Source: Oscillospiraceae bacterium
GTDB taxonomy: Bacteria; Bacillota; Clostridia; Oscillospirales; Oscillospiraceae
DNA: 57,785 bases
NCBI GenBank assembly: GCA_017538965.1
Contig: JAFYHU010000011.1
Span: 1-57,785, forward strand
Direction: 5' to 3'
Shown: piece by piece, positions 1 to 57,785 of the stretch
Layout: the number at the start of each line of letters is the position of its first letter
Numbering within the stretch: the stretch's first letter is position 1
Notes under the pieces: generated by a model
Databases searched by the model: none
The model's input: only the letters and a program-made list of their open reading frames with translations
What the model was told of the DNA's origin: nothing
Program-made: the position numbers and the translations under genes

Positions 1-82
1 GAGTGGTCTTGCCGTGGTCGATGTGGCCGATGGTTCCGATGTTGACATGGGGTTTGGTTCTGTTGTACATCTGTTTCGCCAT
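1..82 (-). CDS. tuf: Elongation factor Tu, N-terminal fragment (window edge)
   Basis: The first 27 codons of EF-Tu, the GTPase that delivers aminoacyl-tRNA to the ribosome. The translation starts [20 protein letters not shown] and runs into the P-loop HIDHGKTT before leaving the window. The ATG at 82 is preceded by AGGAGG (about 91-97). It lies 62 bp downstream of fusA with no terminator visible between them, so it is the last str-operon gene seen here. Only the coordinate truncation is unusual. Identification is certain from the P-loop context and the gene order. Confidence 0.97.
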
Positions 83-144
83 TTTAAAGATCCTCCTGAT
101 TTAATAATGGTTTTTAATAATTAATGAATGGAAACTTGCCTGGT

Positions 145-2229
145 TTATCGCATAAAACCGGGTCTGCTGTTTACGAGCGCTTCCTGCAGATTCTTCGGAA
201 GCTCCACAAAGTGGCTGGGCTCCATGCTGTAGGTCGCCCGGCCCTGCGTCTTGCTGCGCAGATCGGTCGCATAGCCGAACATGGTGGAAAGCGGCACGCT
301 GCAGGTGATGATGGCCGTTCCGTTGTGGATGTCCGTTCCCGAGATCTGGCCGCGCCGGGCGTTGATATCGCCGATGACGTCGCCCATATACTCGTCCGGG
401 GCTGTGACCACAACCTTCATGATCGGCTCCAGCAGGGTGGGATCCGCCTTTTCGCAGGCTTCCTTGAAAGCCATGCTTCCGCAGATCTTGAACGCGAGTT
501 CCGAAGAGTCGACCTCATGGAAGGACCCGTCGAGCAGGGTGCATTTGACGTCGACGACCTGATAGCCGGCCAGCACGCCCGAGAGCATGGCTCCCTGAAT
601 GCCCTGATCCACACAGGGGATGAATTCCTTGGGAATCGCTCCGCCCGTGATCTTGTTGATGAACTCGTACCCCTTGCCGGTTTCGTTCGGTTCGACCATA
701 AGCTTGACATGGGCGAACTGCCCTTTGCCGCCGGTCTGCCGCACATAGCGGGTGTCCACCGTCGCCGCCCTGCGGATCGTCTCTTTGTACGAAACCTGGG
801 GCTTGCCGACATTGGCTTCCACCTTGAACTCTCTGAGCAGTCTGTCCACGATGATTTCCAGATGGAGCTCGCCCATGCCGGCGATGATGGTCTGGCCCGT
901 CTCCTCGTCCGTATAGGTCTTGAAGGTCGGGTCTTCCTCCGCCAGCTTCTGCAGCGCGATGGCCATCTTTTCCTGGCCGGCCTTCGTCTTGGGCTCAATC
1001 GCCACGCGGATGACCGGTTCGGGGAATTCCATCGATTCCAGAACAATCGGATGTTTCTCATCGCAGAGGGTATCGCCCGTTGTCGTATTCTTCAGGCCCA
1101 CCGCTGCCGCGATGTCGCCGGAATAGACATGGTCGATGTCCTCTCTGTGGTTGGCGTGCATCTGGAGGATGCGTCCGAGCCGCTCCCGCTGTCCCTTGGT
1201 CGAGTTCATGACCGTCTTTCCTGTCTCCAGGTTGCCGGAATAGACCCGGAAGAAGCCGAGCTTCCCGACGAAGGGGTCGGTCATGATCTTGAAGGCGAGC
1301 GCCGAGAAGGGCGCTTCGTCGTGGGGATCACGGGTTTCGATCTTGTCGGTTTTGGGATTCTTGCCTTCCACCGGAGGAACATCCAGCGGGGACGGCATAT
1401 AGTCCACGATCGCATCCAGAAGTTTCTGTACGCCTTTGTTCTTGTACGAAGTGCCGCAGGTTACGGGAACCATCTTCACCGCAACCGTGGCTTTGCGGAT
1501 GGCATTGCGGATCTTGTCCGCGGGTACGTCCTCTCCCGACAGATAGCATTCCATGATATCGTCGTCGAAATCGGACACCGCCTCCAGGAGTTTGTCGCGA
1601 TAGGTCGCTGCCAGCTCGCGCATGTCTTCCGGGATCTCCTCGTCTCGCTGATCCTTGCCGAGGTCGTCGTAGTAGATGCGCGCGTTCATATCCACCAGAT
1701 CAACAATGCCCTTGAAGCTCTCTTCATTGCCGATCGGAAGCTGTATGGGGACCGCATTGCACTTTAATCTGTCATGCACCATATCCAGCACATGAAAGAA
1801 ATCCGCGCCCATGATATCCATCTTGTTCACATAGATCATGCGGGGAACATGATAGTGGTCCGCCTGCCTCCAGACAGTCTCGGACTGTGGCTCTACGCCG
1901 CCCTTTGCACATAGCACGGTCACGCATCCGTCCAGCACCCGCAGAGAGCGCTCGACTTCAACGGTAAAGTCTACGTGGCCCGGGGTATCGATGATGTTGA
2001 TGCGGGTATCACGCCAGAAACAGGTGGTCGCCGCAGAAGTGATGGTGATGCCTCGCTCCTGCTCCTGCGCCATCCAGTCCATGGTCGCGGTTCCCTCATG
2101 CGTCTCACCCAGCTTGTAGTTGACACCGGTGTAGAACAGAATCCGTTCCGTCGTCGTGGTCTTGCCGGCGTCAATATGAGCCATGATGCCGATATTTCTT
2201 GTTTGTTCCAGCGAATACTTTCTGGGCAT
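145..2229 (-). CDS. fusA: Elongation factor G
   Basis: A 694-residue EF-G, the GTPase that drives ribosomal translocation and, with RRF, ribosome recycling. The start [21 protein letters not shown]-loop AHIDAGKTT, switch-[10 protein letters not shown] and NKMD are the translational GTPase G motifs. Later domains include GMGELHLEI and the domain IV stretch around SYKETIRR. The length matches the family. It follows rpsG by 21 bp and precedes tuf, the standard str operon order. The ribosome site CAGGAG lies upstream of the ATG. It is more like canonical EF-G1 than TetM-type protection proteins because it sits in the str operon and has ordinary length. Confidence 0.98.
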
Positions 2230-2250
2230 CTTAAAAAGCTCCTGAAATGC

Positions 2251-2721
2251 TTACCATCTGAAATGCGCGAAGGCCTTGTTGGCTTCGGCATTCTTGTGCA
2301 TATCCTCGCGCTTCTTGACTGCTGCGCCGAGGTTGTTGCATGCATCCATGATTTCGCCTGCAAGGCGTTCTTTCATGGTCTTTTCGCTGCGCTTGCGGGA
2401 GTAATCCACCAGCCAGCGAAGTGCCAGCGTCTGACGTCTGGCAGGCCGGACTTCGATCGGCACCTGATAGGTGGCGCCGCCGACACGGCGTGCCTTGACC
2501 TCGAGAGCGGGCATGATGTTGTTCATGGCTTCGGTGAACGCATCAAGGGGTTCCTTGCCGGTCTTTTCCTTGATGATGTCGAAAGCACCGTAAACGACCT
2601 TCTGAGCAACACCTTTTTTGCCGTCGAGCATAACACCGTTGATGAGCTTGGTCACCAGAACGCTGTTATAAACAGGATCAGGCAAAATGTCTCTCTTGGG
2701 AACATTACCTCTTCTGGGCAC
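2251..2721 (-). CDS. rpsG: 30S ribosomal protein S7 (GTG start)
   Basis: S7 nucleates assembly of the 16S rRNA 3' domain and binds near the decoding and exit sites. The translation [19 protein letters not shown] and the C-terminal half ([17 protein letters not shown]) are diagnostic. An in-frame ATG at 2739 lies in its own Shine-Dalgarno (ATGAAGGAGG). The GTG at 2721, spaced properly from GGAGG, gives exactly the usual 156 residues, so I choose it. The gene is between rpsL (118 bp upstream) and fusA (21 bp downstream). Nothing is abnormal in the protein itself. Confidence 0.97.
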
Positions 2722-2839
2722 GTTGCTTCCCTCCTTCATTAAAAAATGGGATCATAGGTACTCGAACGCCGGATGGCGTCCGCTGCGCCCTGAGGTTTAT
2801 ATCAATAAACGACAGGGCAAATTTGCCGCCGTAGAATTT

Positions 2840-3265
2840 TTACTTTTTCTTTGCAGCTTTCGGTCTCTTCGCGCCGTACTTCGAGCGTCCCTGCATACGA
2901 CCCGTGACACCCTGGGCATCCAGCGTACCGCGGATGATGTGGTAACGAACACCAGGCAGGTCCTTGACACGCCCGCCGCGGATCATGACCACAGAGTGCT
3001 CCTGCAGGTTGTGGCCGATACCGGGGATATAGGCTGTGACCTCGTAGCCGTTCGTGAGACGGACACGCGCGATTTTCCGCAGAGCAGAGTTCGGCTTCTT
3101 CGGGGTCGAGGTACGCACCGCGGTGCAGACGCCTCTCTTCTGGGGCGAGCTCTGGTTGGTCTCCTTGTTGCGCAGGGTGTTCATGCTCTTCTGCAGTGCA
3201 GGAGAGGTGGACTTGTACGAGACCTTTTCTCTGCCTTTTCTCACCAGCTGGTTAAAGGTTGGCAT
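2840..3265 (-). CDS. rpsL: 30S ribosomal protein S12
   Basis: S12 controls decoding accuracy at the ribosomal A site. At 141 residues it starts [14 protein letters not shown] and carries the conserved [13 protein letters not shown] loop and the [12 protein letters not shown] segment. The lysines whose substitution gives streptomycin resistance (E. coli K43 and K88 equivalents) are present as lysine, so the sensitive-type sequence is inferred. It is the first gene of the str operon, with the promoter at 3359-3387 and an AGGAGG site just before the ATG. The C-terminus is basic (KRPKAAKKK), as usual for this protein. Confidence 0.98.
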
Positions 3266-3358
3266 TGTTTTCCTCCTTTCTTCCTTATTTTTCCGGCTCC
3301 GTACCGGGGTGCCGGAGCGCGCACTACGCCCTTATGGGCAGAATCCACGCAATTGGTG

Positions 3359-3387
3359 ATTATAGCAAAAGAAAAGGGAGACGTCAA
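3359..3387 (-). promoter_or_regulatory. Sigma-A promoter of the str operon
   Basis: On the minus strand TTGACG (3382-3387), a 17-bp spacer and TATAAT (3359-3364) precede rpsL by about 95 bp. This is a near-consensus strong housekeeping promoter, as expected for ribosomal protein genes. Confidence 0.85.
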
Positions 3388-3445
3388 GAATTTTCTCCCT
3401 TTTCTACAAAATTTTTTATTGATTTTTGTCAGTTTTGCCATGCCA

Positions 3446-3472
3446 TGAAACAGGGGACGGTTCCTCGTTTCA
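3446..3472. repeat. Short imperfect palindrome with GGGGACGGTTC core
   Basis: TGAAAC...GTTTCA arms bracket the core AGGGGACGGTTCCTC. The core resembles a short palindromic sequence I recall from many unrelated bacterial genomes, possibly a REP-like element or a remnant of a REP-associated transposase target. It lies between rpsL and the esterase gene. Only one copy is seen in this window, so repeat status is inferred from memory. Confidence 0.4.
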
Positions 3473-3482
3473 CTTTTTCCCG

Positions 3483-3523
3483 CTGCAGGAGCCCCGGATC
3501 GCTCCGCAATCTCCCTCCTGCAG
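3483..3523 (-). terminator. Weak hairpin after the esterase gene
   Basis: CTGCAGGAG and CTCCTGCAG form a 9-bp stem just past the esterase stop on the minus strand, followed by GGGAAAAAG rather than a U-tract. It could end the esterase cluster transcript, but without a U-run it is a weak candidate. Confidence 0.3.
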
Positions 3524-3530
3524 GCGCATT

Positions 3531-4646
3531 TCATCCCCCGTCCCGGAAAAACAGCTGCAGGGTGTTGAAAAGGCCGCAGAGATAGCTGTGATCTTCATGT
3601 CCCCAGCCCGCGATCATCGTGTAAAACACCGTGTCCTCCGTAAACTTCCCGCCGTAGTATTTCAGGTTGTAGACGGAATGCTCCGGCCCGTAGCGGTCGT
3701 CGAATTCCCCTTCCGAGATATACAGCAGGCTGAGCGGCAGATCCTGCGTCCCGGCGTTTGCCCAGCCGTTAACCAGATAGCCCGGGTCAATGGAGCCGCA
3801 GCCGCAGAAGGTGTACCAGCTCATCAGGTCGAAGTTGTCGGCGATGATGCTGAGATACGTGGCATAAGCGCCGAAGCTGGCGCCCAGCACGCCGAAATGC
3901 TCCCTTGCCGCCGCCAGCGCTTCCCGGCTCCCGTCTTCGGCATAGGTGGCATAGTGCTCGGCCACATAGCGCAGCAGGTCGCTGCCGACCTCGTCCTTGA
4001 ACTGGGTGTAGTCGTACCCGGTGCCCGTCCAGTGCTGCTGATGGTCGTACAGATAGACGCAGGGCCCGATGACGATCAGCGGCCGGCACCAGCCCTCTTC
4101 GATCATGCGGTCCAGCATGTTCGGCACCGAAACCGGAATCTCTCCGGTCTCCGTGCGGTACCCGCGCGGCGTAACCAGCCAGAAGCGGTGATCCGCCCCC
4201 GCGCAGTGCAGCAGCATCAGAACGTCATACTGTTTGCTCTCATCATAGCCGTAGGGGAGATAGACCGCCAGATCCTTTTCGATCGGCTCCGGGCTGCCCG
4301 ACACATAGTCATGCGTCGTGTACTGCACGATCTCCACGGTTCCCTTTTCCTCCGCCGGCCGGAACAGGTCCTCATCCAGATTGTCTGTGCACAGGCTTCT
4401 CTCCCGCAGCGGCCGCGGTGTCGGCTCCGGTGTCGGTTCGGGCGTCGGCTCGGGCGTCGGCTCCGGGGTCGCCGGCGCTTCCGAAGGCGCCGGTGTCTCT
4501 TCTTCCGCAGAAATCGGGCTCCCGCTCTCTTCCGCCGTCTGCGTCTTCCGGGTTCGGCCGGCGATCAACGCGGCCAGCAGGGCAAACAGAACGATCAGCA
4601 GCAGAATCCCTGCGATTTTTCGGATTTTCTCAGAGGAATATGTCAT
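3531..4646 (-). CDS. Membrane-anchored alpha/beta-hydrolase esterase
   Basis: A 371-residue protein that should face the outside of the cell. Residues about 11-31 are one hydrophobic anchor. Residues 60-79 are a Pro/Glu/Thr linker made of five TPEP-like units. From about 105 onward there is a feruloyl-esterase/Esterase D-type alpha/beta hydrolase. The nucleophile elbow is GASFG with Ser257, and a late GWGHED (His350) fits the catalytic histidine. Family members cleave carbohydrate or other ester bonds, but the substrate cannot be read here. It overlaps the upstream glycosyltransferase by 17 bp, so the two are co-translated. The combination suggests a role at the cell envelope (inference). Confidence 0.8.
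   Translation of the reverse strand: MTYSSEKIRKIAGILLLIVLFALLAALIAGRTRKTQTAEESGSPISAEEETPAPSEAPATPEPTPEPTPEPTPEPTPRPLRERSLCTDNLDEDLFRPAEEKGTVEIVQYTTHDYVSGSPEPIEKDLAVYLPYGYDESKQYDVLMLLHCAGADHRFWLVTPRGYRTETGEIPVSVPNMLDRMIEEGWCRPLIVIGPCVYLYDHQQHWTGTGYDYTQFKDEVGSDLLRYVAEHYATYAEDGSREALAAAREHFGVLGASFGAYATYLSIIADNFDLMSWYTFCGCGSIDPGYLVNGWANAGTQDLPLSLLYISEGEFDDRYGPEHSVYNLKYYGGKFTEDTVFYTMIAGWGHEDHSYLCGLFNTLQLFFRDGG
4410..4469. repeat. 12-bp coding tandem repeat (TPEP linker)
   Basis: Five near-identical 12-bp units encode residues 60-79 (TPEP x4 then TPRP) of the esterase. Such repeats vary in copy number by slippage, so linker length may differ between strains. This is a coding minisatellite and not a CRISPR. 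Confidence 0.85.
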
Positions 4647-6108
4647 ACAGTTCTTCCAGATTCTCTTCCAGGTTGCTGCGATGCGTCTTCAGCTTTTCCA
4701 GGCCCGCTTCCATGCCGCTCTTCCAGTCCTCGATCCCGGCCTTCATGTTCGCGAACACCGCCTCGGTCACATCGATGCCGAAAGGATGGGTCCATTCGTT
4801 GCCCGTACGCCTGCCTTCCAGCACGTCGCCGAGATAGCTCCGCAGCTCCTGCCGCCTCTCTTCCCCGGTTCCGATCACGTTCATCAGATCGCCGATGCCG
4901 CGCAGCAGCTCGTCCCGCGGTTTTTCATGCCGGGGATATGCCCCCGCGCGGTAGTTTTCGATCACGGTGCCGTAGCGCTCGACCGCGCTTTTCACCGCCG
5001 TGTCCCAGGAGATGTAAATGTCCCTCTGGGCACCGTCGCCGACCTGCTTCATCTGCGCCGGATTCTCGCAGAGCCTGAGGAGGCAGGCGGCCATCGATGC
5101 GGCGTTTTCCTCAATCAGAAAGCCGTTTACGCCGTCCGTCACGTCTTCGGCGGCACAGCTGCCTTTGACCAGCACGCTGCCGAGGCCGCAGGCCGCCGCC
5201 TCCCGCACGACCAGCCCGTTGGTGTCAAAGGTCGAGGGGAAGAGGAACAGGTCCGCCCTGCAGTACCAGGCGCGGATGCGGTCCCGGTCATGGATCGGAT
5301 CGGCGAAGAACACCTTTCCGTCCAGCCCTAGGTCTTTGCTGCAGGCCATGATTTCCTTTTTATCCGTCCCGCCGCCGACAAAGACCATCCGGAAGTCCTT
5401 CCCGGCGTCCATAAGCGTTTTCAGGGCGTCCAGGCTGATGCGGATTCCCTTGTACCACATCATTCTGCCCACAAACAGAAACAGCGGGACGCTTTCCGGC
5501 AGGTCATAATCCTGCGTCACTTCTTCGATCAGTTTCTCTTCTATCCGTCCTCTGGGGAAATCCACCCCGTTCGGCATCACGAGATACTCGCCCTGATAGC
5601 CGAGCTTCCGCAGGTTTTCACCGGCCCCCTTCGACACGGTCCAGACCTCGTCGCAGGCCGAAATGTTCTCCGCCAGAATCTTCGCCGCTCCGTCCTGCAG
5701 GATTCTCGAGCGGATCGCGTTGGCGATGTCGATGTCGAACTTCGTGTGGTAGGTAAAAACCAGCGGCACATCCAGCCGCTCGCGCACCGAGCGCGCCAGC
5801 ATCGTCGAGGTGATCGGGCAATGGCTGTGGATGATGTCGAACTTCGATTTTTCCAGTCTGGCAGCGATCTCCGGCGAAAACGGCAGGCCTGCCCGGTAGC
5901 CGACCAGCCTCGTCATGTCCACGCTGGGGTAGCGGATCACCGGAAAGCGGAAGACGCTGTCGTCGGCATTCGGATAAAAGGGGGTAACGACCGTCGGTTC
6001 CCCGTAGTCCCGCGCGATGATTTTCGCGTAGTTGGTCACCGCGTTTGCTACGCCGTCGATGGCCGGCGGAAAGGAATCGTTGATCAGGCAGACGTGCAGG
6101 CCGTTCAT
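4630..6108 (-). CDS. Family 4 glycosyltransferase (GT-B fold)
   Basis: A 492-residue GT4 enzyme. Residues 1-180 form the acceptor-side Rossmann domain (start MNGLHVCLINDSFPPAIDGV, with HSHCPITS). Residues about 200-380 form the nucleotide-sugar domain (LFVGRMMWYKGI, VGGGTDKKE). The usual E-x7-E donor motif appears as DTNGLVVRE, with Asp in place of the first Glu. The fold resembles diacylglycerol or phosphatidylinositol glycosyltransferases. About 100 extra C-terminal residues are charged and helical-looking. The gene overlaps the Nudix gene by 4 bp and the esterase by 17 bp, so it is mid-operon. A glycolipid product is plausible but not shown. Confidence 0.85.
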   Translation of the reverse strand: MNGLHVCLINDSFPPAIDGVANAVTNYAKIIARDYGEPTVVTPFYPNADDSVFRFPVIRYPSVDMTRLVGYRAGLPFSPEIAARLEKSKFDIIHSHCPITSTMLARSVRERLDVPLVFTYHTKFDIDIANAIRSRILQDGAAKILAENISACDEVWTVSKGAGENLRKLGYQGEYLVMPNGVDFPRGRIEEKLIEEVTQDYDLPESVPLFLFVGRMMWYKGIRISLDALKTLMDAGKDFRMVFVGGGTDKKEIMACSKDLGLDGKVFFADPIHDRDRIRAWYCRADLFLFPSTFDTNGLVVREAAACGLGSVLVKGSCAAEDVTDGVNGFLIEENAASMAACLLRLCENPAQMKQVGDGAQRDIYISWDTAVKSAVERYGTVIENYRAGAYPRHEKPRDELLRGIGDLMNVIGTGEERRQELRSYLGDVLEGRRTGNEWTHPFGIDVTEAVFANMKAGIEDWKSGMEAGLEKLKTHRSNLEENLEELYDIFL

Positions 6109-6674
6109 GCCTCGCTCTCCTTCTGCTTTTTCAGCAGCAGCGACGCCTTCAGAACGGCGACCTGCGTCTTGCCGTCCGTGATCTCGCCCCGCAGGATTTT
6201 CTCCACCAGTTCCTCCATCGGCACAAAGCTTACATTCAGGAATTCATCCTCATCCAGATGCTGTTTTCCCATGTGCAGGCCCTGCGCGAGGTACATCGTG
6301 ATCTTCTCGTCGGAATATGCCGGCGCCGGGAAGTACAGGCCCATATCCGTCCAGCGGTCGGCCGTGATGCCGGTCTCCTCCCGGAGTTCACGCTGGGCCG
6401 CATGGAGGCGGTCTTCCTCTCTGCTGTCGAGCTTCCCGGCCGGGATCTCGGTGATCACCCGGTCGATCGGATAGCGGTACTGCCGCTCGACGACGACTTT
6501 CCCGTCCTCCGTCACCGGCACCACGCAGACTGCGCCCACGTGCCGGATAATCTCGCGCACGCTGGTATGGCCGTTCGGCAGCCGCACCTGATCGCGCTTG
6601 ACATCCAGAATCCTCCCGGCAAAGATATCTTCCGTCTCAACCCGGATCTCTCTCAGTTTTTTCTCTTCCATCAT
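6105..6674 (-). CDS. Nudix hydrolase, ADP-ribose pyrophosphatase type
   Basis: A 189-residue Nudix protein that likely cleaves ADP-ribose or a related nucleoside diphosphate. The Nudix box is GKLDSREEDRLHAAQ then RELREETGI. It has one residue more than the textbook spacing between the first Gly and Glu, but the REUXEEXGU core is intact. The upstream stretch VVVERQYRYPIDRVITEIPAG is typical of the NudF/ADPRP group. It overlaps the glycosyltransferase by 4 bp (ATGA) and follows the FolC fusion by 12 bp. Substrate preference is inferred from family resemblance. Confidence 0.9.
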   Translation of the reverse strand: MMEEKKLREIRVETEDIFAGRILDVKRDQVRLPNGHTSVREIIRHVGAVCVVPVTEDGKVVVERQYRYPIDRVITEIPAGKLDSREEDRLHAAQRELREETGITADRWTDMGLYFPAPAYSDEKITMYLAQGLHMGKQHLDEDEFLNVSFVPMEELVEKILRGEITDGKTQVAVLKASLLLKKQKESEA

Positions 6675-6686
6675 GCTTTTCCTTCT

Positions 6687-8576
6687 TTATTGTAAATCGT
6701 CTGTTTCCGCCCCTTCGGTAATCACAAGGGGAATCGGAAGATCGTACCGGTCCATTCGGACCTTCGGCAGGCGCTGGGCTTCAAACGCGATCAGGATGCT
6801 TTCGGCATCCGGCCGCAGGCTCTTCAGATAGCGGTCATAGTATCCCGCGCCGTGGCCGATTCTGCCGCCCTGCCCGTCGAAGCCCACGCAGGGGACGATG
6901 ACAAGGTCAATCTCCTCCGCAGGCACAAAGTGTGAGCATATTATTTTCGGTTCCCGGATTCCGAAGGCGCCCGGTTCCAGCAGATCGGTCAGGTCGATTC
7001 CTTCCTCTGCTGCCCGCGCTTCCATGATTCCGCCTTCCCTGCAGCGCGGAAAGAGAACCTCCATGCCTTCTTCCGCCGCCCAGCGGCTGAACGCGTCGAT
7101 ATTCACCTCGTCCCGGCTCGCCGCATAGGACAGCAGGGTCCGGATCGGCTTTTCCCGGCGCAGACGCCGGACTTCTTCCTTCAGTTTCCCGCAGATGATG
7201 CTGCCGGCCTCTTCGCGCTGTCTGTCGCTGAGCGCTCTGCGTGCCCGGATCGCCTGTTTTCTCTGAAACCGCTTCACGGCGCCGGCCGCCTCGGAGCGGA
7301 TCGGTCCCGCGGAATAGAGCGACCCGAAGGCGATCACCGGATTTCCGGTCTCCAGCGCCGCCGCGATGGCGTCCGGGATGCTGTCCCTGCTGACGACCGG
7401 CGTTCCCGGTTTCACGCCGCGGATGACTTCTGCGAGTTCTTCTCCCGGCAGCGCCCGCGGGCTCTCGGGGGTAATGCAGACATAGGCGGCGCCGTAGGGC
7501 ATCAGCAGCTCCAGCGTATGCCGATAGTCCTTGTCCGCCAGCATACCGAACAGAAAGGTGATCGCCGCCCGGCCGGACGCATCCGCCAGATATTCCCGGA
7601 TGTTCTCCGCCAGCGCCTGCGCGCACTGCGGGTTGTGCCCTCCGTCCAGAATCAGCAGCGGTTCCCGGTTCAGCACTTCAAAGCGGGCCGGCCACTCCGT
7701 CCGGGCAAGGCCTCTCTCCACCGCCTCGTCGGGCAGGGCAAAACCGCGGTCCCGCAGGGCTTCGACGGTCTTCAGCACCGTCGCCGCATTGCGCAGCTGG
7801 TGCTTCCCCAGCAGCGGGAGCCGGTATTCCCTTCCCTGGTAGAGGAAGCGCTGTCCTTCCAGACCGTGCTCCAGCGGAATCAGCGCGTCTTCTCCGTTCT
7901 GCGCATCCGACAGCAGCGGAGGCGCTTCGTAAAGAGGGATCCCCCGGTCCCGGCAGATCTCCCGGATCACCGCCATGATCTCCGGCCTGTTCCGGTAGCT
8001 GACTGCGGAAGAGCCCGGTTTCAAAATGCCGCACTTGGTACGCGCGATCTCTTCTTCGGTGTCTCCCAGATACTCCGTGTGGTCCAGCCCGATGTTGGTG
8101 ATCACGGCCGCTTCGGGCGGGTCGATCACGTTGGTGGAGTCCAGCGCGCCGCCCATGCCCACCTCGAGCACTACGCAGTCGCAGCGCTTCTCCAGAAAAT
8201 AGAGCATGCCGATGGCCGTGATCAGTTCAAACTGGCTGGGATGGTCCTCCATGGCGTCCGCCTCGGCGGCCACCCGGCCGGTGATTTCCGCAAGCGCCGT
8301 CTCGCTGATATACTCGCCGTTCACCTGGATGCGCTCCCGAAAGTCCTGCAGATACGGCGACGGATAAAAGCCTGTGCGGAAGCCCGCTTCCCGGAGGATG
8401 CGCTCGATCATGGCGCAGGTGCTTCCCTTTCCGTTTGTACCCGCCACATGGACAAACTTCAGTTCTTTCTGGGGGTCGCCCAGTCTCCGGAGCAGTTCCC
8501 GGGTCCGTTCCAGACCCAGGCGCGAGCTGCTCCAGGTATAATCGTTGATATAGGCAATGGCTTCCTGAACGTTCAT
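6687..8576 (-). CDS. folC: FolC - 5-formyltetrahydrofolate cycloligase fusion
   Basis: A 629-residue two-enzyme protein. Residues 1 to about 427 are folylpolyglutamate synthase (P-loop GTNGKGST at 46-53, GLDHTEYLG, LDGGHNP), which adds glutamates to folates. Residues about 435-625 are 5-formyltetrahydrofolate cycloligase (VKRFQRKQAIRARRALS, then GFDGQGGRIGHGAGYYDR at about 565-582), which converts 5-formyl-THF to 5,10-methenyl-THF at the cost of ATP. The reading frame is continuous with no internal stop, and the junction has no long linker. The length equals the two enzymes added together. It leads the minus-strand cluster, with its own promoter at 8637-8665. Confidence 0.92.
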   Translation of the reverse strand: MNVQEAIAYINDYTWSSSRLGLERTRELLRRLGDPQKELKFVHVAGTNGKGSTCAMIERILREAGFRTGFYPSPYLQDFRERIQVNGEYISETALAEITGRVAAEADAMEDHPSQFELITAIGMLYFLEKRCDCVVLEVGMGGALDSTNVIDPPEAAVITNIGLDHTEYLGDTEEEIARTKCGILKPGSSAVSYRNRPEIMAVIREICRDRGIPLYEAPPLLSDAQNGEDALIPLEHGLEGQRFLYQGREYRLPLLGKHQLRNAATVLKTVEALRDRGFALPDEAVERGLARTEWPARFEVLNREPLLILDGGHNPQCAQALAENIREYLADASGRAAITFLFGMLADKDYRHTLELLMPYGAAYVCITPESPRALPGEELAEVIRGVKPGTPVVSRDSIPDAIAAALETGNPVIAFGSLYSAGPIRSEAAGAVKRFQRKQAIRARRALSDRQREEAGSIICGKLKEEVRRLRREKPIRTLLSYAASRDEVNIDAFSRWAAEEGMEVLFPRCREGGIMEARAAEEGIDLTDLLEPGAFGIREPKIICSHFVPAEEIDLVIVPCVGFDGQGGRIGHGAGYYDRYLKSLRPDAESILIAFEAQRLPKVRMDRYDLPIPLVITEGAETDDLQ

Positions 8577-8636
8577 GTCCGGCTTCCTTTCCCGGCGGCG
8601 GTTCTCCCTGTTCCTGTCCCGCTTTTCGCTTTCTGC

Positions 8637-8665
8637 ATCATATCATACCCTCTGTTATCCTGCAA
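8637..8665 (-). promoter_or_regulatory. Promoter of the FolC-fusion cluster
   Basis: On the minus strand TTGCAG (8660-8665), 17 bp, TATGAT (8637-8642), about 60 bp before the FolC-fusion ATG. Confidence 0.65.
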
Positions 8666-8690
8666 GGGCGCAAAAGAAAACCCGGCGCTC

Positions 8691-8719
8691 TTTACGCCGG
8701 CGGCTGCATGCGGTATAAT
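8691..8719 (+). promoter_or_regulatory. Promoter of cca
   Basis: TTTACG (8691-8696), 17 bp, TATAAT (8714-8719), placed 38 bp before the TTG start of cca and divergent from the FolC-fusion promoter. Confidence 0.65.
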
Positions 8720-8757
8720 AAGGTATTGATCGCTTCCGGGAAAGGGGGGCCGGAGTC

Positions 8758-10107
8758 TTGACCGATGCGGATATGGCGGTCCGGATCGCACAGCTGGTAA
8801 AGGACGCCGGCGGAAGGGCTTTCTTCGTCGGCGGCTGCGTGCGCGACAGGCTGCTGGGCAGGGAAAACAAGGATATCGACATCGAGGTCCACGGCATCAC
8901 GCCGGAGACGCTGACCCGGCTCCTCGGGACGCTGGGCGAGCTGACTTCCTTCGGGAAAAGCTTCGGCGTCTTCGGTCTGCGGCACTGCGGGCTGGATATT
9001 GCCATGCCCCGCTCCGAACGTGCTTTCGGGCCCGGTCATCAGGACTTTGTCTGTACGCTCGACCCTTTCATCGGAACCCGTCAGGCCGCGCTGCGCCGTG
9101 ATTTTACCGTCAATGCCCTGATGCAGGATATCCTCACCGGGGAGATCATCGACCACTTCGACGGAATTGCCGACCTGGAAAAGCGCCGGATCCGGCACAT
9201 CGATGCCGTCCGCTTTGCCGAAGACCCGCTGCGGGTGCTGCGCGCCGCGCAGTTCGCCGCCCGCTTCGGATTCATGGTTACCCCCGAGACGGTCTCCGTA
9301 TGCCGGGAAATGGACCTGTCCGCTCTCTCGGCCGAACGGATCTTCGGAGAGCTGGAAAAAGCCCTTCTGAAGGCGGAACACCCTTCGGTTTTCTTTGCCG
9401 TTCTTCGCGAGATGGATCAGTTGGACTGCTGGTTTCCCGAGGTCCGGGATCTGATCGGCGTTCCGCAGCCCGCGAAATATCATCCCGAAGGGGACGTCTG
9501 GAACCACACCATGCTGGTGCTGGATCAGGCGGCCGTCCTGCGCGGGAAAGCCGAAGACCCGCTCGGTCTCATGCTGTCGGCGCTCTGCCATGATCTGGGA
9601 AAGCCCGCCGCAACCCGCGTGGAGGAGGACGGCCGTCTCCACGCCTTCGGTCACGACCGGAAGGGCGTATCGGTTTCCGAGCGCTTTCTCTCCCGCATCA
9701 CGCAGGAAAAGAAGAGGAAACAGTATGTGAAAAACATGGTTCTGCTGCACATGCTGCCGAACATGATGGCGCTTCAGAACGCCGGGCAGAAGGCGTTCAA
9801 CCGGCTCTTTGACCGGTCGGTCTCCCCCGGCGATCTTCTGCTGCTCTGCAAGGCCGACGTCCTCGGCAGCAGCACTGCTCCGGAAGATTATATCGGCACG
9901 GAGGCTTTTCTTCAGGAGCGTCTTTCGGTCTTCCGGGCCGTCATGGCGCAGCCGGGAATCACCGGTGCCGATCTGATTGCCGCCGGTTTTTCGCCGGGCG
10001 AGTCTTTTCACGAGGCGCTCAGCCTTGCCCACCGTCTTCAGCTTGCCGGCGTCGCTCGGGAACAGGCGCTCCCTCAGGTCCTCGCCTTTCTCCGCCGCAC
10101 GAAATAA
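8758..10107 (+). CDS. cca: CCA-adding tRNA nucleotidyltransferase with HD domain (TTG start)
   Basis: A 449-residue class II nucleotidyltransferase that builds or repairs the 3' CCA of tRNAs from CTP and ATP. The N-terminal head has FVGGCVRDRLLG and KDIDIEV (catalytic Asp pair), followed by RRDFTVNAL and the RRIRHID/EDPLRVLRAAQFAARF neck region. The C-terminal half holds an HD phosphohydrolase-like domain (HDLGKP; also WNHTMLVLD). The start is TTG with a GGGGGG-rich ribosome site about 10 bp upstream; no better in-frame ATG exists before the conserved GGC motif. It is a single-gene unit with a terminator at 10113. Poly(A) polymerase activity is the main alternative for this fold. Confidence 0.9.
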   Translation: MTDADMAVRIAQLVKDAGGRAFFVGGCVRDRLLGRENKDIDIEVHGITPETLTRLLGTLGELTSFGKSFGVFGLRHCGLDIAMPRSERAFGPGHQDFVCTLDPFIGTRQAALRRDFTVNALMQDILTGEIIDHFDGIADLEKRRIRHIDAVRFAEDPLRVLRAAQFAARFGFMVTPETVSVCREMDLSALSAERIFGELEKALLKAEHPSVFFAVLREMDQLDCWFPEVRDLIGVPQPAKYHPEGDVWNHTMLVLDQAAVLRGKAEDPLGLMLSALCHDLGKPAATRVEEDGRLHAFGHDRKGVSVSERFLSRITQEKKRKQYVKNMVLLHMLPNMMALQNAGQKAFNRLFDRSVSPGDLLLLCKADVLGSSTAPEDYIGTEAFLQERLSVFRAVMAQPGITGADLIAAGFSPGESFHEALSLAHRLQLAGVAREQALPQVLAFLRRTK

Positions 10108-10112
10108 ACGGA

Positions 10113-10146
10113 ACCCGCGCGCCTGACGGCGGGCGGGCTGTTTTTT
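10113..10146. terminator. Terminator between cca and xpt
   Basis: A GC-rich stem (CCCGCGCGCC / GGCGGGCGGG, one mismatch) with a TGAC loop and then TTTTTT on the plus strand. It ends cca, and its U-tract overlaps the xpt stop region. Confidence 0.75.
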
Positions 10147-10720
10147 ACTCTTCGCAGAATTCGATGCTGTCGTCGGTCATCGCGGCGATCCGCGCCAGCG
10201 ATTCCACCCGCATGCCCTCTTCCCGCAGCTGGTTTCCTCCGCCCTGAAAGACTTTTTCTATGGCGATTCCCGCACCGACGACGGTCGCTCCCGCCTGCCG
10301 CACCAGGTCCCGCAGTCCGCGGAGCGCGGCGCCGGTCGCCAGAAAATCATCCACAATCAGAACCCGATCCTGCGGCCCCAGATATTCCTTGGATACCAGA
10401 ACGGTATTGGTCCTGCCGTGGGTAAACGATTCGATCTCCACCGACCAGACATCGTCCGCAATGTTCTTTGTCTTGCTCTTCTTGGCAAACACCATCGGGC
10501 AGCCGAAAACATAGGCCGTCATGATGGCCAGCGCGATTCCGGATGCCTCGATCGTGAGAATCTTGTTGACGCCCTCTCCTTCAAACCGGCGTTTCAGCTC
10601 CTGTGCCATTTCAAAGCTGAGCTGCGGGTCAATCCGATGGTTCAGAAAGCTGTCCACCTTCAAAATACCGCCGGGTCTGACCTCTCCGTCCTTTTTGATT
10701 TTCTCTTCCAGCAGTTTCAT
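10145..10720 (-). CDS. xpt: Xanthine phosphoribosyltransferase
   Basis: A 191-residue enzyme that salvages xanthine to XMP using PRPP. It starts MKLLEEKIKKDGEVRPGG and carries the PRPP-binding loop VLIVDDFLATGAA. GIALAIMTAYVFGCPMVFAKK also fits the Xpt/PurR-like type I PRTase group. The open frame extends further upstream to 10828, but AGGAGG 7 bp before the ATG at 10720 and the usual family length of about 190 decide the start. No guanine riboswitch is visible in the short upstream region, unlike many xpt genes of Bacillota. It lies behind rpmB on the same strand, separated by that gene's terminator. Confidence 0.93.
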   Translation of the reverse strand: MKLLEEKIKKDGEVRPGGILKVDSFLNHRIDPQLSFEMAQELKRRFEGEGVNKILTIEASGIALAIMTAYVFGCPMVFAKKSKTKNIADDVWSVEIESFTHGRTNTVLVSKEYLGPQDRVLIVDDFLATGAALRGLRDLVRQAGATVVGAGIAIEKVFQGGGNQLREEGMRVESLARIAAMTDDSIEFCEE

Positions 10721-10775
10721 GGTTCTGCCTCCTGTTCTGCTTTTCGATGTTCCGGGGAAAAACGAGAAAAAATAC

Positions 10776-10811
10776 CGAAAAAGCCCGTCGCGGGTTTTGT
10801 GCGACAGGCTT
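10776..10811 (-). terminator. Terminator of rpmB
   Basis: On the minus strand AAGCCTGTCGC and GCGACGGGCTT pair over 11 bp with one G-U, a 9-nt loop, then TTTTT. It sits 18 bp after the rpmB stop. Confidence 0.85.
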
Positions 10812-10828
10812 GATCGGGTAATGTTCAA

Positions 10829-11017
10829 TTACACAGCGCGGGTGACCTTTCCGCTGCGCAGGCAGCGCGTGCAGACATAAACGTGTTTGGGCGTTCCGTC
10901 AACAATGGCCTTGACGCGCTTCACATTCGGCTTCCAAGTACGGTTGGAGCGTCTGTGAGAATGGCTGACCTGAATACCGAAGGCCACATCCTTGTCACAG
11001 AACTGGCACTTTGCCAT
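10829..11017 (-). CDS. rpmB: 50S ribosomal protein L28 (zinc-ribbon form)
   Basis: A 62-residue L28 of the large subunit. It opens MAKCQFCDKDVAFG and contains SHSHRRSNRTWKPN. Both CxxC pairs are present (CQFC near the N-terminus, CTRC near the C-terminus), so this is the C+ form expected to bind zinc. Many Bacillota also carry a C- paralogue used under zinc starvation; none is seen here. It is a single-gene transcript with promoter 11067-11095, ribosome site AGGAGGTG and its own terminator. Confidence 0.97.
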   Translation of the reverse strand: MAKCQFCDKDVAFGIQVSHSHRRSNRTWKPNVKRVKAIVDGTPKHVYVCTRCLRSGKVTRAV

Positions 11018-11066
11018 ATCTGAAGCACCTCCTTGCTCATGTTTGCTGTAAAAAGACAGCTTTCAT

Positions 11067-11095
11067 ATAATAGCAGACCGCGTTCCGAAAAGCAA
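11067..11095 (-). promoter_or_regulatory. Promoter of rpmB
   Basis: Minus strand TTGCTT (11090-11095), 17 bp, TATTAT (11067-11072). Confidence 0.7.
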
Positions 11096-11150
11096 GCACT
11101 TTTTTCCGGCTTTCTTCACATTTTACGCCCGGGTGCGTGTAAAATTGTAC

Positions 11151-11179
11151 TTGCCAAAAGGAGCATGCCTCTTTATAAT
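11151..11179 (+). promoter_or_regulatory. Promoter of the hprK-murB-rapZ-whiA-dnaE operon
   Basis: TTGCCA (11151-11156), 17 bp, TATAAT (11174-11179), 49 bp before hprK. No other promoter or terminator is obvious until after dnaE. Confidence 0.75.
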
Positions 11180-11227
11180 GGAAGCAGAAGAAAATCCGTA
11201 TGAGAATCTGACGGGAGGACGCTGATC

Positions 11228-12169
11228 ATGCGCACAAAATACACGGTTCCGCTGAAAACCATTGTAAAGGAAATGAACCTGAAGCCCCTGCATCTGTCGA
11301 AGGATTACGAAACCGCCGTTCTGACGATGGCGGATGTCAACCGGCCTGCCATGCAGCTGACCGGCTTCTATGATTATTTTGACCCGAAACGCATCCAGGT
11401 CATCGGCCGCGTCGAGACCACCTATCTGGAAACCCTCAGCCATGAAGACCGCCTGCAGGCCTTCGACCGCTTCATGACTTACGACATTGCCGGGCTTGTC
11501 ATCTGCCACGGCTGCGAACCCTTCTCCGAATGCCTTGAGATGGCGGAAAAGCACGACCGCAACGTGTTCTACATCGAGACCGACACCTCGGAGTTTCAGG
11601 CCCGCATCATTTTCCTGCTGCATGACTATTTGGCGCCCCGGCTCACCACCCACGGCGTGCTGGTGGATGTCTACGGCGAAGGCCTGCTGCTCACGGGAGA
11701 CAGCGGCATCGGAAAAAGCGAAACCGCGCTCGAACTCATCAAGCGCGGCCACCGTCTGGTCGCGGACGACGCGGTCGAGATCAAGCTGATCGACGAGAAT
11801 GTCCTCGTCGGCACCGCCCCGGAGATTATCCGCTATTATATGGAGCTGCGCGGCATCGGCGTCATCAATGTGCGCCACCTCTACGGCGTCGGCGCGGTCA
11901 AGCCCGCAACCAGCATCGACCTGGTTGTCAGGATGGAAAACTGGGTCAACGGCAAGGCCTATGACCGTCTCGGCCTTGTGAGCGAGACCGAGGAAATCCT
12001 CGGTGTGCGCCTGCCGGCGGTCACGATTCCCGTCACGCCGGGCAGAAACCTGGCCGTCATTCTGGAGCTGGCCGCCATGAACAACCGCCAGAAGAAGCTG
12101 GGCTACAACGCCGCCGAAATGCTCGCCGCCGAGCATGACCGCGCCATCGATCACGGCGGCGCGTTCTGA
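11228..12169 (+). CDS. hprK: HPr kinase/phosphorylase
   Basis: A 313-residue bifunctional enzyme that phosphorylates and dephosphorylates Ser46 of HPr, the switch of carbon catabolite control in Bacillota. The C-terminal catalytic domain starts with Walker A GDSGIGKSETAL (about residue 157), followed by VADDAVEI and the family signature MELRGIGVINV with the downstream K3-type loop near TEEILGVRLP. The N-terminal DRTGG-like domain covers about residues 1-130. The length is normal. It heads the operon, 13 bp before murB. Its presence implies that the cell runs a PTS. Confidence 0.96.
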   Translation: MRTKYTVPLKTIVKEMNLKPLHLSKDYETAVLTMADVNRPAMQLTGFYDYFDPKRIQVIGRVETTYLETLSHEDRLQAFDRFMTYDIAGLVICHGCEPFSECLEMAEKHDRNVFYIETDTSEFQARIIFLLHDYLAPRLTTHGVLVDVYGEGLLLTGDSGIGKSETALELIKRGHRLVADDAVEIKLIDENVLVGTAPEIIRYYMELRGIGVINVRHLYGVGAVKPATSIDLVVRMENWVNGKAYDRLGLVSETEEILGVRLPAVTIPVTPGRNLAVILELAAMNNRQKKLGYNAAEMLAAEHDRAIDHGGAF

Positions 12170-12182
12170 GGAGATCCGAAAA

Positions 12183-13172
12183 ATGGAAACTGTTGAAAAC
12201 GCCGTCCGGGCCGTGAAAGAGCAGCTTCCCGGCATGAAGCTGCTGGAGAATGAACCGATGTCTCTCCACTCGTCCTTCCGGATCGGCGGTCCTGCCCGGG
12301 TCATTGCCTTTCCTTCGGACGTTACCGGCCTTACAAGGCTCTGCGACATTCTGAAGGAACATCATGTCGCGCCCTTCCTTCTCGGGAACGGAACCAACAT
12401 TCTTTTTCCCGATGAGGGTCTGCAGGACCTCTTTCTCGTCAGCACCGAGCGTCTGCAGAAGCTTTTCCTGCTGCCGGACGGCGCCGTCTATGCGGAATCC
12501 GGTGTTTCTCTTGCCCGCCTTGCTGCCTTCGCCCAGGAGAACGGCCTGTCCGGCCTTGAGTTTGCCGGCGGGATCCCCGGCACGGTAGGCGGCGGCTGCA
12601 TCATGAATGCCGGCGCCTACGGCGGCGAGCTGAAGGACGTCGTCGAAAGCGTCGTCTACCTCTATGTTCCCGACCAGACCCTGTATGAGCTTCCCAATGC
12701 AGACTGCGGCTTTTCGTACCGGACGAGCTTTTTTCAGAAGACCCCCGGCTGCGTTCTTCTCAGCGCGGTCTTCCGGCTGAAGCCGGATGACAGGCTCGCG
12801 ATTTCCGAACGCATGCAGGAGCTCTCCGAAAAGCGCCGTTCCAAACAGCCTCTCGATCTCCCCTCTGCCGGCAGCGCTTTCCGGCGTCCGGAAGGCCATT
12901 TCGCCGCCCGGCTGATCGAGGATGCCGGTCTGAAAGGCTATGCGGTCGGGGATGCGCAGGTTTCCGAGAAGCATGCCGGCTTTGTCGTCAACCGCGGGCA
13001 CGCCTCTTCCCACGAGGTCTACGACCTGATGATGCATGTGCGCAGCGAGGTGTATCGCCGCAGCGGCGTTTTCCTGGAGCCGGAGATCATCATTCTCCCG
13101 CCGGACTATCATTTGGATGACAACGGCCCGAAGATCCCGCGGAACCGAGTAGTTGAATTCGGGGGAAATTAA
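12183..13172 (+). CDS. murB: UDP-N-acetylenolpyruvoylglucosamine reductase
   Basis: A 329-residue cytoplasmic FAD enzyme that reduces enolpyruvyl-UDP-GlcNAc to UDP-MurNAc in peptidoglycan synthesis. FAD-binding features are SSFRIGGPARVIAFP, LGNGTNILF and GLEFAGGIPGTVGGG(C)IMNAGAYGGE. The substrate-binding end is SAGSAFRRPEG and the C-terminal SEKHAGFVVN. This is the shorter type IIb-like MurB seen in Bacillota. An upstream in-frame start overlaps hprK, but the ATG at 12183 follows GAGGAG at good spacing and begins a family-typical N-terminus. It is followed by rapZ with only 1 bp between stop and start. Confidence 0.96.
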   Translation: METVENAVRAVKEQLPGMKLLENEPMSLHSSFRIGGPARVIAFPSDVTGLTRLCDILKEHHVAPFLLGNGTNILFPDEGLQDLFLVSTERLQKLFLLPDGAVYAESGVSLARLAAFAQENGLSGLEFAGGIPGTVGGGCIMNAGAYGGELKDVVESVVYLYVPDQTLYELPNADCGFSYRTSFFQKTPGCVLLSAVFRLKPDDRLAISERMQELSEKRRSKQPLDLPSAGSAFRRPEGHFAARLIEDAGLKGYAVGDAQVSEKHAGFVVNRGHASSHEVYDLMMHVRSEVYRRSGVFLEPEIIILPPDYHLDDNGPKIPRNRVVEFGGN

Positions 13173-13173
13173 A

Positions 13174-14031
13174 GTGGAATTTCTGATTATTACCGGGCTG
13201 TCCGGTGCGGGCAAGACCCGTGCGGCCGATGTGCTGGAGGATCTGGATTATTACTGCGTCGACAACATGCCCGTTGCCCTGATGCCGCGTTTTGCCGAGC
13301 TGTGTCTGGATACCCGCGGCCGCTATGAAAAGGTCGCTCTGGTGACCGATACCCGGGACCGCGAAGGTTTCGGCGAGCTGCTGAACACCATCGAGGACCT
13401 GCGGAAGATGGAATGCTCCGTCCGGATCCTCTACATGGATGCGGACATTCCGACGCTGGTTCGCCGGTACAAGGAATCCCGCCGCCCGCATCCTCTGGCG
13501 GAACCCGGCATGAGCATGGAGGATGCCGTCCGCCGGGAAGAAGAGTTGCTTGCTCCGGTCCGGGCAGCCGCCGACTATGTTGTCAACAGCTCCTCCATGA
13601 CGCTCGGCGCTCTTCAGAACCGGCTCTTTTCTCTCTTTGCCGGGGAAGACGGCAAGCGGGATCTCGCCGTGACAGTCATGTCCTTCGGTTTTAAACACGG
13701 CATTCCGCTGGAGGCGGACCTGGTGTTTGACGTGCGTTTCCTGCCGAATCCCTTTTATGTGGAATCCCTGCAGCCGCTCAGCGGTCTGGATCGGCCCGTC
13801 GCGGAGTATGTGTTCCGTCACGCGCAGACCCGGGAATTTCTGGAAAAGCTCGAGGATATGATCGCGTTCCTGCTTCCTTATTATAAAGAGGAAGGGAAAC
13901 TGTCCCTGACGGTTGCCATCGGCTGCACCGGCGGCCGCCACCGCAGCGTCGCCATTGCCTCTGCCCTGCACCAGCATCTGCTCGCCAACGGGGTCAATTC
14001 CGTCAACGTCAACCGGGATATCGATAAGTAA
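13174..14031 (+). CDS. rapZ: RNase adapter / nucleotide-binding protein RapZ (GTG start)
   Basis: A 285-residue YvcJ/RapZ-family P-loop protein. The N-terminal domain carries ITGLSGAGKTRAA (Walker A ends in Thr rather than the more common Ser) and DNMPVALMP. The C-terminal domain contains SFGFKHGIP, DVRFLPNPFY and IGCTGGRHRSVAIA, the signatures of this family. In enteric bacteria RapZ controls GlmZ RNA and GlcN6P synthesis; in Bacillota its role is less clear (cell-wall and competence links). The GTG at 13174 after GGGGG fits; an in-frame TTG at 13153 inside murB is less likely. The usual partner yvcK/glmR is missing downstream. Confidence 0.94.
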   Translation: MEFLIITGLSGAGKTRAADVLEDLDYYCVDNMPVALMPRFAELCLDTRGRYEKVALVTDTRDREGFGELLNTIEDLRKMECSVRILYMDADIPTLVRRYKESRRPHPLAEPGMSMEDAVRREEELLAPVRAAADYVVNSSSMTLGALQNRLFSLFAGEDGKRDLAVTVMSFGFKHGIPLEADLVFDVRFLPNPFYVESLQPLSGLDRPVAEYVFRHAQTREFLEKLEDMIAFLLPYYKEEGKLSLTVAIGCTGGRHRSVAIASALHQHLLANGVNSVNVNRDIDK

Positions 14032-14065
14032 GGCAGCGAGATCAACGGAAAGAAAGGGGTCCGTC

Positions 14066-14980
14066 ATGTCCTTTTCATCGGAAGTAAAAACAGAATGCTG
14101 TCAGATCCGTTTCGACCGGCGCAGCCTTGCCATTGCAGAATGCTACGGCATTCTGCTTTATTGCAATACCTTCCGCGCTTCGGAAATCCGCATCATCACG
14201 GCCTGCGGAGATTTTGCCGACCGGCTTCCCCGGCTGTTCCGCAAGGCCTTTTCTCTGGGTTTTGACCAGCTTCCGCCGGAAAACGCCGTGGGAAAACGCA
14301 GCTTCTGTATCCGCGATCACGAAAAGATTCTCCGCATTCTCGAATGCTTCGGCGCGGACGAAAAGAGTCTGCTGTCCCACCATGTCAATTTCGGCATTCT
14401 CGAGGAGCCCGGCTGTCCGGAGGCCTTCGTCCGGGGTGCCTTTCTTGCCGGCGGGAGTGTGACCGATCCCGAAAAGCGTTTTCATCTGGAGCTTGCCACC
14501 AGCCACCGGAGCGTCTGCCGCGAGCTGCGGTCGATCCTGCTCGAGCTGGAGCTCGAACCGAAGGAGGCCGCCCGCGGCGCCCATACGCTTCTGTATTTCA
14601 AAAAGGCCGATCAGATTTCCGATTTTCTCGCCCGGATCGGCGCACAGGTCTCTTCGATGCACATCATCACCGCCAAGGTCGAGAAAGAGATGCGCAATAC
14701 CGTCACCCGCCAGATCAACTGTGATTCCGCCAATGCCGACAAAACCGTTACCGCCGCCATGCGCCAGAACGAGGCCATTCGAAGGGTGCTGAAGCGGGAC
14801 GGTCTGGATGCGCTTCCCGAAGCGCTCCGGGATGCCGCGCTTCTGCGTCTGGCCAACCCCGAGGCAAGCCTCGCCGATCTTGCCCTGCTTTCGAATCCTC
14901 CGGTGACGAAAAGCTGTCTTTCCCATCGGCTGAACAAGATCATTCTTCTTGCCGGGGAGGAGGGGGAGGATTCGCCGTGA
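14066..14980 (+). CDS. whiA: DNA-binding protein WhiA
   Basis: A 304-residue WhiA. The N-terminal part is a LAGLIDADG-homing-endonuclease-like fold (CYGILLYCNTF, GAFLAGGSVTDPEKRFHLE) without the nuclease residues. The C-terminal part has a helix-turn-helix region (RRVLKRDGLDALPEALR, LADLALLSNPPVTKS). In Bacillota WhiA affects cell division and chromosome segregation; in actinobacteria it activates sporulation genes. The ATG at 14066 behind AAAGAAAGG is chosen because the sequence from MSFSSEVKTE is the family N-terminus; the frame extends into rapZ without homology. It overlaps dnaE by 4 bp (GTGA). Confidence 0.95.
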   Translation: MSFSSEVKTECCQIRFDRRSLAIAECYGILLYCNTFRASEIRIITACGDFADRLPRLFRKAFSLGFDQLPPENAVGKRSFCIRDHEKILRILECFGADEKSLLSHHVNFGILEEPGCPEAFVRGAFLAGGSVTDPEKRFHLELATSHRSVCRELRSILLELELEPKEAARGAHTLLYFKKADQISDFLARIGAQVSSMHIITAKVEKEMRNTVTRQINCDSANADKTVTAAMRQNEAIRRVLKRDGLDALPEALRDAALLRLANPEASLADLALLSNPPVTKSCLSHRLNKIILLAGEEGEDSP

Positions 14981-17900
14981 GCTTCGTTCATCTCCATGTT
15001 CATACCGAATACTCGCTTCTGGACGGCTTCTGCCGCATTGATCAGATTGCCGCGCGGGCCCGCTCCCTCGGGCAGGCCGCCATTGCCGTCACCGACCACG
15101 GAGTCATGTACGGCGCCGTGGCCTTTTACCGTGCCTGTCAGAAGGAAGGCATCCGTCCGATCATCGGCTGCGAAGTCTATGTCGCGCCCCGGAGCCGCTT
15201 TGACAAGGAACACGGGATCGACAACAACTATTCCCACCTGATTCTCCTCTGCAAGGACGAAACCGGATACCGCAATCTCTGCGCGCTGGTCAGCGCCGGC
15301 TTTATCGAGGGCTTCTATCAGCGGCCCCGCATCGACTGGGAACTTCTGCACGCCCATGCCGAGGGCCTGATCTGTCTGTCCGGCTGTCTGGCCGGGGAAA
15401 TCCCGCAGGCGATTCTGAACGGCAATGCTGCGAAGGCGAAATCCCGCGCTCTGAAGCTTCGCGAGCTCTTCGGGGAGGACTTTTATCTGGAAATCCAGAA
15501 TCACGGGATTCCGGAAGAGGCCAGAGTTGCCGAAGGTCTCGTTTCGCTCAGCCGCGAAACCGGCATTCCTTTGGTTCTGACCAACGATGCCCACTATCTC
15601 GGGAAGGAAGACGCCTATTACCAGGATGTCCTGATGTGCATCCAGACCGGCAAGACGGTGGACGATCCGAACCGCATGCGTTTTGAAACGCAGGAGTTCT
15701 ACCTGAAGAGCGAAGCCGAAATGCGCAGTCTCTTCCCCTCCCTTGCCGAGGCTGCGGACAATACCGCCCTCATCGCGGACCGCTGCCGTTTTGATTTTGA
15801 ATTCGGCAACTATCATCTGCCCCGTTTCCGCCTGCCGAACGGCGAGACCGACAGCGCCGCCTACCTGCGCAGGCTCTGTGCCGAGGGTTTTGCCAGGCGC
15901 TATCCCGATCGACCCGAAGTCCGTCAGCAGCTGGATTACGAACTGGACATGATTCAGAAAATGGGTTTTGTCGACTATTTCCTGATCGTGTCCGATTTCA
16001 TCGCCTATGCCCGCCGCAACGGGATCCCCGTCGGTCCCGGCCGCGGCAGTGCCGCCGGCAGCGTAGTGGCCTACTGCCTGTATATCACCGATGTCGACCC
16101 CATCAAGTATTCCCTGTTCTTTGAGCGTTTTCTGAATCCCGAACGCGTCTCCATGCCGGACATTGACGTCGACTTCTGTGTCAACCGCCGCGGGGAAGTC
16201 ATTGATTATGTAAACCGTTTCTACGGTTCAGATCACGTTGCCCAGATCGTCACCTTCGGCACCATGGCCGCCCGTGCGGCCATCCGGGATGTCGGTCGCG
16301 TCCTCAACATGAGTTACGCGGAGACCGATGCCGTAGCCAAGCAGGTTCCCACCGCGCTGAACATGACCATCGAAGAAGCCCTGCGCCTCTCCCGTCCGCT
16401 GAAGGAAATGGTGGAGAGCAGCGAGGCGACCCGGCGTCTGATCGATGTCGCCAGAGCGCTCGAAGGGACGCCGCGGCATGCCTCGACCCACGCGGCCGGC
16501 GTGGTTATTACCGAGCGTCCGGTCTGTGAATATGTGCCCCTGGCCAAAAACGACGAATCCGTCGTCTGCCAGTATCCCATGACGACGCTGGAAGAACTCG
16601 GCCTGCTGAAGATGGACTTCCTCGGTCTTCGAAATCTTACGGTCCTCGAGGACGCGGCGGAACTTGTCCGGCAGAAGGAGCCGGATTTCCGCGTTGAGAC
16701 GATCCCCGAAGAAGATCCCGCCGTCTTCGAAATGCTCTCCGAAGGGCAGACCGTCGGCGTCTTCCAGCTGGAAAGCGTCGGTATGACCGGTGTCTGCACC
16801 AATCTCCGTCCGAAGAGCATCGAAGACATCACCGCCGTCGTCGCCCTGTACCGCCCCGGCCCGATGGACAGCATTCCCCGCTTCATTGAATGCTCCCGCC
16901 ATCCGGAGCACGTCCGGTACAAACACCCCCTGCTCCGTCCGATCCTCGAAGTCACCTACGGCTGCATTGTCTACCAGGAGCAGGTGATCGAGATTTTCCG
17001 CCAGCTGGCCGGTTTCTCTCTCGGGCAGGCGGACATGATCCGCCGGGCCATGAGCAAAAAGAAGCACGCCGTCATCGATGCCGAACGCGTTGCCTTTGTC
17101 CGGGGCGATCCGAAGCGCGGGATTGCCGGCGCCGTCGCAAACGGCGTTCCGGAAGAGATTGCCGACAGCATTTATGACGAAATCCTGGATTTTGCCAGCT
17201 ATGCCTTCAACAAGGCCCATGCCGTCTGCTATGCCATCGTTGCCTATCGGACCGCCTACATGAAGCGGCATTATCCCGGCGAGTATATGGCGGCGCTGCT
17301 TTCCTCCGTTCTGGATAACGGACAGAAGATTGCCGAGTATACCGCGGAATGCCGCGATCGCGGTCTGCAGCTGCTGCCCCCGGATGTCAACGAATCCCAG
17401 GCCGGATTCTCCGTATCCGGAAGCAACATCCGTTTCGGTCTGGCCGCCATCAAGGGCATCGGCCGCAACGCCGTGGCCCAGCTCGTCGCCGAACGGAAAT
17501 CCGGCGGTCCCTTCCGCAGCCTTGAGGATTTCCTGCGCCGCATGAACGGGAAGGATTTCAACCGGCGTGCGGTGGAAAATCTGATTCTCTGCGGCGGCTT
17601 TGATTCCATGGGCCATTCCCGCAAAGCCATGGTTTCCGTTGCCGGCCCGCTGATCGACAGCATCGCCCGGGAAACCCGCGACAACCTCTCCGGTCAGATT
17701 GACCTCTTCGGCGGCTGGGACGACGGGCAGGAAACCGCGGTCTCCGACAGCATCCCGATTCCCGACATCGAGGATTATCCTCCCCGGGAGCGCATGGCCA
17801 GGGAAAAGGAACTGACCGGCCTCTATCTCAGCGGTCACCCCATGGACGAATATCGCCTGGCGGTCCGCCGGGCCGGCGCCGTTCCCGCCGCCGCTGTCGT

Positions 17901-18477
17901 CAACACCTTTTCCGGCAGCGAAGACGGGGCCCCTTCCGAATTTCACGACAACCAGTCCGTGATTCTCGCCGGGGTGATCAATTCGCACCGGACCCGTACC
18001 ACCAAAAACAACTCTCTCATGTGCTACGTGCAGCTGGAGGACGACAGCGGCAGTATTGAACTGATCGTCTTCCAGAAAGCCCTGGATTCCTGCGGCTCTT
18101 ACATTGTGGACAACCAGGCCGTTCTGGTCCGCGGCCGGATCTCCGTTCGCGACGAAAAGGAGGCGCAGATCATGGTTGATTCTCTGCGCCCCCTGTCCGA
18201 TCTGAACAGCCCTGTCTCGGCAGAGGCTCCGGATTCTCCTTCTCTGTTTCCGGATTCCCCGCCCGTTCGGAAGAAGCTTTATATCCGGATTCCTTCCGAG
18301 GATTCTGCGGTGTTTCGCAGAATCAGCCTGATTCTGACCATGTTCCCGGGGAATGATCCGCTGGTAATCTGGTGTGAGAAGGAAAACAAACGCCTCGGCA
18401 CCCGCTGCGTCTTCCACGAGTCCCTCCTGCTGGAGCTGAAGGAACTCCTCGGCGACCAGAACGTCGTCCTGAAATGA
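14977..18477 (+). CDS. dnaE: DNA polymerase III subunit alpha, DnaE type (GTG start)
   Basis: A 1166-residue C-family replicative polymerase. The N-terminal PHP domain begins SFVHLHVHTEYSLLDG. The palm has GPGRGSAAGSVVAYCL and MPDIDVDFC (catalytic Asp residues), the fingers include AFNKAHAVCYA, and helix-hairpin-helix and OB domains follow (LAGVINSHRTRTTKN near residue 1000). There is no embedded proofreading exonuclease, so this is DnaE rather than PolC. In Bacillota DnaE usually extends primers while PolC does bulk synthesis; PolC is not in this window. The GTG start overlaps whiA by 4 bp, so it is translationally coupled. The gene pair whiA-dnaE is common in clostridia. Confidence 0.97.
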   Translation: MSFVHLHVHTEYSLLDGFCRIDQIAARARSLGQAAIAVTDHGVMYGAVAFYRACQKEGIRPIIGCEVYVAPRSRFDKEHGIDNNYSHLILLCKDETGYRNLCALVSAGFIEGFYQRPRIDWELLHAHAEGLICLSGCLAGEIPQAILNGNAAKAKSRALKLRELFGEDFYLEIQNHGIPEEARVAEGLVSLSRETGIPLVLTNDAHYLGKEDAYYQDVLMCIQTGKTVDDPNRMRFETQEFYLKSEAEMRSLFPSLAEAADNTALIADRCRFDFEFGNYHLPRFRLPNGETDSAAYLRRLCAEGFARRYPDRPEVRQQLDYELDMIQKMGFVDYFLIVSDFIAYARRNGIPVGPGRGSAAGSVVAYCLYITDVDPIKYSLFFERFLNPERVSMPDIDVDFCVNRRGEVIDYVNRFYGSDHVAQIVTFGTMAARAAIRDVGRVLNMSYAETDAVAKQVPTALNMTIEEALRLSRPLKEMVESSEATRRLIDVARALEGTPRHASTHAAGVVITERPVCEYVPLAKNDESVVCQYPMTTLEELGLLKMDFLGLRNLTVLEDAAELVRQKEPDFRVETIPEEDPAVFEMLSEGQTVGVFQLESVGMTGVCTNLRPKSIEDITAVVALYRPGPMDSIPRFIECSRHPEHVRYKHPLLRPILEVTYGCIVYQEQVIEIFRQLAGFSLGQADMIRRAMSKKKHAVIDAERVAFVRGDPKRGIAGAVANGVPEEIADSIYDEILDFASYAFNKAHAVCYAIVAYRTAYMKRHYPGEYMAALLSSVLDNGQKIAEYTAECRDRGLQLLPPDVNESQAGFSVSGSNIRFGLAAIKGIGRNAVAQLVAERKSGGPFRSLEDFLRRMNGKDFNRRAVENLILCGGFDSMGHSRKAMVSVAGPLIDSIARETRDNLSGQIDLFGGWDDGQETAVSDSIPIPDIEDYPPRERMAREKELTGLYLSGHPMDEYRLAVRRAGAVPAAAVVNTFSGSEDGAPSEFHDNQSVILAGVINSHRTRTTKNNSLMCYVQLEDDSGSIELIVFQKALDSCGSYIVDNQAVLVRGRISVRDEKEAQIMVDSLRPLSDLNSPVSAEAPDSPSLFPDSPPVRKKLYIRIPSEDSAVFRRISLILTMFPGNDPLVIWCEKENKRLGTRCVFHESLLLELKELLGDQNVVLK

Positions 18478-18512
18478 TGGTTTTATCTGCGCTTCCCGGA
18501 AGCTTGTCCCAT

Positions 18513-18670
18513 TTCGCGGCAGAGAAACCCTGTGCCCCTCACTTCCCCTCTTCTGCCGCGAATGAATAGTGGGAAACGTATATTTTGCTTTTTGCAGGCG
18601 CCCGCAGACAAACCCCGAAAAAAGCGCGGTGCAGAAAGGCCGGTGCGAGGTACTGCCTTTCTTTCCGCGC
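18513..18670 (+). other. Structured intergenic stretch before the phosphoesterase gene
   Basis: The 241-bp gap after dnaE (18478-18718) holds no convincing ORF. It does hold two strong folds: TTCGCGGCAGA (18513-18523) with TCTGCCGCGAA (18552-18562), an 11-bp stem with a 28-nt loop, and a nested pair at 18624-18670 (GCGCGG/CCGCGC outside AGAAAGGC/GCCTTTCT). Neither has a U-tract. They may act as a dnaE 3' end or as a leader of the downstream gene. No known riboswitch consensus is recognised. Confidence 0.4.
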
Positions 18671-18718
18671 AGTTGCAGAAAGCTGAGATCGGGCCTAAAA
18701 AAAGAGAGGAGGTTGTTT

Positions 18719-19309
18719 GTGAGACTGCTCTTAATTTCTGATGAAGAAGACCGCTATCTCTGGGACTTCTATCGCCCGGGCTGCCTGGACGGCATAGACC
18801 TGATTCTCTCCGCCGGGGACCTGAAAGCAGAATATCTCAGTTTTCTCGTCACCCTCTCCAACCTCCCCCTCCTCTATGTCCACGGCAACCACGACGTCAG
18901 CTATGATCACGCGCCTCCGGAAGGCTGTGAATGCATCGACGATCGCCTGGTCAACGTCAAAGGCCTTCGCATTCTCGGACTTGGCGGCTGCATGTGCTAT
19001 AACGGCGGAAAGTATCAGTATACGGAACGGCAGATGCAGCGCCGCATCCGCAGGCTCGCCCTGCAGCTCCGCAAGGCCGGCGGTGTCGACCTGGTCCTGA
19101 CCCACGCCCCCGCAGCCGGACTGGGAGACGATACGGATCTCGCCCATCGGGGCTTTGAGGCCTTCCTTCCGCTGCTCGACCGCTGGCATCCCGCTTATCT
19201 GGTCCACGGCCATGTCCACAGACGCTACCGGCCTTCCGGGCCGCGCATCCTGCAGTACGGCGATACGACCGTCATCAACGCCAGCGGAAAAACCTATCTG
19301 GACATTTGA
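18719..19309 (+). CDS. Metallophosphoesterase, YfcE/MJ0936-like (GTG start)
   Basis: A 196-residue calcineurin-like phosphoesterase. The metal motifs in order are SAGDLK, YVHGNHDV, THAP and HGHVHRRY. The first motif, normally D-x-H, reads LLLISDEEDRYLWDF here, so one metal ligand position is changed (SDEED). I recall the same variation in clostridial homologues, so it is probably a subfamily trait rather than damage. The GTG at 18719 follows AGGAGG; the open frame extends upstream but without family sequence. Small YfcE-like enzymes hydrolyse phosphodiesters; the substrate is unknown. A strong shared terminator follows at 19308. Confidence 0.85.
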   Translation: MRLLLISDEEDRYLWDFYRPGCLDGIDLILSAGDLKAEYLSFLVTLSNLPLLYVHGNHDVSYDHAPPEGCECIDDRLVNVKGLRILGLGGCMCYNGGKYQYTERQMQRRIRRLALQLRKAGGVDLVLTHAPAAGLGDDTDLAHRGFEAFLPLLDRWHPAYLVHGHVHRRYRPSGPRILQYGDTTVINASGKTYLDI

Positions 19310-19338
19310 AAAACCCTGCCGCCGCGGCAGGGTTTTTC
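19308..19338. terminator. Bidirectional terminator
   Basis: A perfect stem GAAAAACCCTGCC / GGCAGGGTTTTTC with a short loop gives U-runs in both directions. It separates the phosphoesterase (plus) from the convergent histidine kinase (minus). Confidence 0.92.
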
Positions 19339-19344
19339 ATGAAA

Positions 19345-20673
19345 TCAAACGGGGAGCAGGAACTCTGCGGAGAATCGGCCGTCCTTCTTTTCGGTCGTGA
19401 AGGAGCCGCCCAGTCCGTCCAGAATCTTGGCGCAGGTCCGCAGCCCGATCCTGGTGCTTTCGGTCCCGGCAGCCCGGCGGGAAATCGCATTGCTGACCGT
19501 TACGGCAATCCAGCCGTCTCTTTCTTCGGTCAGGATTTCCACCGGCTGCTCTCTGTCGGCATACTTCTTGATATTGGAGACCAGATTGTCGATCACGCGC
19601 TTGAGCATGGCGGCATCGGTGTTGATCAGCCTTCCCTCCTCCAGCCGGTCGACGCGCCGGACGGTCAGCCCGGAATCGGCGATATCAAATTCCGCTTCGC
19701 TCAGCAGCTGCATCAGCAGCATCTGGGCGTCAAAGTCCTCGAGGTGGAATTCCAGGCCGGAGTTGCCGAACACAAGGAAATACTTGAACAGCTCGTCGGT
19801 GAGATCCTTGAGCGCCAGCGATTTCCCGTAGGCGCGCTCGAGATAGCGCTTTTTCTCTTCCTCCGTGAGAGAATCAGGCCGGTTCAGCAGGCCGAGATAT
19901 CCGATCAGCGAGGTCATCGGCGTGCGGATATCGTGGCTCATTGCGGTGATCAGTTCGCTGTTCGACTCCCAGGCGCGTTTTTCGCTTCCCATCCGCTCGA
20001 TGATGGCGTGACGCATGCTGTCGATGTCTTCGGCGAGAACGGCAATTTCATCCTCTCCGTCCACCGTGATGATGCCTTCCAGATTTCCCGCGCCGACCGT
20101 AGCCGTCTCTTCGGACAGGCGGATGATGCGTCTGGTCAGCTGATTGGTGTACCAGAACAGAACGATCAGCAGGACCGCCGCCGCGACCAGAAGCGCCATG
20201 CCTCTGTTCAGCATGTCTTCCCGTGCCCGGGAATTGTCGGTGATCGAGATATAATAGATGCCGTCGGCAAAGCGCATCGGATACAGCTTTCCGCCGACAT
20301 CGCCGCTGGGCGGGAGCACGTAGTTTTCCACTCCCGGGCTCTCGGATGCCGGACGCCGGATGGCCGGAAGTTCAAGATCTTCCGCCGAGTAGACGGTGAT
20401 CGAGACATAATTCTCTTCCGTCAGAAAGCGCTGAAGCGCTTCCGCGTCATTGCCTGCCGCCCGGTTGGCCGTGATGTAGCGGTTGAAGGTGGTATAAATC
20501 TCCGCTTTCCGCAGCGCGACCGCCTCGGCGCTCATATAAAAGCGATTGACAAACCAGGTGCCGATTCCGTAAACCGCCAGATAGGCGGCCAGGGCGCAGA
20601 GCAGGCTCAGCAGCGTCGCCAGAAACAGTTTGGCGCTCAGCGAGCGGGACGCCGGCAAATGTCGTTCAATCAA
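19345..20673 (-). CDS. Sensor histidine kinase (membrane, HAMP)
   Basis: A 442-residue kinase. TM1 is at about 14-40, an extracytoplasmic segment of about 115 residues follows, TM2 is at about 158-175, then HAMP (TRRIIRLSEETATVGAGNLEG). The dimerisation helix holds MSHDIRTPMTSLIGYL with phospho-acceptor His247. The ATPase has the N-box NLVSNIKKYAD and a G-box-like GLRTCAKILDGLGG. The gene overlaps its response regulator by 8 bp. The pair is divergent from the propeller-SBP lipoprotein, which is the likely sensory partner or target (inference). The extracytoplasmic segment has no recognised ligand fold. Confidence 0.93.
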   Translation of the reverse strand: MIERHLPASRSLSAKLFLATLLSLLCALAAYLAVYGIGTWFVNRFYMSAEAVALRKAEIYTTFNRYITANRAAGNDAEALQRFLTEENYVSITVYSAEDLELPAIRRPASESPGVENYVLPPSGDVGGKLYPMRFADGIYYISITDNSRAREDMLNRGMALLVAAAVLLIVLFWYTNQLTRRIIRLSEETATVGAGNLEGIITVDGEDEIAVLAEDIDSMRHAIIERMGSEKRAWESNSELITAMSHDIRTPMTSLIGYLGLLNRPDSLTEEEKKRYLERAYGKSLALKDLTDELFKYFLVFGNSGLEFHLEDFDAQMLLMQLLSEAEFDIADSGLTVRRVDRLEEGRLINTDAAMLKRVIDNLVSNIKKYADREQPVEILTEERDGWIAVTVSNAISRRAAGTESTRIGLRTCAKILDGLGGSFTTEKKDGRFSAEFLLPV

Positions 20674-21358
20674 TTTGATATCCCTTGCCCCAGGCCGTCC
20701 GGACGATCCTGGGCGATGACGGGACCTCCTCGATCTTCCGCCGCAGATTCAGCACGTGTACCATGATCGTGTTTCCGGAACCGGGAAGGAATTTTTCATT
20801 CCATACCGTCTCGTACAGTTCCTGCGTGGTCACGGTTCTTCCCTTGTTCTGCAGCAGGCATTCCAGAATCGCGTATTCCGTTTCCGTCAGCGGCACGGGT
20901 TCTCCGGCGTTGTATACCATCCGGTTCTTCATGTCCACTTCCAGATTCCCGAAGCTGTAGTAAGAGGACGCCGGCTTGCCGCTGTACTGGTGGTAGCGCC
21001 GCAGCAGGGAATTGACCTTTGCCAGCAGCTCGGGCTGGGAAAAGGGCTTGGAAAGAAAATCGTCCCCGCCGCTCTGATAGGCGGCCAGCCGATCCTTCTC
21101 GGCGCTCTTGGCCGTCAGGAACAGGATCGGCGCATTGGAAAAGCCGCGAATGATTTCACAGGTTTCGATCCCGTCCATCTCGGGCATCATCACATCCAGA
21201 ATGATCAGATCCGTTTCCGGGTTTTCTTTCATATAGGCAATCGCGTCCGGCCCGTTGGAGGTCTCGGCAGTCTCATACTCTTCACGCAGCAGCAGATTGA
21301 GGACGTTGCGGATATCCGGATCATCGTCCACAATCAGAATCTTTCTCTTTTCGCTCAT
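20666..21358 (-). CDS. Response regulator, OmpR/PhoB family
   Basis: A 230-residue regulator. The receiver has the acidic pair VDDDPD, the phosphorylation site ILDVMMPEMDG and Lys in LSKPFSQ. The C-terminal winged helix shows LTETEYAILECLLQNKGRTVTTQELYETVW and a TIMVHVLNLRRKIE recognition helix. The ATG at 21358 behind GGAGGG starts the MSEKRKILIVDDD N-terminus. It is transcribed with the kinase. A candidate binding site with an 11-bp direct-repeat pattern lies at 21439-21459 before the divergent lipoprotein gene. Confidence 0.95.
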   Translation of the reverse strand: MSEKRKILIVDDDPDIRNVLNLLLREEYETAETSNGPDAIAYMKENPETDLIILDVMMPEMDGIETCEIIRGFSNAPILFLTAKSAEKDRLAAYQSGGDDFLSKPFSQPELLAKVNSLLRRYHQYSGKPASSYYSFGNLEVDMKNRMVYNAGEPVPLTETEYAILECLLQNKGRTVTTQELYETVWNEKFLPGSGNTIMVHVLNLRRKIEEVPSSPRIVRTAWGKGYQID

Positions 21359-21393
21359 GGTGCACCCTCCGTTCTGGAAATACCCCAAGTTAC

Positions 21394-21399
21394 AGTATA
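21394..21399 (-). promoter_or_regulatory. Possible -10 of the two-component operon
   Basis: TATACT on the minus strand, about 36 bp before the response regulator ATG. No good -35 is seen, as with activator-dependent promoters. Confidence 0.4.
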
Positions 21400-21438
21400 G
21401 CACAAAACCGTCTCCCATTTCCATATGCAATGTTCCAA

Positions 21439-21483
21439 CTTTAAGAAATCTTCAGAGACATTTTTGCAATGCTGTGGTAGAAT
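21439..21483 (+). promoter_or_regulatory. Putative OmpR-type operator and promoter of the propeller-SBP gene
   Basis: CTTTAAGAAAT followed by CTTCAGAGACA forms an imperfect direct repeat with 11-bp period (21439-21460), the arrangement bound by OmpR/PhoB-family regulators. TAGAAT at 21478-21483 is a plausible -10 with no consensus -35, placing the repeat over the -35 region. The remaining 21484-21619 stretch is a 5' leader with no clear fold. Confidence 0.45.
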
Positions 21484-21619
21484 ATGGCCGTTCCCGATGC
21501 CGGGGACAGAAATTCTGACGCGGCTGCGCCTTCCCGAAAACAGGGCGGAACAGCCGATCCGATCCGGAGCCCTCTCGAAGGTTCCTGATTGCGTTTTTTA
21601 CCACGGAAGGAGAACCCAA

Positions 21620-24040
21620 ATGAAAAAACCCGTTTTCCGTCTTTCGCTCGTGATCCTCTGTCTGGTCATGCTCTTCTCTCTCGCTGCCTGCGGAAAAGAA
21701 GGCAAACCGGACAGCAGCGGCAGGACGGACAGCAATACGGTTTCCGAAAATGTCAGCTATGCCTATAAGCCGGACTTTCTTACCGTCGAGTCGGACGCCC
21801 GCTGGGGCATTTCCCCGGTGATCTTCACCGATGACGGGTTCTATGGCACCGGCAACATTCTCGTCGGCCGGCAGGAGGTTCCGGAAGGCACCGTCGAGGA
21901 TTATGAAGGCCAGTATGACATCTACGGCACCATGCTCTATTTTGTCGGGAGCGACGGCAAGGCCAGACGGCTCGCGAACTATGTTCCCGGACAGCCCGCC
22001 GAAAACACCGAAAACTATCGCGACTTCTCTTCTTACTGCAGCCTCGGCCGTCCCGTTCTGAACGGCGAGGGAAAGCTGGTCGCTCTCGAACAGCAGGGAA
22101 CGAACTGGTATGACGGACCGGATTCCGCCTACGGCAAAGAAGACGAAATGTATCAGTACTATCATTACGAGAGCCGCTTTGACATCGTCGTGCTGGATCT
22201 CGACGGCAGCGAGCTGAGCCGCAGTCCCGTTGACGTGGACGCATCCAACAGCTGGATCAACTCCTACAGCACGGCGGTTACGCCGGACGGCGACCTGCTT
22301 GCCATCATGGAGCAGTCCGTCCTGGCGATCAGACCGGACGGCAGCATTGCCTGGCAGATTCAGGCGGACGACTATGTCAACAACCTGGTCAATCTTTCAG
22401 ACGGTTCCGTTGCCGCCGTCCTCTATGGCATGACCGGACCCGAGATGCGTCGGATCGATCTCTCGTCCAGGAGCTTCGGCGATCCGCTTGCCATTCCGGA
22501 ATCCGCCTGGTCTTTCATTCCCGGCGACGATCTCTACGATTTCTATTATACCAGCGGCCAGTTCCTTTACGGTTTCCGCTTCGGGGAAGAGCCTGTTCAG
22601 ATTCTGAACTGGATGTCCTGCGACATCAACGGCCAGTCTTTGGACAGTTCTGCCCTCAGCATCCGCGCGGACGGAACGATCCTGGGCATGGTCACGGACT
22701 ACAGCGGGGATCAGGTGGACAACCAGCTGTTCACCCTTCACCGTGTCCCTGCGGACAGCCTTCCCAAAAAGGAGATCATCACTGTGGCGCAGCTGGAATA
22801 CTATCCCGATTACCAGTTCTCGAACCGGATCATCCGCTTTAACCGCAGCCACGACGATGTCCGCATCGAGTACAAAGATTACACCCAGTACAACACCGAA
22901 GACAACGCCGAAGCCGGTCTCACCAAGTTCATGACGGAACTGGGCGCGGGCAATGTCCCGGATATCCTGCCGATGTCGCAGCTTCCGTATAAGCAGCTTG
23001 CCGCAAAGGGCATCCTGGAGGACCTTTATCCCTATATCGATGCCGATGCATCGCTCAGCCGGGATGACTTCTTCCCCAATGTGCTGACGGCCCTCGAATC
23101 CAACGGCGGACTGTACCAGATTGTTCCCGGTTTTTCGGTGGAAACGCTGGTCGGCGCTGCCAGCATCGTCGGCGATACCCCCGGCTGGACCTATGACGAG
23201 TTCAACGCCGCTCTGGCGAAGATGCCCGAAGGCTGTTCGCCGCTCGAGCCGTATACCACCCGCGACATCGTGCTCAATTCCCTGCTCGCCGCGGACATGG
23301 ACCAGTATGTCAACTGGAGCACCGGCGAGGTGCATTTCGACAGCGACGAATTCAAACAGCTGCTGACCTTTGCAGCCCAGTTCCCCGCCGATTATGACTG
23401 GGAGAACCATGACTCCTCGGAAAACACGCAGGACCTGATCCGTCAGGGGCGGCAGATGCTGACCCGCAGCTATCTCTACAGCTTGGATGCGCTGCTCTGG
23501 AGCGATAACAATTTCGGCGGCAAATCCACCTATATCGGCTGGCCGACGGTATCGGGCGTCGGCAGCATCATGCGCACGGATTCGGGCTATGCCATCAGCC
23601 GCACCAGCACCCACAAGGATCAGGTCTGGGACTTCCTCCGCGGCATGCTGACGGAAGAGGGGCAGGCGGATGTCTATACCATTCCTACCAACCGCCATGT
23701 TTTCGAAAAGAAGCTGACCGATCTGATGACTCCCATCTACCGCAAGGACGCGGACGGGAATGTTCTGCTGGATGAAGCCGGCGAGCGCGTCCAGGAGCCG
23801 CGGGGCAGCTGGGGCGATGAAAACGGCGAAGAGCATTACATCTATGCCATGACCCAGGAGCAGGCCGACGAAGTGATGAACGTGATCACCACCTGCACCC
23901 GCGTGGCCGATTATAACTCGAGCATCTACAGCATCGTCGCGGAGCAGGCCGAGGCTTTCTTCAGCGGCCAGAAGAGCGTGGACGACGTTGCCCGCCTGAT
24001 TCAGAGCAAGGCCAACATCTATGTAAACGAGCAGCGCTAA
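21620..24040 (+). CDS. Lipoprotein with propeller-like domain and family-1 solute-binding domain
   Basis: An 806-residue exported lipoprotein. The signal peptide ends in a lipobox, SLAAC, with lipid-modified Cys24. Residues about 50-375 are rich in repeated beta-strand units (VVLDLDGSELS, TAVTPDGDLLAI, LAIRPDGSIAW), suggesting a beta-propeller. Residues about 385-806 resemble family-1 extracellular solute-binding proteins (FNRSHDDVRIEYKDY, GAGNVPDILPMSQLPYKQLAAKGILEDLYPYID, GWPTVSGVGS). The normal SBP length is about 420, so the N-terminal domain is an addition. No permease or ATPase genes are adjacent. With a divergent two-component system, a sensing rather than transport role is plausible (inference). 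Confidence 0.8.
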   Translation: MKKPVFRLSLVILCLVMLFSLAACGKEGKPDSSGRTDSNTVSENVSYAYKPDFLTVESDARWGISPVIFTDDGFYGTGNILVGRQEVPEGTVEDYEGQYDIYGTMLYFVGSDGKARRLANYVPGQPAENTENYRDFSSYCSLGRPVLNGEGKLVALEQQGTNWYDGPDSAYGKEDEMYQYYHYESRFDIVVLDLDGSELSRSPVDVDASNSWINSYSTAVTPDGDLLAIMEQSVLAIRPDGSIAWQIQADDYVNNLVNLSDGSVAAVLYGMTGPEMRRIDLSSRSFGDPLAIPESAWSFIPGDDLYDFYYTSGQFLYGFRFGEEPVQILNWMSCDINGQSLDSSALSIRADGTILGMVTDYSGDQVDNQLFTLHRVPADSLPKKEIITVAQLEYYPDYQFSNRIIRFNRSHDDVRIEYKDYTQYNTEDNAEAGLTKFMTELGAGNVPDILPMSQLPYKQLAAKGILEDLYPYIDADASLSRDDFFPNVLTALESNGGLYQIVPGFSVETLVGAASIVGDTPGWTYDEFNAALAKMPEGCSPLEPYTTRDIVLNSLLAADMDQYVNWSTGEVHFDSDEFKQLLTFAAQFPADYDWENHDSSENTQDLIRQGRQMLTRSYLYSLDALLWSDNNFGGKSTYIGWPTVSGVGSIMRTDSGYAISRTSTHKDQVWDFLRGMLTEEGQADVYTIPTNRHVFEKKLTDLMTPIYRKDADGNVLLDEAGERVQEPRGSWGDENGEEHYIYAMTQEQADEVMNVITTCTRVADYNSSIYSIVAEQAEAFFSGQKSVDDVARLIQSKANIYVNEQR

Positions 24041-24061
24041 CGTCCTCATAAAGACAAAGTT

Positions 24062-24101
24062 CCGGTCCGGATCTGGCAGTCAGATTCGGACCGGTTTTTT
24101 T
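24062..24101 (+). terminator. Terminator of the propeller-SBP gene
   Basis: A 14-bp stem CCGGTCCGGATCTG / CAGATTCGGACCGG (one G-U), loop GCAGT, then seven T. Confidence 0.93.
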
Positions 24102-24110
24102 GCATCATAC

Positions 24111-24139
24111 TTGATTTCTTTCCCTGCATGCGCTACAAT
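24111..24139 (+). promoter_or_regulatory. Promoter of the DUF1292 gene
   Basis: TTGATT (24111-24116), 17 bp, TACAAT (24134-24139), 32 bp before the ATG. Confidence 0.7.
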
Positions 24140-24171
24140 AGGTTCAAGTTATACGGCAGGAGGGCAAGCCA

Positions 24172-24465
24172 ATGGATGATGAATTCGGAAGCGATTTTGT
24201 AACGATCGTTGATGACGAGGGCAATGAGTTTGAGCTGGAAGTCATCGAGTCGATGGATTACAACGGCAAAACCTATATGTCCTTTCTTCCCGCTGACATG
24301 AAAGAGGACGATCCGGATTACGGATTCATTCTGCTGCGCGTGGTCGAAGATGAAAACGGCGACGAAGTGTTCGAGTCCATCGACGACGAAGACGAGCTGC
24401 AGGATGTCTACGAGCGTTTCATGGTTCTCCTCTATGATGACGAAGACGAGGAAGACGAAACCTGA
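24172..24465 (+). CDS. DUF1292 acidic protein
   Basis: A 97-residue, strongly acidic protein (C-terminus YDDEDEEDET). The sequence pattern VTIVDDEGNEFELEVIESMDYNGKTYMSFLPADM is typical of DUF1292 (YrzB-like), a family widespread in Bacillota with no established function. The start is behind AGGAGGG. It is a single-gene transcript or the first part of a transcript continuing into the structured RNA at 24470. In clostridia such genes often lie near ruvX and fur; neither is here. Confidence 0.9.
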   Translation: MDDEFGSDFVTIVDDEGNEFELEVIESMDYNGKTYMSFLPADMKEDDPDYGFILLRVVEDENGDEVFESIDDEDELQDVYERFMVLLYDDEDEEDET

Positions 24466-24469
24466 TTTT

Positions 24470-24660
24470 AACTGCTGTGCGCGTGTAGTCCTGTAGGATT
24501 TCACGGCCCATAAAACCCACATCTCTCATAAGGGATGCCGATTTGAGTCTGCGGATTGCAGGCCTCCCGGGTTTTCCCGGATGTTGGAAGCAGCGAAACA
24601 GAACTTAGGCGACCCACCTGCTCATCTGTGCAGGTTGTTACTGGGCCGGCACGGCATAAG
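24470..24660 (+). ncRNA. ssrS: Structured RNA, 6S RNA-like
   Basis: About 190 nt with no ORF but a coherent fold. TGCTGTGC (24473-24480) pairs with GCACGGCA (24649-24656), and CGGCCC (24504-24509) with GGGCCG (24643-24648), closing a long hairpin-like structure. Inside are CATCTC/GGGATG (24520-24537), CCGGG-TTTT-CCCGG (24567-24580) and ACCTGC/GCAGGT (24616-24635). The segment GAAACAGAACTTAGG and the overall closed rod resemble what I remember of clostridial 6S RNA, which binds RNA polymerase-sigma-A. A strong intrinsic terminator follows. Identity is a memory-based match; the existence of a structured RNA is much surer. Confidence 0.55.
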
Positions 24661-24664
24661 CGGG

Positions 24665-24697
24665 CGCAGCCCCGGATCTCCGGGGCTGCGTTTTTTT
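24665..24697 (+). terminator. Terminator of the structured RNA
   Basis: A perfect 11-bp stem CGCAGCCCCGG / CCGGGGCTGCG, loop ATCT, seven T. Since the DUF1292 stop is 200 bp upstream, this terminator marks the 3' end of the RNA. Confidence 0.94.
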
Positions 24698-25100
24698 ACA
24701 TGAACTTGTCGATCGCGTCGTTGAGCGCCCGGAGCTGTTCTTCCGAATTGCCGCCCTCTTCATAGATGCAGTGTTCCAGATGGTCCTTCAGGATTACCTT
24801 GGCCGTGCTGCTGAGCGCGCTGCGCACGGCGGCCAGCTGGATCAGGACCTCGGTGCAGTCCCGCCCGTTTTCCACCATGCTCTTGACGGATTCCAGATGT
24901 CCGATCGCTCTGGCAAGGCGGTTGATCACGGCCTTTGTCTGCGTATGCGAATGTCCGTGCGGATGGCTGTGGCCGGCAGGAATCACATCGGTTTCGCCGT
25001 GATGATGACAGTGGATGCTGCCGTCCGAATGCCGGTGGTATCCCGGCGGCAGCGGCTCCTGATCTTCGATATTGGCCATGTATTCGTTCTCTTCCATCAT
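24696..25100 (-). CDS. CsoR/RcnR-family metal-sensing repressor, His-rich
   Basis: A 134-residue DUF156-family regulator. The N-terminal 55 residues are rich in His (HRHSDGSIHCHHHG, HSHPHGHSH), a likely metal-binding tail. The four-helix core (INRLARAIGHLESVKSMVENG) has the Cys-His-Cys set of copper-sensing CsoR: DC, then H and C in KDHLEHC. Family members release DNA on binding Cu(I), Ni/Co, sulfide or formaldehyde. No copper or nickel gene is adjacent, so its target is elsewhere. C/G-tract palindromes typical of this family's operators occur at 29.8 and 36.6 kb. It is divergent from the GH25 gene, with overlapping promoters. Confidence 0.88.
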   Translation of the reverse strand: MMEENEYMANIEDQEPLPPGYHRHSDGSIHCHHHGETDVIPAGHSHPHGHSHTQTKAVINRLARAIGHLESVKSMVENGRDCTEVLIQLAAVRSALSSTAKVILKDHLEHCIYEEGGNSEEQLRALNDAIDKFM

Positions 25101-25127
25101 GATCCCTCAATCTGCTGTTTTTCCTGC

Positions 25128-25157
25128 TTGTCACATTCAGGCTGTCTGTATTATAAT
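25128..25157 (+). promoter_or_regulatory. Promoter of the GH25 gene
   Basis: TTGTCA (25128-25133), 18 bp, TATAAT (25152-25157). Its -10 overlaps that of the csoR-type gene on the other strand. Confidence 0.65.
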
Positions 25158-25178
25158 AGACACGGCACCAGACGTCAA
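25150..25178 (-). promoter_or_regulatory. Promoter of the CsoR-family gene
   Basis: Minus strand TTGACG (25173-25178), 17 bp, TATAAT (25150-25155), a near-consensus promoter facing the GH25 promoter within the same 50 bp. Confidence 0.75.
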
Positions 25179-25208
25179 ACAAAAAACACGACGACCCCGG
25201 AGGACGCT

Positions 25209-26063
25209 ATGACAGACTCCCGCAACGGAAAACTGAAATACCTGCTGATCGGCGCCGGCCTCATCATCGCCCTGATCGGCATTCTCTTCCTGATCGTGCC
25301 GGAGAAGGTCGATGAACATGCGGGGCAGGTCTTCATCAACGACGGCTTCGAGGATATCTGGATAACCCCTTATGAGAACGTCCCGGTCTCTTCCCTGACG
25401 CAGAACGATTTCCGTACCGTCAACGGCATCCCAACGTATACGGGAACGGCCTATGCTACCGAGCTCGGGGTGGATGTCTCGGAGCATCAGTGGACCGTGG
25501 ACTGGCAGGCCGCCGCCCGGATGATCGACTTCGCCTATATCCGGCTTGGTTACCGCGGCTATACCGAAGGCGGCCTTTTCCTGGACCCCTGGTATCAGAC
25601 CAACATCACCGGTGCCGCCGCAGCCGGTTTGGATACCGGCGTTTACTTCTTTTCGCAGGCCGTCAATGTCGGCGAGGCTATTGAAGAAGCCGAATTTGTG
25701 ATCGACAACCTGAAGGGATACCGGGTCAATCTGCCGATCATCTTTGACTGGGAGCACATCGAAGAAGAGGCCCGCACCGACAACGTGAGCGAGCAGACCA
25801 TGACCGACTGCGCCGTCGCGTTCTGCCGTACCATTACCAATGCCGGTTATGATGCCGGAATCTATTTCAACCGCAAGCTCGGCTATCACGGCTTTGATCT
25901 CTCGCGTCTGGCGGATTACGGCTTCTGGGTTTCCGTCCCCGGTGATTTCCCGGATTTCTATTATGCCTGTGATTTCTGGCAGTTCAGCTTTGAGGGCACG
26001 GTTCCCGGCATCGAGGGCAGCGCCGATCTGAGCCTCCACCTCATCCCCGTTTCCGCCTCTTAG
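25209..26063 (+). CDS. Membrane-anchored GH25 lysozyme-like muramidase
   Basis: A 284-residue protein. Residues about 10-30 (YLLIGAGLIIALIGILFLIV) are a transmembrane anchor or uncleaved signal. From about residue 83 it is glycoside hydrolase family 25: LGVDVSEHQWTVDWQ, FAYIRLGYRGY, GVYFFSQAVN and the catalytic strand FDWEHIE. GH25 enzymes cut the MurNAc-GlcNAc bond of peptidoglycan. The length fits a single catalytic domain with no wall-binding repeats. The start at 25209 follows CCGGAGGACGCT. Its stop overlaps that of the convergent gene by 4 bp. A role in wall turnover is inferred. Confidence 0.9.
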   Translation: MTDSRNGKLKYLLIGAGLIIALIGILFLIVPEKVDEHAGQVFINDGFEDIWITPYENVPVSSLTQNDFRTVNGIPTYTGTAYATELGVDVSEHQWTVDWQAAARMIDFAYIRLGYRGYTEGGLFLDPWYQTNITGAAAAGLDTGVYFFSQAVNVGEAIEEAEFVIDNLKGYRVNLPIIFDWEHIEEEARTDNVSEQTMTDCAVAFCRTITNAGYDAGIYFNRKLGYHGFDLSRLADYGFWVSVPGDFPDFYYACDFWQFSFEGTVPGIEGSADLSLHLIPVSAS

Positions 26064-26695
26064 GCTTTCCTCCGCAGGGCCTTCTCCCTGCCGACGCCGC
26101 AGCCCGGATTGGAAAGGAAGCAGTTGTGGCCGCATCCGCCGCAATGGGCTTCCTTTTCCGATATCACGAACTTTTCCAGCGGCCGGACCCTGAAAATCCC
26201 GCTTCTCTGTATGACATAGTTCTGAACGCGGAACCGGTCCAGCAGCTCCGTGAGAAAGATCGGTCCGGTGATCAGAATGCAGTCTTTGTCTTCTTTTGCC
26301 AGTTTCAGGATCAGCGCGTCCGCCCGTTCCTTTATCTGCTTCTGCGATTCCGGCTGGCGGGCATCGGCCTGCTTTCTCTGCCTGGCGGCTTTCCGCAGCC
26401 AGACGGCAGCGTCGTGCTGCGTGTCGGTTTCGCAGGAGGAGCGCACCCGGACTTCATTCAGCAGCGGCTCGGTGATCATGCTGCATTCTTCCAGCATCTG
26501 TGCGGCCGTCTCGGCAGCCGGGCTCCCTTCCGCCAGATAGATCTCGCGTCCGGACGGGTCAATCTTCCGTCCTGCCGGCGGCGGACAGATCCCGCCGTCC
26601 TGTGCCCTCTCCCACGCAGCGTCGAATTCCCTGGAGCTGAGTTTCCCTGTCGGCGGCTGGGCAGGCGCGCCGGTACAGAGGATCAGAACCGTCAT
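26060..26695 (-). CDS. Histidine-phosphatase-like protein with C-terminal Cys cluster
   Basis: A 211-residue protein I do not fully recognise. The layout (MTVLILCTGAP at the start, GREIYLAEGSPAAETAAQMLE, NEVRVRS, DCILITGPIFLTELLDRF) resembles the histidine phosphatase superfamily. However, the catalytic RHG is replaced by TGA and the late His is not evident, so it would be catalytically altered. The C-terminus carries five cysteines in a short span (CGGCGHNCFLSNPGC), able to hold a metal or Fe-S centre. Its stop overlaps GH25 by 4 bp. Function is unknown. Confidence 0.6.
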   Translation of the reverse strand: MTVLILCTGAPAQPPTGKLSSREFDAAWERAQDGGICPPPAGRKIDPSGREIYLAEGSPAAETAAQMLEECSMITEPLLNEVRVRSSCETDTQHDAAVWLRKAARQRKQADARQPESQKQIKERADALILKLAKEDKDCILITGPIFLTELLDRFRVQNYVIQRSGIFRVRPLEKFVISEKEAHCGGCGHNCFLSNPGCGVGREKALRRKA

Positions 26696-26740
26696 GCTGT
26701 CGTCCCCTTTCCCGTAAGGATGGCTTCAGTATATCATGAA

Positions 26741-26778
26741 GCCTTTCGAAAGCGCAATGATTTCGAAAGGCGTTTTTT
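26741..26778 (+). terminator. Terminator upstream of the tRNA gene
   Basis: A perfect 11-bp stem GCCTTTCGAAA / TTTCGAAAGGC followed by six T on the plus strand, immediately before the tRNA promoter. It insulates the tRNA from upstream transcription. Confidence 0.8.
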
Positions 26779-26783
26779 AGCCC

Positions 26784-26812
26784 TTGACAAAAAGCGGTAT
26801 TGGGGCTATACT
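26784..26812 (+). promoter_or_regulatory. Promoter of tRNA-Pro
   Basis: TTGACA (26784-26789), 17 bp, TATACT (26807-26812), 22 bp before the mature tRNA 5' end. Confidence 0.85.
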
Positions 26813-26833
26813 TTGAAAGCTCAAAGGCGATTT

Positions 26834-26909
26834 CCGGGTGTAGCGCAGATGGTAGCGCGCTTGAATGGGGTTCAAGAGGCCGCTGGTTCAAATCCAGTCA
26901 CTCGGACCA
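26834..26909 (+). tRNA. tRNA-Pro, anticodon GGG
   Basis: A 76-nt cloverleaf with encoded CCA. The acceptor CCGGGTG pairs with CACTCGG (one G-U) and shows the C1-G72 pair and A73 typical of bacterial tRNA-Pro. The D arm is GCGC...GCGC, the anticodon stem CTTGA/TCAAG with loop ATGGGGT gives anticodon GGG, and the T arm is GCTGG-TTCAAAT-CCAGT. It has its own promoter and terminator. Confidence 0.97.
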
Positions 26910-26910
26910 A

Positions 26911-26946
26911 ACCGCCGAAATCATTCGTGATTTCGGTGGTTTTTTT
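26911..26946 (+). terminator. Terminator of tRNA-Pro
   Basis: ACCGCCGAAATCA / TGATTTCGGTGGT (one G-U), loop TTCG, then at least six T, starting 2 nt after the tRNA CCA. Confidence 0.93.
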
Positions 26947-27063
26947 ATATTTCGGCTCTCTTTTTCAGCACGCTTGATTTTTGAAGAAGAAGGAGGAATC
27001 AAGAGTGTCGAGAAAAAACCGTCAAATCTCGGAATCGTGCCTGTTTCTGGAGAGGGATCAAAC

Positions 27064-27216
27064 ATGGCACGAGTGAAAATTTCTATGCAATCAAGCGCGC
27101 TCACAGGGGATGTAATCAAGCGTTTCATCCTGCATTGCAGGGCAAAAGGCCTCTCCGACAAAACGCTTGATACCTATCAACAGCATTTTTCTGCCATTGG
27201 AAAGCACATGTCTTAA
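27064..27216 (+). pseudogene. Truncated tyrosine recombinase (integrase) N-terminus
   Basis: A 50-codon reading frame behind GGAGAGGG. The sequence (DVIKRFILHCRAKGLSDKTLDTYQQHFSAI) matches the SAM-like core-binding start of phage/ICE integrases. It stops after SAIGKHMS, with no catalytic domain. The position just after a tRNA gene is where integrases of tRNA-targeting elements sit. It is most simply a relic left when the element was deleted. The spacer 26947-27063 shows no gene. Confidence 0.65.
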
Positions 27217-27224
27217 AATAATGC

Positions 27225-27256
27225 TTGAAATTATTATACCTTGAAGTATAATAATT
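27225..27256 (+). promoter_or_regulatory. Promoter with overlapping perfect inverted repeat
   Basis: TTGAAA (27225-27230), 16 bp, TATAAT (27247-27252). A perfect 11-bp inverted repeat AATTATTATAC / GTATAATAATT (27229-27239 and 27246-27256, 6-nt spacer) covers the -35 edge through the -10. The layout fits a repressor operator for the ATPase gene, 17 bp upstream of its start. Confidence 0.7.
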
Positions 27257-27272
27257 CTCGAGGTGATTTGCT

Positions 27273-28667
27273 TTGGAAAAGTTTATCGACCGCGAGCAGG
27301 AACTGAATACCCTGCAGAGCGAATACGAGCGCAAGGGCAGCTCCCTTGTCATTCTCTACGGGCGCCGGCGCGCCGGGAAGACTACGTTGATCACGGAGTT
27401 CATCCGGGACAAGAACGCCCTGTTCTTTCTGGCCAGCGAGGAGTCCGAGGTGCAGAACCGCAATGCCTTCAAGGATAAGGCCGCCGAGTTCATCGACAGT
27501 GATCTTCTGCGGGAAGCCAGCGTGTCCTCCTGGGACGCGATCTTTAAGGCGATCATGGAGCGCAGCTTCGACAGCAAGCCCATTATCGTCATCGACGAGT
27601 TCCAGTATATCGGAAGGTCCAACCCGGCCTTCCCCTCTGTGTTCCAGCGCATCTGGGAGGAACAGCTCAAGAACAAGTCTGTGATGGTCATCCTCTGCGG
27701 TTCTCTGATCTCCATGATGGAGTCCCAGACCCTGGTCTACAACAGCCCGCTGTACGGACGGCGCACGGCACAGATCCGGCTTGGACAGATCCCGTTTCGC
27801 TATTACGGCGAGTTCTTCCCCGGCAAGAGCCGCCGGGAGCTGATCGAGATGTATGCGATCACGGGCGGCGTGCCCAGGTACGTTGAGGTTTTCTCCGAGA
27901 GTAAAGACATTTACCGGGCGATCCAGCGCAACGTCCTCAACCGCTCCGGCTATCTGTACGACGAGCCGCAATTCCTGCTGCAGCAGGAGGTCAGCGAGAT
28001 CGGCAGTTATTTCTCGGTCATCAAAGCCATCGCCGCGGGCAATCACAGACTGTCCGCGATCTCCGCCGCGCTGGAGGTCAAAGCTACCAGCCTGACCAAA
28101 TATCTGAAGACGCTTATCGACCTGGATATCCTGGAACGTGAGGTACCCGTTACCGAGGACAGGCCGGAGAAAAGCAAAAAGGGCCTTTACAAGATCAAGG
28201 ACAACTATATCCGCTTCTGGTTTGCCTTCGTCTATCCCGATATGAGCTTTATTGAGAGCGGCAACAGCCGCATCGTGCTGGACAAGATCCGCAAGGGCCT
28301 CGTTTCCAGCCACACGGCTTTCGTTTATGAGGACGTGTGCCGGGAAAAGATGTGGGACTTGAACGCCGAGGACGCTTGGCCCTTCTACTTCTCCCGGATC
28401 GGGCGCTGGTGGGATGGCGATACGGAGATCGACATCGCGGCGCTCGACCCGGAGGGGCAAAACCTGATCCTCGGCGAGTGCAAGTTCTGGCAGAAGCCGG
28501 TGGGTTTGAACATCCTGCGCGATCTGGAGCAGAAGGCGGAGCGCGTTCCCTGGGAAAAGACGCGCCGCAAAGAATGGTTTGTGCTGTTCAGCGCCGGCGG
28601 CTTCACTGACGAGCTACGGGAGCTTGCTGCTGTGCGCTCCGACGTTCTGCTGGTGGACGATCAATGA
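27273..28667 (+). CDS. P-loop ATPase with DUF234 nuclease-like C-terminus (TTG start)
   Basis: A 464-residue protein of the archaeal-type ATPase group. The ATPase (about 1-210) has Walker A YGRRRAGKTTL (about residues 29-39) and Walker B IIVIDEFQYI, then RYYGEFFPGKS and ITGGVPRYVEVF. A winged-helix-like region follows (about 250-300). The C-terminus is DUF234 with a PD-(D/E)XK-like pattern (EIDIAAL then GECKFW). Such genes occur in mobile regions of bacteria and archaea; the function is not established. The TTG start has GAGGTGA at correct spacing. Next to an integrase relic, transfer is likely. Confidence 0.85.
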   Translation: MEKFIDREQELNTLQSEYERKGSSLVILYGRRRAGKTTLITEFIRDKNALFFLASEESEVQNRNAFKDKAAEFIDSDLLREASVSSWDAIFKAIMERSFDSKPIIVIDEFQYIGRSNPAFPSVFQRIWEEQLKNKSVMVILCGSLISMMESQTLVYNSPLYGRRTAQIRLGQIPFRYYGEFFPGKSRRELIEMYAITGGVPRYVEVFSESKDIYRAIQRNVLNRSGYLYDEPQFLLQQEVSEIGSYFSVIKAIAAGNHRLSAISAALEVKATSLTKYLKTLIDLDILEREVPVTEDRPEKSKKGLYKIKDNYIRFWFAFVYPDMSFIESGNSRIVLDKIRKGLVSSHTAFVYEDVCREKMWDLNAEDAWPFYFSRIGRWWDGDTEIDIAALDPEGQNLILGECKFWQKPVGLNILRDLEQKAERVPWEKTRRKEWFVLFSAGGFTDELRELAAVRSDVLLVDDQ

Positions 28668-28693
28668 ACGACTGTATTAAGGAGGTTCCGTCC

Positions 28694-29635
28694 ATGGAGC
28701 ATCGACCGGATTTGATCTGTATCGGCACGGCGCTGGTGGATTCCATTATCAGAGGTTTTGATCCCGATCCCATTTCCGCCTCCGGCTACCGGGCGGAATC
28801 CGGTTCTCTGAATGTCGGAGGCGAAGCGGTCAACGAGGCCGTCGCCGCAGCAAGGCTCGGACTGAGCACCGGGATTTTCTGTTCTCTTGGCGAGGATACG
28901 GCCGGCGATATGGTCATCGAGGCTCTTCGCCGTTCCGGCGTGGACCTTAGCCGGATCCTTCGCTCCAGAGAGCATCCGACACCGGTAACCACCATGTTTG
29001 TCAACGAAGACGGGACGCGCAAATCCATTACCAATCGCGCCCACTTCCATAACTTTCATCCGGAGGCTTTTCCCGACCGCTTCACCGACGCGCGGGCGCT
29101 GATTCTCGGCTCGCTGTTTCGCGCGCCTTTCGACGATCCGGAAATCATCCGTTCCGTTCTGACTTCTGCGAAAACCGCGGGGCAGACCGTGTTTGCCGAC
29201 ACCAAGCTGCCGAACTTCCGCTTTCTGCGTCTGGACGATCTGCAGGATTCTCTGCCCCTGATTGACTACCTCACGCCGAACGAAGACGAGGCCCGTTATT
29301 ATTCGGGAAAAGAAACGCCCGAGGAAATGGCCGACGTGTTCCTGTCCCGCGGCGTGGGAACCGTGATCATCAAACTGGGCGGACGGGGCTGTCTGCTGAA
29401 AAACGCGCGGGAATCTCTCTTCCTTCCCGCTTTCCGCATCCGGGCCGTGGATGCGACCGGTGCGGGCGACAACTTCGTTGCCGGCTTCGCATCCGAGATT
29501 CTGCAGGGAGCTTCCCATGCGGATGCGCTGCGCTTTGCCAGTGCCTGCGGCGCGATCTGCACCACGGCCGTCGGCGCCGGTACGGCGCTGGTGAGCCGTC
29601 AGCAGGTGCTGCGCTTCCTCGAAGAACAGAAATAA
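28694..29635 (+). CDS. PfkB-family sugar kinase
   Basis: A 313-residue ribokinase/PfkB-type kinase. The N-terminal signature is GGEAVNEAVAAARLG and the C-terminal one DATGAGDNFVAGF, with catalytic Asp and the ATP anion hole. LTPNEDEARYYSG also fits. Substrate (ribose, fructose, nucleoside or 2-keto-3-deoxygluconate) cannot be set from the sequence. A start at 28664 would overlap the ATPase stop (ATGA), but AAGGAGG lies 8 bp before the ATG at 28694 and the family N-terminus starts there. It follows the ATPase without a terminator. The reading frame ends cleanly before a strong hairpin. Confidence 0.88.
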   Translation: MEHRPDLICIGTALVDSIIRGFDPDPISASGYRAESGSLNVGGEAVNEAVAAARLGLSTGIFCSLGEDTAGDMVIEALRRSGVDLSRILRSREHPTPVTTMFVNEDGTRKSITNRAHFHNFHPEAFPDRFTDARALILGSLFRAPFDDPEIIRSVLTSAKTAGQTVFADTKLPNFRFLRLDDLQDSLPLIDYLTPNEDEARYYSGKETPEEMADVFLSRGVGTVIIKLGGRGCLLKNARESLFLPAFRIRAVDATGAGDNFVAGFASEILQGASHADALRFASACGAICTTAVGAGTALVSRQQVLRFLEEQK

Positions 29636-29670
29636 AGAAACTGTGTGATTATCCCGCAGTATACGTATGG

Positions 29671-29705
29671 CGAACCCCGGGGTCCGAATCGGACTCCGGG
29701 GTTCG
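29671..29705. terminator. Strong hairpin after the PfkB gene, no U-tract
   Basis: CGAACCCCGGGGTCCG and CGGACTCCGGGGTTCG form a 16-bp stem with an AAT loop and one G-U. No T-run follows on either strand, so it may be a Rho-independent-like stop of low efficiency or an mRNA-stabilising fold. The rest of 29636-29802 holds no gene. Confidence 0.5.
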
Positions 29706-29802
29706 TCCGGTGCTGTGCCTGTGTGGTTTTCGGCTCGGCCATCGTGTTCGGCCGGGAGAGGATATGCAAGACCCGATTTTATAAGAAAATACCGAAAGAA
29801 AT

Positions 29803-29846
29803 ATCCCCCCCGGGGGCTTCCGCGGGCATGGGCGCAGAGATATAAT
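29803..29846 (+). promoter_or_regulatory. C/G-tract palindrome promoter of the ABC-MATE operon
   Basis: TATCCCCCCCGGGGG (29802-29816) abuts a weak -35, TTCCGC (29818-29823), then 17 bp and TATAAT (29841-29846). C-run/G-run palindromes flanked by TA are typical operators of CsoR/RcnR-family repressors. The same arrangement recurs at 36582-36625. The solute-binding gene starts about 100 bp further on, after a leader without a clear fold. Confidence 0.6.
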
Positions 29847-29952
29847 ACAGCATGGCATCCCTGTCGATCAAAAACGGTTTTCCCGCTATGCGGCGCTCCG
29901 GCTGCTGCGTCCGCAAAGCGAGGCTGCAAAAGGAAAGAAAGGAAAAACGAAG

Positions 29953-31533
29953 ATGAAAAGCAGAAAACTCTTTGCCCTCCTGCTGGCGCTGTGCATGATT
30001 GCCGCGCTGGCAGCCTGCGGCCAGAAAGCAGAACCGGCTCCCGCCGCGGCGCCTGAGGGCAGCACCGGCACGCAGAGCACCGGTACCGAAAGCGAACCGC
30101 CGGCCGAGCCCAGGTATCTGAAGATGGCCGTGAACTTCGCCTATCCCAGTCTGGATGCCCATAAGGACTACTACGGCTGGTACACCCAGATCTACGGCGT
30201 GACCGAGACCCTCTTCCGGATCGACGCCGACATGTCCGTCAAGCCCCTGCTGGCGAAGAGCTCCGATGTGAGCGAAGACGGCCTGACCTGGACCTTCGAG
30301 CTCGCGGATGCGTACTTCTCCAACGGCAATCCTGTCACCGCCGACATGGTGGCGCGCAACTTCCGGCGTCTGGTCGAGGTAAACGAGCGCTACGACGACT
30401 GGGCTGCCTTCACCTTTGAGGCGAAGGATGAGAAGACCCTGACCATCACGACTCCGGACGTCTTCCCCACCATGCTCGTTGCGCTGACGGACCCCGAGTT
30501 CGCGATCATGGATCTGGACGCCACTGCGGACTTTGACAACGCCCCCATCGCTACCGGCCCCTTTGTGATCAAGTCCTTCAAGCCGGAGGGCGACGTGGAA
30601 GTCGTCCGCAGCGACAGCTACTGGAATGGCGACGTCAGACTTGACGGCGCGACCCTTTTCTACATGCCGGACGCCGAGTCCAAGCTTCTGGCTATGCAGG
30701 CAGGGGAGATCGACTGCTATACCAGCGTGGACGCGGCCGCCAAGGAGATCTATGAGGCCGATCCTTCCAGCTACAATCTCACGGTCATCCCCGGTACGCG
30801 TATGCAGTTCTATGTGCTCAACAAGACCCGTCTGAGCGACAACGTGTGCGCAGCCGTCAACCTGACCGTGGACTGCGAGGCCATCGCCGCCTATCTTAAA
30901 GGCACGACCTCTGCGGCTGTCGGTCCCTTCGTCGCCTCCGCGCCGTACGGTCAGGTGACCAAGCCCGCTCCCGATCCCGCCGCGGCCAGGGCGCTGCTGG
31001 AAGCGGACGGCTATGTGCTCAACGCAGACGGTTATTATGAGAAGGACGGCAAGGTGCTCGAGATCACCATCTGCCATTACAAGTCCCGTCAGCTGCCCGA
31101 CCTCGCTGTTCTGATGCAGGAGCAGCTCAAGAATGTCGGCATCAAGGCGACGCTGGTTGTTCAGGAGGATCCGGATGCCGGCTATGTGGCCACCGGCGAC
31201 TACGATATCGCGCTCTACTGCATGATCGCCGATACGGGCGGCGATCCCTACTACTGCGTTGACGCTCTGTATCGCGAGAGCGGCAAATGGGCCAAGGCCG
31301 GCTTCCCGACCGATGAGACCGAGGCGCTGATCAACAAGCTTCAGTTTGAGACTGATATCGATCAGCGCGCTGCGCTGGCCAACCAGATCGTACAGATGAG
31401 CATTGACGAAAACGCCTTCGGCTATGTCGGCCTGTTCAACAAGGTCTCCGTTGCCCGGCCCGGCGTGACCGGCTTCTCCGAAAACATTCCCTTCGACTTC
31501 TACGGTCTTACAGCCGACACAGATATCGCTTAA
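29953..31533 (+). CDS. ABC importer solute-binding lipoprotein, family 5
   Basis: A 526-residue SBP_bac_5 protein, the oligopeptide/dipeptide/nickel type. The signal peptide with lipobox ALAAC anchors it outside the membrane, then an Ala/Pro/Ser/Thr-rich tether is present to about residue 55. The core carries TETLFRIDADMSVKPLLAKSSDVSEDGLTWTFELA, VARNFRRL and ATGPFVIKSF. Members of this family bind peptides, nickel chelates, opines or sugars, and the ligand is not readable here. It is the first gene of a five-gene importer. The ribosome site AAAGG is modest. A gap of 77 bp precedes the permease. Confidence 0.93.
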   Translation: MKSRKLFALLLALCMIAALAACGQKAEPAPAAAPEGSTGTQSTGTESEPPAEPRYLKMAVNFAYPSLDAHKDYYGWYTQIYGVTETLFRIDADMSVKPLLAKSSDVSEDGLTWTFELADAYFSNGNPVTADMVARNFRRLVEVNERYDDWAAFTFEAKDEKTLTITTPDVFPTMLVALTDPEFAIMDLDATADFDNAPIATGPFVIKSFKPEGDVEVVRSDSYWNGDVRLDGATLFYMPDAESKLLAMQAGEIDCYTSVDAAAKEIYEADPSSYNLTVIPGTRMQFYVLNKTRLSDNVCAAVNLTVDCEAIAAYLKGTTSAAVGPFVASAPYGQVTKPAPDPAAARALLEADGYVLNADGYYEKDGKVLEITICHYKSRQLPDLAVLMQEQLKNVGIKATLVVQEDPDAGYVATGDYDIALYCMIADTGGDPYYCVDALYRESGKWAKAGFPTDETEALINKLQFETDIDQRAALANQIVQMSIDENAFGYVGLFNKVSVARPGVTGFSENIPFDFYGLTADTDIA

Positions 31534-31610
31534 ATATACAGAATTCGACGGGGCCGGTGTCATACGCCGGCCCCATCCCTTGAACCCGTAAGAAAGGAGG
31601 AAACTGACCC

Positions 31611-32549
31611 ATGATCAAATATATAGGCAGACGCCTGATTCACCTCGTCGGGATTATGATCGCCGTCAGTTTCCTGACGTTTTTGCTGATGTACCTCTCT
31701 CCCGGTGACGCCGCCATGAAAAAGCTCAACGCGCAGGGCGTCTCCGTTTCCGAAGAGATCATCGAAAAAACAAGAGAGAGCATGGGGCTCAACCGTCCCT
31801 TCCTGGTGCAGTACGGCGACTGGGCGCTCCGCGCGCTGCAGGGAGATCTGGGCAATTCCTACAAAGACGGCTTCCCCGTTGCGGACAAGCTTGCCAGGGG
31901 CCTGCGCTATACGACGATCCTCGCCTTCACCAGTCTGGCTCTGGCCCTTGCGGTTGCGCTGCCGCTGAGCATCCTGACAGCCCTGAAAAAGGACAGTCTG
32001 CTCGACAACATCACCCGATTGTTCAGTTTCATAGGCAACTCGCTGCCAAACTTTCTGATTTCCGTGCTGCTGATGTATTTTCTGTGCGTCAAAGCGCATC
32101 TGCTGCCGCTGACGGCGAACGAAAGCGTAAAGGGGCTTGTGATGCCCTGCCTGGCGCTGTCGATCCCGATCTGCGGCCGTTTCATCCGGCAGTTCCGTGC
32201 GGAGATTCTCGAACAGCTCAGCCGGCCCTACGTCTCCGGCGCCATGCTGCGGGGCGTGAAGCAGCGCTATATCCTCAAAAACGTTCTGCATAATTCCGCG
32301 ATATCCATCCTGACGATCGTCGGTCTGTCGATCGGAACGCTGATGGGCGGCAGCGTCGTTGTTGAGACGATCTTCCGCTGGCCGGGACTGGGCAAGCTCG
32401 CGATGGACGCGATCACCAACCGGGATTATCCGGTGATTCAGGGCTTCGTTCTCTTCACCTCCACCGTCTATGTCTTGATCAATCTTCTCATCGACATCGC
32501 CTACAGCTGGATTGATCCGCGCCTGCGGGAGACGGGAGGCGGCTCATGA
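31611..32549 (+). CDS. ABC importer permease, DppB/NikB type
   Basis: A 312-residue inner-membrane permease with about six hydrophobic segments. It begins MIKYIGRRLIHLVGIMIAVSFLTF, the usual DppB N-terminus, and contains the cytoplasmic EAA-like loop (RPYVSGAMLRGVKQRYILKNVL) and GGSVVVETIFRWPGLGKL, both diagnostic of this subunit. It partners the next permease. The start follows AAGGAGG. It overlaps the next gene by 4 bp (ATGA). The TTRDYPVIQG-like end (ITNRDYPVIQGF) also matches DppB/NikB. Confidence 0.95.
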   Translation: MIKYIGRRLIHLVGIMIAVSFLTFLLMYLSPGDAAMKKLNAQGVSVSEEIIEKTRESMGLNRPFLVQYGDWALRALQGDLGNSYKDGFPVADKLARGLRYTTILAFTSLALALAVALPLSILTALKKDSLLDNITRLFSFIGNSLPNFLISVLLMYFLCVKAHLLPLTANESVKGLVMPCLALSIPICGRFIRQFRAEILEQLSRPYVSGAMLRGVKQRYILKNVLHNSAISILTIVGLSIGTLMGGSVVVETIFRWPGLGKLAMDAITNRDYPVIQGFVLFTSTVYVLINLLIDIAYSWIDPRLRETGGGS

Positions 32550-33382
32550 AGAAACGGGTGAAAACACGGGAAGCTTTGCGCCGGCGCCTGATCTTTTTTC
32601 TGGTTCTGGCCGGCATTCTGGTGCTCGTCAGTCTGATTGCGCCGCTTTTATGCCCGAACGATCCGAACGCAACCTCGGCCGCCGACATAAACCGCCCGCC
32701 CTGCGCCGAGTTTCCCTTCGGCACGGACCGTTACGGGCGCTGCGTCTGCTCGCGCGTGCTGATGGGCGCTCGGACCTCGATCTTCTCCGCGGTGGCGCTG
32801 GTCGGCATCACCTTTATCGCAGGCACGACGCTGGGCCTGTTGGCCGGCTGGTACGGCGGCATCGTCGATACGCTCATCATGCGCCTGGCGGACGTCATGC
32901 TGGCTTTCCCGCAGATGGTGCTTGCGATCGCGGTGGCCGGCATCCTCGGCGGCGGCATGGGCAACGCGATGCTCGCCATGGGCATAACCGGCTGGACGCT
33001 CTATGCCAGGCTTGCCCGCGCGCAGACGCTGGCGCTCAAGGAAGAACCCTATGTCCACGCTGCGCGCCTGAGCGGCTGCAGCGGCGGGACGATCATGGTC
33101 AGAACGCTGCTGCCGAATCTCCTGGGGCCGATGCTTGTCACCGCCGCCACGCAGATCGGCGTTATGATGATCGGCATTGCCGGGCTCTCCTTTCTCGGCA
33201 TCGGCGTTTCCGAGCCGCAGGCGGAATGGGGAAGCATGATCAACGGCTCCCGTGCTTATCTGCAGCTGGCGCCCTGGGCGGTGCTGGCGCCGGCAATCGC
33301 CACGATCATCACCGTGATGATTTTCAACTATCTGGGCGACTGCGTGCGGGATGTTCTTGACGTTGGGGAGGTGGAGAGATGA
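32546..33382 (+). CDS. ABC importer permease, DppC/NikC type
   Basis: A 278-residue permease. Hallmarks are the N-terminal helix, FPFGTDRYGRCVCSRVLMGART, the EAA loop (EEPYVHAARLSGCSGGTIMVRTLLPNL) and GLSFLGIGVSEPQAEWGSMI. These are the sequence features of DppC/OppC/NikC. It forms the channel with the preceding gene, 4-bp overlap on each side. The cysteines in GRCVC are slightly unusual. Substrate as for the SBP. Confidence 0.95.
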   Translation: MKKRVKTREALRRRLIFFLVLAGILVLVSLIAPLLCPNDPNATSAADINRPPCAEFPFGTDRYGRCVCSRVLMGARTSIFSAVALVGITFIAGTTLGLLAGWYGGIVDTLIMRLADVMLAFPQMVLAIAVAGILGGGMGNAMLAMGITGWTLYARLARAQTLALKEEPYVHAARLSGCSGGTIMVRTLLPNLLGPMLVTAATQIGVMMIGIAGLSFLGIGVSEPQAEWGSMINGSRAYLQLAPWAVLAPAIATIITVMIFNYLGDCVRDVLDVGEVER

Positions 33383-34329
33383 ACGACGGCATCCTGTCCG
33401 TTTCCCGTCTGTCCGTCGGCTACACCGATCGCCCCGCCGCGACGGACATAAGCTTCACGCTGCAGAAGGGCGAGATTCTCTGTCTCGTCGGCGAGAGCGG
33501 CTGCGGCAAGAGCACGGTGCTCAAGGCCCTGATGGCCGCACCGGAAATCCAGCTGCTCGGCGGCTCGCTCTCCCTCGGCGACACAGTCCTCTCCGAGCTG
33601 CCCCTCAAGGAGCGCCGCAGGATCTGCTGTGAGAGGATGGGCATCGTCTTCCAGTCGCCGGAGGCGACCTTCAACCCGATCCGGAGCTATCGCAGGCAGT
33701 TCATCGAAACGCTCAAAAGCCACGGCCGTTATGACCGTGCTTCTTTTGAAAACCAGGTAGCCGAGGCCTTCGCCAAGGTTGAACTGAACGACTGGAAGCG
33801 CGTGCTGAACGAGTGCCCTTATGCGCTCAGCGGCGGTATGAATCAGCGCGTCGCGCTGGCTCTGGCCCTGCTTCTGAACCAGGAGATCCTGCTGTGCGAC
33901 GAGCCGACCAGCGCGCTGGACGCGACGATCCAGCTGCAGGTCGCGCAGGAACTGAAAAAACTGCGCGACGAGCGAGGCGTCACCCAGATCATCGTAACCC
34001 ACAACCTGGCGCTGGCCCGCTTCCTGGCAGACCGTATCGGCGTCATGTATGCCGGGCGTCTGGTGGAACTGGGTCGGGCCGGGGACGTGCTGCGCGAACC
34101 CGGGCATCCCTATACAGAAAGCCTGATTGAGGCTGTTCCCAGGCTGGACGGAGAAATGCCGTTCGGTTTGCCGGGCAGTCCTCCGATGACGGGCCCCTCC
34201 GAGATCGGCTGCGAATTCCGTGAGCGCTGCCCCGTCGCCACGGACGGCTGCGCGGGCAGATGCTGCACCCTGCGGGATCTGGGCGGAGAACACTTCGCTT
34301 CCTGCTGCGGAAAGGAGGCTGCCGGATGA
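33379..34329 (+). CDS. ABC importer ATPase, DppD/NikD type
   Basis: A 316-residue ATPase. Walker A GESGCGKST, Q-loop FQSPEATFNP, signature LSGGMNQRVA, Walker B LLCDEPTSALDA and H-switch VTHNLA are all present. The C-terminal extension holds the family's Cys-rich oligopeptide-ATPase motif (CEFRERCPVATDGCAGRCC), here with extra cysteines compared with the usual four. It energises import. The stop overlaps the start of the second ATPase (ATGA). Confidence 0.95.
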   Translation: MNDGILSVSRLSVGYTDRPAATDISFTLQKGEILCLVGESGCGKSTVLKALMAAPEIQLLGGSLSLGDTVLSELPLKERRRICCERMGIVFQSPEATFNPIRSYRRQFIETLKSHGRYDRASFENQVAEAFAKVELNDWKRVLNECPYALSGGMNQRVALALALLLNQEILLCDEPTSALDATIQLQVAQELKKLRDERGVTQIIVTHNLALARFLADRIGVMYAGRLVELGRAGDVLREPGHPYTESLIEAVPRLDGEMPFGLPGSPPMTGPSEIGCEFRERCPVATDGCAGRCCTLRDLGGEHFASCCGKEAAG

Positions 34330-35069
34330 TCGTTTTGGAAGGAAGAGACCTGACAAAGGTTTACGGCAGGCATAAGACCGCGTTCCACGCGCTGCGCGGT
34401 GTGAGCTTCCGGCTCAAAGACGGCGAGATCCTGGGCCTGGCCGGCGAAAGCGGCAGCGGCAAGAGCACGATCCTGAAGCTGATCTCCGGCCTGGAGCCGC
34501 CCACTTCAGGCAGCATCCTGCTTCACGGCAGAGAGCTGAGTCCGCGCCGCACAAAGGAAGAGTACCGCACGATGCAGATGATCTTCCAGAGCGCGACCGC
34601 CTCCTTTCATCCGCGCCGTACGATCGCGGATTCCATCACCGAAAGCGTACGCACCCTCCGGGGGAAAAATGCCTCGGTGGATTTCGCGGCTCTCGCCGAC
34701 CTGGTGGGACTGCCGGCCGTCCTGATGGAGCGCTACCCCCGACAGCTCAGCGGCGGCCAGTGCCAGCGCATGGCCATCGCCCGCGCGATGGCGGCGGAGC
34801 CGGAGATCCTGCTGTGCGATGAGATTACGAGCGCGCTGGACGTGTCTTCTCAGGCGCAGATCCTGCGTCTGCTGGCGGAGATCTGCCGCAAAAAACATAC
34901 CTCCGCGATCTTTGTCTCTCACGATCTGGCGGTGATCCGCTGCCTGTGCGACCGCGTCACGATTCTGCGCGGCGGCGCGCTGATCGAGGAGGGAGAGGTC
35001 GCGCAGGTCATCGGCGCACCGAAGGAAGCCTATACGCGCAAGCTCGTGGATTCCGTTCTGGAAATCTGA
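34326..35069 (+). CDS. ABC importer ATPase, OppF/NikE type
   Basis: A 247-residue ATPase: Walker A AGESGSGKST, FQSATASFHPRRTI, signature LSGGQCQRMAIARA, Walker B LLCDEITSALD, H-switch VSHDLA. It is shorter than DppF because the C-terminal Cys-rich extension is missing, as in NikE. The correct start is the ATG overlapping the previous stop; the reading frame extends upstream into the previous gene without family sequence. It completes a heterodimeric ATPase pair with the upstream gene. It is followed after 25 bp by the MATE gene. Confidence 0.93.
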   Translation: MIVLEGRDLTKVYGRHKTAFHALRGVSFRLKDGEILGLAGESGSGKSTILKLISGLEPPTSGSILLHGRELSPRRTKEEYRTMQMIFQSATASFHPRRTIADSITESVRTLRGKNASVDFAALADLVGLPAVLMERYPRQLSGGQCQRMAIARAMAAEPEILLCDEITSALDVSSQAQILRLLAEICRKKHTSAIFVSHDLAVIRCLCDRVTILRGGALIEEGEVAQVIGAPKEAYTRKLVDSVLEI

Positions 35070-35094
35070 TGAAAAGGAGAGCAGACGATCGTGT

Positions 35095-36447
35095 ATGAGC
35101 GCGCAGGCAAAAGGTGATCTGACCGTCGGGCCGATCGGAAAAAAACTGCTGCTCTTTGCAGTTCCGCTTTTGCTGGGCAGTCTGGTGCAGCAGCTCTATA
35201 ACACGGTCGATCTGATCTTTGTCGGAAACTATATCGGGAAATCTGCGTCGGCCGCTATCGGGGCAAGTACCCTTTTGATCACCTGTCTGGTTGGTTTTTT
35301 CGGCGGGATGTCCGTCGGTTCGGGCGTGGTGATCGCCCAGCTTTACGGAGCAAAGGACACACGGGGGCTGAACAGGGCCGTGCACAACACGGCCACACTG
35401 TGTCTCGCGGGCGGGATGCTGATGATGGCGCTCGGCTACCTCCTCGCGCCGGGCTACCTCCGGCTCATCCGCACGCCGGAATCGATCCGCAGCAGCGCGG
35501 TGAGCTACCTGCGCATCTACTTTTTCTCGTTTCTGTCCATCATTACGTACAATCTCGGCTCCGGCGTGATTCGCGCTCTGGGCGACAGCAAGACCCCTCT
35601 CTATGCCCAGCTCGCAGGAGGACTTGTCAACGTAGGCATGGATTATCTGTTCGTTCGCGTGCTCGAAAACGGCGTTGCGGGCGTCGCCTGGGCTTCGCTG
35701 ATCTCCCAGAGCCTGGCAGCACTGATTGTTCTGCAAAAGCTGACAAAACTGGACGAGGCCTACGCACTGCGTCCGCGCCGGATCTCCTTCGACAGCGCAA
35801 TCCTGAAAAAGGTGCTGCGGATTGGTGTTCCGGCCGGCGCTCAGGCCTTGGTGATCACGCTCTCGAATGTGATGGCACAATATCACATCAATTCCCTCGG
35901 CGAGGATGCGATCGCAGCCTTCACCGCCTACTTCAAGGTAGAGCTGATCGTCTATCTGCCGATCGTCGCCCTGGGGCAGGCCATGATGACCTTCGCAGGA
36001 CAGAATTACGGCGCAGGACAGCTCGAGCGCGTCCGCAGGGGGACGCTGCAGTGCACGCTGATCTCCATGGCGCTGGCGGCTGCCACCTCGGTGCTTGCCC
36101 TGGCTTTCGGCGGCACTCTGTTTCGCGTTTTCAGCCAGGAGAGCTCTGTGATCGAACTGGGACAGCGGATCATCGGCGTTACCTTCCCGTTCTATTTCAT
36201 TTACTCTGTCCTGCAGACCCTCGGGGACAGCCTGCGCGGCCTTGGAAAGGCCCGCGGTCCCATGCTCATCATTCTGGTCAATCTATGTCTCATCCGGACA
36301 GCTCTGCTGTTTTTGATTGTCCCGCGCGTAAACGAGATCCGCGGCGTAGCGGTATGCTACCCCATTACCTGGGCGCTGACCGCACTCTGTATGCTGGTCT
36401 ACTATATTCAATGCATCAGGAAGGAAAAAACGATCGGGAGCCTGTAA
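35095..36447 (+). CDS. MATE-family efflux transporter
   Basis: A 450-residue membrane transporter with about 12 hydrophobic segments. The N-terminus LTVGPIGKKLLLFAVPLLLGSLVQQLYNTVDLIFVGNYIG and GALGDSKTP-type loop (IRALGDSKTPLYAQ) match the MATE/DinF-NorM-like group. Members export cations, drugs or small metabolites using Na+ or H+. It follows the importer by 25 bp and precedes the terminator, so import and export genes share a transcript. The start has GGAG 15 bp upstream, a loose spacing, so translation may depend on coupling. The export substrate is unknown. Confidence 0.9.
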   Translation: MSAQAKGDLTVGPIGKKLLLFAVPLLLGSLVQQLYNTVDLIFVGNYIGKSASAAIGASTLLITCLVGFFGGMSVGSGVVIAQLYGAKDTRGLNRAVHNTATLCLAGGMLMMALGYLLAPGYLRLIRTPESIRSSAVSYLRIYFFSFLSIITYNLGSGVIRALGDSKTPLYAQLAGGLVNVGMDYLFVRVLENGVAGVAWASLISQSLAALIVLQKLTKLDEAYALRPRRISFDSAILKKVLRIGVPAGAQALVITLSNVMAQYHINSLGEDAIAAFTAYFKVELIVYLPIVALGQAMMTFAGQNYGAGQLERVRRGTLQCTLISMALAAATSVLALAFGGTLFRVFSQESSVIELGQRIIGVTFPFYFIYSVLQTLGDSLRGLGKARGPMLIILVNLCLIRTALLFLIVPRVNEIRGVAVCYPITWALTALCMLVYYIQCIRKEKTIGSL

Positions 36448-36482
36448 GAAACAGGGCTCCCGATCATTCTTCTTTGCTTTTC
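36432..36482 (+). terminator. Terminator of the ABC-MATE operon
   Basis: GATCGGGAGCCTGT pairs with ACAGGGCTCCCGATC (one bulged G), the stem running across the MATE stop codon. T-rich ATTCTTCTTTGCTTTT follows. Confidence 0.75.
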
Positions 36483-36534
36483 ACCGGCTCGATGTGCCCG
36501 ATCGCACGCACCATTCGGAGGATTTGCTGAAAGA

Positions 36535-36550
36535 ATCCCTCCCGGGGGAT
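36535..36550. promoter_or_regulatory. Possible accessory C/G-tract site
   Basis: ATCCCTCCCGGGGGAT, outer arms ATCCC/GGGAT, lies about 35 bp before the palindrome of the second C/G-tract promoter. It could be a second operator half or chance. Confidence 0.3.
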
Positions 36551-36581
36551 CGGGCAGCCGTCTGCTTCTCCTGAAAATATT

Positions 36582-36625
36582 ATCCCCCCGGGGGGCTTCC
36601 GCAGCGGGAAAAGTTCTGGTATCCT
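36582..36625 (+). promoter_or_regulatory. Second C/G-tract palindrome promoter
   Basis: TATCCCCCCGGGGGG (perfect C6G6 palindrome at 36584-36595), TTCCGC (36597-36602), 17 bp, TATCCT (36620-36625). It has the same order and spacing as the promoter at 29803. No gene follows on this strand; the predicted transcript enters the fold at 36647-36757. Confidence 0.5.
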
Positions 36626-36631
36626 TACAGC

Positions 36632-36757
36632 AGATCAGATGCTTGAGCGATTGTCTGGATTCCCCTCAATCCGTGTGTCTTTTTCACCTCTCTGACACAA
36701 AGGCAATCGCGGATCTCTCTTCCTGAGACTCTCCGTGCCGGTCACACGGAGGGTCTC
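36632..36757 (+). other. Foldable stretch downstream of the orphan promoter
   Basis: GCGATTG (36647-36653) pairs with CAATCGC (36704-36710), enclosing GGATT/AATCC (36657-36672) and GTGTC/GACAC (36675-36698). A second stem GAGACTCTCCGTG / CACGGAGGGTCTC follows (36725-36757, one G-U). There is a frame of 18 codons at 36639-36695 (starting MLERLSG) without a good ribosome site. It may be a small RNA or leader; no terminator U-tract is visible. Confidence 0.4.
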
Positions 36758-36788
36758 ATGCTATGGTAAGGAAAACCACGGTGTCCGA

Positions 36789-37091
36789 TCAGGACACAGA
36801 CTGTTCCGCGCGGCGGTCCAGCGCGGTGTTGCGGAAATAGAGGACGATATCGATGAGCACCATGATGATGTCCGCAAGATAGAACCACACCGACCAGGCC
36901 AGGGTCCCGGTCCGGGAATATTGAATCATCTTTCCCAGCAGACCGACCAGATACCCGAACACCACGATGAATTCAAAGATGACGCTTTTGCCCTTTGCGG
37001 TGCGCGAGCGCCAGGACTTCAGAATGTTGAACGGCCACGAACAGCCGAAAGCAATCAGCATCCCGATTTCGCATAGCTGTACTACATCCAT
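36789..37091 (-). CDS. Small PQ-loop/SemiSWEET-like membrane protein
   Basis: A 100-residue protein with three hydrophobic segments (LIAFGCSWPFNIL, FIVVFGYLVGLLGKMI, VWFYLADIIMVLIDIVLYF). The first helix ends in WPFNILKSWRSRTAKGKS, close to the PQ-loop motif but with Phe in place of Gln. Single PQ-loop units of about 100 residues dimerise in SemiSWEET sugar transporters; resemblance here is limited. The ATG at 37091 is 6 bp after AAGGAG; upstream in-frame codons lack support. It is followed by no clear terminator. Function not assigned. Confidence 0.6.
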   Translation of the reverse strand: MDVVQLCEIGMLIAFGCSWPFNILKSWRSRTAKGKSVIFEFIVVFGYLVGLLGKMIQYSRTGTLAWSVWFYLADIIMVLIDIVLYFRNTALDRRAEQSVS

Positions 37092-37195
37092 ATTTTTCTC
37101 CTTCTGTCTTTCCGCCGCTTCCCGGAATCTTCGTCCATGATACCAGATTCTCCCCTCCGGCGCAAGACGGGAAGCTTCTCTGTTCGAAACGACAC

Positions 37196-37223
37196 AATGG
37201 CATGGTCCGGAGACCATGCCATT
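37196..37223. other. Perfect 12-bp inverted repeat
   Basis: AATGGCATGGTC / GACCATGCCATT with a 4-nt loop in the 165-bp gap between the PQ-loop-like gene and the 2-oxoacid oxidoreductase gamma gene. No T-run follows on either strand, so it may be an imperfect transcription stop or an operator. Confidence 0.5.
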
Positions 37224-37256
37224 GCTTAATAAGAATGGAAACCTGAGAGGGGTTTT

Positions 37257-37799
37257 TCAGGCTTTGGCCGCTTCCATGCCGGCAACCAGGCAGGCCTTGT
37301 TGCCTTCGAGGAAGCGCATCTTGCGCTCGCCGAGCTCGATCTTGATGGCGTCGACCATCTTGTCAAACTCCACGGCATCGGGATCCGCACCCATCATGGC
37401 GCCGAGGATCGCGACGTTTGCGCCCTTCGGGTTCTTCGCGGCATCGGCGATCGAGGCCGAGTCACAGTAGACGACCTTGACATCGTCGCGCTGCACCTTG
37501 CGGTCGATGATGGAGGAGTTCACCACGATCAGTCCGCCGGGCTTCACGGTGTGCTCGAACTTGTCCAGAGAGGGCAGGTTCATGGCGATCAGGACATCGC
37601 AGTTGTCCACAAGGGGCGAACCGACCGGCTCGTCCGACACGACGACCGAGCAGTTGGCCGTGCCGCCGCGCATCTCGGGACCGTAGGAGGGAAGCCAGGA
37701 AACATGCTTGCCTTCAAGCATGTTGGCCATGGCGAGGAACTTGCCGATGAGCAGCATGCCCTGTCCGCCGAAGCCTGCAAAAACGTACTGTTTCATCAT
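37257..37799 (-). CDS. 2-oxoacid:ferredoxin oxidoreductase, gamma subunit
   Basis: A 180-residue gamma subunit. It begins [23 protein letters not shown] and includes [13 protein letters not shown], the standard motifs of the gamma domain of pyruvate/2-ketoisovalerate/2-ketoglutarate ferredoxin oxidoreductases. The complex oxidises a 2-oxoacid and CoA to acyl-CoA and CO2 with reduction of ferredoxin. It is last in the order ferredoxin-alpha-beta-gamma, 2 bp after beta. Branched-chain (VOR) or 2-oxoglutarate (KOR) specificity is not decidable here. Confidence 0.93.
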
Positions 37800-37801
37800 G
37801 A

Positions 37802-38560
37802 TTATTCAGCCCCCTTGTCTTTCTTCACGCCCAGAGGATAGTAGGGGATCATGTTCTCTTCCAGCCACTTCATGGCCTCGACCGGGCTCAGGCCCCAGTT
37901 GGTCGGGCAGGTGGACAGAACTTCGATCAAGCAGAAGCCCTTGCCATCCAGCTGATACTGGAACGCTTTCTTGATTGCCTTCTTGGTCTTCAGGATGTTC
38001 GCGTTGTTGTTGACGGCGCAGCGCTCAATGTAATAGGAGCCGGGCACTTCGGCCAGCATTTCGGACATCTTGATCGGCGCGCCGCACCAGGCCTCGTCAC
38101 GGCCCTTCGGGGAGGTGGTGGTCTTCTGGCCGACCAGGGTGGTCGGGGCCATCTGGCCGCCGGTCATGCCGTAAATGGCATTGTTGACGAAGATCGTGCA
38201 GATCTTCTCGCCGCGGTGTGCGGCATGGACGACTTCGGCCGTACCGATCGAGGCCAGGTCGCCGTCACCCTGATAGGTGAACACCAGCGTGTCGGGCTTG
38301 GAGCGCTTGGCACCCGTTGCCACGGCAGGAGCGCGGCCGTGGGCAGCCTCGTAGGCGTCCATGTTGAAATAGTCATAGGCAAAGACCGAGCAGCCGACCG
38401 GGGCGACCGCAATGACATTGCCCTCTTCGAGCTTGCCTTCCTGAATCAGTTCATCGACGGACTCGGCCACCAGGCGGTGAATAATGCCGTGGTTGCAGCC
38501 CGGGCAGTAATGGAACGGTTTATCGGTCAGGAGCTTTGTTTTCTCAAATACAACGGCCAT
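37802..38560 (-). CDS. 2-oxoacid:ferredoxin oxidoreductase, beta subunit (TPP)
   Basis: A 252-residue thiamine diphosphate subunit. [12 protein letters not shown] at the N-terminus, then the TPP-binding [24 protein letters not shown] with [16 protein letters not shown] define it. The length matches VorA/KorB. It carries the cofactor that attacks the 2-oxoacid. The start overlaps nothing; 2 bp separate it from alpha. Four-subunit systems of this type are common in fermenting Clostridia. Confidence 0.93.
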
Positions 38561-38562
38561 TT

Positions 38563-39642
38563 TTACTTACCCTCCTTCATCTCGAGGATCTTTTCCTTGA
38601 TCTCTGCGGTGGTCGGGAACTGGCTTCCCAGATGACCGAAGAACTGGACCGGCTTTCTGCCTTCGATGGCAAGCTTCACGTCTTCGAGCATCTGGCCCTC
38701 GTTGACCTCGACATCCAGCACAGCCTTGACCTGCGGAGCGCAGCAGGTCTCAGCCAGGGCGTCATACGGGAACGGCCAGACCGAGATGGGACGGAACAGG
38801 CCGACCTTGTGGCCCTCCGCGCGCATCTGGTCGACGACCGTCTTCACGATACGGGCAACCGTACCGAAGGCCGTGACGACGATCTCGGCGTCCTCGGTCT
38901 TATAGCACTCCCACATCTGCTCGTTCTTGCGGGCCTCGGCATAGACGGCCTGCAGCTTGGCATTGTGGACGGTCAGGGATTCGGTGTCAATGTAAATGGA
39001 GTTGATGACGCCGCGCTTCTCGGGATCGTCGCCCGGCTTCCAGCCGGTGCAGGCCCAGGGCTTCTTCTCCGGGTCTACCTTGAAGTCGACCATCTCGGGC
39101 ATCTCGACCGGCTCCATCATCTGCGCGATGATGCCGTCGGCGAGGAAGAGAACCGGCATGCGGTACTTCTCGGCTTTGTCAAAGGCGAACATCATGATGT
39201 CGATGGCTTCCTGGACGGAGCTCGGTGCGTAGGTCAGCAGGTGATAGTCACCGTTGCCGCCGCCCTTGACGCCCTGGAAATAGTCGCCCTGAGAGGCCTG
39301 AATGTTGCCCAGACCGGGGCCGCCGCGCATGACGTTCAGAATCACGCAGGGCAGCTGAGCGCCGGCGCAGTAGGAAATGCCTTCCTGCTTCAGGCTGACG
39401 CCGGGGCTGGAGGAGGAGGTGATGACGCGGGCGCCGGTTCCGGCTGCGCCGTACACCATGTTGATTGCCGCAACTTCGCTTTCGGCCTGGAGGAAGCAGC
39501 CTCCGACCTCAGGCATACGAGCGGACATGTACTCGGGGATCTCCGTCTGCGGAGTGATCGGGTAGCCGAAGAAGAAGCGTGCACCGGCACGAATGGCGGC
39601 TTCAGCGATTGCTTCGCTTCCCTTCATCAAAGTCAGTGACAT
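38563..39642 (-). CDS. 2-oxoacid:ferredoxin oxidoreductase, alpha subunit
   Basis: A 359-residue alpha subunit. The start [38 protein letters not shown] with [14 protein letters not shown] is characteristic of VorB/Kor[17 protein letters not shown] is the conserved pyrimidine-side region. It assembles with beta and gamma. The similarity in layout to annotated 3-methyl-2-oxobutanoate dehydrogenase (VorB) is strong from memory, but substrate specificity should be treated as open. Preceded by the ferredoxin gene with a 13-bp gap. Confidence 0.93.
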
Positions 39643-39655
39643 GTTCTTTCCCTCC

Positions 39656-39871
39656 TTAGTCTCTTTCGATCCGGATCGCTACATCCGGGCAGGTTCTCGC
39701 GCAGGAAGCGCAGCCGATGCAGTCTTCCGGCCGCACGACCTCTGCCGGGTGATAGCCCTTCGCGTTGAGCCTGGTCTTGGAAAGCTCAAGCACGTTCTTG
39801 GGACATGCCCTTGCGCACAGCCCGCAGCCTTTGCAGATCAGCTCATTGATGGTTACTGTGACCTTTGCCAT
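39656..39871 (-). CDS. Ferredoxin-like 2x[4Fe-4S] subunit of the oxidoreductase
   Basis: A 71-residue delta subunit with two cluster motifs, CKGCGLCARACP and CIGCASCARTCP. It passes electrons from the TPP site to ferredoxin. The ATG at 39871 follows AGAGGTAG; an upstream in-frame start would add 12 residues without family sequence. It leads the four-gene complex operon, with a promoter at 39925-39955. Confidence 0.94.
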   Translation of the reverse strand: MAKVTVTINELICKGCGLCARACPKNVLELSKTRLNAKGYHPAEVVRPEDCIGCASCARTCPDVAIRIERD

Positions 39872-39924
39872 GAATTCTACCTCTTTTCTCTGAATTGTGG
39901 TTTTCATTCTTGTGGTAGTTATTT

Positions 39925-39955
39925 ATTGTAAACGGCTTTCCTGCCGCATTACAAT
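39925..39955 (-). promoter_or_regulatory. Promoter of the oxidoreductase operon with inverted repeat
   Basis: On the minus strand TTGTAA (39949-39954), 18 bp, TACAAT (39925-39930). ATTGTAA and TTACAAT form a 7-bp inverted repeat (39925-39931/39949-39955) with internal GGC/GCC, covering both hexamers, a possible operator. Confidence 0.55.
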
Positions 39956-39971
39956 CCAATCTCTCTGCTCT

Positions 39972-40709
39972 CTACAGATATTCCAGCTGCTGCGGCCGTT
40001 TTTCGGGCAGACTCTCGATCCAGCTGTTCCAGTCGCGCCGCATGTAGATGTCGATCGGCAGCGGCGTGCCGATGTATTTCGGGTCGTGCCCTTCCTTCAG
40101 GAACTGCTCCAGCAGCTCGCTCTTCCCCGCCGTGTACTTCACCGGGACGCCGGTTTTTTCTGAAACCTCGCGGATGATCTCATACCCGTCGCGCAGCTCG
40201 TCCGGCCCGGTCACCTCGGCAAGGTTCGTGTTGTTGATCATGCCGGTAATCTTCAGGCGCGAGTGAATCTGCATCTCTTCCTGCAGGCGGATGATCTTTT
40301 CCACCGTGCCGGCCAGCGGGCGGCGGATGTTCACAACGTTCAGGACCTCCAGCGCGCCGTCCTCCAAGGCCATGAAGTCTTCATGATAGCGGCCCAGCGC
40401 CGTAGAGCCGACGGCATCGCCGCCGACGTCGAAAATGACCGTATCCCAGTCCATGGCGAAGGCCGATGCGACTTCGGCCGGCAGAGACAGGGTCTCAATG
40501 CCCGAGTTTGCAAAGTTCGGCGATACCAGCCGGATTTCCTTCATCTCCACCTGTTTGCCGCGCTCGGTCAGGCGGAAGTAGGTGTTGACCATATCCAGGT
40601 CCAGCAGTTCGGTCCTTTCCCCGCGCGCAGCCGCCTGAAAGGCAAAGTTCAGTGCCAGCTCAGATTTGCCGCTGCCGTAATTTCCGATCAGGACCATCAT
40701 TTTCTTCAT
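39972..40709 (-). CDS. MinD/ParA-like P-loop ATPase linked to the oxidoreductase
   Basis: A 245-residue P-loop protein. Walker A is IGNYGSGKSELALN (GxxGxGKS type); DLDMVNTYFRLTE and TVIFDVGGDAVGS look like the MinD/SIMIBI NTPases used in cofactor or nickel insertion. It is 100 bp upstream of the ferredoxin-alpha-beta-gamma operon on the same strand, and I recall this gene next to VOR/KOR operons in other Clostridia. The ATG at 40709 after GGAGG is better supported than that at 40730. A maturation or regulatory role for the complex is inferred. Confidence 0.75.
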   Translation of the reverse strand: MKKMMVLIGNYGSGKSELALNFAFQAAARGERTELLDLDMVNTYFRLTERGKQVEMKEIRLVSPNFANSGIETLSLPAEVASAFAMDWDTVIFDVGGDAVGSTALGRYHEDFMALEDGALEVLNVVNIRRPLAGTVEKIIRLQEEMQIHSRLKITGMINNTNLAEVTGPDELRDGYEIIREVSEKTGVPVKYTAGKSELLEQFLKEGHDPKYIGTPLPIDIYMRRDWNSWIESLPEKRPQQLEYL

Positions 40710-40746
40710 GCCGGCACCTCCGCTGACCATGGTTTTACATGATAGT

Positions 40747-40776
40747 ATTTTAACATTCCGCCGTCTTGGGAGTCAA
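40747..40776 (-). promoter_or_regulatory. Promoter of the MinD-like ATPase
   Basis: Minus strand TTGACT (40771-40776), 18 bp, TAAAAT (40747-40752), 37 bp before the ATG. Confidence 0.65.
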
Positions 40777-40821
40777 TGCGCAAAGTATACAGAAAATTAT
40801 TATTTTTAATTGCAATTTGCC

Positions 40822-40860
40822 ATATAAAAAATAATCTTGCATCGAATTCGATGCAAGATT
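40822..40860 (-). terminator. Terminator of the SpoU methyltransferase gene
   Basis: A perfect 12-bp stem AATCTTGCATCG / CGATGCAAGATT with AATT loop; on the minus strand followed by ATTTTTTAT. The remaining gap to 40710 holds only the ATPase promoter. Confidence 0.85.
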
Positions 40861-40940
40861 TTGGAAGCACTTGATTTTTGCGCTTTGTTGTTCTGTCAAT
40901 CCCGGCCGCGCCCGAGCCCGCTTTCGGCACCCTGCACAAA

Positions 40941-41774
40941 TCAGCGCCGGCCGAGCTGCCAGAAGGCTACGGCGCCGGCCGCGGCGACGTTCAGCGAATC
41001 GACCCCATGGGCCATGGGAATCTTCACCGTATAGTCGCAGTCCGCGATGGTTCCGTCAGCCAGGCCGTCTCCTTCGGTTCCGAGGATCACGGCGAGCTTC
41101 TTCTCGGCCGTCAGGGCGGGGTTGTCGATGCTGACGGATTCGTCCTGCAGGGCCATGGCAGCCGTTCGGAAGCCGTAACGGCGAAGAAGCGCCATGCCTT
41201 TTTCCGGCCAGTCCGTCAGTTCTTCTCCGATCCAGGCCCAGGGGATCTGAAAGACCGTTCCCATGCTGACGCGGATGCAGCGCCGGTAAAGCGGGTCGGT
41301 GGAGGCCGGCGTCAGCAGGATCGCGTCCATCCCCATCGCCGCGGCAGACCGGAAGATAGCGCCCAGATTCGTGGGGTTCATCACATCCTCCAGCACCACC
41401 ACGCGTTCGCTGTTTCTCAGCAGCTCCTCCGCCTCGGGAAGGGGAGGCCGGCGCATGGCGCAGAGCACCCCTCTCGTCAGCGGAAAGCCCGTCAGCTGTT
41501 TCAGGCAGTCTTCCTCCGCCACATAAACCGGGATCTCCCCGCATCGGACGAGAATCTCCTGTCCGCGTTCGCGCCCGTCCAGCATCTTCGGGAGCATCAG
41601 CAGGGACTCCGGCACGCAGCCGGCCTCCAGCGCCCGTTCGATCACATGGGGGCTCTCCGCGATGAACAGCGAGTTTTCGATGCCGTGGCTGCTTCGAAGC
41701 TGCGCCTCGGTCAGTCGTGCATAGACATCCAGCTCCGGCGCGTGAAAATCGGTAATTTCAATAAAACGAGACAT
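40941..41774 (-). CDS. SpoU/TrmH-family RNA 2'-O-methyltransferase
   Basis: A 277-residue SPOUT methyltransferase. Three SpoU motifs are present: NPTNLGAIFRSA (1), LGTEGDGL (2) and IPMAHGVDSLNVAAAGA (3), forming the knotted SAM site. The N-terminal region (about 1-110) fits a substrate-binding domain (SLFIAESPHVIERALE). Targets in this family are tRNA G18 or 23S rRNA positions; which one is not readable. Single-gene unit with promoter and terminator of its own. Confidence 0.9.
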   Translation of the reverse strand: MSRFIEITDFHAPELDVYARLTEAQLRSSHGIENSLFIAESPHVIERALEAGCVPESLLMLPKMLDGRERGQEILVRCGEIPVYVAEEDCLKQLTGFPLTRGVLCAMRRPPLPEAEELLRNSERVVVLEDVMNPTNLGAIFRSAAAMGMDAILLTPASTDPLYRRCIRVSMGTVFQIPWAWIGEELTDWPEKGMALLRRYGFRTAAMALQDESVSIDNPALTAEKKLAVILGTEGDGLADGTIADCDYTVKIPMAHGVDSLNVAAAGAVAFWQLGRR

Positions 41775-41803
41775 AATCCTCTCCGTTAATCCGTGATGGG
41801 ACT

Positions 41804-41832
41804 ATCATAGCACAAAGCCGAAATCCGGACAA
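41804..41832 (-). promoter_or_regulatory. Promoter of the SpoU gene
   Basis: Minus strand TTGTCC (41827-41832), 17 bp, TATGAT (41804-41809), 30 bp before the ATG. Confidence 0.65.
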
Positions 41833-41984
41833 GCCGCCTTCGTCTCTGCTTTGAATTTTACAGATTGTCTTTCCGTGTCCGAACAGTTCTCTTTCTCCCG
41901 TTTGTTTCCAAAAGGATAATGACCAAAAAAGCTCCCTATTTTTGTACAATATTGCCAGTTTCCTTGCCGTATTTTGATTCAGAA

Positions 41985-42013
41985 TTGACTTTCTTTTGGA
42001 TATTTATTATAAT
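41985..42013 (+). promoter_or_regulatory. Promoter of the small membrane protein-enoate reductase pair
   Basis: TTGACT (41985-41990), 17 bp, TATAAT (42008-42013), a near-consensus promoter. The 72-bp leader before the first ATG is AT-rich with no evident fold. Confidence 0.8.
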
Positions 42014-42085
42014 ATACGGGCGATATGCTGTGAACTTTCATGGGTTCCGTTTTATTTCTTATTTTTACAGGAGGGAGTAATATTT

Positions 42086-42295
42086 ATGAAAAAGGCAATC
42101 AGGAAGCTCTTGTTCCTCGTATGTTTCGGCGCTTTCGCCTGGCTGCTGGCCAAGCTGGCTCAGAGAGACGAAGTACAGGAGAAGCTGTTTGAAATTCTCG
42201 GCGAGGATACCTATCTGGCCATTCTGGATAAGGTCCGTCTGGGCGGCGATCTGCTCATGTGGCCGGTCGACTTTGTCAGAGCGCTGCTTCCGTAA
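42086..42295 (+). CDS. Small single-span membrane protein
   Basis: A 69-residue protein not recognised by family. Residues 4-25 (AIRKLLFLVCFGAFAWLLAKLA) are one hydrophobic segment after a short basic start; the rest is amphipathic and ends in LMWPVDFVRALLP. The ATG at 42086 follows CAGGAGGGAG. It lies 31 bp upstream of the enoate-reductase-type gene with no terminator, so the two share a transcript. Anchoring the enzyme to the membrane is a possibility, not shown. Confidence 0.65.
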   Translation: MKKAIRKLLFLVCFGAFAWLLAKLAQRDEVQEKLFEILGEDTYLAILDKVRLGGDLLMWPVDFVRALLP

Positions 42296-42326
42296 CCCCC
42301 GGAAAGATTGAAAAAGGAGGTTCTTT

Positions 42327-44399
42327 ATGAATCCGAAATACGAAGCTCTCTTTACTCCGTTTAAAATCGGAGAGGTGGAAATTCCCAACCGCATCGTGCA
42401 GTGTTCCATGGGCGGCACCACCCTGTTCGGCTGGCTGGAGCCCTCCCACTTTGACCTCGAAGGGGCGGACTTTCTGCTCAAGCGCGCCAAGGACGGCGTC
42501 GGCCTGGTTCTCCCCGGCATGCAGGTCATCCGCGACACCATGGGCCGCAAATGGCTCGATTCGAACCGCCAGATGTACCGCGTGCTCAAGCCCTATATGG
42601 ACGAATACCATAAAACCGGCAGCAAGCTCTTCATCCAGCTGGCAGGCGGCTTCGGCCGCTCGATGGCCGTTACGCCCTGGATGGCCGCGCTGGGCAAAAA
42701 CGACCTCCTGAACAAGCTGGCCAGCCCCATTGTCGACGTCCAGTATGCCTGCGCCTCGGCTTCGGCCACCCCGAACCGCTGGGCGGACGGTCTGATTTCC
42801 CGTCCCTTCACCATTGAAGAGATTCAGGAGATGGTCTGGCATTTCGGCGCCACCGCCAGGAAGCTGCGCGAAGCCGGGGTCGACGGCGTCGAAATCCACG
42901 CCGTTCACGAGGGCTACAACCTCGACCAGTTCGCCATCGCGAACATGAACTTCCGTACCGACCAGTACGGCGGCTCGCTCGAGAACCGTCTGCGCTTCGC
43001 CACCGAGATCGTGCAGTCCATCCACGAGCAGGCCGGCGACGATTTCCCTGTCTCCCTCCGCTACTCGGTCCGCTCCTGCACCAAGGGCTGGCGCAAGGGT
43101 GCCATGCCCTACGAAGAGTTCGAAGAGTTCGGCCGTGACCTCGCCGAGTCCGAGAAGGCCGTCAAGATCCTGCAGGATGCCGGCTATGCCTTCCTCAACT
43201 GCGACAACGGCACCTACGACGCCTGGTACTGGGCGCATCCGCCACAGTACATGCCGGACAACTGCAACCTCGAAGACGTCGAGCACATCCGCAAGTTCAT
43301 CGACATCCCGGTCGCCTGCGCCGGACGCATGGATCCGGTCAAGGCCGCCGAAGAGATTGCCGCCGGCCGTCTTGACGCCGTCGCCATCGCGCGTCAGAAC
43401 CTGGTCGACGAGCACTGGATCACCAAGATCAAAGAAGGCCGCGAGGACGAAATCCGTCCCTGCATCCGCTGCCACAACGGCTGCTTCAACTTCTCGAAGG
43501 CCGCCGGCACCGAGAACATGCAGTCCCTGGGCGACTCGCTGCATCTCGCCCGCTGCGCCCTGAACCCGCCCACCATGCAGCACAACCGCTATAAGATCGT
43601 CCCGACCAAGAGGCCCAAGAGAGTCGCCGTCATCGGCGGCGGCGTGGGCGGCATGGAGTCCGCCCTGGTGCTCAGGAAGCGCGGCCACGAGCCCGTCATT
43701 TTTGAGAAGGACGGCGAGCTCGGCGGTCTGTTCCTGACGGCATCCGCCATGACCTTCAAGGAGAACGACAAGGATCTGATCCGCTGGTACAGGGACGAGA
43801 TCAGGCGCTACAATATCGAGGTCCGCTTCAACACCGAGGTCAAGGATCTCGCCGACCTCCGCAGCAGCTTTGATGAAATCGTCGTCTGCACGGGTTCGGT
43901 TCCCAGAAACATGCCGCAGATCAAGGGCTTTGAGAAGACCATGGACTTCACCGAGCTTCTGAGAGACCGCAGGATCGAGGACGAAAAGCTGCAGACCGTT
44001 GTCTTCCTCGGCGGCGGCCAGTCCTCCTGCGAGGCCGCCTATGACATGGTCTACAACTTCAAGAAGAACCCGATCGTCGTCGAGTACGGCAACGACCTCG
44101 TCGCGGCACAGGCCACCTGCCTTGCCAACACCTCGTTCCTGCGCGACGCCCTGGAGTATCACAAGGTTCCCGTCTATCTGCACAGCACCATCACCGAGAT
44201 CGGCGACGGCTACTGCATCATCAAGACCCCGGACGGCGAGTTCCGGCAGGAATGCGACGCCGTTGTCAACGGTGTCGGCTTTGTCCCGGCGCCGATCGGC
44301 GACAAGGGCCCGCATATTCACCGCGTCGGCGACTGCGTTGCGATCGGCAACCTCCGCACCGTCGTATGGCGCGCCTGGGACGTCTGCATGCGCATCTGA
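42327..44399 (+). CDS. NADH:flavin oxidoreductase / 2-enoate reductase-type Fe-S flavoenzyme
   Basis: A 690-residue old-yellow-enzyme-plus-reductase protein. Residues about 1-370 are the FMN TIM barrel (FTPFKIGEVEIPNRIV, DGVEIHAVHEGYNLDQF, SLENRLRF). Then CIRCHNGC and a fourth Cys (ARCALNP) 24 residues on bind [4Fe-4S]. The C-terminal half holds FAD (VAVIGGGVGGMESAL) and NAD(H) (VVFLGGGQSSCEAA) sites. Relatives reduce enoates, dienoyl-CoAs or bile-acid intermediates (BaiCD/BaiH). The loop between cysteines 3 and 4 is longer than the usual 11-12 residues. Substrate unknown. Confidence 0.88.
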   Translation: MNPKYEALFTPFKIGEVEIPNRIVQCSMGGTTLFGWLEPSHFDLEGADFLLKRAKDGVGLVLPGMQVIRDTMGRKWLDSNRQMYRVLKPYMDEYHKTGSKLFIQLAGGFGRSMAVTPWMAALGKNDLLNKLASPIVDVQYACASASATPNRWADGLISRPFTIEEIQEMVWHFGATARKLREAGVDGVEIHAVHEGYNLDQFAIANMNFRTDQYGGSLENRLRFATEIVQSIHEQAGDDFPVSLRYSVRSCTKGWRKGAMPYEEFEEFGRDLAESEKAVKILQDAGYAFLNCDNGTYDAWYWAHPPQYMPDNCNLEDVEHIRKFIDIPVACAGRMDPVKAAEEIAAGRLDAVAIARQNLVDEHWITKIKEGREDEIRPCIRCHNGCFNFSKAAGTENMQSLGDSLHLARCALNPPTMQHNRYKIVPTKRPKRVAVIGGGVGGMESALVLRKRGHEPVIFEKDGELGGLFLTASAMTFKENDKDLIRWYRDEIRRYNIEVRFNTEVKDLADLRSSFDEIVVCTGSVPRNMPQIKGFEKTMDFTELLRDRRIEDEKLQTVVFLGGGQSSCEAAYDMVYNFKKNPIVVEYGNDLVAAQATCLANTSFLRDALEYHKVPVYLHSTITEIGDGYCIIKTPDGEFRQECDAVVNGVGFVPAPIGDKGPHIHRVGDCVAIGNLRTVVWRAWDVCMRI

Positions 44400-44415
44400 T
44401 CCCCGGTCAAATTCA

Positions 44416-44449
44416 CAGCCCCGGCTCATCCGAGCCGGGGCTGTTTTTT
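44416..44449. terminator. Terminator after the enoate-reductase gene
   Basis: A perfect 12-bp stem CAGCCCCGGCTC / GAGCCGGGGCTG, loop ATCC, six T. It lies between the convergent reductase and C_GCAxxG_C_C genes and overlaps the latter's stop. Confidence 0.94.
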
Positions 44450-44819
44450 ACTTCAGCAGTCCTTCCGCTTTCTCTGCCGCGAAGGCGATGACATCGTCAC
44501 AGGAGATCTTCGCCGCCTTGAGATCGGCGCATCGTACCGCACCGAATTTCTCACGAAAAGCCGTGATGATTTCACGGTCCGCGGCGTTGACCTGCGCCCG
44601 GTTCTCCGCGCCGTATTTCAGTCCGGCCGCCATGATCGCGCCCGAGAGCGCCCCGCAGATCTCGCGGCATCCCGCCCCGCCGCCGAAACCGCAGGCAATC
44701 GATGCCGCGGTTTTTTCATCCATTCCGGTCACGCCGCCCATGGACAGCAGAACCGCCTGCGCGCAGTTGTATCCTTTTCCGTGAAGTTCCGTTGCTTTTT
44801 CCTTTGCTGTCATTTTCAT
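44448..44819 (-). CDS. C_GCAxxG_C_C family protein
   Basis: A 123-residue protein of the C_GCAxxG_C_C family, small Cys-rich proteins of anaerobes thought to be redox-active. The motif order YNCAQAVL, GFGGGAGCREICGALSGA, then a late Cys (RCADLK) and SCDDVI is as expected. In other genomes such genes lie near electron-transfer enzymes; here it is convergent with the Fe-S flavoenzyme. Function not established. Confidence 0.85.
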   Translation of the reverse strand: MKMTAKEKATELHGKGYNCAQAVLLSMGGVTGMDEKTAASIACGFGGGAGCREICGALSGAIMAAGLKYGAENRAQVNAADREIITAFREKFGAVRCADLKAAKISCDDVIAFAAEKAEGLLK

Positions 44820-44908
44820 CCCTCCGTCCGGTCTGAGAAACTCGGTTTCTTTATAAATTATACCATATTCTCCCGGCCGCTGTCATGTATTATCTTCCAT
44901 TTTGTCAA

Positions 44909-44937
44909 TTGAATTTTCTTTCAGGATTTGCTAATAT
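44909..44937 (+). promoter_or_regulatory. Promoter of the aminotransferase gene
   Basis: TTGAAT (44909-44914), 17 bp, TAATAT (44932-44937), 70 bp before the ATG. The leader between has no strong fold. Confidence 0.65.
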
Positions 44938-45006
44938 TATTTCACTTTACCGCGTTACCGCAAGGCAGTGCAGGGAAAGAATGATACAGTAAGGAGATGT
45001 TGACCG

Positions 45007-46203
45007 ATGAAACTGAATCTTTCCGACAGAATTACCAAGCCCGATTTTCAGGGTGAGTTTACCGCCTCCATTCTGGCTGCGGCTGCCTCGCCGGATATTA
45101 TTTCCTTTGCCGGCGGCCTTCCGAACCCGGTTTCCTTCCCGATTCCCGAGATGGAAGCCGCCACGAAGAAGGTCCTGGAAGAGAACGGCGTCACCGCACT
45201 GCAGTACAGCTCCACTCAGGGCTGGCCGGCACTGCGCAAATGGATCGCCGAACGCTATAAGACCATGGGTGTCACGGATGTGAGCCCGGACGACATCATT
45301 GTCACCAACGGTTCGCAGCAGGCCCTGGCCATGGTCGGCGCCGCGCTCATCAACACCGGCGACAAGGTGATTGTCGAGGACCCGACCTACCTGGTCGCTC
45401 TCCAGTCCTTCCATGTGTTCGATCCGGTTATCCTGCCCGTCACGATGAATCCGGACGGCATCGACTGCGATGAACTGGCCGAGACGATCAAAAACAATCC
45501 GGACGCCAAGTTCGCCTATCTGATCCCGAACTTCCAGAATCCCACCGGGCTGAGCTATTCGCAGGCAGTCCACGACCGGGTCGTCGAGATCTTCAAGGCC
45601 AGCAATGTTCTTCTGCTGGAAGACAACCCCTATCGCGAACTGCGCTTCGCCGGCACCGCCACCGACAGCTTCGGTAAGGAGCTGGGCGAACAGTGCTGCA
45701 TGCTGGGGACCTTCTCAAAGATCGTCACCCCGGGCATGCGCATCGGCTGGATCTGCGTCCGCAATAAAGAACTCCGCGCAAAGCTCCTCGGCTACAAGGC
45801 CACGGCCGACCTGCACACCAATATCTTCAGCCAGATGGTCCTGGCCCAGTATCTTGCGGACAACAACGTCGACGAGCATATCGAGAAGACCAAGGTCCTC
45901 TACAAGGCCAAGTCCGATTTCATGGTTGCCTGCCTGAAGAAGTACCTCCCCGCCGGCTGCGAGCTCACCCCGACCGAGGGCGGCATGTTCCTCTGGGTCA
46001 CGCTTCCCAACGGTCTGTCGGCCGTCGAGCTCTACCGCAAGGCGCTGGACAAGGGCGTTGCCATCTGCCCGGGCGACCCGTTCTATGAGTACCAGCGCGA
46101 TGTCAGCTCCTTCCGCGTCAATTACTCCAACTCCACCGACGAGGCCATCGAGAAAGGCATCAAGATCCTCGGCGAAGCCTGCGAAGAACTCCTGAACACA
46201 TAA
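45007..46203 (+). CDS. PLP-dependent aminotransferase, class I (2-aminoadipate/LysN-like)
   Basis: A 398-residue aminotransferase. The PLP lysine is in TFSKIVTPGMRIGW, the cofactor Asp-region is LLEDNPYREL, and the substrate arginine region is SSFRVNYSN. SFAGGLPNPVSFP at the start matches the LysN/MocR-C-domain-like group (2-aminoadipate or branched/aromatic aminotransferases). Such enzymes make the 2-oxoacids consumed by the ferredoxin oxidoreductase seen 6 kb away (inference). The start follows AAGGAGATG. The amino acid specificity is open. Confidence 0.88.
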   Translation: MKLNLSDRITKPDFQGEFTASILAAAASPDIISFAGGLPNPVSFPIPEMEAATKKVLEENGVTALQYSSTQGWPALRKWIAERYKTMGVTDVSPDDIIVTNGSQQALAMVGAALINTGDKVIVEDPTYLVALQSFHVFDPVILPVTMNPDGIDCDELAETIKNNPDAKFAYLIPNFQNPTGLSYSQAVHDRVVEIFKASNVLLLEDNPYRELRFAGTATDSFGKELGEQCCMLGTFSKIVTPGMRIGWICVRNKELRAKLLGYKATADLHTNIFSQMVLAQYLADNNVDEHIEKTKVLYKAKSDFMVACLKKYLPAGCELTPTEGGMFLWVTLPNGLSAVELYRKALDKGVAICPGDPFYEYQRDVSSFRVNYSNSTDEAIEKGIKILGEACEELLNT

Positions 46204-46205
46204 AA

Positions 46206-46231
46206 ACAGGCGTTTTCAGAAAACGCCCTGC
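46206..46231 (+). other. Small hairpin immediately after the aminotransferase stop
   Basis: CAGGCGTTTT / AAACGCCCTG with a bulged C, no U-tract. It may protect the mRNA 3' end before the real terminator at 46260. Confidence 0.35.
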
Positions 46232-46259
46232 ATATACCCGTTCTTAACTTTCTGCAATT

Positions 46260-46314
46260 GCGCGGAAGAGAAACCGGTCCCTCGCACCAAAGTTTCTCCG
46301 CCGCGCTTTTGTTT
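46260..46314 (+). terminator. Terminator of the aminotransferase gene
   Basis: GCGCGGAAGAGAAAC / GTTTCTCCGCCGCGC, 13 pairs with one 2x2 internal loop, then TTTTGTTTATAT. Confidence 0.7.
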
Positions 46315-46344
46315 ATATGAGCATACCCTCCAAAGCACCCATTC

Positions 46345-46388
46345 GCGGCAGCAGCCGGTTCGACAGGGGCGGCTGCTTCCCTGGCCGC
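46345..46388. other. Nested hairpin between aminotransferase and ABC exporter
   Basis: Outer GCGGC/GCCGC and inner AGCAGCCG/CGGCTGCT. No T-run in either direction; it may be an exporter mRNA 3' structure. The rest of 46315-46423 shows nothing. Confidence 0.35.
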
Positions 46389-46423
46389 TAAACGGTACAG
46401 CCTGATTGGGAGTAAGCCGTATC

Positions 46424-48256
46424 TTATTTTTCGATGTCCAGGATTTTGCGGAACTGGGTTTCGTAGAGCTCGCGGTAGGTGCCGCCCTTCTCGAGCAGCT
46501 CCTCGTGGCTGCCCTGTTCGGCGATGACGCCGTCTTTCACGACCAGAATCCTGTCGGCCTTCAGAATGGTGGACAGGCGGTGGGCGATGACAATGCTGGT
46601 TCTGCCCTCCATCAGAGCTTCCAGCGCTTCCTGGATGGCGTTTTCGGTGATGGAATCCAGCGCCGAGGTCGCCTCGTCCAGAATCAGGATCTTCGGGTCC
46701 TTCAGGATCACGCGGGCGATGCTCAGGCGCTGTTTTTCGCCGCCGGAGAGCTTCAGGCCACGGTTGCCGACCAGGGTTTCGTAGCCTTCCGGCTGGGCGG
46801 CAATGAAGTCGTTCAGGTTGGCGATGTAGCAGGCAGCATCCAGCTCCTCCTTTGAGGCGTCTTCCTTGGCATACAGCAGATTTTCCCGGATACTGCCGTT
46901 GAAGAGATAGCTGTCCTGCGTCACGACGCCGATGCAGGAGCGCAGATACTCGAGATCGAAGTCTCTCACGTCGACCCCGGCGATTTTCACGCTGCCGCCG
47001 AGCACGTCGTAAAGGCGCGGGATCAGGTTCACCACCGTGGACTTGCCCGAGCCGCTCGGTCCGACGATCGCATACATCTTTCCGGCCGGCACCGTGAAGT
47101 TGATGTCCGTCAGCAGCGGCTTTTCCGGATCGTAGCTGAAGGAAACGTGATCATAGACGATATCGCCGTCCGAGACCTCCGGCTTCTTCCCGTTCTCCGG
47201 CGAGACGATCGGATTTTCCATGTCGAAGTAGTCGAAGATGCGGGTAAACAGAGCCAGGGAACGGGTAAAGTCCACATGGATGTTCAGCAGCGATTCCACC
47301 GGCCGGTAGAGCCGGTTGACCAGCGAGACCGTCGCCGTGATGGTACCGACGGTCAGCCCGGGATCGGCGTGGCGGATGATGAACCAGCCGCCGGCAAAGT
47401 AGATCAGCAGCGGTCCCAGCTGGGTAAACATGCCCATGACCACGCGAAACCAGCGGCCGCTCTGCTGCTCCTTCAGGTTCAGACGGGTGACCTCTTCGTT
47501 GACCGCCACAAAGCGTTCATATTCCTTTTTTTCTCGGGTAAACAGCTTGACCAGAAGCGAGCCGGAGACCGACAGGGTCTCGTTGATGAGCTGGTTCATC
47601 TCGTCGTTTTTCGCCTGGCTGTCCGTCAGCAGCTGATAGCGCTTCTTTCCGACGCTTTTCGTCGGCAGAATCAGCAGCGGCAGCACCACGATACCCACCA
47701 GCGCCAGCTGCCAGCTCATCGTAAACAGCGCCACCAGCGTGGTGACGACGGTCGCGATATTTGAGACGATGCTGCTCAGCGTCCCGGAGATCACGGAACT
47801 GACCCCGCTGATGTCGGTGTTCATGCGGGTGATGATGTCGCCCTGTTTTTCCGAGGTGAAGAAGGCATGGGGCATGTGCTGCAGATGATCGTACATCTGG
47901 TTCTTCATGTCGAAGATGATCCGCTGGGAGATCCAGGCGTTGATATAGCTCTCCAGCACCGAGATCACCTGTGATGCCGTCAGGGTCACAAAGGCCAGAA
48001 TCAGCAGGCGGATCAGCAGCGTCATGTTCTTTCCGACCAGCGCCTCGTCGACGATGCGCCCGGTGATGATGCTGGGCAGCAGTCCGAGCACGGCCGAGAC
48101 CAGAATCGTCACGAAAACCAGCAGAAACTGCGGCCAGTACGGCAGGAGGTAGGAGAGAATCCTGCGGATCAGCGCGCCGCTGACCACCGGCAGGTTTTTC
48201 TTTTCATCGTCCGTCAGGAACCCGCGGGGACCCAGGCCGTGTCCGGGAGGCGGCAT
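46424..48256 (-). CDS. ABC exporter half-transporter (fused TMD and NBD)
   Basis: A 610-residue type I ABC exporter. Residues about 30-330 hold six transmembrane segments with coupling-helix sequence (FFTSEKQGDIITRMNTD). The ATPase starts near 360: Walker A GPSGSGKST, Q-loop VTQDSYLFNGSIREN, signature LSGGEKQRLSIARV, Walker B LILDEATSALD, H-switch IAHRLST. Only one half gene is present, so a homodimer is expected. The substrate class (lipid, drug, peptide) cannot be deduced; the sequence is of the MsbA/LmrA-like multidrug type. It is transcribed alone from 48290-48318. The start has a weak GTGAG ribosome site. Confidence 0.93.
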   Translation of the reverse strand: MPPPGHGLGPRGFLTDDEKKNLPVVSGALIRRILSYLLPYWPQFLLVFVTILVSAVLGLLPSIITGRIVDEALVGKNMTLLIRLLILAFVTLTASQVISVLESYINAWISQRIIFDMKNQMYDHLQHMPHAFFTSEKQGDIITRMNTDISGVSSVISGTLSSIVSNIATVVTTLVALFTMSWQLALVGIVVLPLLILPTKSVGKKRYQLLTDSQAKNDEMNQLINETLSVSGSLLVKLFTREKKEYERFVAVNEEVTRLNLKEQQSGRWFRVVMGMFTQLGPLLIYFAGGWFIIRHADPGLTVGTITATVSLVNRLYRPVESLLNIHVDFTRSLALFTRIFDYFDMENPIVSPENGKKPEVSDGDIVYDHVSFSYDPEKPLLTDINFTVPAGKMYAIVGPSGSGKSTVVNLIPRLYDVLGGSVKIAGVDVRDFDLEYLRSCIGVVTQDSYLFNGSIRENLLYAKEDASKEELDAACYIANLNDFIAAQPEGYETLVGNRGLKLSGGEKQRLSIARVILKDPKILILDEATSALDSITENAIQEALEALMEGRTSIVIAHRLSTILKADRILVVKDGVIAEQGSHEELLEKGGTYRELYETQFRKILDIEK

Positions 48257-48289
48257 ATTCTCACAGCCTTTCTGTCTGAGAATGGGGAT

Positions 48290-48318
48290 ATTTTAGCTGC
48301 TGTCCGTTCTCAAATCAA
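48290..48318 (-). promoter_or_regulatory. Promoter of the ABC exporter
   Basis: Minus strand TTGATT (48313-48318), 17 bp, TAAAAT (48290-48295). Confidence 0.6.
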
Positions 48319-48383
48319 GCAGAAACCATGAACAATTGCGCCTGCAGGCCGCTTTGCAGGGGGATTTTTGTATGATTTACCGC

Positions 48384-48412
48384 TTGACGGAAGCAGGCGA
48401 TTTCGTTATACT
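48384..48412 (+). promoter_or_regulatory. Promoter of glgP
   Basis: TTGACG (48384-48389), 17 bp, TATACT (48407-48412), 45 bp before the ATG. Confidence 0.75.
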
Positions 48413-48456
48413 TACCGCGTTATCCGAATCCTATACCCAATTTGGAGGTTTTTTAT

Positions 48457-50859
<2,403 letters not shown>

Positions 50860-50865
50860 CAGAGC

Positions 50866-50910
50866 AGAATCTCCTCCCTGCCGCTCCGCAGGGAGGAGAT
50901 TCTTTCTTTT
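50866..50910 (+). terminator. Terminator of glgP
   Basis: A perfect 16-bp stem AGAATCTCCTCCCTGC / GCAGGGAGGAGATTCT, then TTCTTTT. Confidence 0.92.
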
Positions 50911-50988
50911 CGCTTTTTCCTCTCAGGTATTCTCTCAAATTTTCTCACAAAAACCCAGCTTGTTAAAATATTATCAAGGAGGTGTACC

Positions 50989-51813
50989 ATGAACCGAAAG
51001 AAATTCTCTCTGGGTGTCTGCCAGCTGCGGACGGAAACCGACTATGAAGCCACGATGCAAAAAGCGAAAGAAATGATATCTTTCGCCGCCAAATCGGGCG
51101 GCAATGTCGTTGTTCTGCCCGAGATGTTCTCCTGCCCCTATGCCGGAGAATACTTCCGCGTGTTTGCCTCCCGCGGCCACGAAGAGACCTGCCGCAGGCT
51201 TTCGTCCTGGGCAAGGGAAAACCGGGTCCTGCTGGTCGGCGGCTCCGTCCCCGAGAAGGAAGGAGACCATCTGTACAACACCTGCTTTGTCTACGGTCCG
51301 GACGGAGAACTGCTCGCCCGTCACCGTAAAATCCACCTCTTTGATGTGGACCTGCCCGGCATGCGCTTTCATGAATCGCATACCTTTACGCCGGGCTCCG
51401 AGATTACGGTTTTCGACACACCCTACGGAAAAATGGGCGTCGCCATCTGCTTTGACGTGCGCTTTCCCGAGCTGTTCCGGGCCATGGCCCGGCGCGGAGC
51501 GGAGCTGATCTGCCTGCCAGCGCAGTTCAACATGACGACGGGCCCCGCGCACTGGGATTCGACCATGCGCACGCGCGCGGTGGACAACGAGCTGTTTTTT
51601 GTCGCCGCCTCGGCTGCCCGTTACAAAGGTTTTTCTTACGAATGCTGGGGGCACTCTCTGATTCTGGATCCCTACGGCACGGCACTTGCTTCCGCAGATG
51701 AAACCGAGCAGCTGCTTCTGGCGGAGCTGGATCTCAGCCGGATTGACGAAGTCCGCGCGCAGCTTCCGACCTTCCTGCATCTGCGGGAAGAGCTGTATGC
51801 CGTAGCGGACTGA
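50989..51813 (+). CDS. Carbon-nitrogen hydrolase, omega-amidase type
   Basis: A 274-residue nitrilase-superfamily enzyme. The catalytic triad is visible: Glu in LPEMF, Lys in HRKIHLFD and Cys in ICFDVRFPEL. Similarity is to NIT2/omega-amidase (2-oxoglutaramate or 2-oxosuccinamate to 2-oxoacid and ammonia) rather than true nitrilase. It would link glutamine/asparagine transamination to 2-oxoacids. The ribosome site AAGGAGGTG is nearly perfect. It is followed 13 bp later by a small gene, likely co-transcribed. Specificity is inferred. Confidence 0.88.
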   Translation: MNRKKFSLGVCQLRTETDYEATMQKAKEMISFAAKSGGNVVVLPEMFSCPYAGEYFRVFASRGHEETCRRLSSWARENRVLLVGGSVPEKEGDHLYNTCFVYGPDGELLARHRKIHLFDVDLPGMRFHESHTFTPGSEITVFDTPYGKMGVAICFDVRFPELFRAMARRGAELICLPAQFNMTTGPAHWDSTMRTRAVDNELFFVAASAARYKGFSYECWGHSLILDPYGTALASADETEQLLLAELDLSRIDEVRAQLPTFLHLREELYAVAD

Positions 51814-51826
51814 AAGGAGACCTTTC

Positions 51827-52057
51827 GTGAAGTTCAACGTGCAGACCATGCTGAAGGCGCGCGATGCCTGGCGCACCTTCCGCAGCAACCACCCCAACGT
51901 TCTCCCTTTTCTGAACGATGTGCTGCAGCACGGGATCAAGGAAGATGTCCGGGTGGAGATACTGGTCCACTACCCGGACGGTACGGATCTGAAATCGGGC
52001 ATCCGCGTCAGGCAGAGCGACCTGGCCTTTTTTGAAGCCCTGCAGGAAATCCTGTAA
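51827..52057 (+). CDS. Conserved hypothetical small protein (GTG start)
   Basis: A 76-residue protein starting at GTG behind AAAGGAGA. The sequence KFNVQTMLKARDAWRTFRSNHPNVLPFLNDVLQ is a clean helical-looking fold, then GTDLKSGIRVRQSDLAFFEALQ. I do not assign a family. It is soluble, 13 bp after the hydrolase gene, and ends just before the shared hairpin at 52062. Its clean ribosome site and placement make it a real gene rather than a chance frame. Confidence 0.65.
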   Translation: MKFNVQTMLKARDAWRTFRSNHPNVLPFLNDVLQHGIKEDVRVEILVHYPDGTDLKSGIRVRQSDLAFFEALQEIL

Positions 52058-52061
52058 AAAG

Positions 52062-52087
52062 ACCACCGGCTGATTACAGCCGGTGGT
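52062..52087. terminator. Bidirectional terminator
   Basis: ACCACCGGCTG / CAGCCGGTGGT, loop ATTA. CTTTTTAC follows on the minus strand and TATAATTT on the plus strand. It ends the omega-amidase operon and the serC-serA-alaX operon. Confidence 0.8.
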
Positions 52088-53237
52088 TATAATTTAACAG
52101 GAAGCTGCGGATGCTTTCTTCGCTTTCGCCGGCGCTGCCCTGAATCATCTCGGGCCGGCCGCCGCCGCGGCCGCCGATCCCGATGTTGATGGCTTTGGCC
52201 TCTTTCCGGAGATCCATGCTGCGGCTGCCGATGATATACCGGAAGCCTCCGTCCGCGGTGGGGAAAAACACCGCCGCCAGTCCGCCGCATTTTTCCATCA
52301 GGAGATTCACGAGTTCGCGTTCGGCAATTTCATCCGGAATCGACTCAAAAAGACAGATATTTCCCTCCGTCTCGGGCACCTGTGCGGCCTTGAAAGCGAT
52401 CAGCTCCATCTTGAGCGCCGCGTTTTCCTCTTTCATGCTTTCTTTTTCCTGCAGGATGCGCTGTACGGCCTGCGTCACTTCGTGGCGTTTGGCGCTCAGA
52501 AGGGCCGAGATTTCTGCTACGCTCTGCTGGCGGATGCGGTAATCCTCCAGCGCCTGCATCCCGCAGACCAGATTCAGGCGGATGCCTCCGCGATGCCGCT
52601 CAAAGAACTGTACCTTGATCACGCCGATCTCTCCGGTCCTCTCTACATGCGGCGCACAGCAGGCGCAGCAGTCCACTCCGGGAATTTCGACGATGCGCAC
52701 AGCCCCTTCCAGTTCCTTTTTGCTGCGATAGTCCAGCGCGGCAAGCTCATCGGGAGAGGGATACCAGACCTTCACCGGCAGATTGTCGCGGACCGCCTCG
52801 TTGGCCAGCGTCTCAATCTGAAGGATCTGTCCGGCATCCATCTCACGGTCAAAGTCGAGCGTCATCCCGTCTTCTCCCATGTGAAACCCCACGTTGCTGC
52901 AGCCGAAGAGACGGTGCGCGGTACCGGAGAAGATATGCTCGCCGCTGTGGTTCTGCATGCGCCTCAGGCGCAGCTCGCGGTCTACCGAACCAGACACCTT
53001 TTCTCCGACAGCCAGCGGAGCACTCAGATAATGAATGACCTCACCGCCGCGCTCATGCGTATCGGTGACGCACACGCCGCCCAAAACTCCGCGGTCTCCC
53101 GGCTGGCCACCGCCCTCGGGGAAGAAGGCCGTCCTGTCCAGCACGGTTTTCCAGATTTCTCCGTCCTGTTCGCACTTCAGCACCGTGGCCGTAAAGTCAA
53201 ACAGATGGCTGTCTTCGTAGTATAGCTTCTCAGTCAT
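52074..53237 (-). CDS. alaX: Alanyl-tRNA editing protein AlaX, long form
   Basis: A 387-residue trans-editing enzyme that hydrolyses misacylated Ser- or Gly-tRNA-Ala. The zinc site shows HSGEHIFSG (HxxxH) and the downstream C-x3-H in DCCACCAPHVERTG. The N-terminal portion FFPEGGGQPGDRG matches the AlaRS C-terminal editing region; a DHHA1-like tail GGRGGGRPEMIQG closes it, as in AlaX-L. It is in the serC-serA operon, which fits protecting tRNA-Ala when serine pools rise (inference). The start follows CGGAGTTCAAA. Confidence 0.9.
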   Translation of the reverse strand: MTEKLYYEDSHLFDFTATVLKCEQDGEIWKTVLDRTAFFPEGGGQPGDRGVLGGVCVTDTHERGGEVIHYLSAPLAVGEKVSGSVDRELRLRRMQNHSGEHIFSGTAHRLFGCSNVGFHMGEDGMTLDFDREMDAGQILQIETLANEAVRDNLPVKVWYPSPDELAALDYRSKKELEGAVRIVEIPGVDCCACCAPHVERTGEIGVIKVQFFERHRGGIRLNLVCGMQALEDYRIRQQSVAEISALLSAKRHEVTQAVQRILQEKESMKEENAALKMELIAFKAAQVPETEGNICLFESIPDEIAERELVNLLMEKCGGLAAVFFPTADGGFRYIIGSRSMDLRKEAKAINIGIGGRGGGRPEMIQGSAGESEESIRSFLLNYNHRL

Positions 53238-53257
53238 TTTGAACTCCGGAATCCCGT

Positions 53258-54421
53258 TCAGATCACCCGCACGCGCATGACCTCGTCCATCTCGCGAATG
53301 CCGTTGACCGTACCTTCATAGATGGCATCGCCGAGGTCGACGATGGTCACGGCATAGGCACCGCGGTGCTTGTTGATCATGTGCTCGACATTGATGTTCT
53401 TCGCGCTGATGAAGTCCAGAATACGCGTAATCATGCGCGGGACATTCCGGTGGATGACACAGAGGCGGCAGACGCCCAGACGGTTCAGATAGACATCGGG
53501 GAAGTTGACGGAATTGCGGATGTTGCCGTTGAGCAGATAGTCATACAGCTCATTGGCGGCCATCTCGGCGCAGCGGTCCTCGCTTTCGGGCGTGCAGGCG
53601 CCCAGATGCGGCATGGCAATGACGTTCGGAGCCTTGAGGATAACTTCGTTGGGGAAGTCGGTGACGTATTTGGCAACCTTGCCGCTCTTCAGCGCAGCGG
53701 TCATGTCCACATCGTTTACCACTTCGGCGCGCGACTCGTTGATGATGCGCACGCCGTCTTTCATCCGCGAGAAGGCATCGGCATCCAGCATGTTGTGCGT
53801 ATCCTCGGTAAAGGGTACGTTGATGCTGATATAATCGCAGTTTTCATACAGCTCTTCGATATTCTCGGTATGGAGAACCTTGCGCGAAAGACGCCAGGCG
53901 GCATCCACCGACAGGAAGGGATCATAGCCCAGCACGCGCATGTTCAGGTCCACACCGGCGTTGGCGACCAGCGCGCCGACCGCGCCGAGGCCGATGACGC
54001 CGAGGGTCTTGCCCAGCAGCTCGGGGCCGGTGAAGCTGGATTTTTTCTTCTCGACCAGCGCAGGGATGTTCTCGCCTTCGCCCGAGATGGAGTGCACCCA
54101 TTCGATGCTGCCCAGAATATCGCGCGAGGCCATAACCAGCGAGCAGATTTCCTGCTCCTTCACGGCCTGGGCGTTGGCGCCGGGCGCGTTGAAGACGACG
54201 ATGCCCTCTTCGGTGCAGCGCTCGACCGGAATGTTGTTGTAGCCGGCACCGGCGCGGGCGATGGCCAGCAGGCTCTCGGGAAACCGCGTCTCGTGCAGGT
54301 CGGCGCTGCGCAGCAGCAGTCCGCTGGGGTTATCGAGGTTCTCGCCGACCCGGCAGCCGTTTTTCTCAAGCGCCTCTATGCCGGCAGGCGAGATTTTATT
54401 CATGATCTGTATTTTAAACAT
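53258..54421 (-). CDS. serA: D-3-phosphoglycerate dehydrogenase with ACT domain
   Basis: A 387-residue enzyme catalysing the first step of serine synthesis. The Rossmann signature is VIGLGAVGALVANAG, with RAGAGYNNIPVE upstream and MPHLGACTPESEDRCAEMAANEL as the dehydrogenase C-terminal half. A short ACT domain (about 320-387, VIHRNVPRMITRILDF, NINVEHMINKHRGAYAVTIVDL) fits serine feedback. The ATG at 54421 overlaps the serC stop by 8 bp (ATGTTTAA). The shorter, ACT-bearing Bacillota type. The active-site His lies in PHLGA. Confidence 0.95.
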   Translation of the reverse strand: MFKIQIMNKISPAGIEALEKNGCRVGENLDNPSGLLLRSADLHETRFPESLLAIARAGAGYNNIPVERCTEEGIVVFNAPGANAQAVKEQEICSLVMASRDILGSIEWVHSISGEGENIPALVEKKKSSFTGPELLGKTLGVIGLGAVGALVANAGVDLNMRVLGYDPFLSVDAAWRLSRKVLHTENIEELYENCDYISINVPFTEDTHNMLDADAFSRMKDGVRIINESRAEVVNDVDMTAALKSGKVAKYVTDFPNEVILKAPNVIAMPHLGACTPESEDRCAEMAANELYDYLLNGNIRNSVNFPDVYLNRLGVCRLCVIHRNVPRMITRILDFISAKNINVEHMINKHRGAYAVTIVDLGDAIYEGTVNGIREMDEVMRVRVI

Positions 54422-55496
54422 GGTTCTTCTCAAACTCCTTCATGGTCTCAATAAGCGCTTCCACGCCCTCCATCGGCATGGCATTGTAGAGCGATGCCCG
54501 CATGCCGCCGGCGATTTTGTGTCCCTTCAGGTTCACCAGACCCCTCGAAGCCGCGAAGCGGATGAACGCGGCATCCAGGTCGGCATCGCCCGTACGGAAG
54601 GTGACGTTCATATCGCTGCGCGAGCCGGGGAGCGCGTGCGCGTGAAACAGCCGGCTTTCGTCCAGATACGCATAAAGCCGTCCTGCGCGCGCCTTCTTCA
54701 GTTGTTCCATGCCTTCAACGCCGCCCTGTTCCTGCAGCCAGTCCAGCACCAGCGACAGCATGTAGATACACCAGCACGGCGGTGTGTTCAGCATCGAATC
54801 CTGTCGGATCATCGTCTCGTAACTCATGATCTGCGGCGTGAAGGGGCGTTCGCGTCCGGCGAGCGTCCGGTCGATGATCACGACGGTAAGGCCGGCCGGA
54901 GCCATGTTCTTCTGTGCCCCGGCGTAGATCAGGCCGAAGCGGGAGACGTCCACGGGTCGGGAGAGAATGTCGGAGGACATGTCACAGACCAGCGGTGCCC
55001 CGCTCTCCGGAACATACGGCCACTCGGTCCCGTAGACGGTGTTGTTGGCGCAGTAATAGAAGTATTGCGCGCCCGGAGTCAGGGAAAGCTCGTCCTGTGT
55101 CGGAATCCGGTTGTGGCCGGACCCGGAAGTATCGCAGGCGATATGCACCGTGCCGTACTTCTCTGCTTCTTTGGCAGCTTTGGCCGAAAAATTGCCGGTT
55201 ACGGCATAATCGGCGGTCTTCTCTTCCATCAGGTTCATCGGAATCGCTGCAAACTGAAGCGTTGCGCCGCCCTGCAGGAACAGAATCTCGTGGCTTTCCG
55301 GAACACGCAGCGAGCTCCGGAGCTTTTCCTTTGCTTCGGTAAAGATCTCGATAAACGCAGGACTGCGGTGACTCATCTCCATGACGGACATGCCGCTGCC
55401 GCGGACATTCATCATCTCCGCGCGGGCACGCTGCAGCACTGCTTCCGGCAGCACCGACGGGCCGGCGGAAAAGTTAAAAACTCTGTCTTCTGTCAT
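54414..55496 (-). CDS. serC: Phosphoserine aminotransferase
   Basis: A 360-residue PLP enzyme converting 3-phosphohydroxypyruvate and glutamate to phosphoserine. The start RVFNFSAGPSVLPE and the PLP-lysine region YAGAQKNMAPAGL are diagnostic, with GGMRASLYNAMP at the C-terminus. Another ATG at 55508 (four codons upstream) is equally possible; GGTGA precedes the chosen one. It leads serC-serA-alaX, transcribed from the promoter at 55539-55567. No serB is present here. There is no T-box or other visible leader control. Confidence 0.95.
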   Translation of the reverse strand: MTEDRVFNFSAGPSVLPEAVLQRARAEMMNVRGSGMSVMEMSHRSPAFIEIFTEAKEKLRSSLRVPESHEILFLQGGATLQFAAIPMNLMEEKTADYAVTGNFSAKAAKEAEKYGTVHIACDTSGSGHNRIPTQDELSLTPGAQYFYYCANNTVYGTEWPYVPESGAPLVCDMSSDILSRPVDVSRFGLIYAGAQKNMAPAGLTVVIIDRTLAGRERPFTPQIMSYETMIRQDSMLNTPPCWCIYMLSLVLDWLQEQGGVEGMEQLKKARAGRLYAYLDESRLFHAHALPGSRSDMNVTFRTGDADLDAAFIRFAASRGLVNLKGHKIAGGMRASLYNAMPMEGVEALIETMKEFEKNHV

Positions 55497-55538
55497 TGTT
55501 TTCACCATTTGTCTTTCTCTTTGACTCCATGCCGACTG

Positions 55539-55567
55539 ATTATATATGAACCGTGCCCAAGTGTCAA
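55539..55567 (-). promoter_or_regulatory. Promoter of serC-serA-alaX
   Basis: Minus strand TTGACA (55562-55567), 17 bp, TATAAT (55539-55544), consensus hexamers. Confidence 0.88.
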
Positions 55568-55583
55568 TTGCTTTCGATCGGTC

Positions 55584-55612
55584 TTGACAGATTCGGCATT
55601 TCGGATTACAAT
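55584..55612 (+). promoter_or_regulatory. Promoter of the TPP riboswitch-thiT transcript
   Basis: TTGACA (55584-55589), 17 bp, TACAAT (55607-55612), about 20 bp before the riboswitch. Confidence 0.85.
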
Positions 55613-55630
55613 ATGCCCGCAATTGAATGT

Positions 55631-55720
55631 TGGGTGCTGGGTCTTCCCGGCTGAGAGAGGGTAATCGAGCCCTAAACCACGGAACCTGATCCGGATAATG
55701 CCGGCGTAGGAAAGCACGTG
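55631..55720 (+). ncRNA. TPP (thi-box) riboswitch
   Basis: GGGTGCT at the 5' side pairs with AGCAC at the 3' side. The invariant pieces GGCTGAGAGAGGG, CCCTAAACCACGGAACCTGATC and GATAATGCCGGCGTAGGAAAGCA are present in the correct order. It senses thiamine diphosphate. The terminator directly downstream indicates transcriptional control. Confidence 0.96.
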
Positions 55721-55727
55721 TTCATCG

Positions 55728-55761
55728 GCATCAGGTCTTTCGGAGCCTGATGTTTTCTTTT
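55728..55761 (+). terminator. Riboswitch-controlled terminator
   Basis: CATCAGG / CCTGATG stem followed by TTTTCTTTT, 9 nt after the aptamer. TPP binding would favour this terminator and lower thiT expression. Confidence 0.85.
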
Positions 55762-55792
55762 GGCTTTCCCAAAAAAAGAAGGGAGAAAAACC

Positions 55793-56359
55793 ATGAACAA
55801 ATCCAAACTCACTCTGCGTGCCCTGACCGAAGGCGCGGTCTTCGTCGCTCTCGCTCAGGTGCTCGGCTATCTCAAGCTCTTCGAACTGCCTCAGGGGGGT
55901 TCGATCGTGGTTGCCATGCTGCCGATCTTTGTCTTCTGCGCCCGCTGGGGCTTCGGTCCCGGCATGCTGGCAAGCTTCGTCTACAGCATCCTGCAGCTGA
56001 CGCTGGACGGGGCTTACGCCTGGGGCTGGCAGTCCATGCTCGGCGACTATCTCATCGCCTTTTCCGTCCTCGGTCTGGCAGGCCTGTTCCACAAGCAGAA
56101 ATACGGCTTTTTTACCGGCATCGTCGTCGGCAGTCTGGCCCGCTTTCTGGTCCATTATGTTGTGGGGGCCACGGTCTGGGCGGAATACATGCCGGAAACC
56201 TTCTTCGGCATGACGATGCACACGCCCTGGTTCTACTCTTTTCTCTACAACGGCAGCTATATGCTGATCGACATGCTTCTCTGTCTGGTCGTTGGCCTCC
56301 TGCTCTGGAAGCCCATGGGAAAATACATCCGCGGCGAAGATCTGGCAAAGACCACCTGA
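55793..56359 (+). CDS. thiT: Thiamine ECF transporter substrate-binding subunit ThiT
   Basis: A 188-residue S-component with about six membrane segments. The thiamine-binding region is visible in FVYSILQLTLDGAYAWGWQSMLGDYLIAF, and LTEGAVFVALAQVLGYLKLFELP forms the first helix pair. It works with the shared ECF energy module, which is not in this window. The ATG at 55793 is behind GAAGGGAG; the upstream in-frame ATG lies in the expression platform. Its control by TPP riboswitch supports thiamine as the ligand. Confidence 0.96.
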   Translation: MNKSKLTLRALTEGAVFVALAQVLGYLKLFELPQGGSIVVAMLPIFVFCARWGFGPGMLASFVYSILQLTLDGAYAWGWQSMLGDYLIAFSVLGLAGLFHKQKYGFFTGIVVGSLARFLVHYVVGATVWAEYMPETFFGMTMHTPWFYSFLYNGSYMLIDMLLCLVVGLLLWKPMGKYIRGEDLAKTT

Positions 56360-57649
56360 TCAGACAAGTTCGCCGACCAGGGTTCCGTCTTCCTCAGCGG
56401 AAAGAATGCGCACCGGGCGCATCTGACCGTGAAGCTCCGCTTCGGGGACGCGCACCAGCAGATAGGTGTCGCTGTGACCGAGTGAACCCTTTCCGTCCCC
56501 GGATTCAAACAGCACCGACAGCGTCTCTCCGATGCCGGCCGCGCGAAAAGCGCGGCCGGTCTCATTGGAGACCGCTTTTGCCTCGTGTGCCCGGCGGTTT
56601 TTGACCGCACTGGTCAGCTGTCCGGGCAGTTTGTCCGCCGGGGTTCCCGGCCGTCGGGAATAGGGGAAGACATGCAGTTCGGAGAAGGCGCACTTTCTCA
56701 GGAAGTCCAGCGTCTGCCGATGGTCCTCTTCCGTTTCCCCCGGAAAGCCCGCGATGAGGTCGCCGGTCAGGGCACAGCCCGGGAAATAGAAACGCAGCAG
56801 TTCGGTCCTCCGGTAAAAGAAGTCCGTGTCATATTTCCGGTTCATCGCTTTCAGCGTCCGGTCACAGCCCGACTGCAGAGACAGGTGGAAATGGCGGCAA
56901 AGCTTTCCGGTTGCAGCCAGCCGCCGGCAGAAGTCTTCCGTGATCACCGTCGGCTCCAGGGAACCGAGACGCAGGCGCATCTCTCCTGCTTCGGCTGCGG
57001 CAGCCTCCACGAGATCCGTCAGCGTCGGTTTTCCTTCCAGATCCAGGCCGTAGGAAGCTACTTCGATTCCTGTCAGAACCAGCTCCAGATATCCTTCCTC
57101 CCGGATTCTTCGGACTTCCGAAACCGCGTCACAGATCGGCATGCTGCGGAGGCTTCCCCGGACGTAGGGGATGATGCAGTAGCTGCAGAAATTCCGGCAG
57201 CCGTCCTGGACCTTCAGCATTGCGCGGGTTCTTCCGGAAACCGCGCCGGCCGGAAGCTGTTCCAAGGTCCGGCGGGAGAACGGCCGGTCGATCCGCGTTT
57301 CGCCTCCGCCCTGCGCGGCAGCGCGTTCCACCGCTTCCACGAAAGCCATGCGATCTCCGGTTCCGAACAGAACTTCTGCGCCGATCTCGGCATTCTCCTC
57401 GGGGCTCAGCTGGGCATAGCAGCCGCAGACGGCAACAACGGCATTCGGATTCTCATCCCGCAGCCGCCGGATGGTCTGGCGGGATTTTCGTCCGCTCTCG
57501 GCCGTGACGGCGCAGGTGTTGACAATGACGGCATCCGCCTGCTCGCCCGGGGCTGCTGCGGTATGTCCGTCCCGGCGCAGTTTTTCTTCCATTGCCTGTG
57601 TCTCAAACTGGTTGACCTTACAGCCCAGAGTGGCTATAATATATTTCAT
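56360..57649 (-). CDS. mtaB: tRNA t6A37 methylthiotransferase MtaB
   Basis: A 429-residue radical-SAM MTTase that converts t6A37 to ms2t6A37 in tRNA. The N-terminal UPF0004 domain begins MKYIIATLGCKVNQFETQAM with its Cys ligands (TCAVT, CGCYAQL). The radical-SAM cluster is CRNFCSYCIIPYVRG. A TRAM domain is at the C-terminus. The LGCKVNQ start marks the MtaB branch and not MiaB or RimO. Convergent to thiT with zero gap. The region just upstream of the start is a group II intron end, so its original promoter may be displaced. Confidence 0.94.
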   Translation of the reverse strand: MKYIIATLGCKVNQFETQAMEEKLRRDGHTAAAPGEQADAVIVNTCAVTAESGRKSRQTIRRLRDENPNAVVAVCGCYAQLSPEENAEIGAEVLFGTGDRMAFVEAVERAAAQGGGETRIDRPFSRRTLEQLPAGAVSGRTRAMLKVQDGCRNFCSYCIIPYVRGSLRSMPICDAVSEVRRIREEGYLELVLTGIEVASYGLDLEGKPTLTDLVEAAAAEAGEMRLRLGSLEPTVITEDFCRRLAATGKLCRHFHLSLQSGCDRTLKAMNRKYDTDFFYRRTELLRFYFPGCALTGDLIAGFPGETEEDHRQTLDFLRKCAFSELHVFPYSRRPGTPADKLPGQLTSAVKNRRAHEAKAVSNETGRAFRAAGIGETLSVLFESGDGKGSLGHSDTYLLVRVPEAELHGQMRPVRILSAEEDGTLVGELV

Positions 57650-57659
57650 GAGTAAATTT

Positions 57660-57785
57660 ATCTCTCCTTTTCATTCATAACAGTTGAAATAAACTCCTCC
57701 AAAGAACCGTACGTGCGGTTTTCCCGCATACGGCTCCCCACATTTACTTCAAACAATTGTCAGTTGTATATCACTTTACCGCACC
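57660..57785 (-). mobile_element. Group II intron, 3' end (domain V), cut by window edge
   Basis: On the minus strand, 57736-57704 reads GAGCCGTATGCGGG then AAAACCGCACGTACGGTTC, a 33-nt hairpin that is a near-exact domain V of bacterial group II introns (AGC-triad start, GAAA-type tip, ACGG...TTC end). About 40 nt more intron-like sequence, including the likely domain VI and 3' splice site, runs to near 57662. The rest of the intron, with any reverse transcriptase gene, lies outside the window to the right. mtaB begins about 12 bp further downstream. Confidence 0.8.

Follow-up and report, generated by a model that had tools for sequence, protein, structure and literature searches.

Twin operator-promoters in an Oscillospiraceae genome belong to a nickel- or nickel/cobalt-related regulon and precede a transporter operon and a predicted small RNA

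Results

Two operator-promoters, a transporter operon and a predicted, non-annotated transcript

The window, that is, the whole stretch of 57,785 nucleotides of Oscillospiraceae DNA that was analysed, carries two operator-promoters of matching design on its plus strand. By direct reading, site 1 consists of TATCCCCCCCGGGGG at 29802-29816, a C, TTCCGC at 29818-29823, a spacer of 17 nt and the -10 hexamer TATAAT at 29841-29846, and site 2 of TATCCCCCCGGGGGG at 36581-36595, a C, TTCCGC at 36597-36602, again 17 nt and the -10 hexamer TATCCT at 36620-36625. Together with the adjoining -35-like TTCCGC, the two operator copies span 29802-29823 and 36581-36602 (palindromes at 29805-29816 and 36584-36595), and both sites are flanked by GAAA..ATAT/ATTAT on the 5' side and by ACAGCA on the 3' side. 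Both operator copies belong to the genome-wide set described below, and both -10 hexamers fall into the common spacing class; the transcript of site 1 would start at about 29853. The twin sites, their coordinates and their flanks had been described in an earlier note on this DNA, and they are correct letter for letter.

Behind site 1 lies a plus-strand operon that begins with a NikA/Opp5A-like substrate-binding protein (29953-31533), for which the best NCBIfam match is NF045468 (nickel SBP) with an E value of 4.9e-80, below the cut-off of that model. It is followed by an ABC permease of the NikB/Opp2B type (31611-32549), which passes the cut-off of 350 for NF045470 'nickel ABC transporter permease' with 353.1 bits, by a second permease (32546-33382; PF00528) and two ATPases (33379-34329, PF00005 and PF08352 oligo_HPY; 34260-35069, PF00005, true start probably at about 34320), which are called NikC-, NikD- and NikE-type by position, and by a MATE-family exporter as the last gene (35095-36447; TIGR00797, 215 bits, above cut-off). 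Behind site 2, no plus-strand reading frame of at least 60 aa starts before 36735. A plus-strand frame of 113 aa (36735-37076) overlaps a minus-strand frame of 142 aa (36789-37217) that has no Pfam match, and the next gene, at 37257-37799 on the minus strand, is recognised by its POR domain, so that the transcript of site 2 would run towards convergent genes. The sequence thus upholds the earlier placement of site 1 before the ABC-MATE operon and of site 2 before a non-annotated transcript.

A regulon of nickel- or nickel/cobalt-related genes

The motif TATCCCCCC occurs without mismatch at exactly two places in the window, which are sites 1 and 2. When one mismatch is allowed it occurs at six places, compared with 11.3 expected, and the short half-site by itself is therefore no proof. 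The extended pattern ATTATCCCCCCGGGGGGCT, allowing three mismatches at most, is found at nine places in the 3.39-Mb genome and the reversed pattern at none, which places the site pair far outside chance. The two sites are more than a pair, namely two of nine sites of one regulon, and the earlier claim of a non-chance likeness was, if anything, understated. Absence of the motif from orthologous loci, which the same note had named as a refuting condition, was not borne out: the motif is present in 88 of the 102 genomes of the genus, a group of gut bacteria, with a reversed control of 0 in every row, and its consensus is A[TG]CCCCCCGGGGGG[AC]T with a symmetric C6G6 block. The operator is rare outside the genus, with matches in 4 of the 390 genomes from the rest of the class, and the plasmid collection gave no match. 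In the cultured relatives Selenomonas ruminis (L199) and Butyrivibrio sp. NC2007 (L242), it stands in front of Nik-type or CbiM genes. In a separate motif search within the order the reversed control gave one match (G012), and two matches with two mismatches (L021, L045) were rejected because they were unlike this promoter on inspection.

The scan of the collection returned at least 117 stretches, and the 80 distinct sites among the matches listed were used for gene content. The sample of 80 sites used for geometry comprises the window, L018-L020, L075-L083 and L116-L175 after removal of duplicates and of sites not ending in CTT; L084, which has palindromes in a coding repeat array as well as one real site, is excluded, and one chance palindrome (L146, oriented 7100) is still included. 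The 80 sites of the scan are followed by CbiM/NikM genes (27), class I methyltransferases (14), FecBCD-type ABC transporters (13), the RNA described below (7), Nik/Opp-type ABC transporters (6), the regulator (6), unlabelled genes (5) or a contig end (2). All five CbiM/NikM proteins that were checked matched PF01891, a family that by itself does not distinguish nickel from cobalt, and HypB, with a model score above cut-off, is also among the targets. A 'flavodoxin' assignment by eye (L018:11337-11837) was dropped, as there was no Pfam match.

This gene content is nickel/cobalt-related, and a thiol or persulfide signal was rejected on these grounds; nickel would be the signal. A homologue of the [NiFe]-hydrogenase large subunit is present in 92 of the 102 genomes, which makes a nickel need likely, yet NikR (PF08753) was found in none of the 102, many of them incomplete assemblies; the controls matched in 5 of 14. 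In a limited search of the literature on CsoR/nickel regulons by comparative genomics and on noncoding RNA in Oscillospiraceae or the rumen, neither the regulon nor the RNA was found.

Since several near-identical copies occur per genome, the palindrome-promoters could also have no role in regulation and simply be copies of a mobile element or of a repeat. However, the operator and the spacing are common to the copies while the flanks are not (two RNA-bearing copies are alike over more), and in different families nearly all labelled copies directly precede genes linked to nickel/cobalt or coding for methyltransferases, so that this explanation is hardly credible.

Promoter geometry and the sense of regulation

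A TANNNT hexamer lies 20-22 nt after the CTT of the operator at all of the 80 sites of the geometry sample and at exactly 21 nt at 71 of them, although these sites had been gathered without any -10 requirement; in four operator matches from other families of the class the -10 is likewise at 21. This fixed distance puts the centre of the operator at about -42.5, before a poor -35, the commonest form of which is TTCCGC (26 of 80). Many sites also carry the TG of an extended -10, with T in 44 and G in 53 of 71 at its positions. A poor -35 combined with an extended -10 is also found at activator-dependent promoters.

CsoR-family metal sensors, including those for nickel, are mostly described as repressors of efflux that are released by metal (PMC7055735, in part). 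A classical repressor would leave the regulon and the InrS-like protein as they are and would let the operator, which adjoins the -35, block that element, either with nickel as co-repressor or with efflux and detoxification genes being released by nickel; the latter could be suggested by the genes for P-type ATPases and MATE proteins that belong to the regulon or adjoin it. Against this, importers and methyltransferases make up most of the labelled targets, so that the usual CsoR logic would run backwards, the promoters resemble activator-dependent ones, and repression does not need the constant operator-to-(-10) distance, which common descent could also have kept. Repression is therefore an unlikely, though serious, alternative. 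InrS is reported to be an activator in its apo form at the nik operon of Synechocystis (review PMC7055735, in part), and from both analogy and geometry, class II activation by a metal-free protein would fit at least as well as repression. What stands of the earlier proposal of one metal- or thiol-responsive repressor is thus a single regulator that serves both sites and is probably metal-responsive and a member of the CsoR/RcnR family; the thiol has no support in the targets, and the word repressor is matched at least equally well by an apo-activator.

An InrS-like candidate regulator

The proposed regulator of both sites is encoded at 24696-25100 on the minus strand. It is an InrS-like CsoR-family protein with a His-rich N-terminus and a PF02583 domain (6.7e-25, above cut-off), and among proteins of solved structure its closest relative is the nickel sensor InrS (5fmn, E 1.6e-23), with 6ahx as a close second (1.7e-23). 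In the alignment to 5fmn, the Cys, His and Cys ligand positions and the N-terminal His positions, the roles of which have been described (PMC7055735, in part), are matched. The named NCBIfam models RcnR, FrmR and RicR scored between 33.9 and 44.2 bits, short of their cut-offs of 133-175.

A strong orthologue (E below 1e-30) is present in 88 of the 102 genomes, and among the 51 regulator-bearing genomes with motif matches listed, at least 21 have the operator 63-166 bp upstream of it; for this count, the 88 regulator rows were compared with the motif matches listed plus four from the separate search within the order. Both observations point to the 24696-25100 protein as the probable reader of the operator. 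However, its own promoter in this genome has no visible operator, which counts against the proposal, and motif and strong orthologue are not associated (the motif occurs in 78 of the 88 genomes that have such an orthologue and in 10 of the 14 that lack one), a test that is blunted by the incompleteness of most of the 14 assemblies. The missing operator and the persistence of the motif in those ten genomes would be explained if another protein read the operator, for example a divergent CsoR2 paralogue beside the C78 copy, a TetR protein on C68 or an unseen factor, and CsoR2 is indeed found next to the RNA, in divergent orientation, in L019, L128-L131, L138, L151 and L152. CsoR2, however, has lost the His and the second Cys ligand positions and has matches in at least nine genomes among the matches listed. 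In view of the wide distribution of the 24696-25100 orthologue and of the operators upstream of it, a different regulator appears distinctly improbable.

A conserved structured RNA behind site 2

The earlier reading overlooked that the transcript of site 2 corresponds to a conserved structured RNA. It is matched by model R1 at 36630-36759 on the plus strand and is predicted to extend from 36632, where its conserved 5' end AGATCAGATG falls, to 36759. The 5' sequence GATCAGATG is invariant in the 20 rows of alignment A1 (20 of 22 extracted rows; L062 and L069, each missing a hairpin, were omitted). A stem P1 (36647-36710; 36647-36655 pairing with 36702-36710, helices 1-2, changes on both sides in 8 of 9 pairs) encloses hairpin P2a with a C/U-rich CCCCTC loop (36657-36672; helix 3, 4 of 4) and hairpin P2b with CACCTCTC in its loop (36674-36699; helix 4, 6 of 6). 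The 3' hairpin P3 (36725-36757; 36725-36737 with 36745-36757, helix 5, 8 of 13) is a possible weak terminator, here without a U-run. Compensatory changes occur in 26 of the 32 pairs with 93.3% of cells paired, and compensatory cells number 297, where shuffles give 91 and slid controls 19-69, all in an alignment that was fitted to the structure.

The RNA was found by BLAST in 20 of 61 genomes and by the model in 45 of 102 congeners (62 matches). Alignment A2 contains 51 of these 62, without the near-duplicates L118, L129 and L152, partial matches and some others (e.g. L162). An operator-like sequence with up to three mismatches precedes the RNA match by 46-49 nt in 45 of the 51 copies, 39 of them at one offset, and is lacking in front of the other six; in five operator-less paralogues a short reading frame ends 10-17 nt upstream, which resembles the setting of a 3' UTR. 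These five have a clear 3' U-run, whereas that of the main group is weak; over all 51 tails, T makes up 36%. No family of Rfam 15, including the NiCo riboswitch, matched the RNA at gathering score, and at open threshold only microRNA-family models appeared, far below their cut-offs (E 0.24-3.4 for the window, 0.55 for L019). Under stricter filters the RNA was found in none of 294 other genomes of the order, and a family-wide search gave three weak matches in other genera, one plausible (L293) and two probably terminator hairpins. A small protein from the ATG in the conserved 5' end was rejected, as the frame is not kept: the distance from ATG to ACCTCT is distributed 7/19/13 over the three frames (39 rows), and the reading frames range from 2 to at least 130 aa (45 rows, 400 nt read). 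The RNA is non-coding, conserved and covarying and has an operator-promoter in front; from its sequence, site 2 appears to give not a protein but a strongly folded small RNA that had not been catalogued before, although the transcript itself is predicted.

This RNA could be a cis-acting leader, riboswitch-like or sequestering the Shine-Dalgarno (SD) motif, of the following operon. In several genomes HypB, MATE, DUF364, LarC or FecB-like genes follow it on the same strand at about 150-400 nt (LarC-type nickel insertion proteins in two genomes), a co-directional metal gene often follows, so that a leader role is possible at some loci, and CbiM/NikM and HypB SD motifs such as GAGGTGT are complementary to its CACCTC loop. 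However, the next recognised gene is convergent in the window and at L117, L118, L137, L139, L145 and L166, and FecC2 has its own operator-promoter downstream of the RNA at L083, L130, L133, L146, L151 and L152, 13 loci in all, the others being ambiguous. Moreover, other co-directional followers are mutually unrelated (MoeA, YitT, Na/Ca exchanger, carbohydrate-kinase type), and the five 3' UTR-like paralogues do not fit a leader. A riboswitch for a downstream gene was rejected as a general explanation, as the RNA does not always precede a co-directional recognised gene, and a cis-acting leader seems rather unlikely.

Because the RNA is non-coding and the next genes are convergent or separately promoted in several genomes, it is probably a trans-acting small RNA, and its conserved C/U-rich loops suggest pairing with SD motifs. 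Two apparent pairings were discarded as evidence of targeting. That of the RNA 5' AGATCAGAT with the FecC2 mRNA start ATCTGATCT, seen in close relatives, fades elsewhere and may reflect codons of a conserved peptide, and the complementarity of the CACCTC loop to CbiM/NikM SD motifs also occurs in genomes without a model match (e.g. G022, G017). At the start of the hydrogenase large subunit, the sole candidate target examined, RNA-bearing and other genomes did not differ (26 of 30 loci entered; one that was too short was skipped, and the start of L317 was probably mis-called).

Discussion

Taken together, the two sites are best explained as promoters of a nickel (possibly nickel/cobalt) acquisition regulon that is read by the InrS-like protein, likely as an activator, with a trans-acting small RNA behind site 2; we assign this reading a probability of about 0.66. 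When nickel is scarce, the metal-free protein would occupy the operator centred at about -42.5, beside the poor -35, and would aid RNA polymerase by class II activation; when nickel is present, it would leave the operator, or alternatively the nickel-bound form would repress. Site 1 would thereby drive the Nik-type importer and the MATE exporter, and site 2 a stand-alone structured RNA of about 128 nt, the C/U-rich loops of which would probably pair with SD regions of other mRNAs and so adjust or spare nickel use.

A more far-reaching version is tentative: in NikR-less gut Clostridia, an InrS-type class II activator at C6G6 operators of fixed geometry might, at low nickel, induce both the acquisition regulon and a new small-RNA family that restrains nickel-consuming proteins by anti-SD loops, a nickel counterpart of RyhB. 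In either case, the regulon supplies an operator, a likely regulator, target genes, among them many methyltransferases without a name, and a family of small RNAs that has no match in Rfam. If the regulator activates, the logic of the CsoR family would be extended beyond the repression of efflux to the activation of import, throughout a genus.

The closest known system is InrS of Synechocystis PCC 6803, which shares the family, the Cys-His-Cys and N-terminal His region, the lack of NikR and the link to nickel import (PMC7055735, in part). However, the known role of InrS is mainly control of the exporter NrsD, whereas here an operator fixed at about -42.5 serves an import regulon and an RNA, with a predicted metal response. 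Small RNAs tied to nickel regulators are NikS of H. pylori (NikR), which is reported to control virulence factors, and s-SodF of S. coelicolor (Nur); their regulators belong to a different family, and the likeness drawn here is the tie of a small RNA to a nickel regulator (PMC9294342, in part). In addition, s-SodF is a 3' UTR product, whereas the main RNA group has its own operator-promoter, although the five paralogues are 3' UTR-like. RyhB-type metal-sparing RNAs are likewise small RNAs under a metalloregulator (PMC9294342, in part), but the metal is iron there and nickel here, where sparing stays hypothetical.

LhrC of Listeria has three CU-rich sites that are redundant with one another and lie in loops and in a single-stranded stretch; their predicted pairing blocks an SD motif (PMC4132741, in part). 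The RNA described here has similar CU-rich loops, with pairing that is predicted, and no kinship is claimed. Lastly, the RcnR operator TACT-G6-N-AGTA also has a core run of six G/C (PMC7055735, in part), whereas the operator of the present regulon is a symmetric C6G6 block with other flanks, at a fixed position relative to the -10.

A genome-wide regulon behind the twin promoters

Direct reading verified the coordinates and letters of the two matching operator-promoters, site 1 at 29802-29846 and site 2 at 36581-36625 (both +), and TATCCCCCC occurs without mismatch in the window at these two places only. Throughout the genome (3.39 Mb, 91 contigs), ATTATCCCCCCGGGGGGCT with up to three mismatches is found at nine places, namely two in the window (C90), four on contig C68, two on C78 and one on C76, whereas the reversed control at the same threshold is found at none, which indicates that the pair are members of a regulon.

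Site 1 is followed by a Nik-type ABC operon with a MATE gene last, the NikB of which scores over the NCBIfam cut-off for a nickel permease (NikC, NikD, FecB2, MT1 and similar names are our labels for homology groups). On C68, one side of a divergent pair carries an AstE/AspA-type deacylase (PF24827) and a methyltransferase, and the other a NikBCDE-type operon, a methyltransferase and a NikA-like protein; onward lie a methyltransferase, a TetR gene and a second methyltransferase, and also a FecB-type periplasmic binding protein together with its transporter, followed by a methyltransferase and by FmdE. The C78 (L019) genes are HypB, a DUF364 gene annotated as 'putative heavy-metal chelation', a FecCD-type permease, an ATPase, a binding protein and a methyltransferase. 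On C76, a methyltransferase adjoins an ArsR-AraC regulator, and the other genes are a heavy-metal P-type ATPase and another DUF364 gene, the latter identified by eye. The window also has a TPP riboswitch match (55622-55729) and a group II intron match (57648-57738), both ordinary.

The motif is present in 22 of 24 sampled congeners as well as in the genome itself (up to two mismatches; the reversed control gave one match, in G012) and, with at most one mismatch, in 88 of the 102 genomes of the genus, the reversed control being zero in every row. Outside the genus, 4 of 390 other genomes of the class have one match apiece; these fall in two other families, and TANNNT is spaced exactly 21 nt downstream in every case. 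The genes that follow are an OppA-like gene (52% identity), two methyltransferases (one at 48% and one at 47%, of which the second begins with a His-rich segment) and a very His-rich reading frame of 121 aa (L298:1055-1420), which had no match in a Pfam search and is possibly a nickel store or chaperone. Scanning the genome_contigs collection for the operator combined with a -10 yielded at least 117 stretches, and the 80 listed come mostly from gut and rumen assemblies of uncultured Oscillospiraceae, 'Ruminococcaceae' and Clostridia, together with two Selenomonas, one Butyrivibrio isolate and one Blautia-labelled assembly. Among the 80 distinct listed sites, the followers are CbiM/NikM (27), methyltransferases (14), FecBCD-type genes (13), the small RNA described below (7), Nik/Opp-type genes (6), the regulator (6), unlabelled genes (5, including a Selenomonas MATE transporter and a CbiA/ParA-type ATPase) and contig ends (2). 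All five CbiM/NikM proteins checked from other loci of the genus belong to PF01891.

This list of followers points, at the level of sequence, to a nickel or nickel/cobalt uptake regulon, and nickel is favoured over nickel/cobalt by HypB, by the match to the nickel permease model and by LarC-type proteins. A search for NikR, with positive controls included, found it in none of the 102 genomes of the genus.

Several distinct small class I methyltransferases (eight labelled groups) occur in the regulon on C68, C78 and C76 and in many relatives, and DUF364, MATE exporters and importers belong to the same regulon; the set could serve an unrecognised methylated metal-binding compound that is made, exported and re-imported. 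In Selenomonas sp. AE3005, an operator leads a MATE transporter gene (L249:5639-6973; PF01554), the type of gene that is also last in the window operon. At many FecC2 loci (for example, L019:3370-3480), the apparent start codon lies approximately at the inferred transcript start, and the mRNA is apparently leaderless. In L236, one operator-promoter (at about 6288, oriented) is followed by a reading frame that appears to begin like a Rex-type redox regulator.

Promoter geometry and possible mode of action

In a set of 80 distinct sites gathered without demanding a -10, TANNNT lies 20-22 nt past CTT in all 80, and exactly 21 nt in 71. When the first base of the -10 is counted as -12, the operator is centred at about -42.5; the adjoining -35 is poor (TTCCGC in 26/80, TTGTGG in 11/80), and an extended -10 TG is frequent. 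Promoters served by class II activators have this design, with a constant distance beside a poor -35. InrS is reported to act as an apo-activator at the Synechocystis nik operon (PMC7055735). The metal-free protein is therefore more likely, at modest odds, to activate than to repress. The earlier note's observation is confirmed, and its reading of the twin promoters as sites of one repressor is supported in part and extended: shared control is likely and would reach a genome-wide regulon, and activation appears somewhat likelier than repression.

The candidate regulator

The protein encoded at 24696-25100 (-) contains a CsoR-family domain, and among solved structures the nickel sensor InrS is closest to it. 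In the alignment, the Cys, His and Cys ligand positions match, and the N-terminus is His-rich; the roles of these InrS residues are described in PMC7055735. Orthologues with E better than 1e-30 occur in 88 of 102 genomes, and in at least 21 genomes, with motif matches listed for 51 regulator-bearing genomes, the operator lies 63-166 bp upstream of the orthologue's matched start. This placement is the chief support for the proposal that the protein would read the operator. In the window's own genome, the operator is absent from the promoter of the regulator gene, and the motif is found in 78 of 88 genomes with a strong orthologue vs 10 of 14 without one, many assemblies being incomplete. Presence and absence alone thus fail to link motif and orthologue, which slightly weakens our explanation and slightly strengthens the rival that another protein reads the operator, although we consider this rival unlikely. 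The explanation as a whole, an InrS-like regulator, a nickel import regulon and a small RNA, retains a probability of roughly two in three. The C78 copy of the RNA is adjoined by a CsoR-family paralogue (L019:1116-1409) in which the ligand positions for His and the second Cys are lost.

A predicted structured small RNA behind site 2

The recognised genes downstream of site 2 are convergent. The stretch 36625-36780 folds better than 200 of 200 shuffles (z -3.88) and is homologous to the stretch between the C78 promoter and HypB. Of 61 genomes of the genus compared by BLAST, 20 carry the RNA (36632-36759, +). A model built on 20 rows gave 62 matches across 45 of 102; it gave only three matches, all weak, in other genera of the family, and a further 294 genomes of the order yielded no match. 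In an alignment of 51 sequences, which was fitted to the structure and thus biases pair counts in its favour, standard pairs make up 93.3% of cells, two-sided changes occur at 26 of the 32 pairs, and compensatory cells number 297, vs 91 (sd 7) after shuffling and 19-69 with the partner slid. Outside the pairs, conservation is seen in the 5' GATCAGATG, a CCCTC loop, ACCTCT, CTCTC and GGT. Judged by its sequence, the RNA is non-coding. The operator (up to three mismatches) lies 46-49 nt upstream of the match in 45 of 51 copies. Three compact variants (L160, L165 and L166) lack the hairpin domain, but their 5' end, C/U-rich stretches and final hairpin are retained; they lie upstream of deacylase/methyltransferase genes or adjoin FecC2.

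The next recognised gene is convergent in the window, L117/L118, L137, L139, L145 and L166, and is several hundred bases off or farther in L137, L139 and L145. The downstream FecC2 has its own operator-promoter in L083, L130, L133, L146, L151 and L152, and co-directional followers elsewhere include HypB, MATE, DUF364 and LarC-type proteins, plus unrelated genes. Five copies without an operator (L155, L157, L158, L159 and L163) have clear U-runs and lie 10-17 nt past the stop codon of a conserved, short frame. These convergent, separately promoted and varied next genes, together with the operator-less copies and their U-runs, favour a trans-acting small RNA. The operator-less copies may form a separate branch that derives from 3' UTRs and answers to a different metal regulator. 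The short frame ends in a hydrophobic stretch (..WLPAAAVIAL..), and ArsR-AraC-like genes (L155, L157, L159 and L163) and a distant P-type ATPase (L155, L157 and L158) are found nearby.

Comparison with known systems

The C/U-rich loops are reminiscent of the redundant sites through which LhrC pairs (PMC4132741), and this analogy suggests that they may pair with SD motifs; inspection of the hydrogenase large-subunit start as a target revealed nothing specific. Nickel-linked small RNAs already described include NikS and s-SodF (PMC9294342). An Rfam search with the RNA gave no credible family match; as a predicted metal-linked small RNA family it would extend the known kinds, just as an InrS-like regulator with an import regulon would extend those of its own class.
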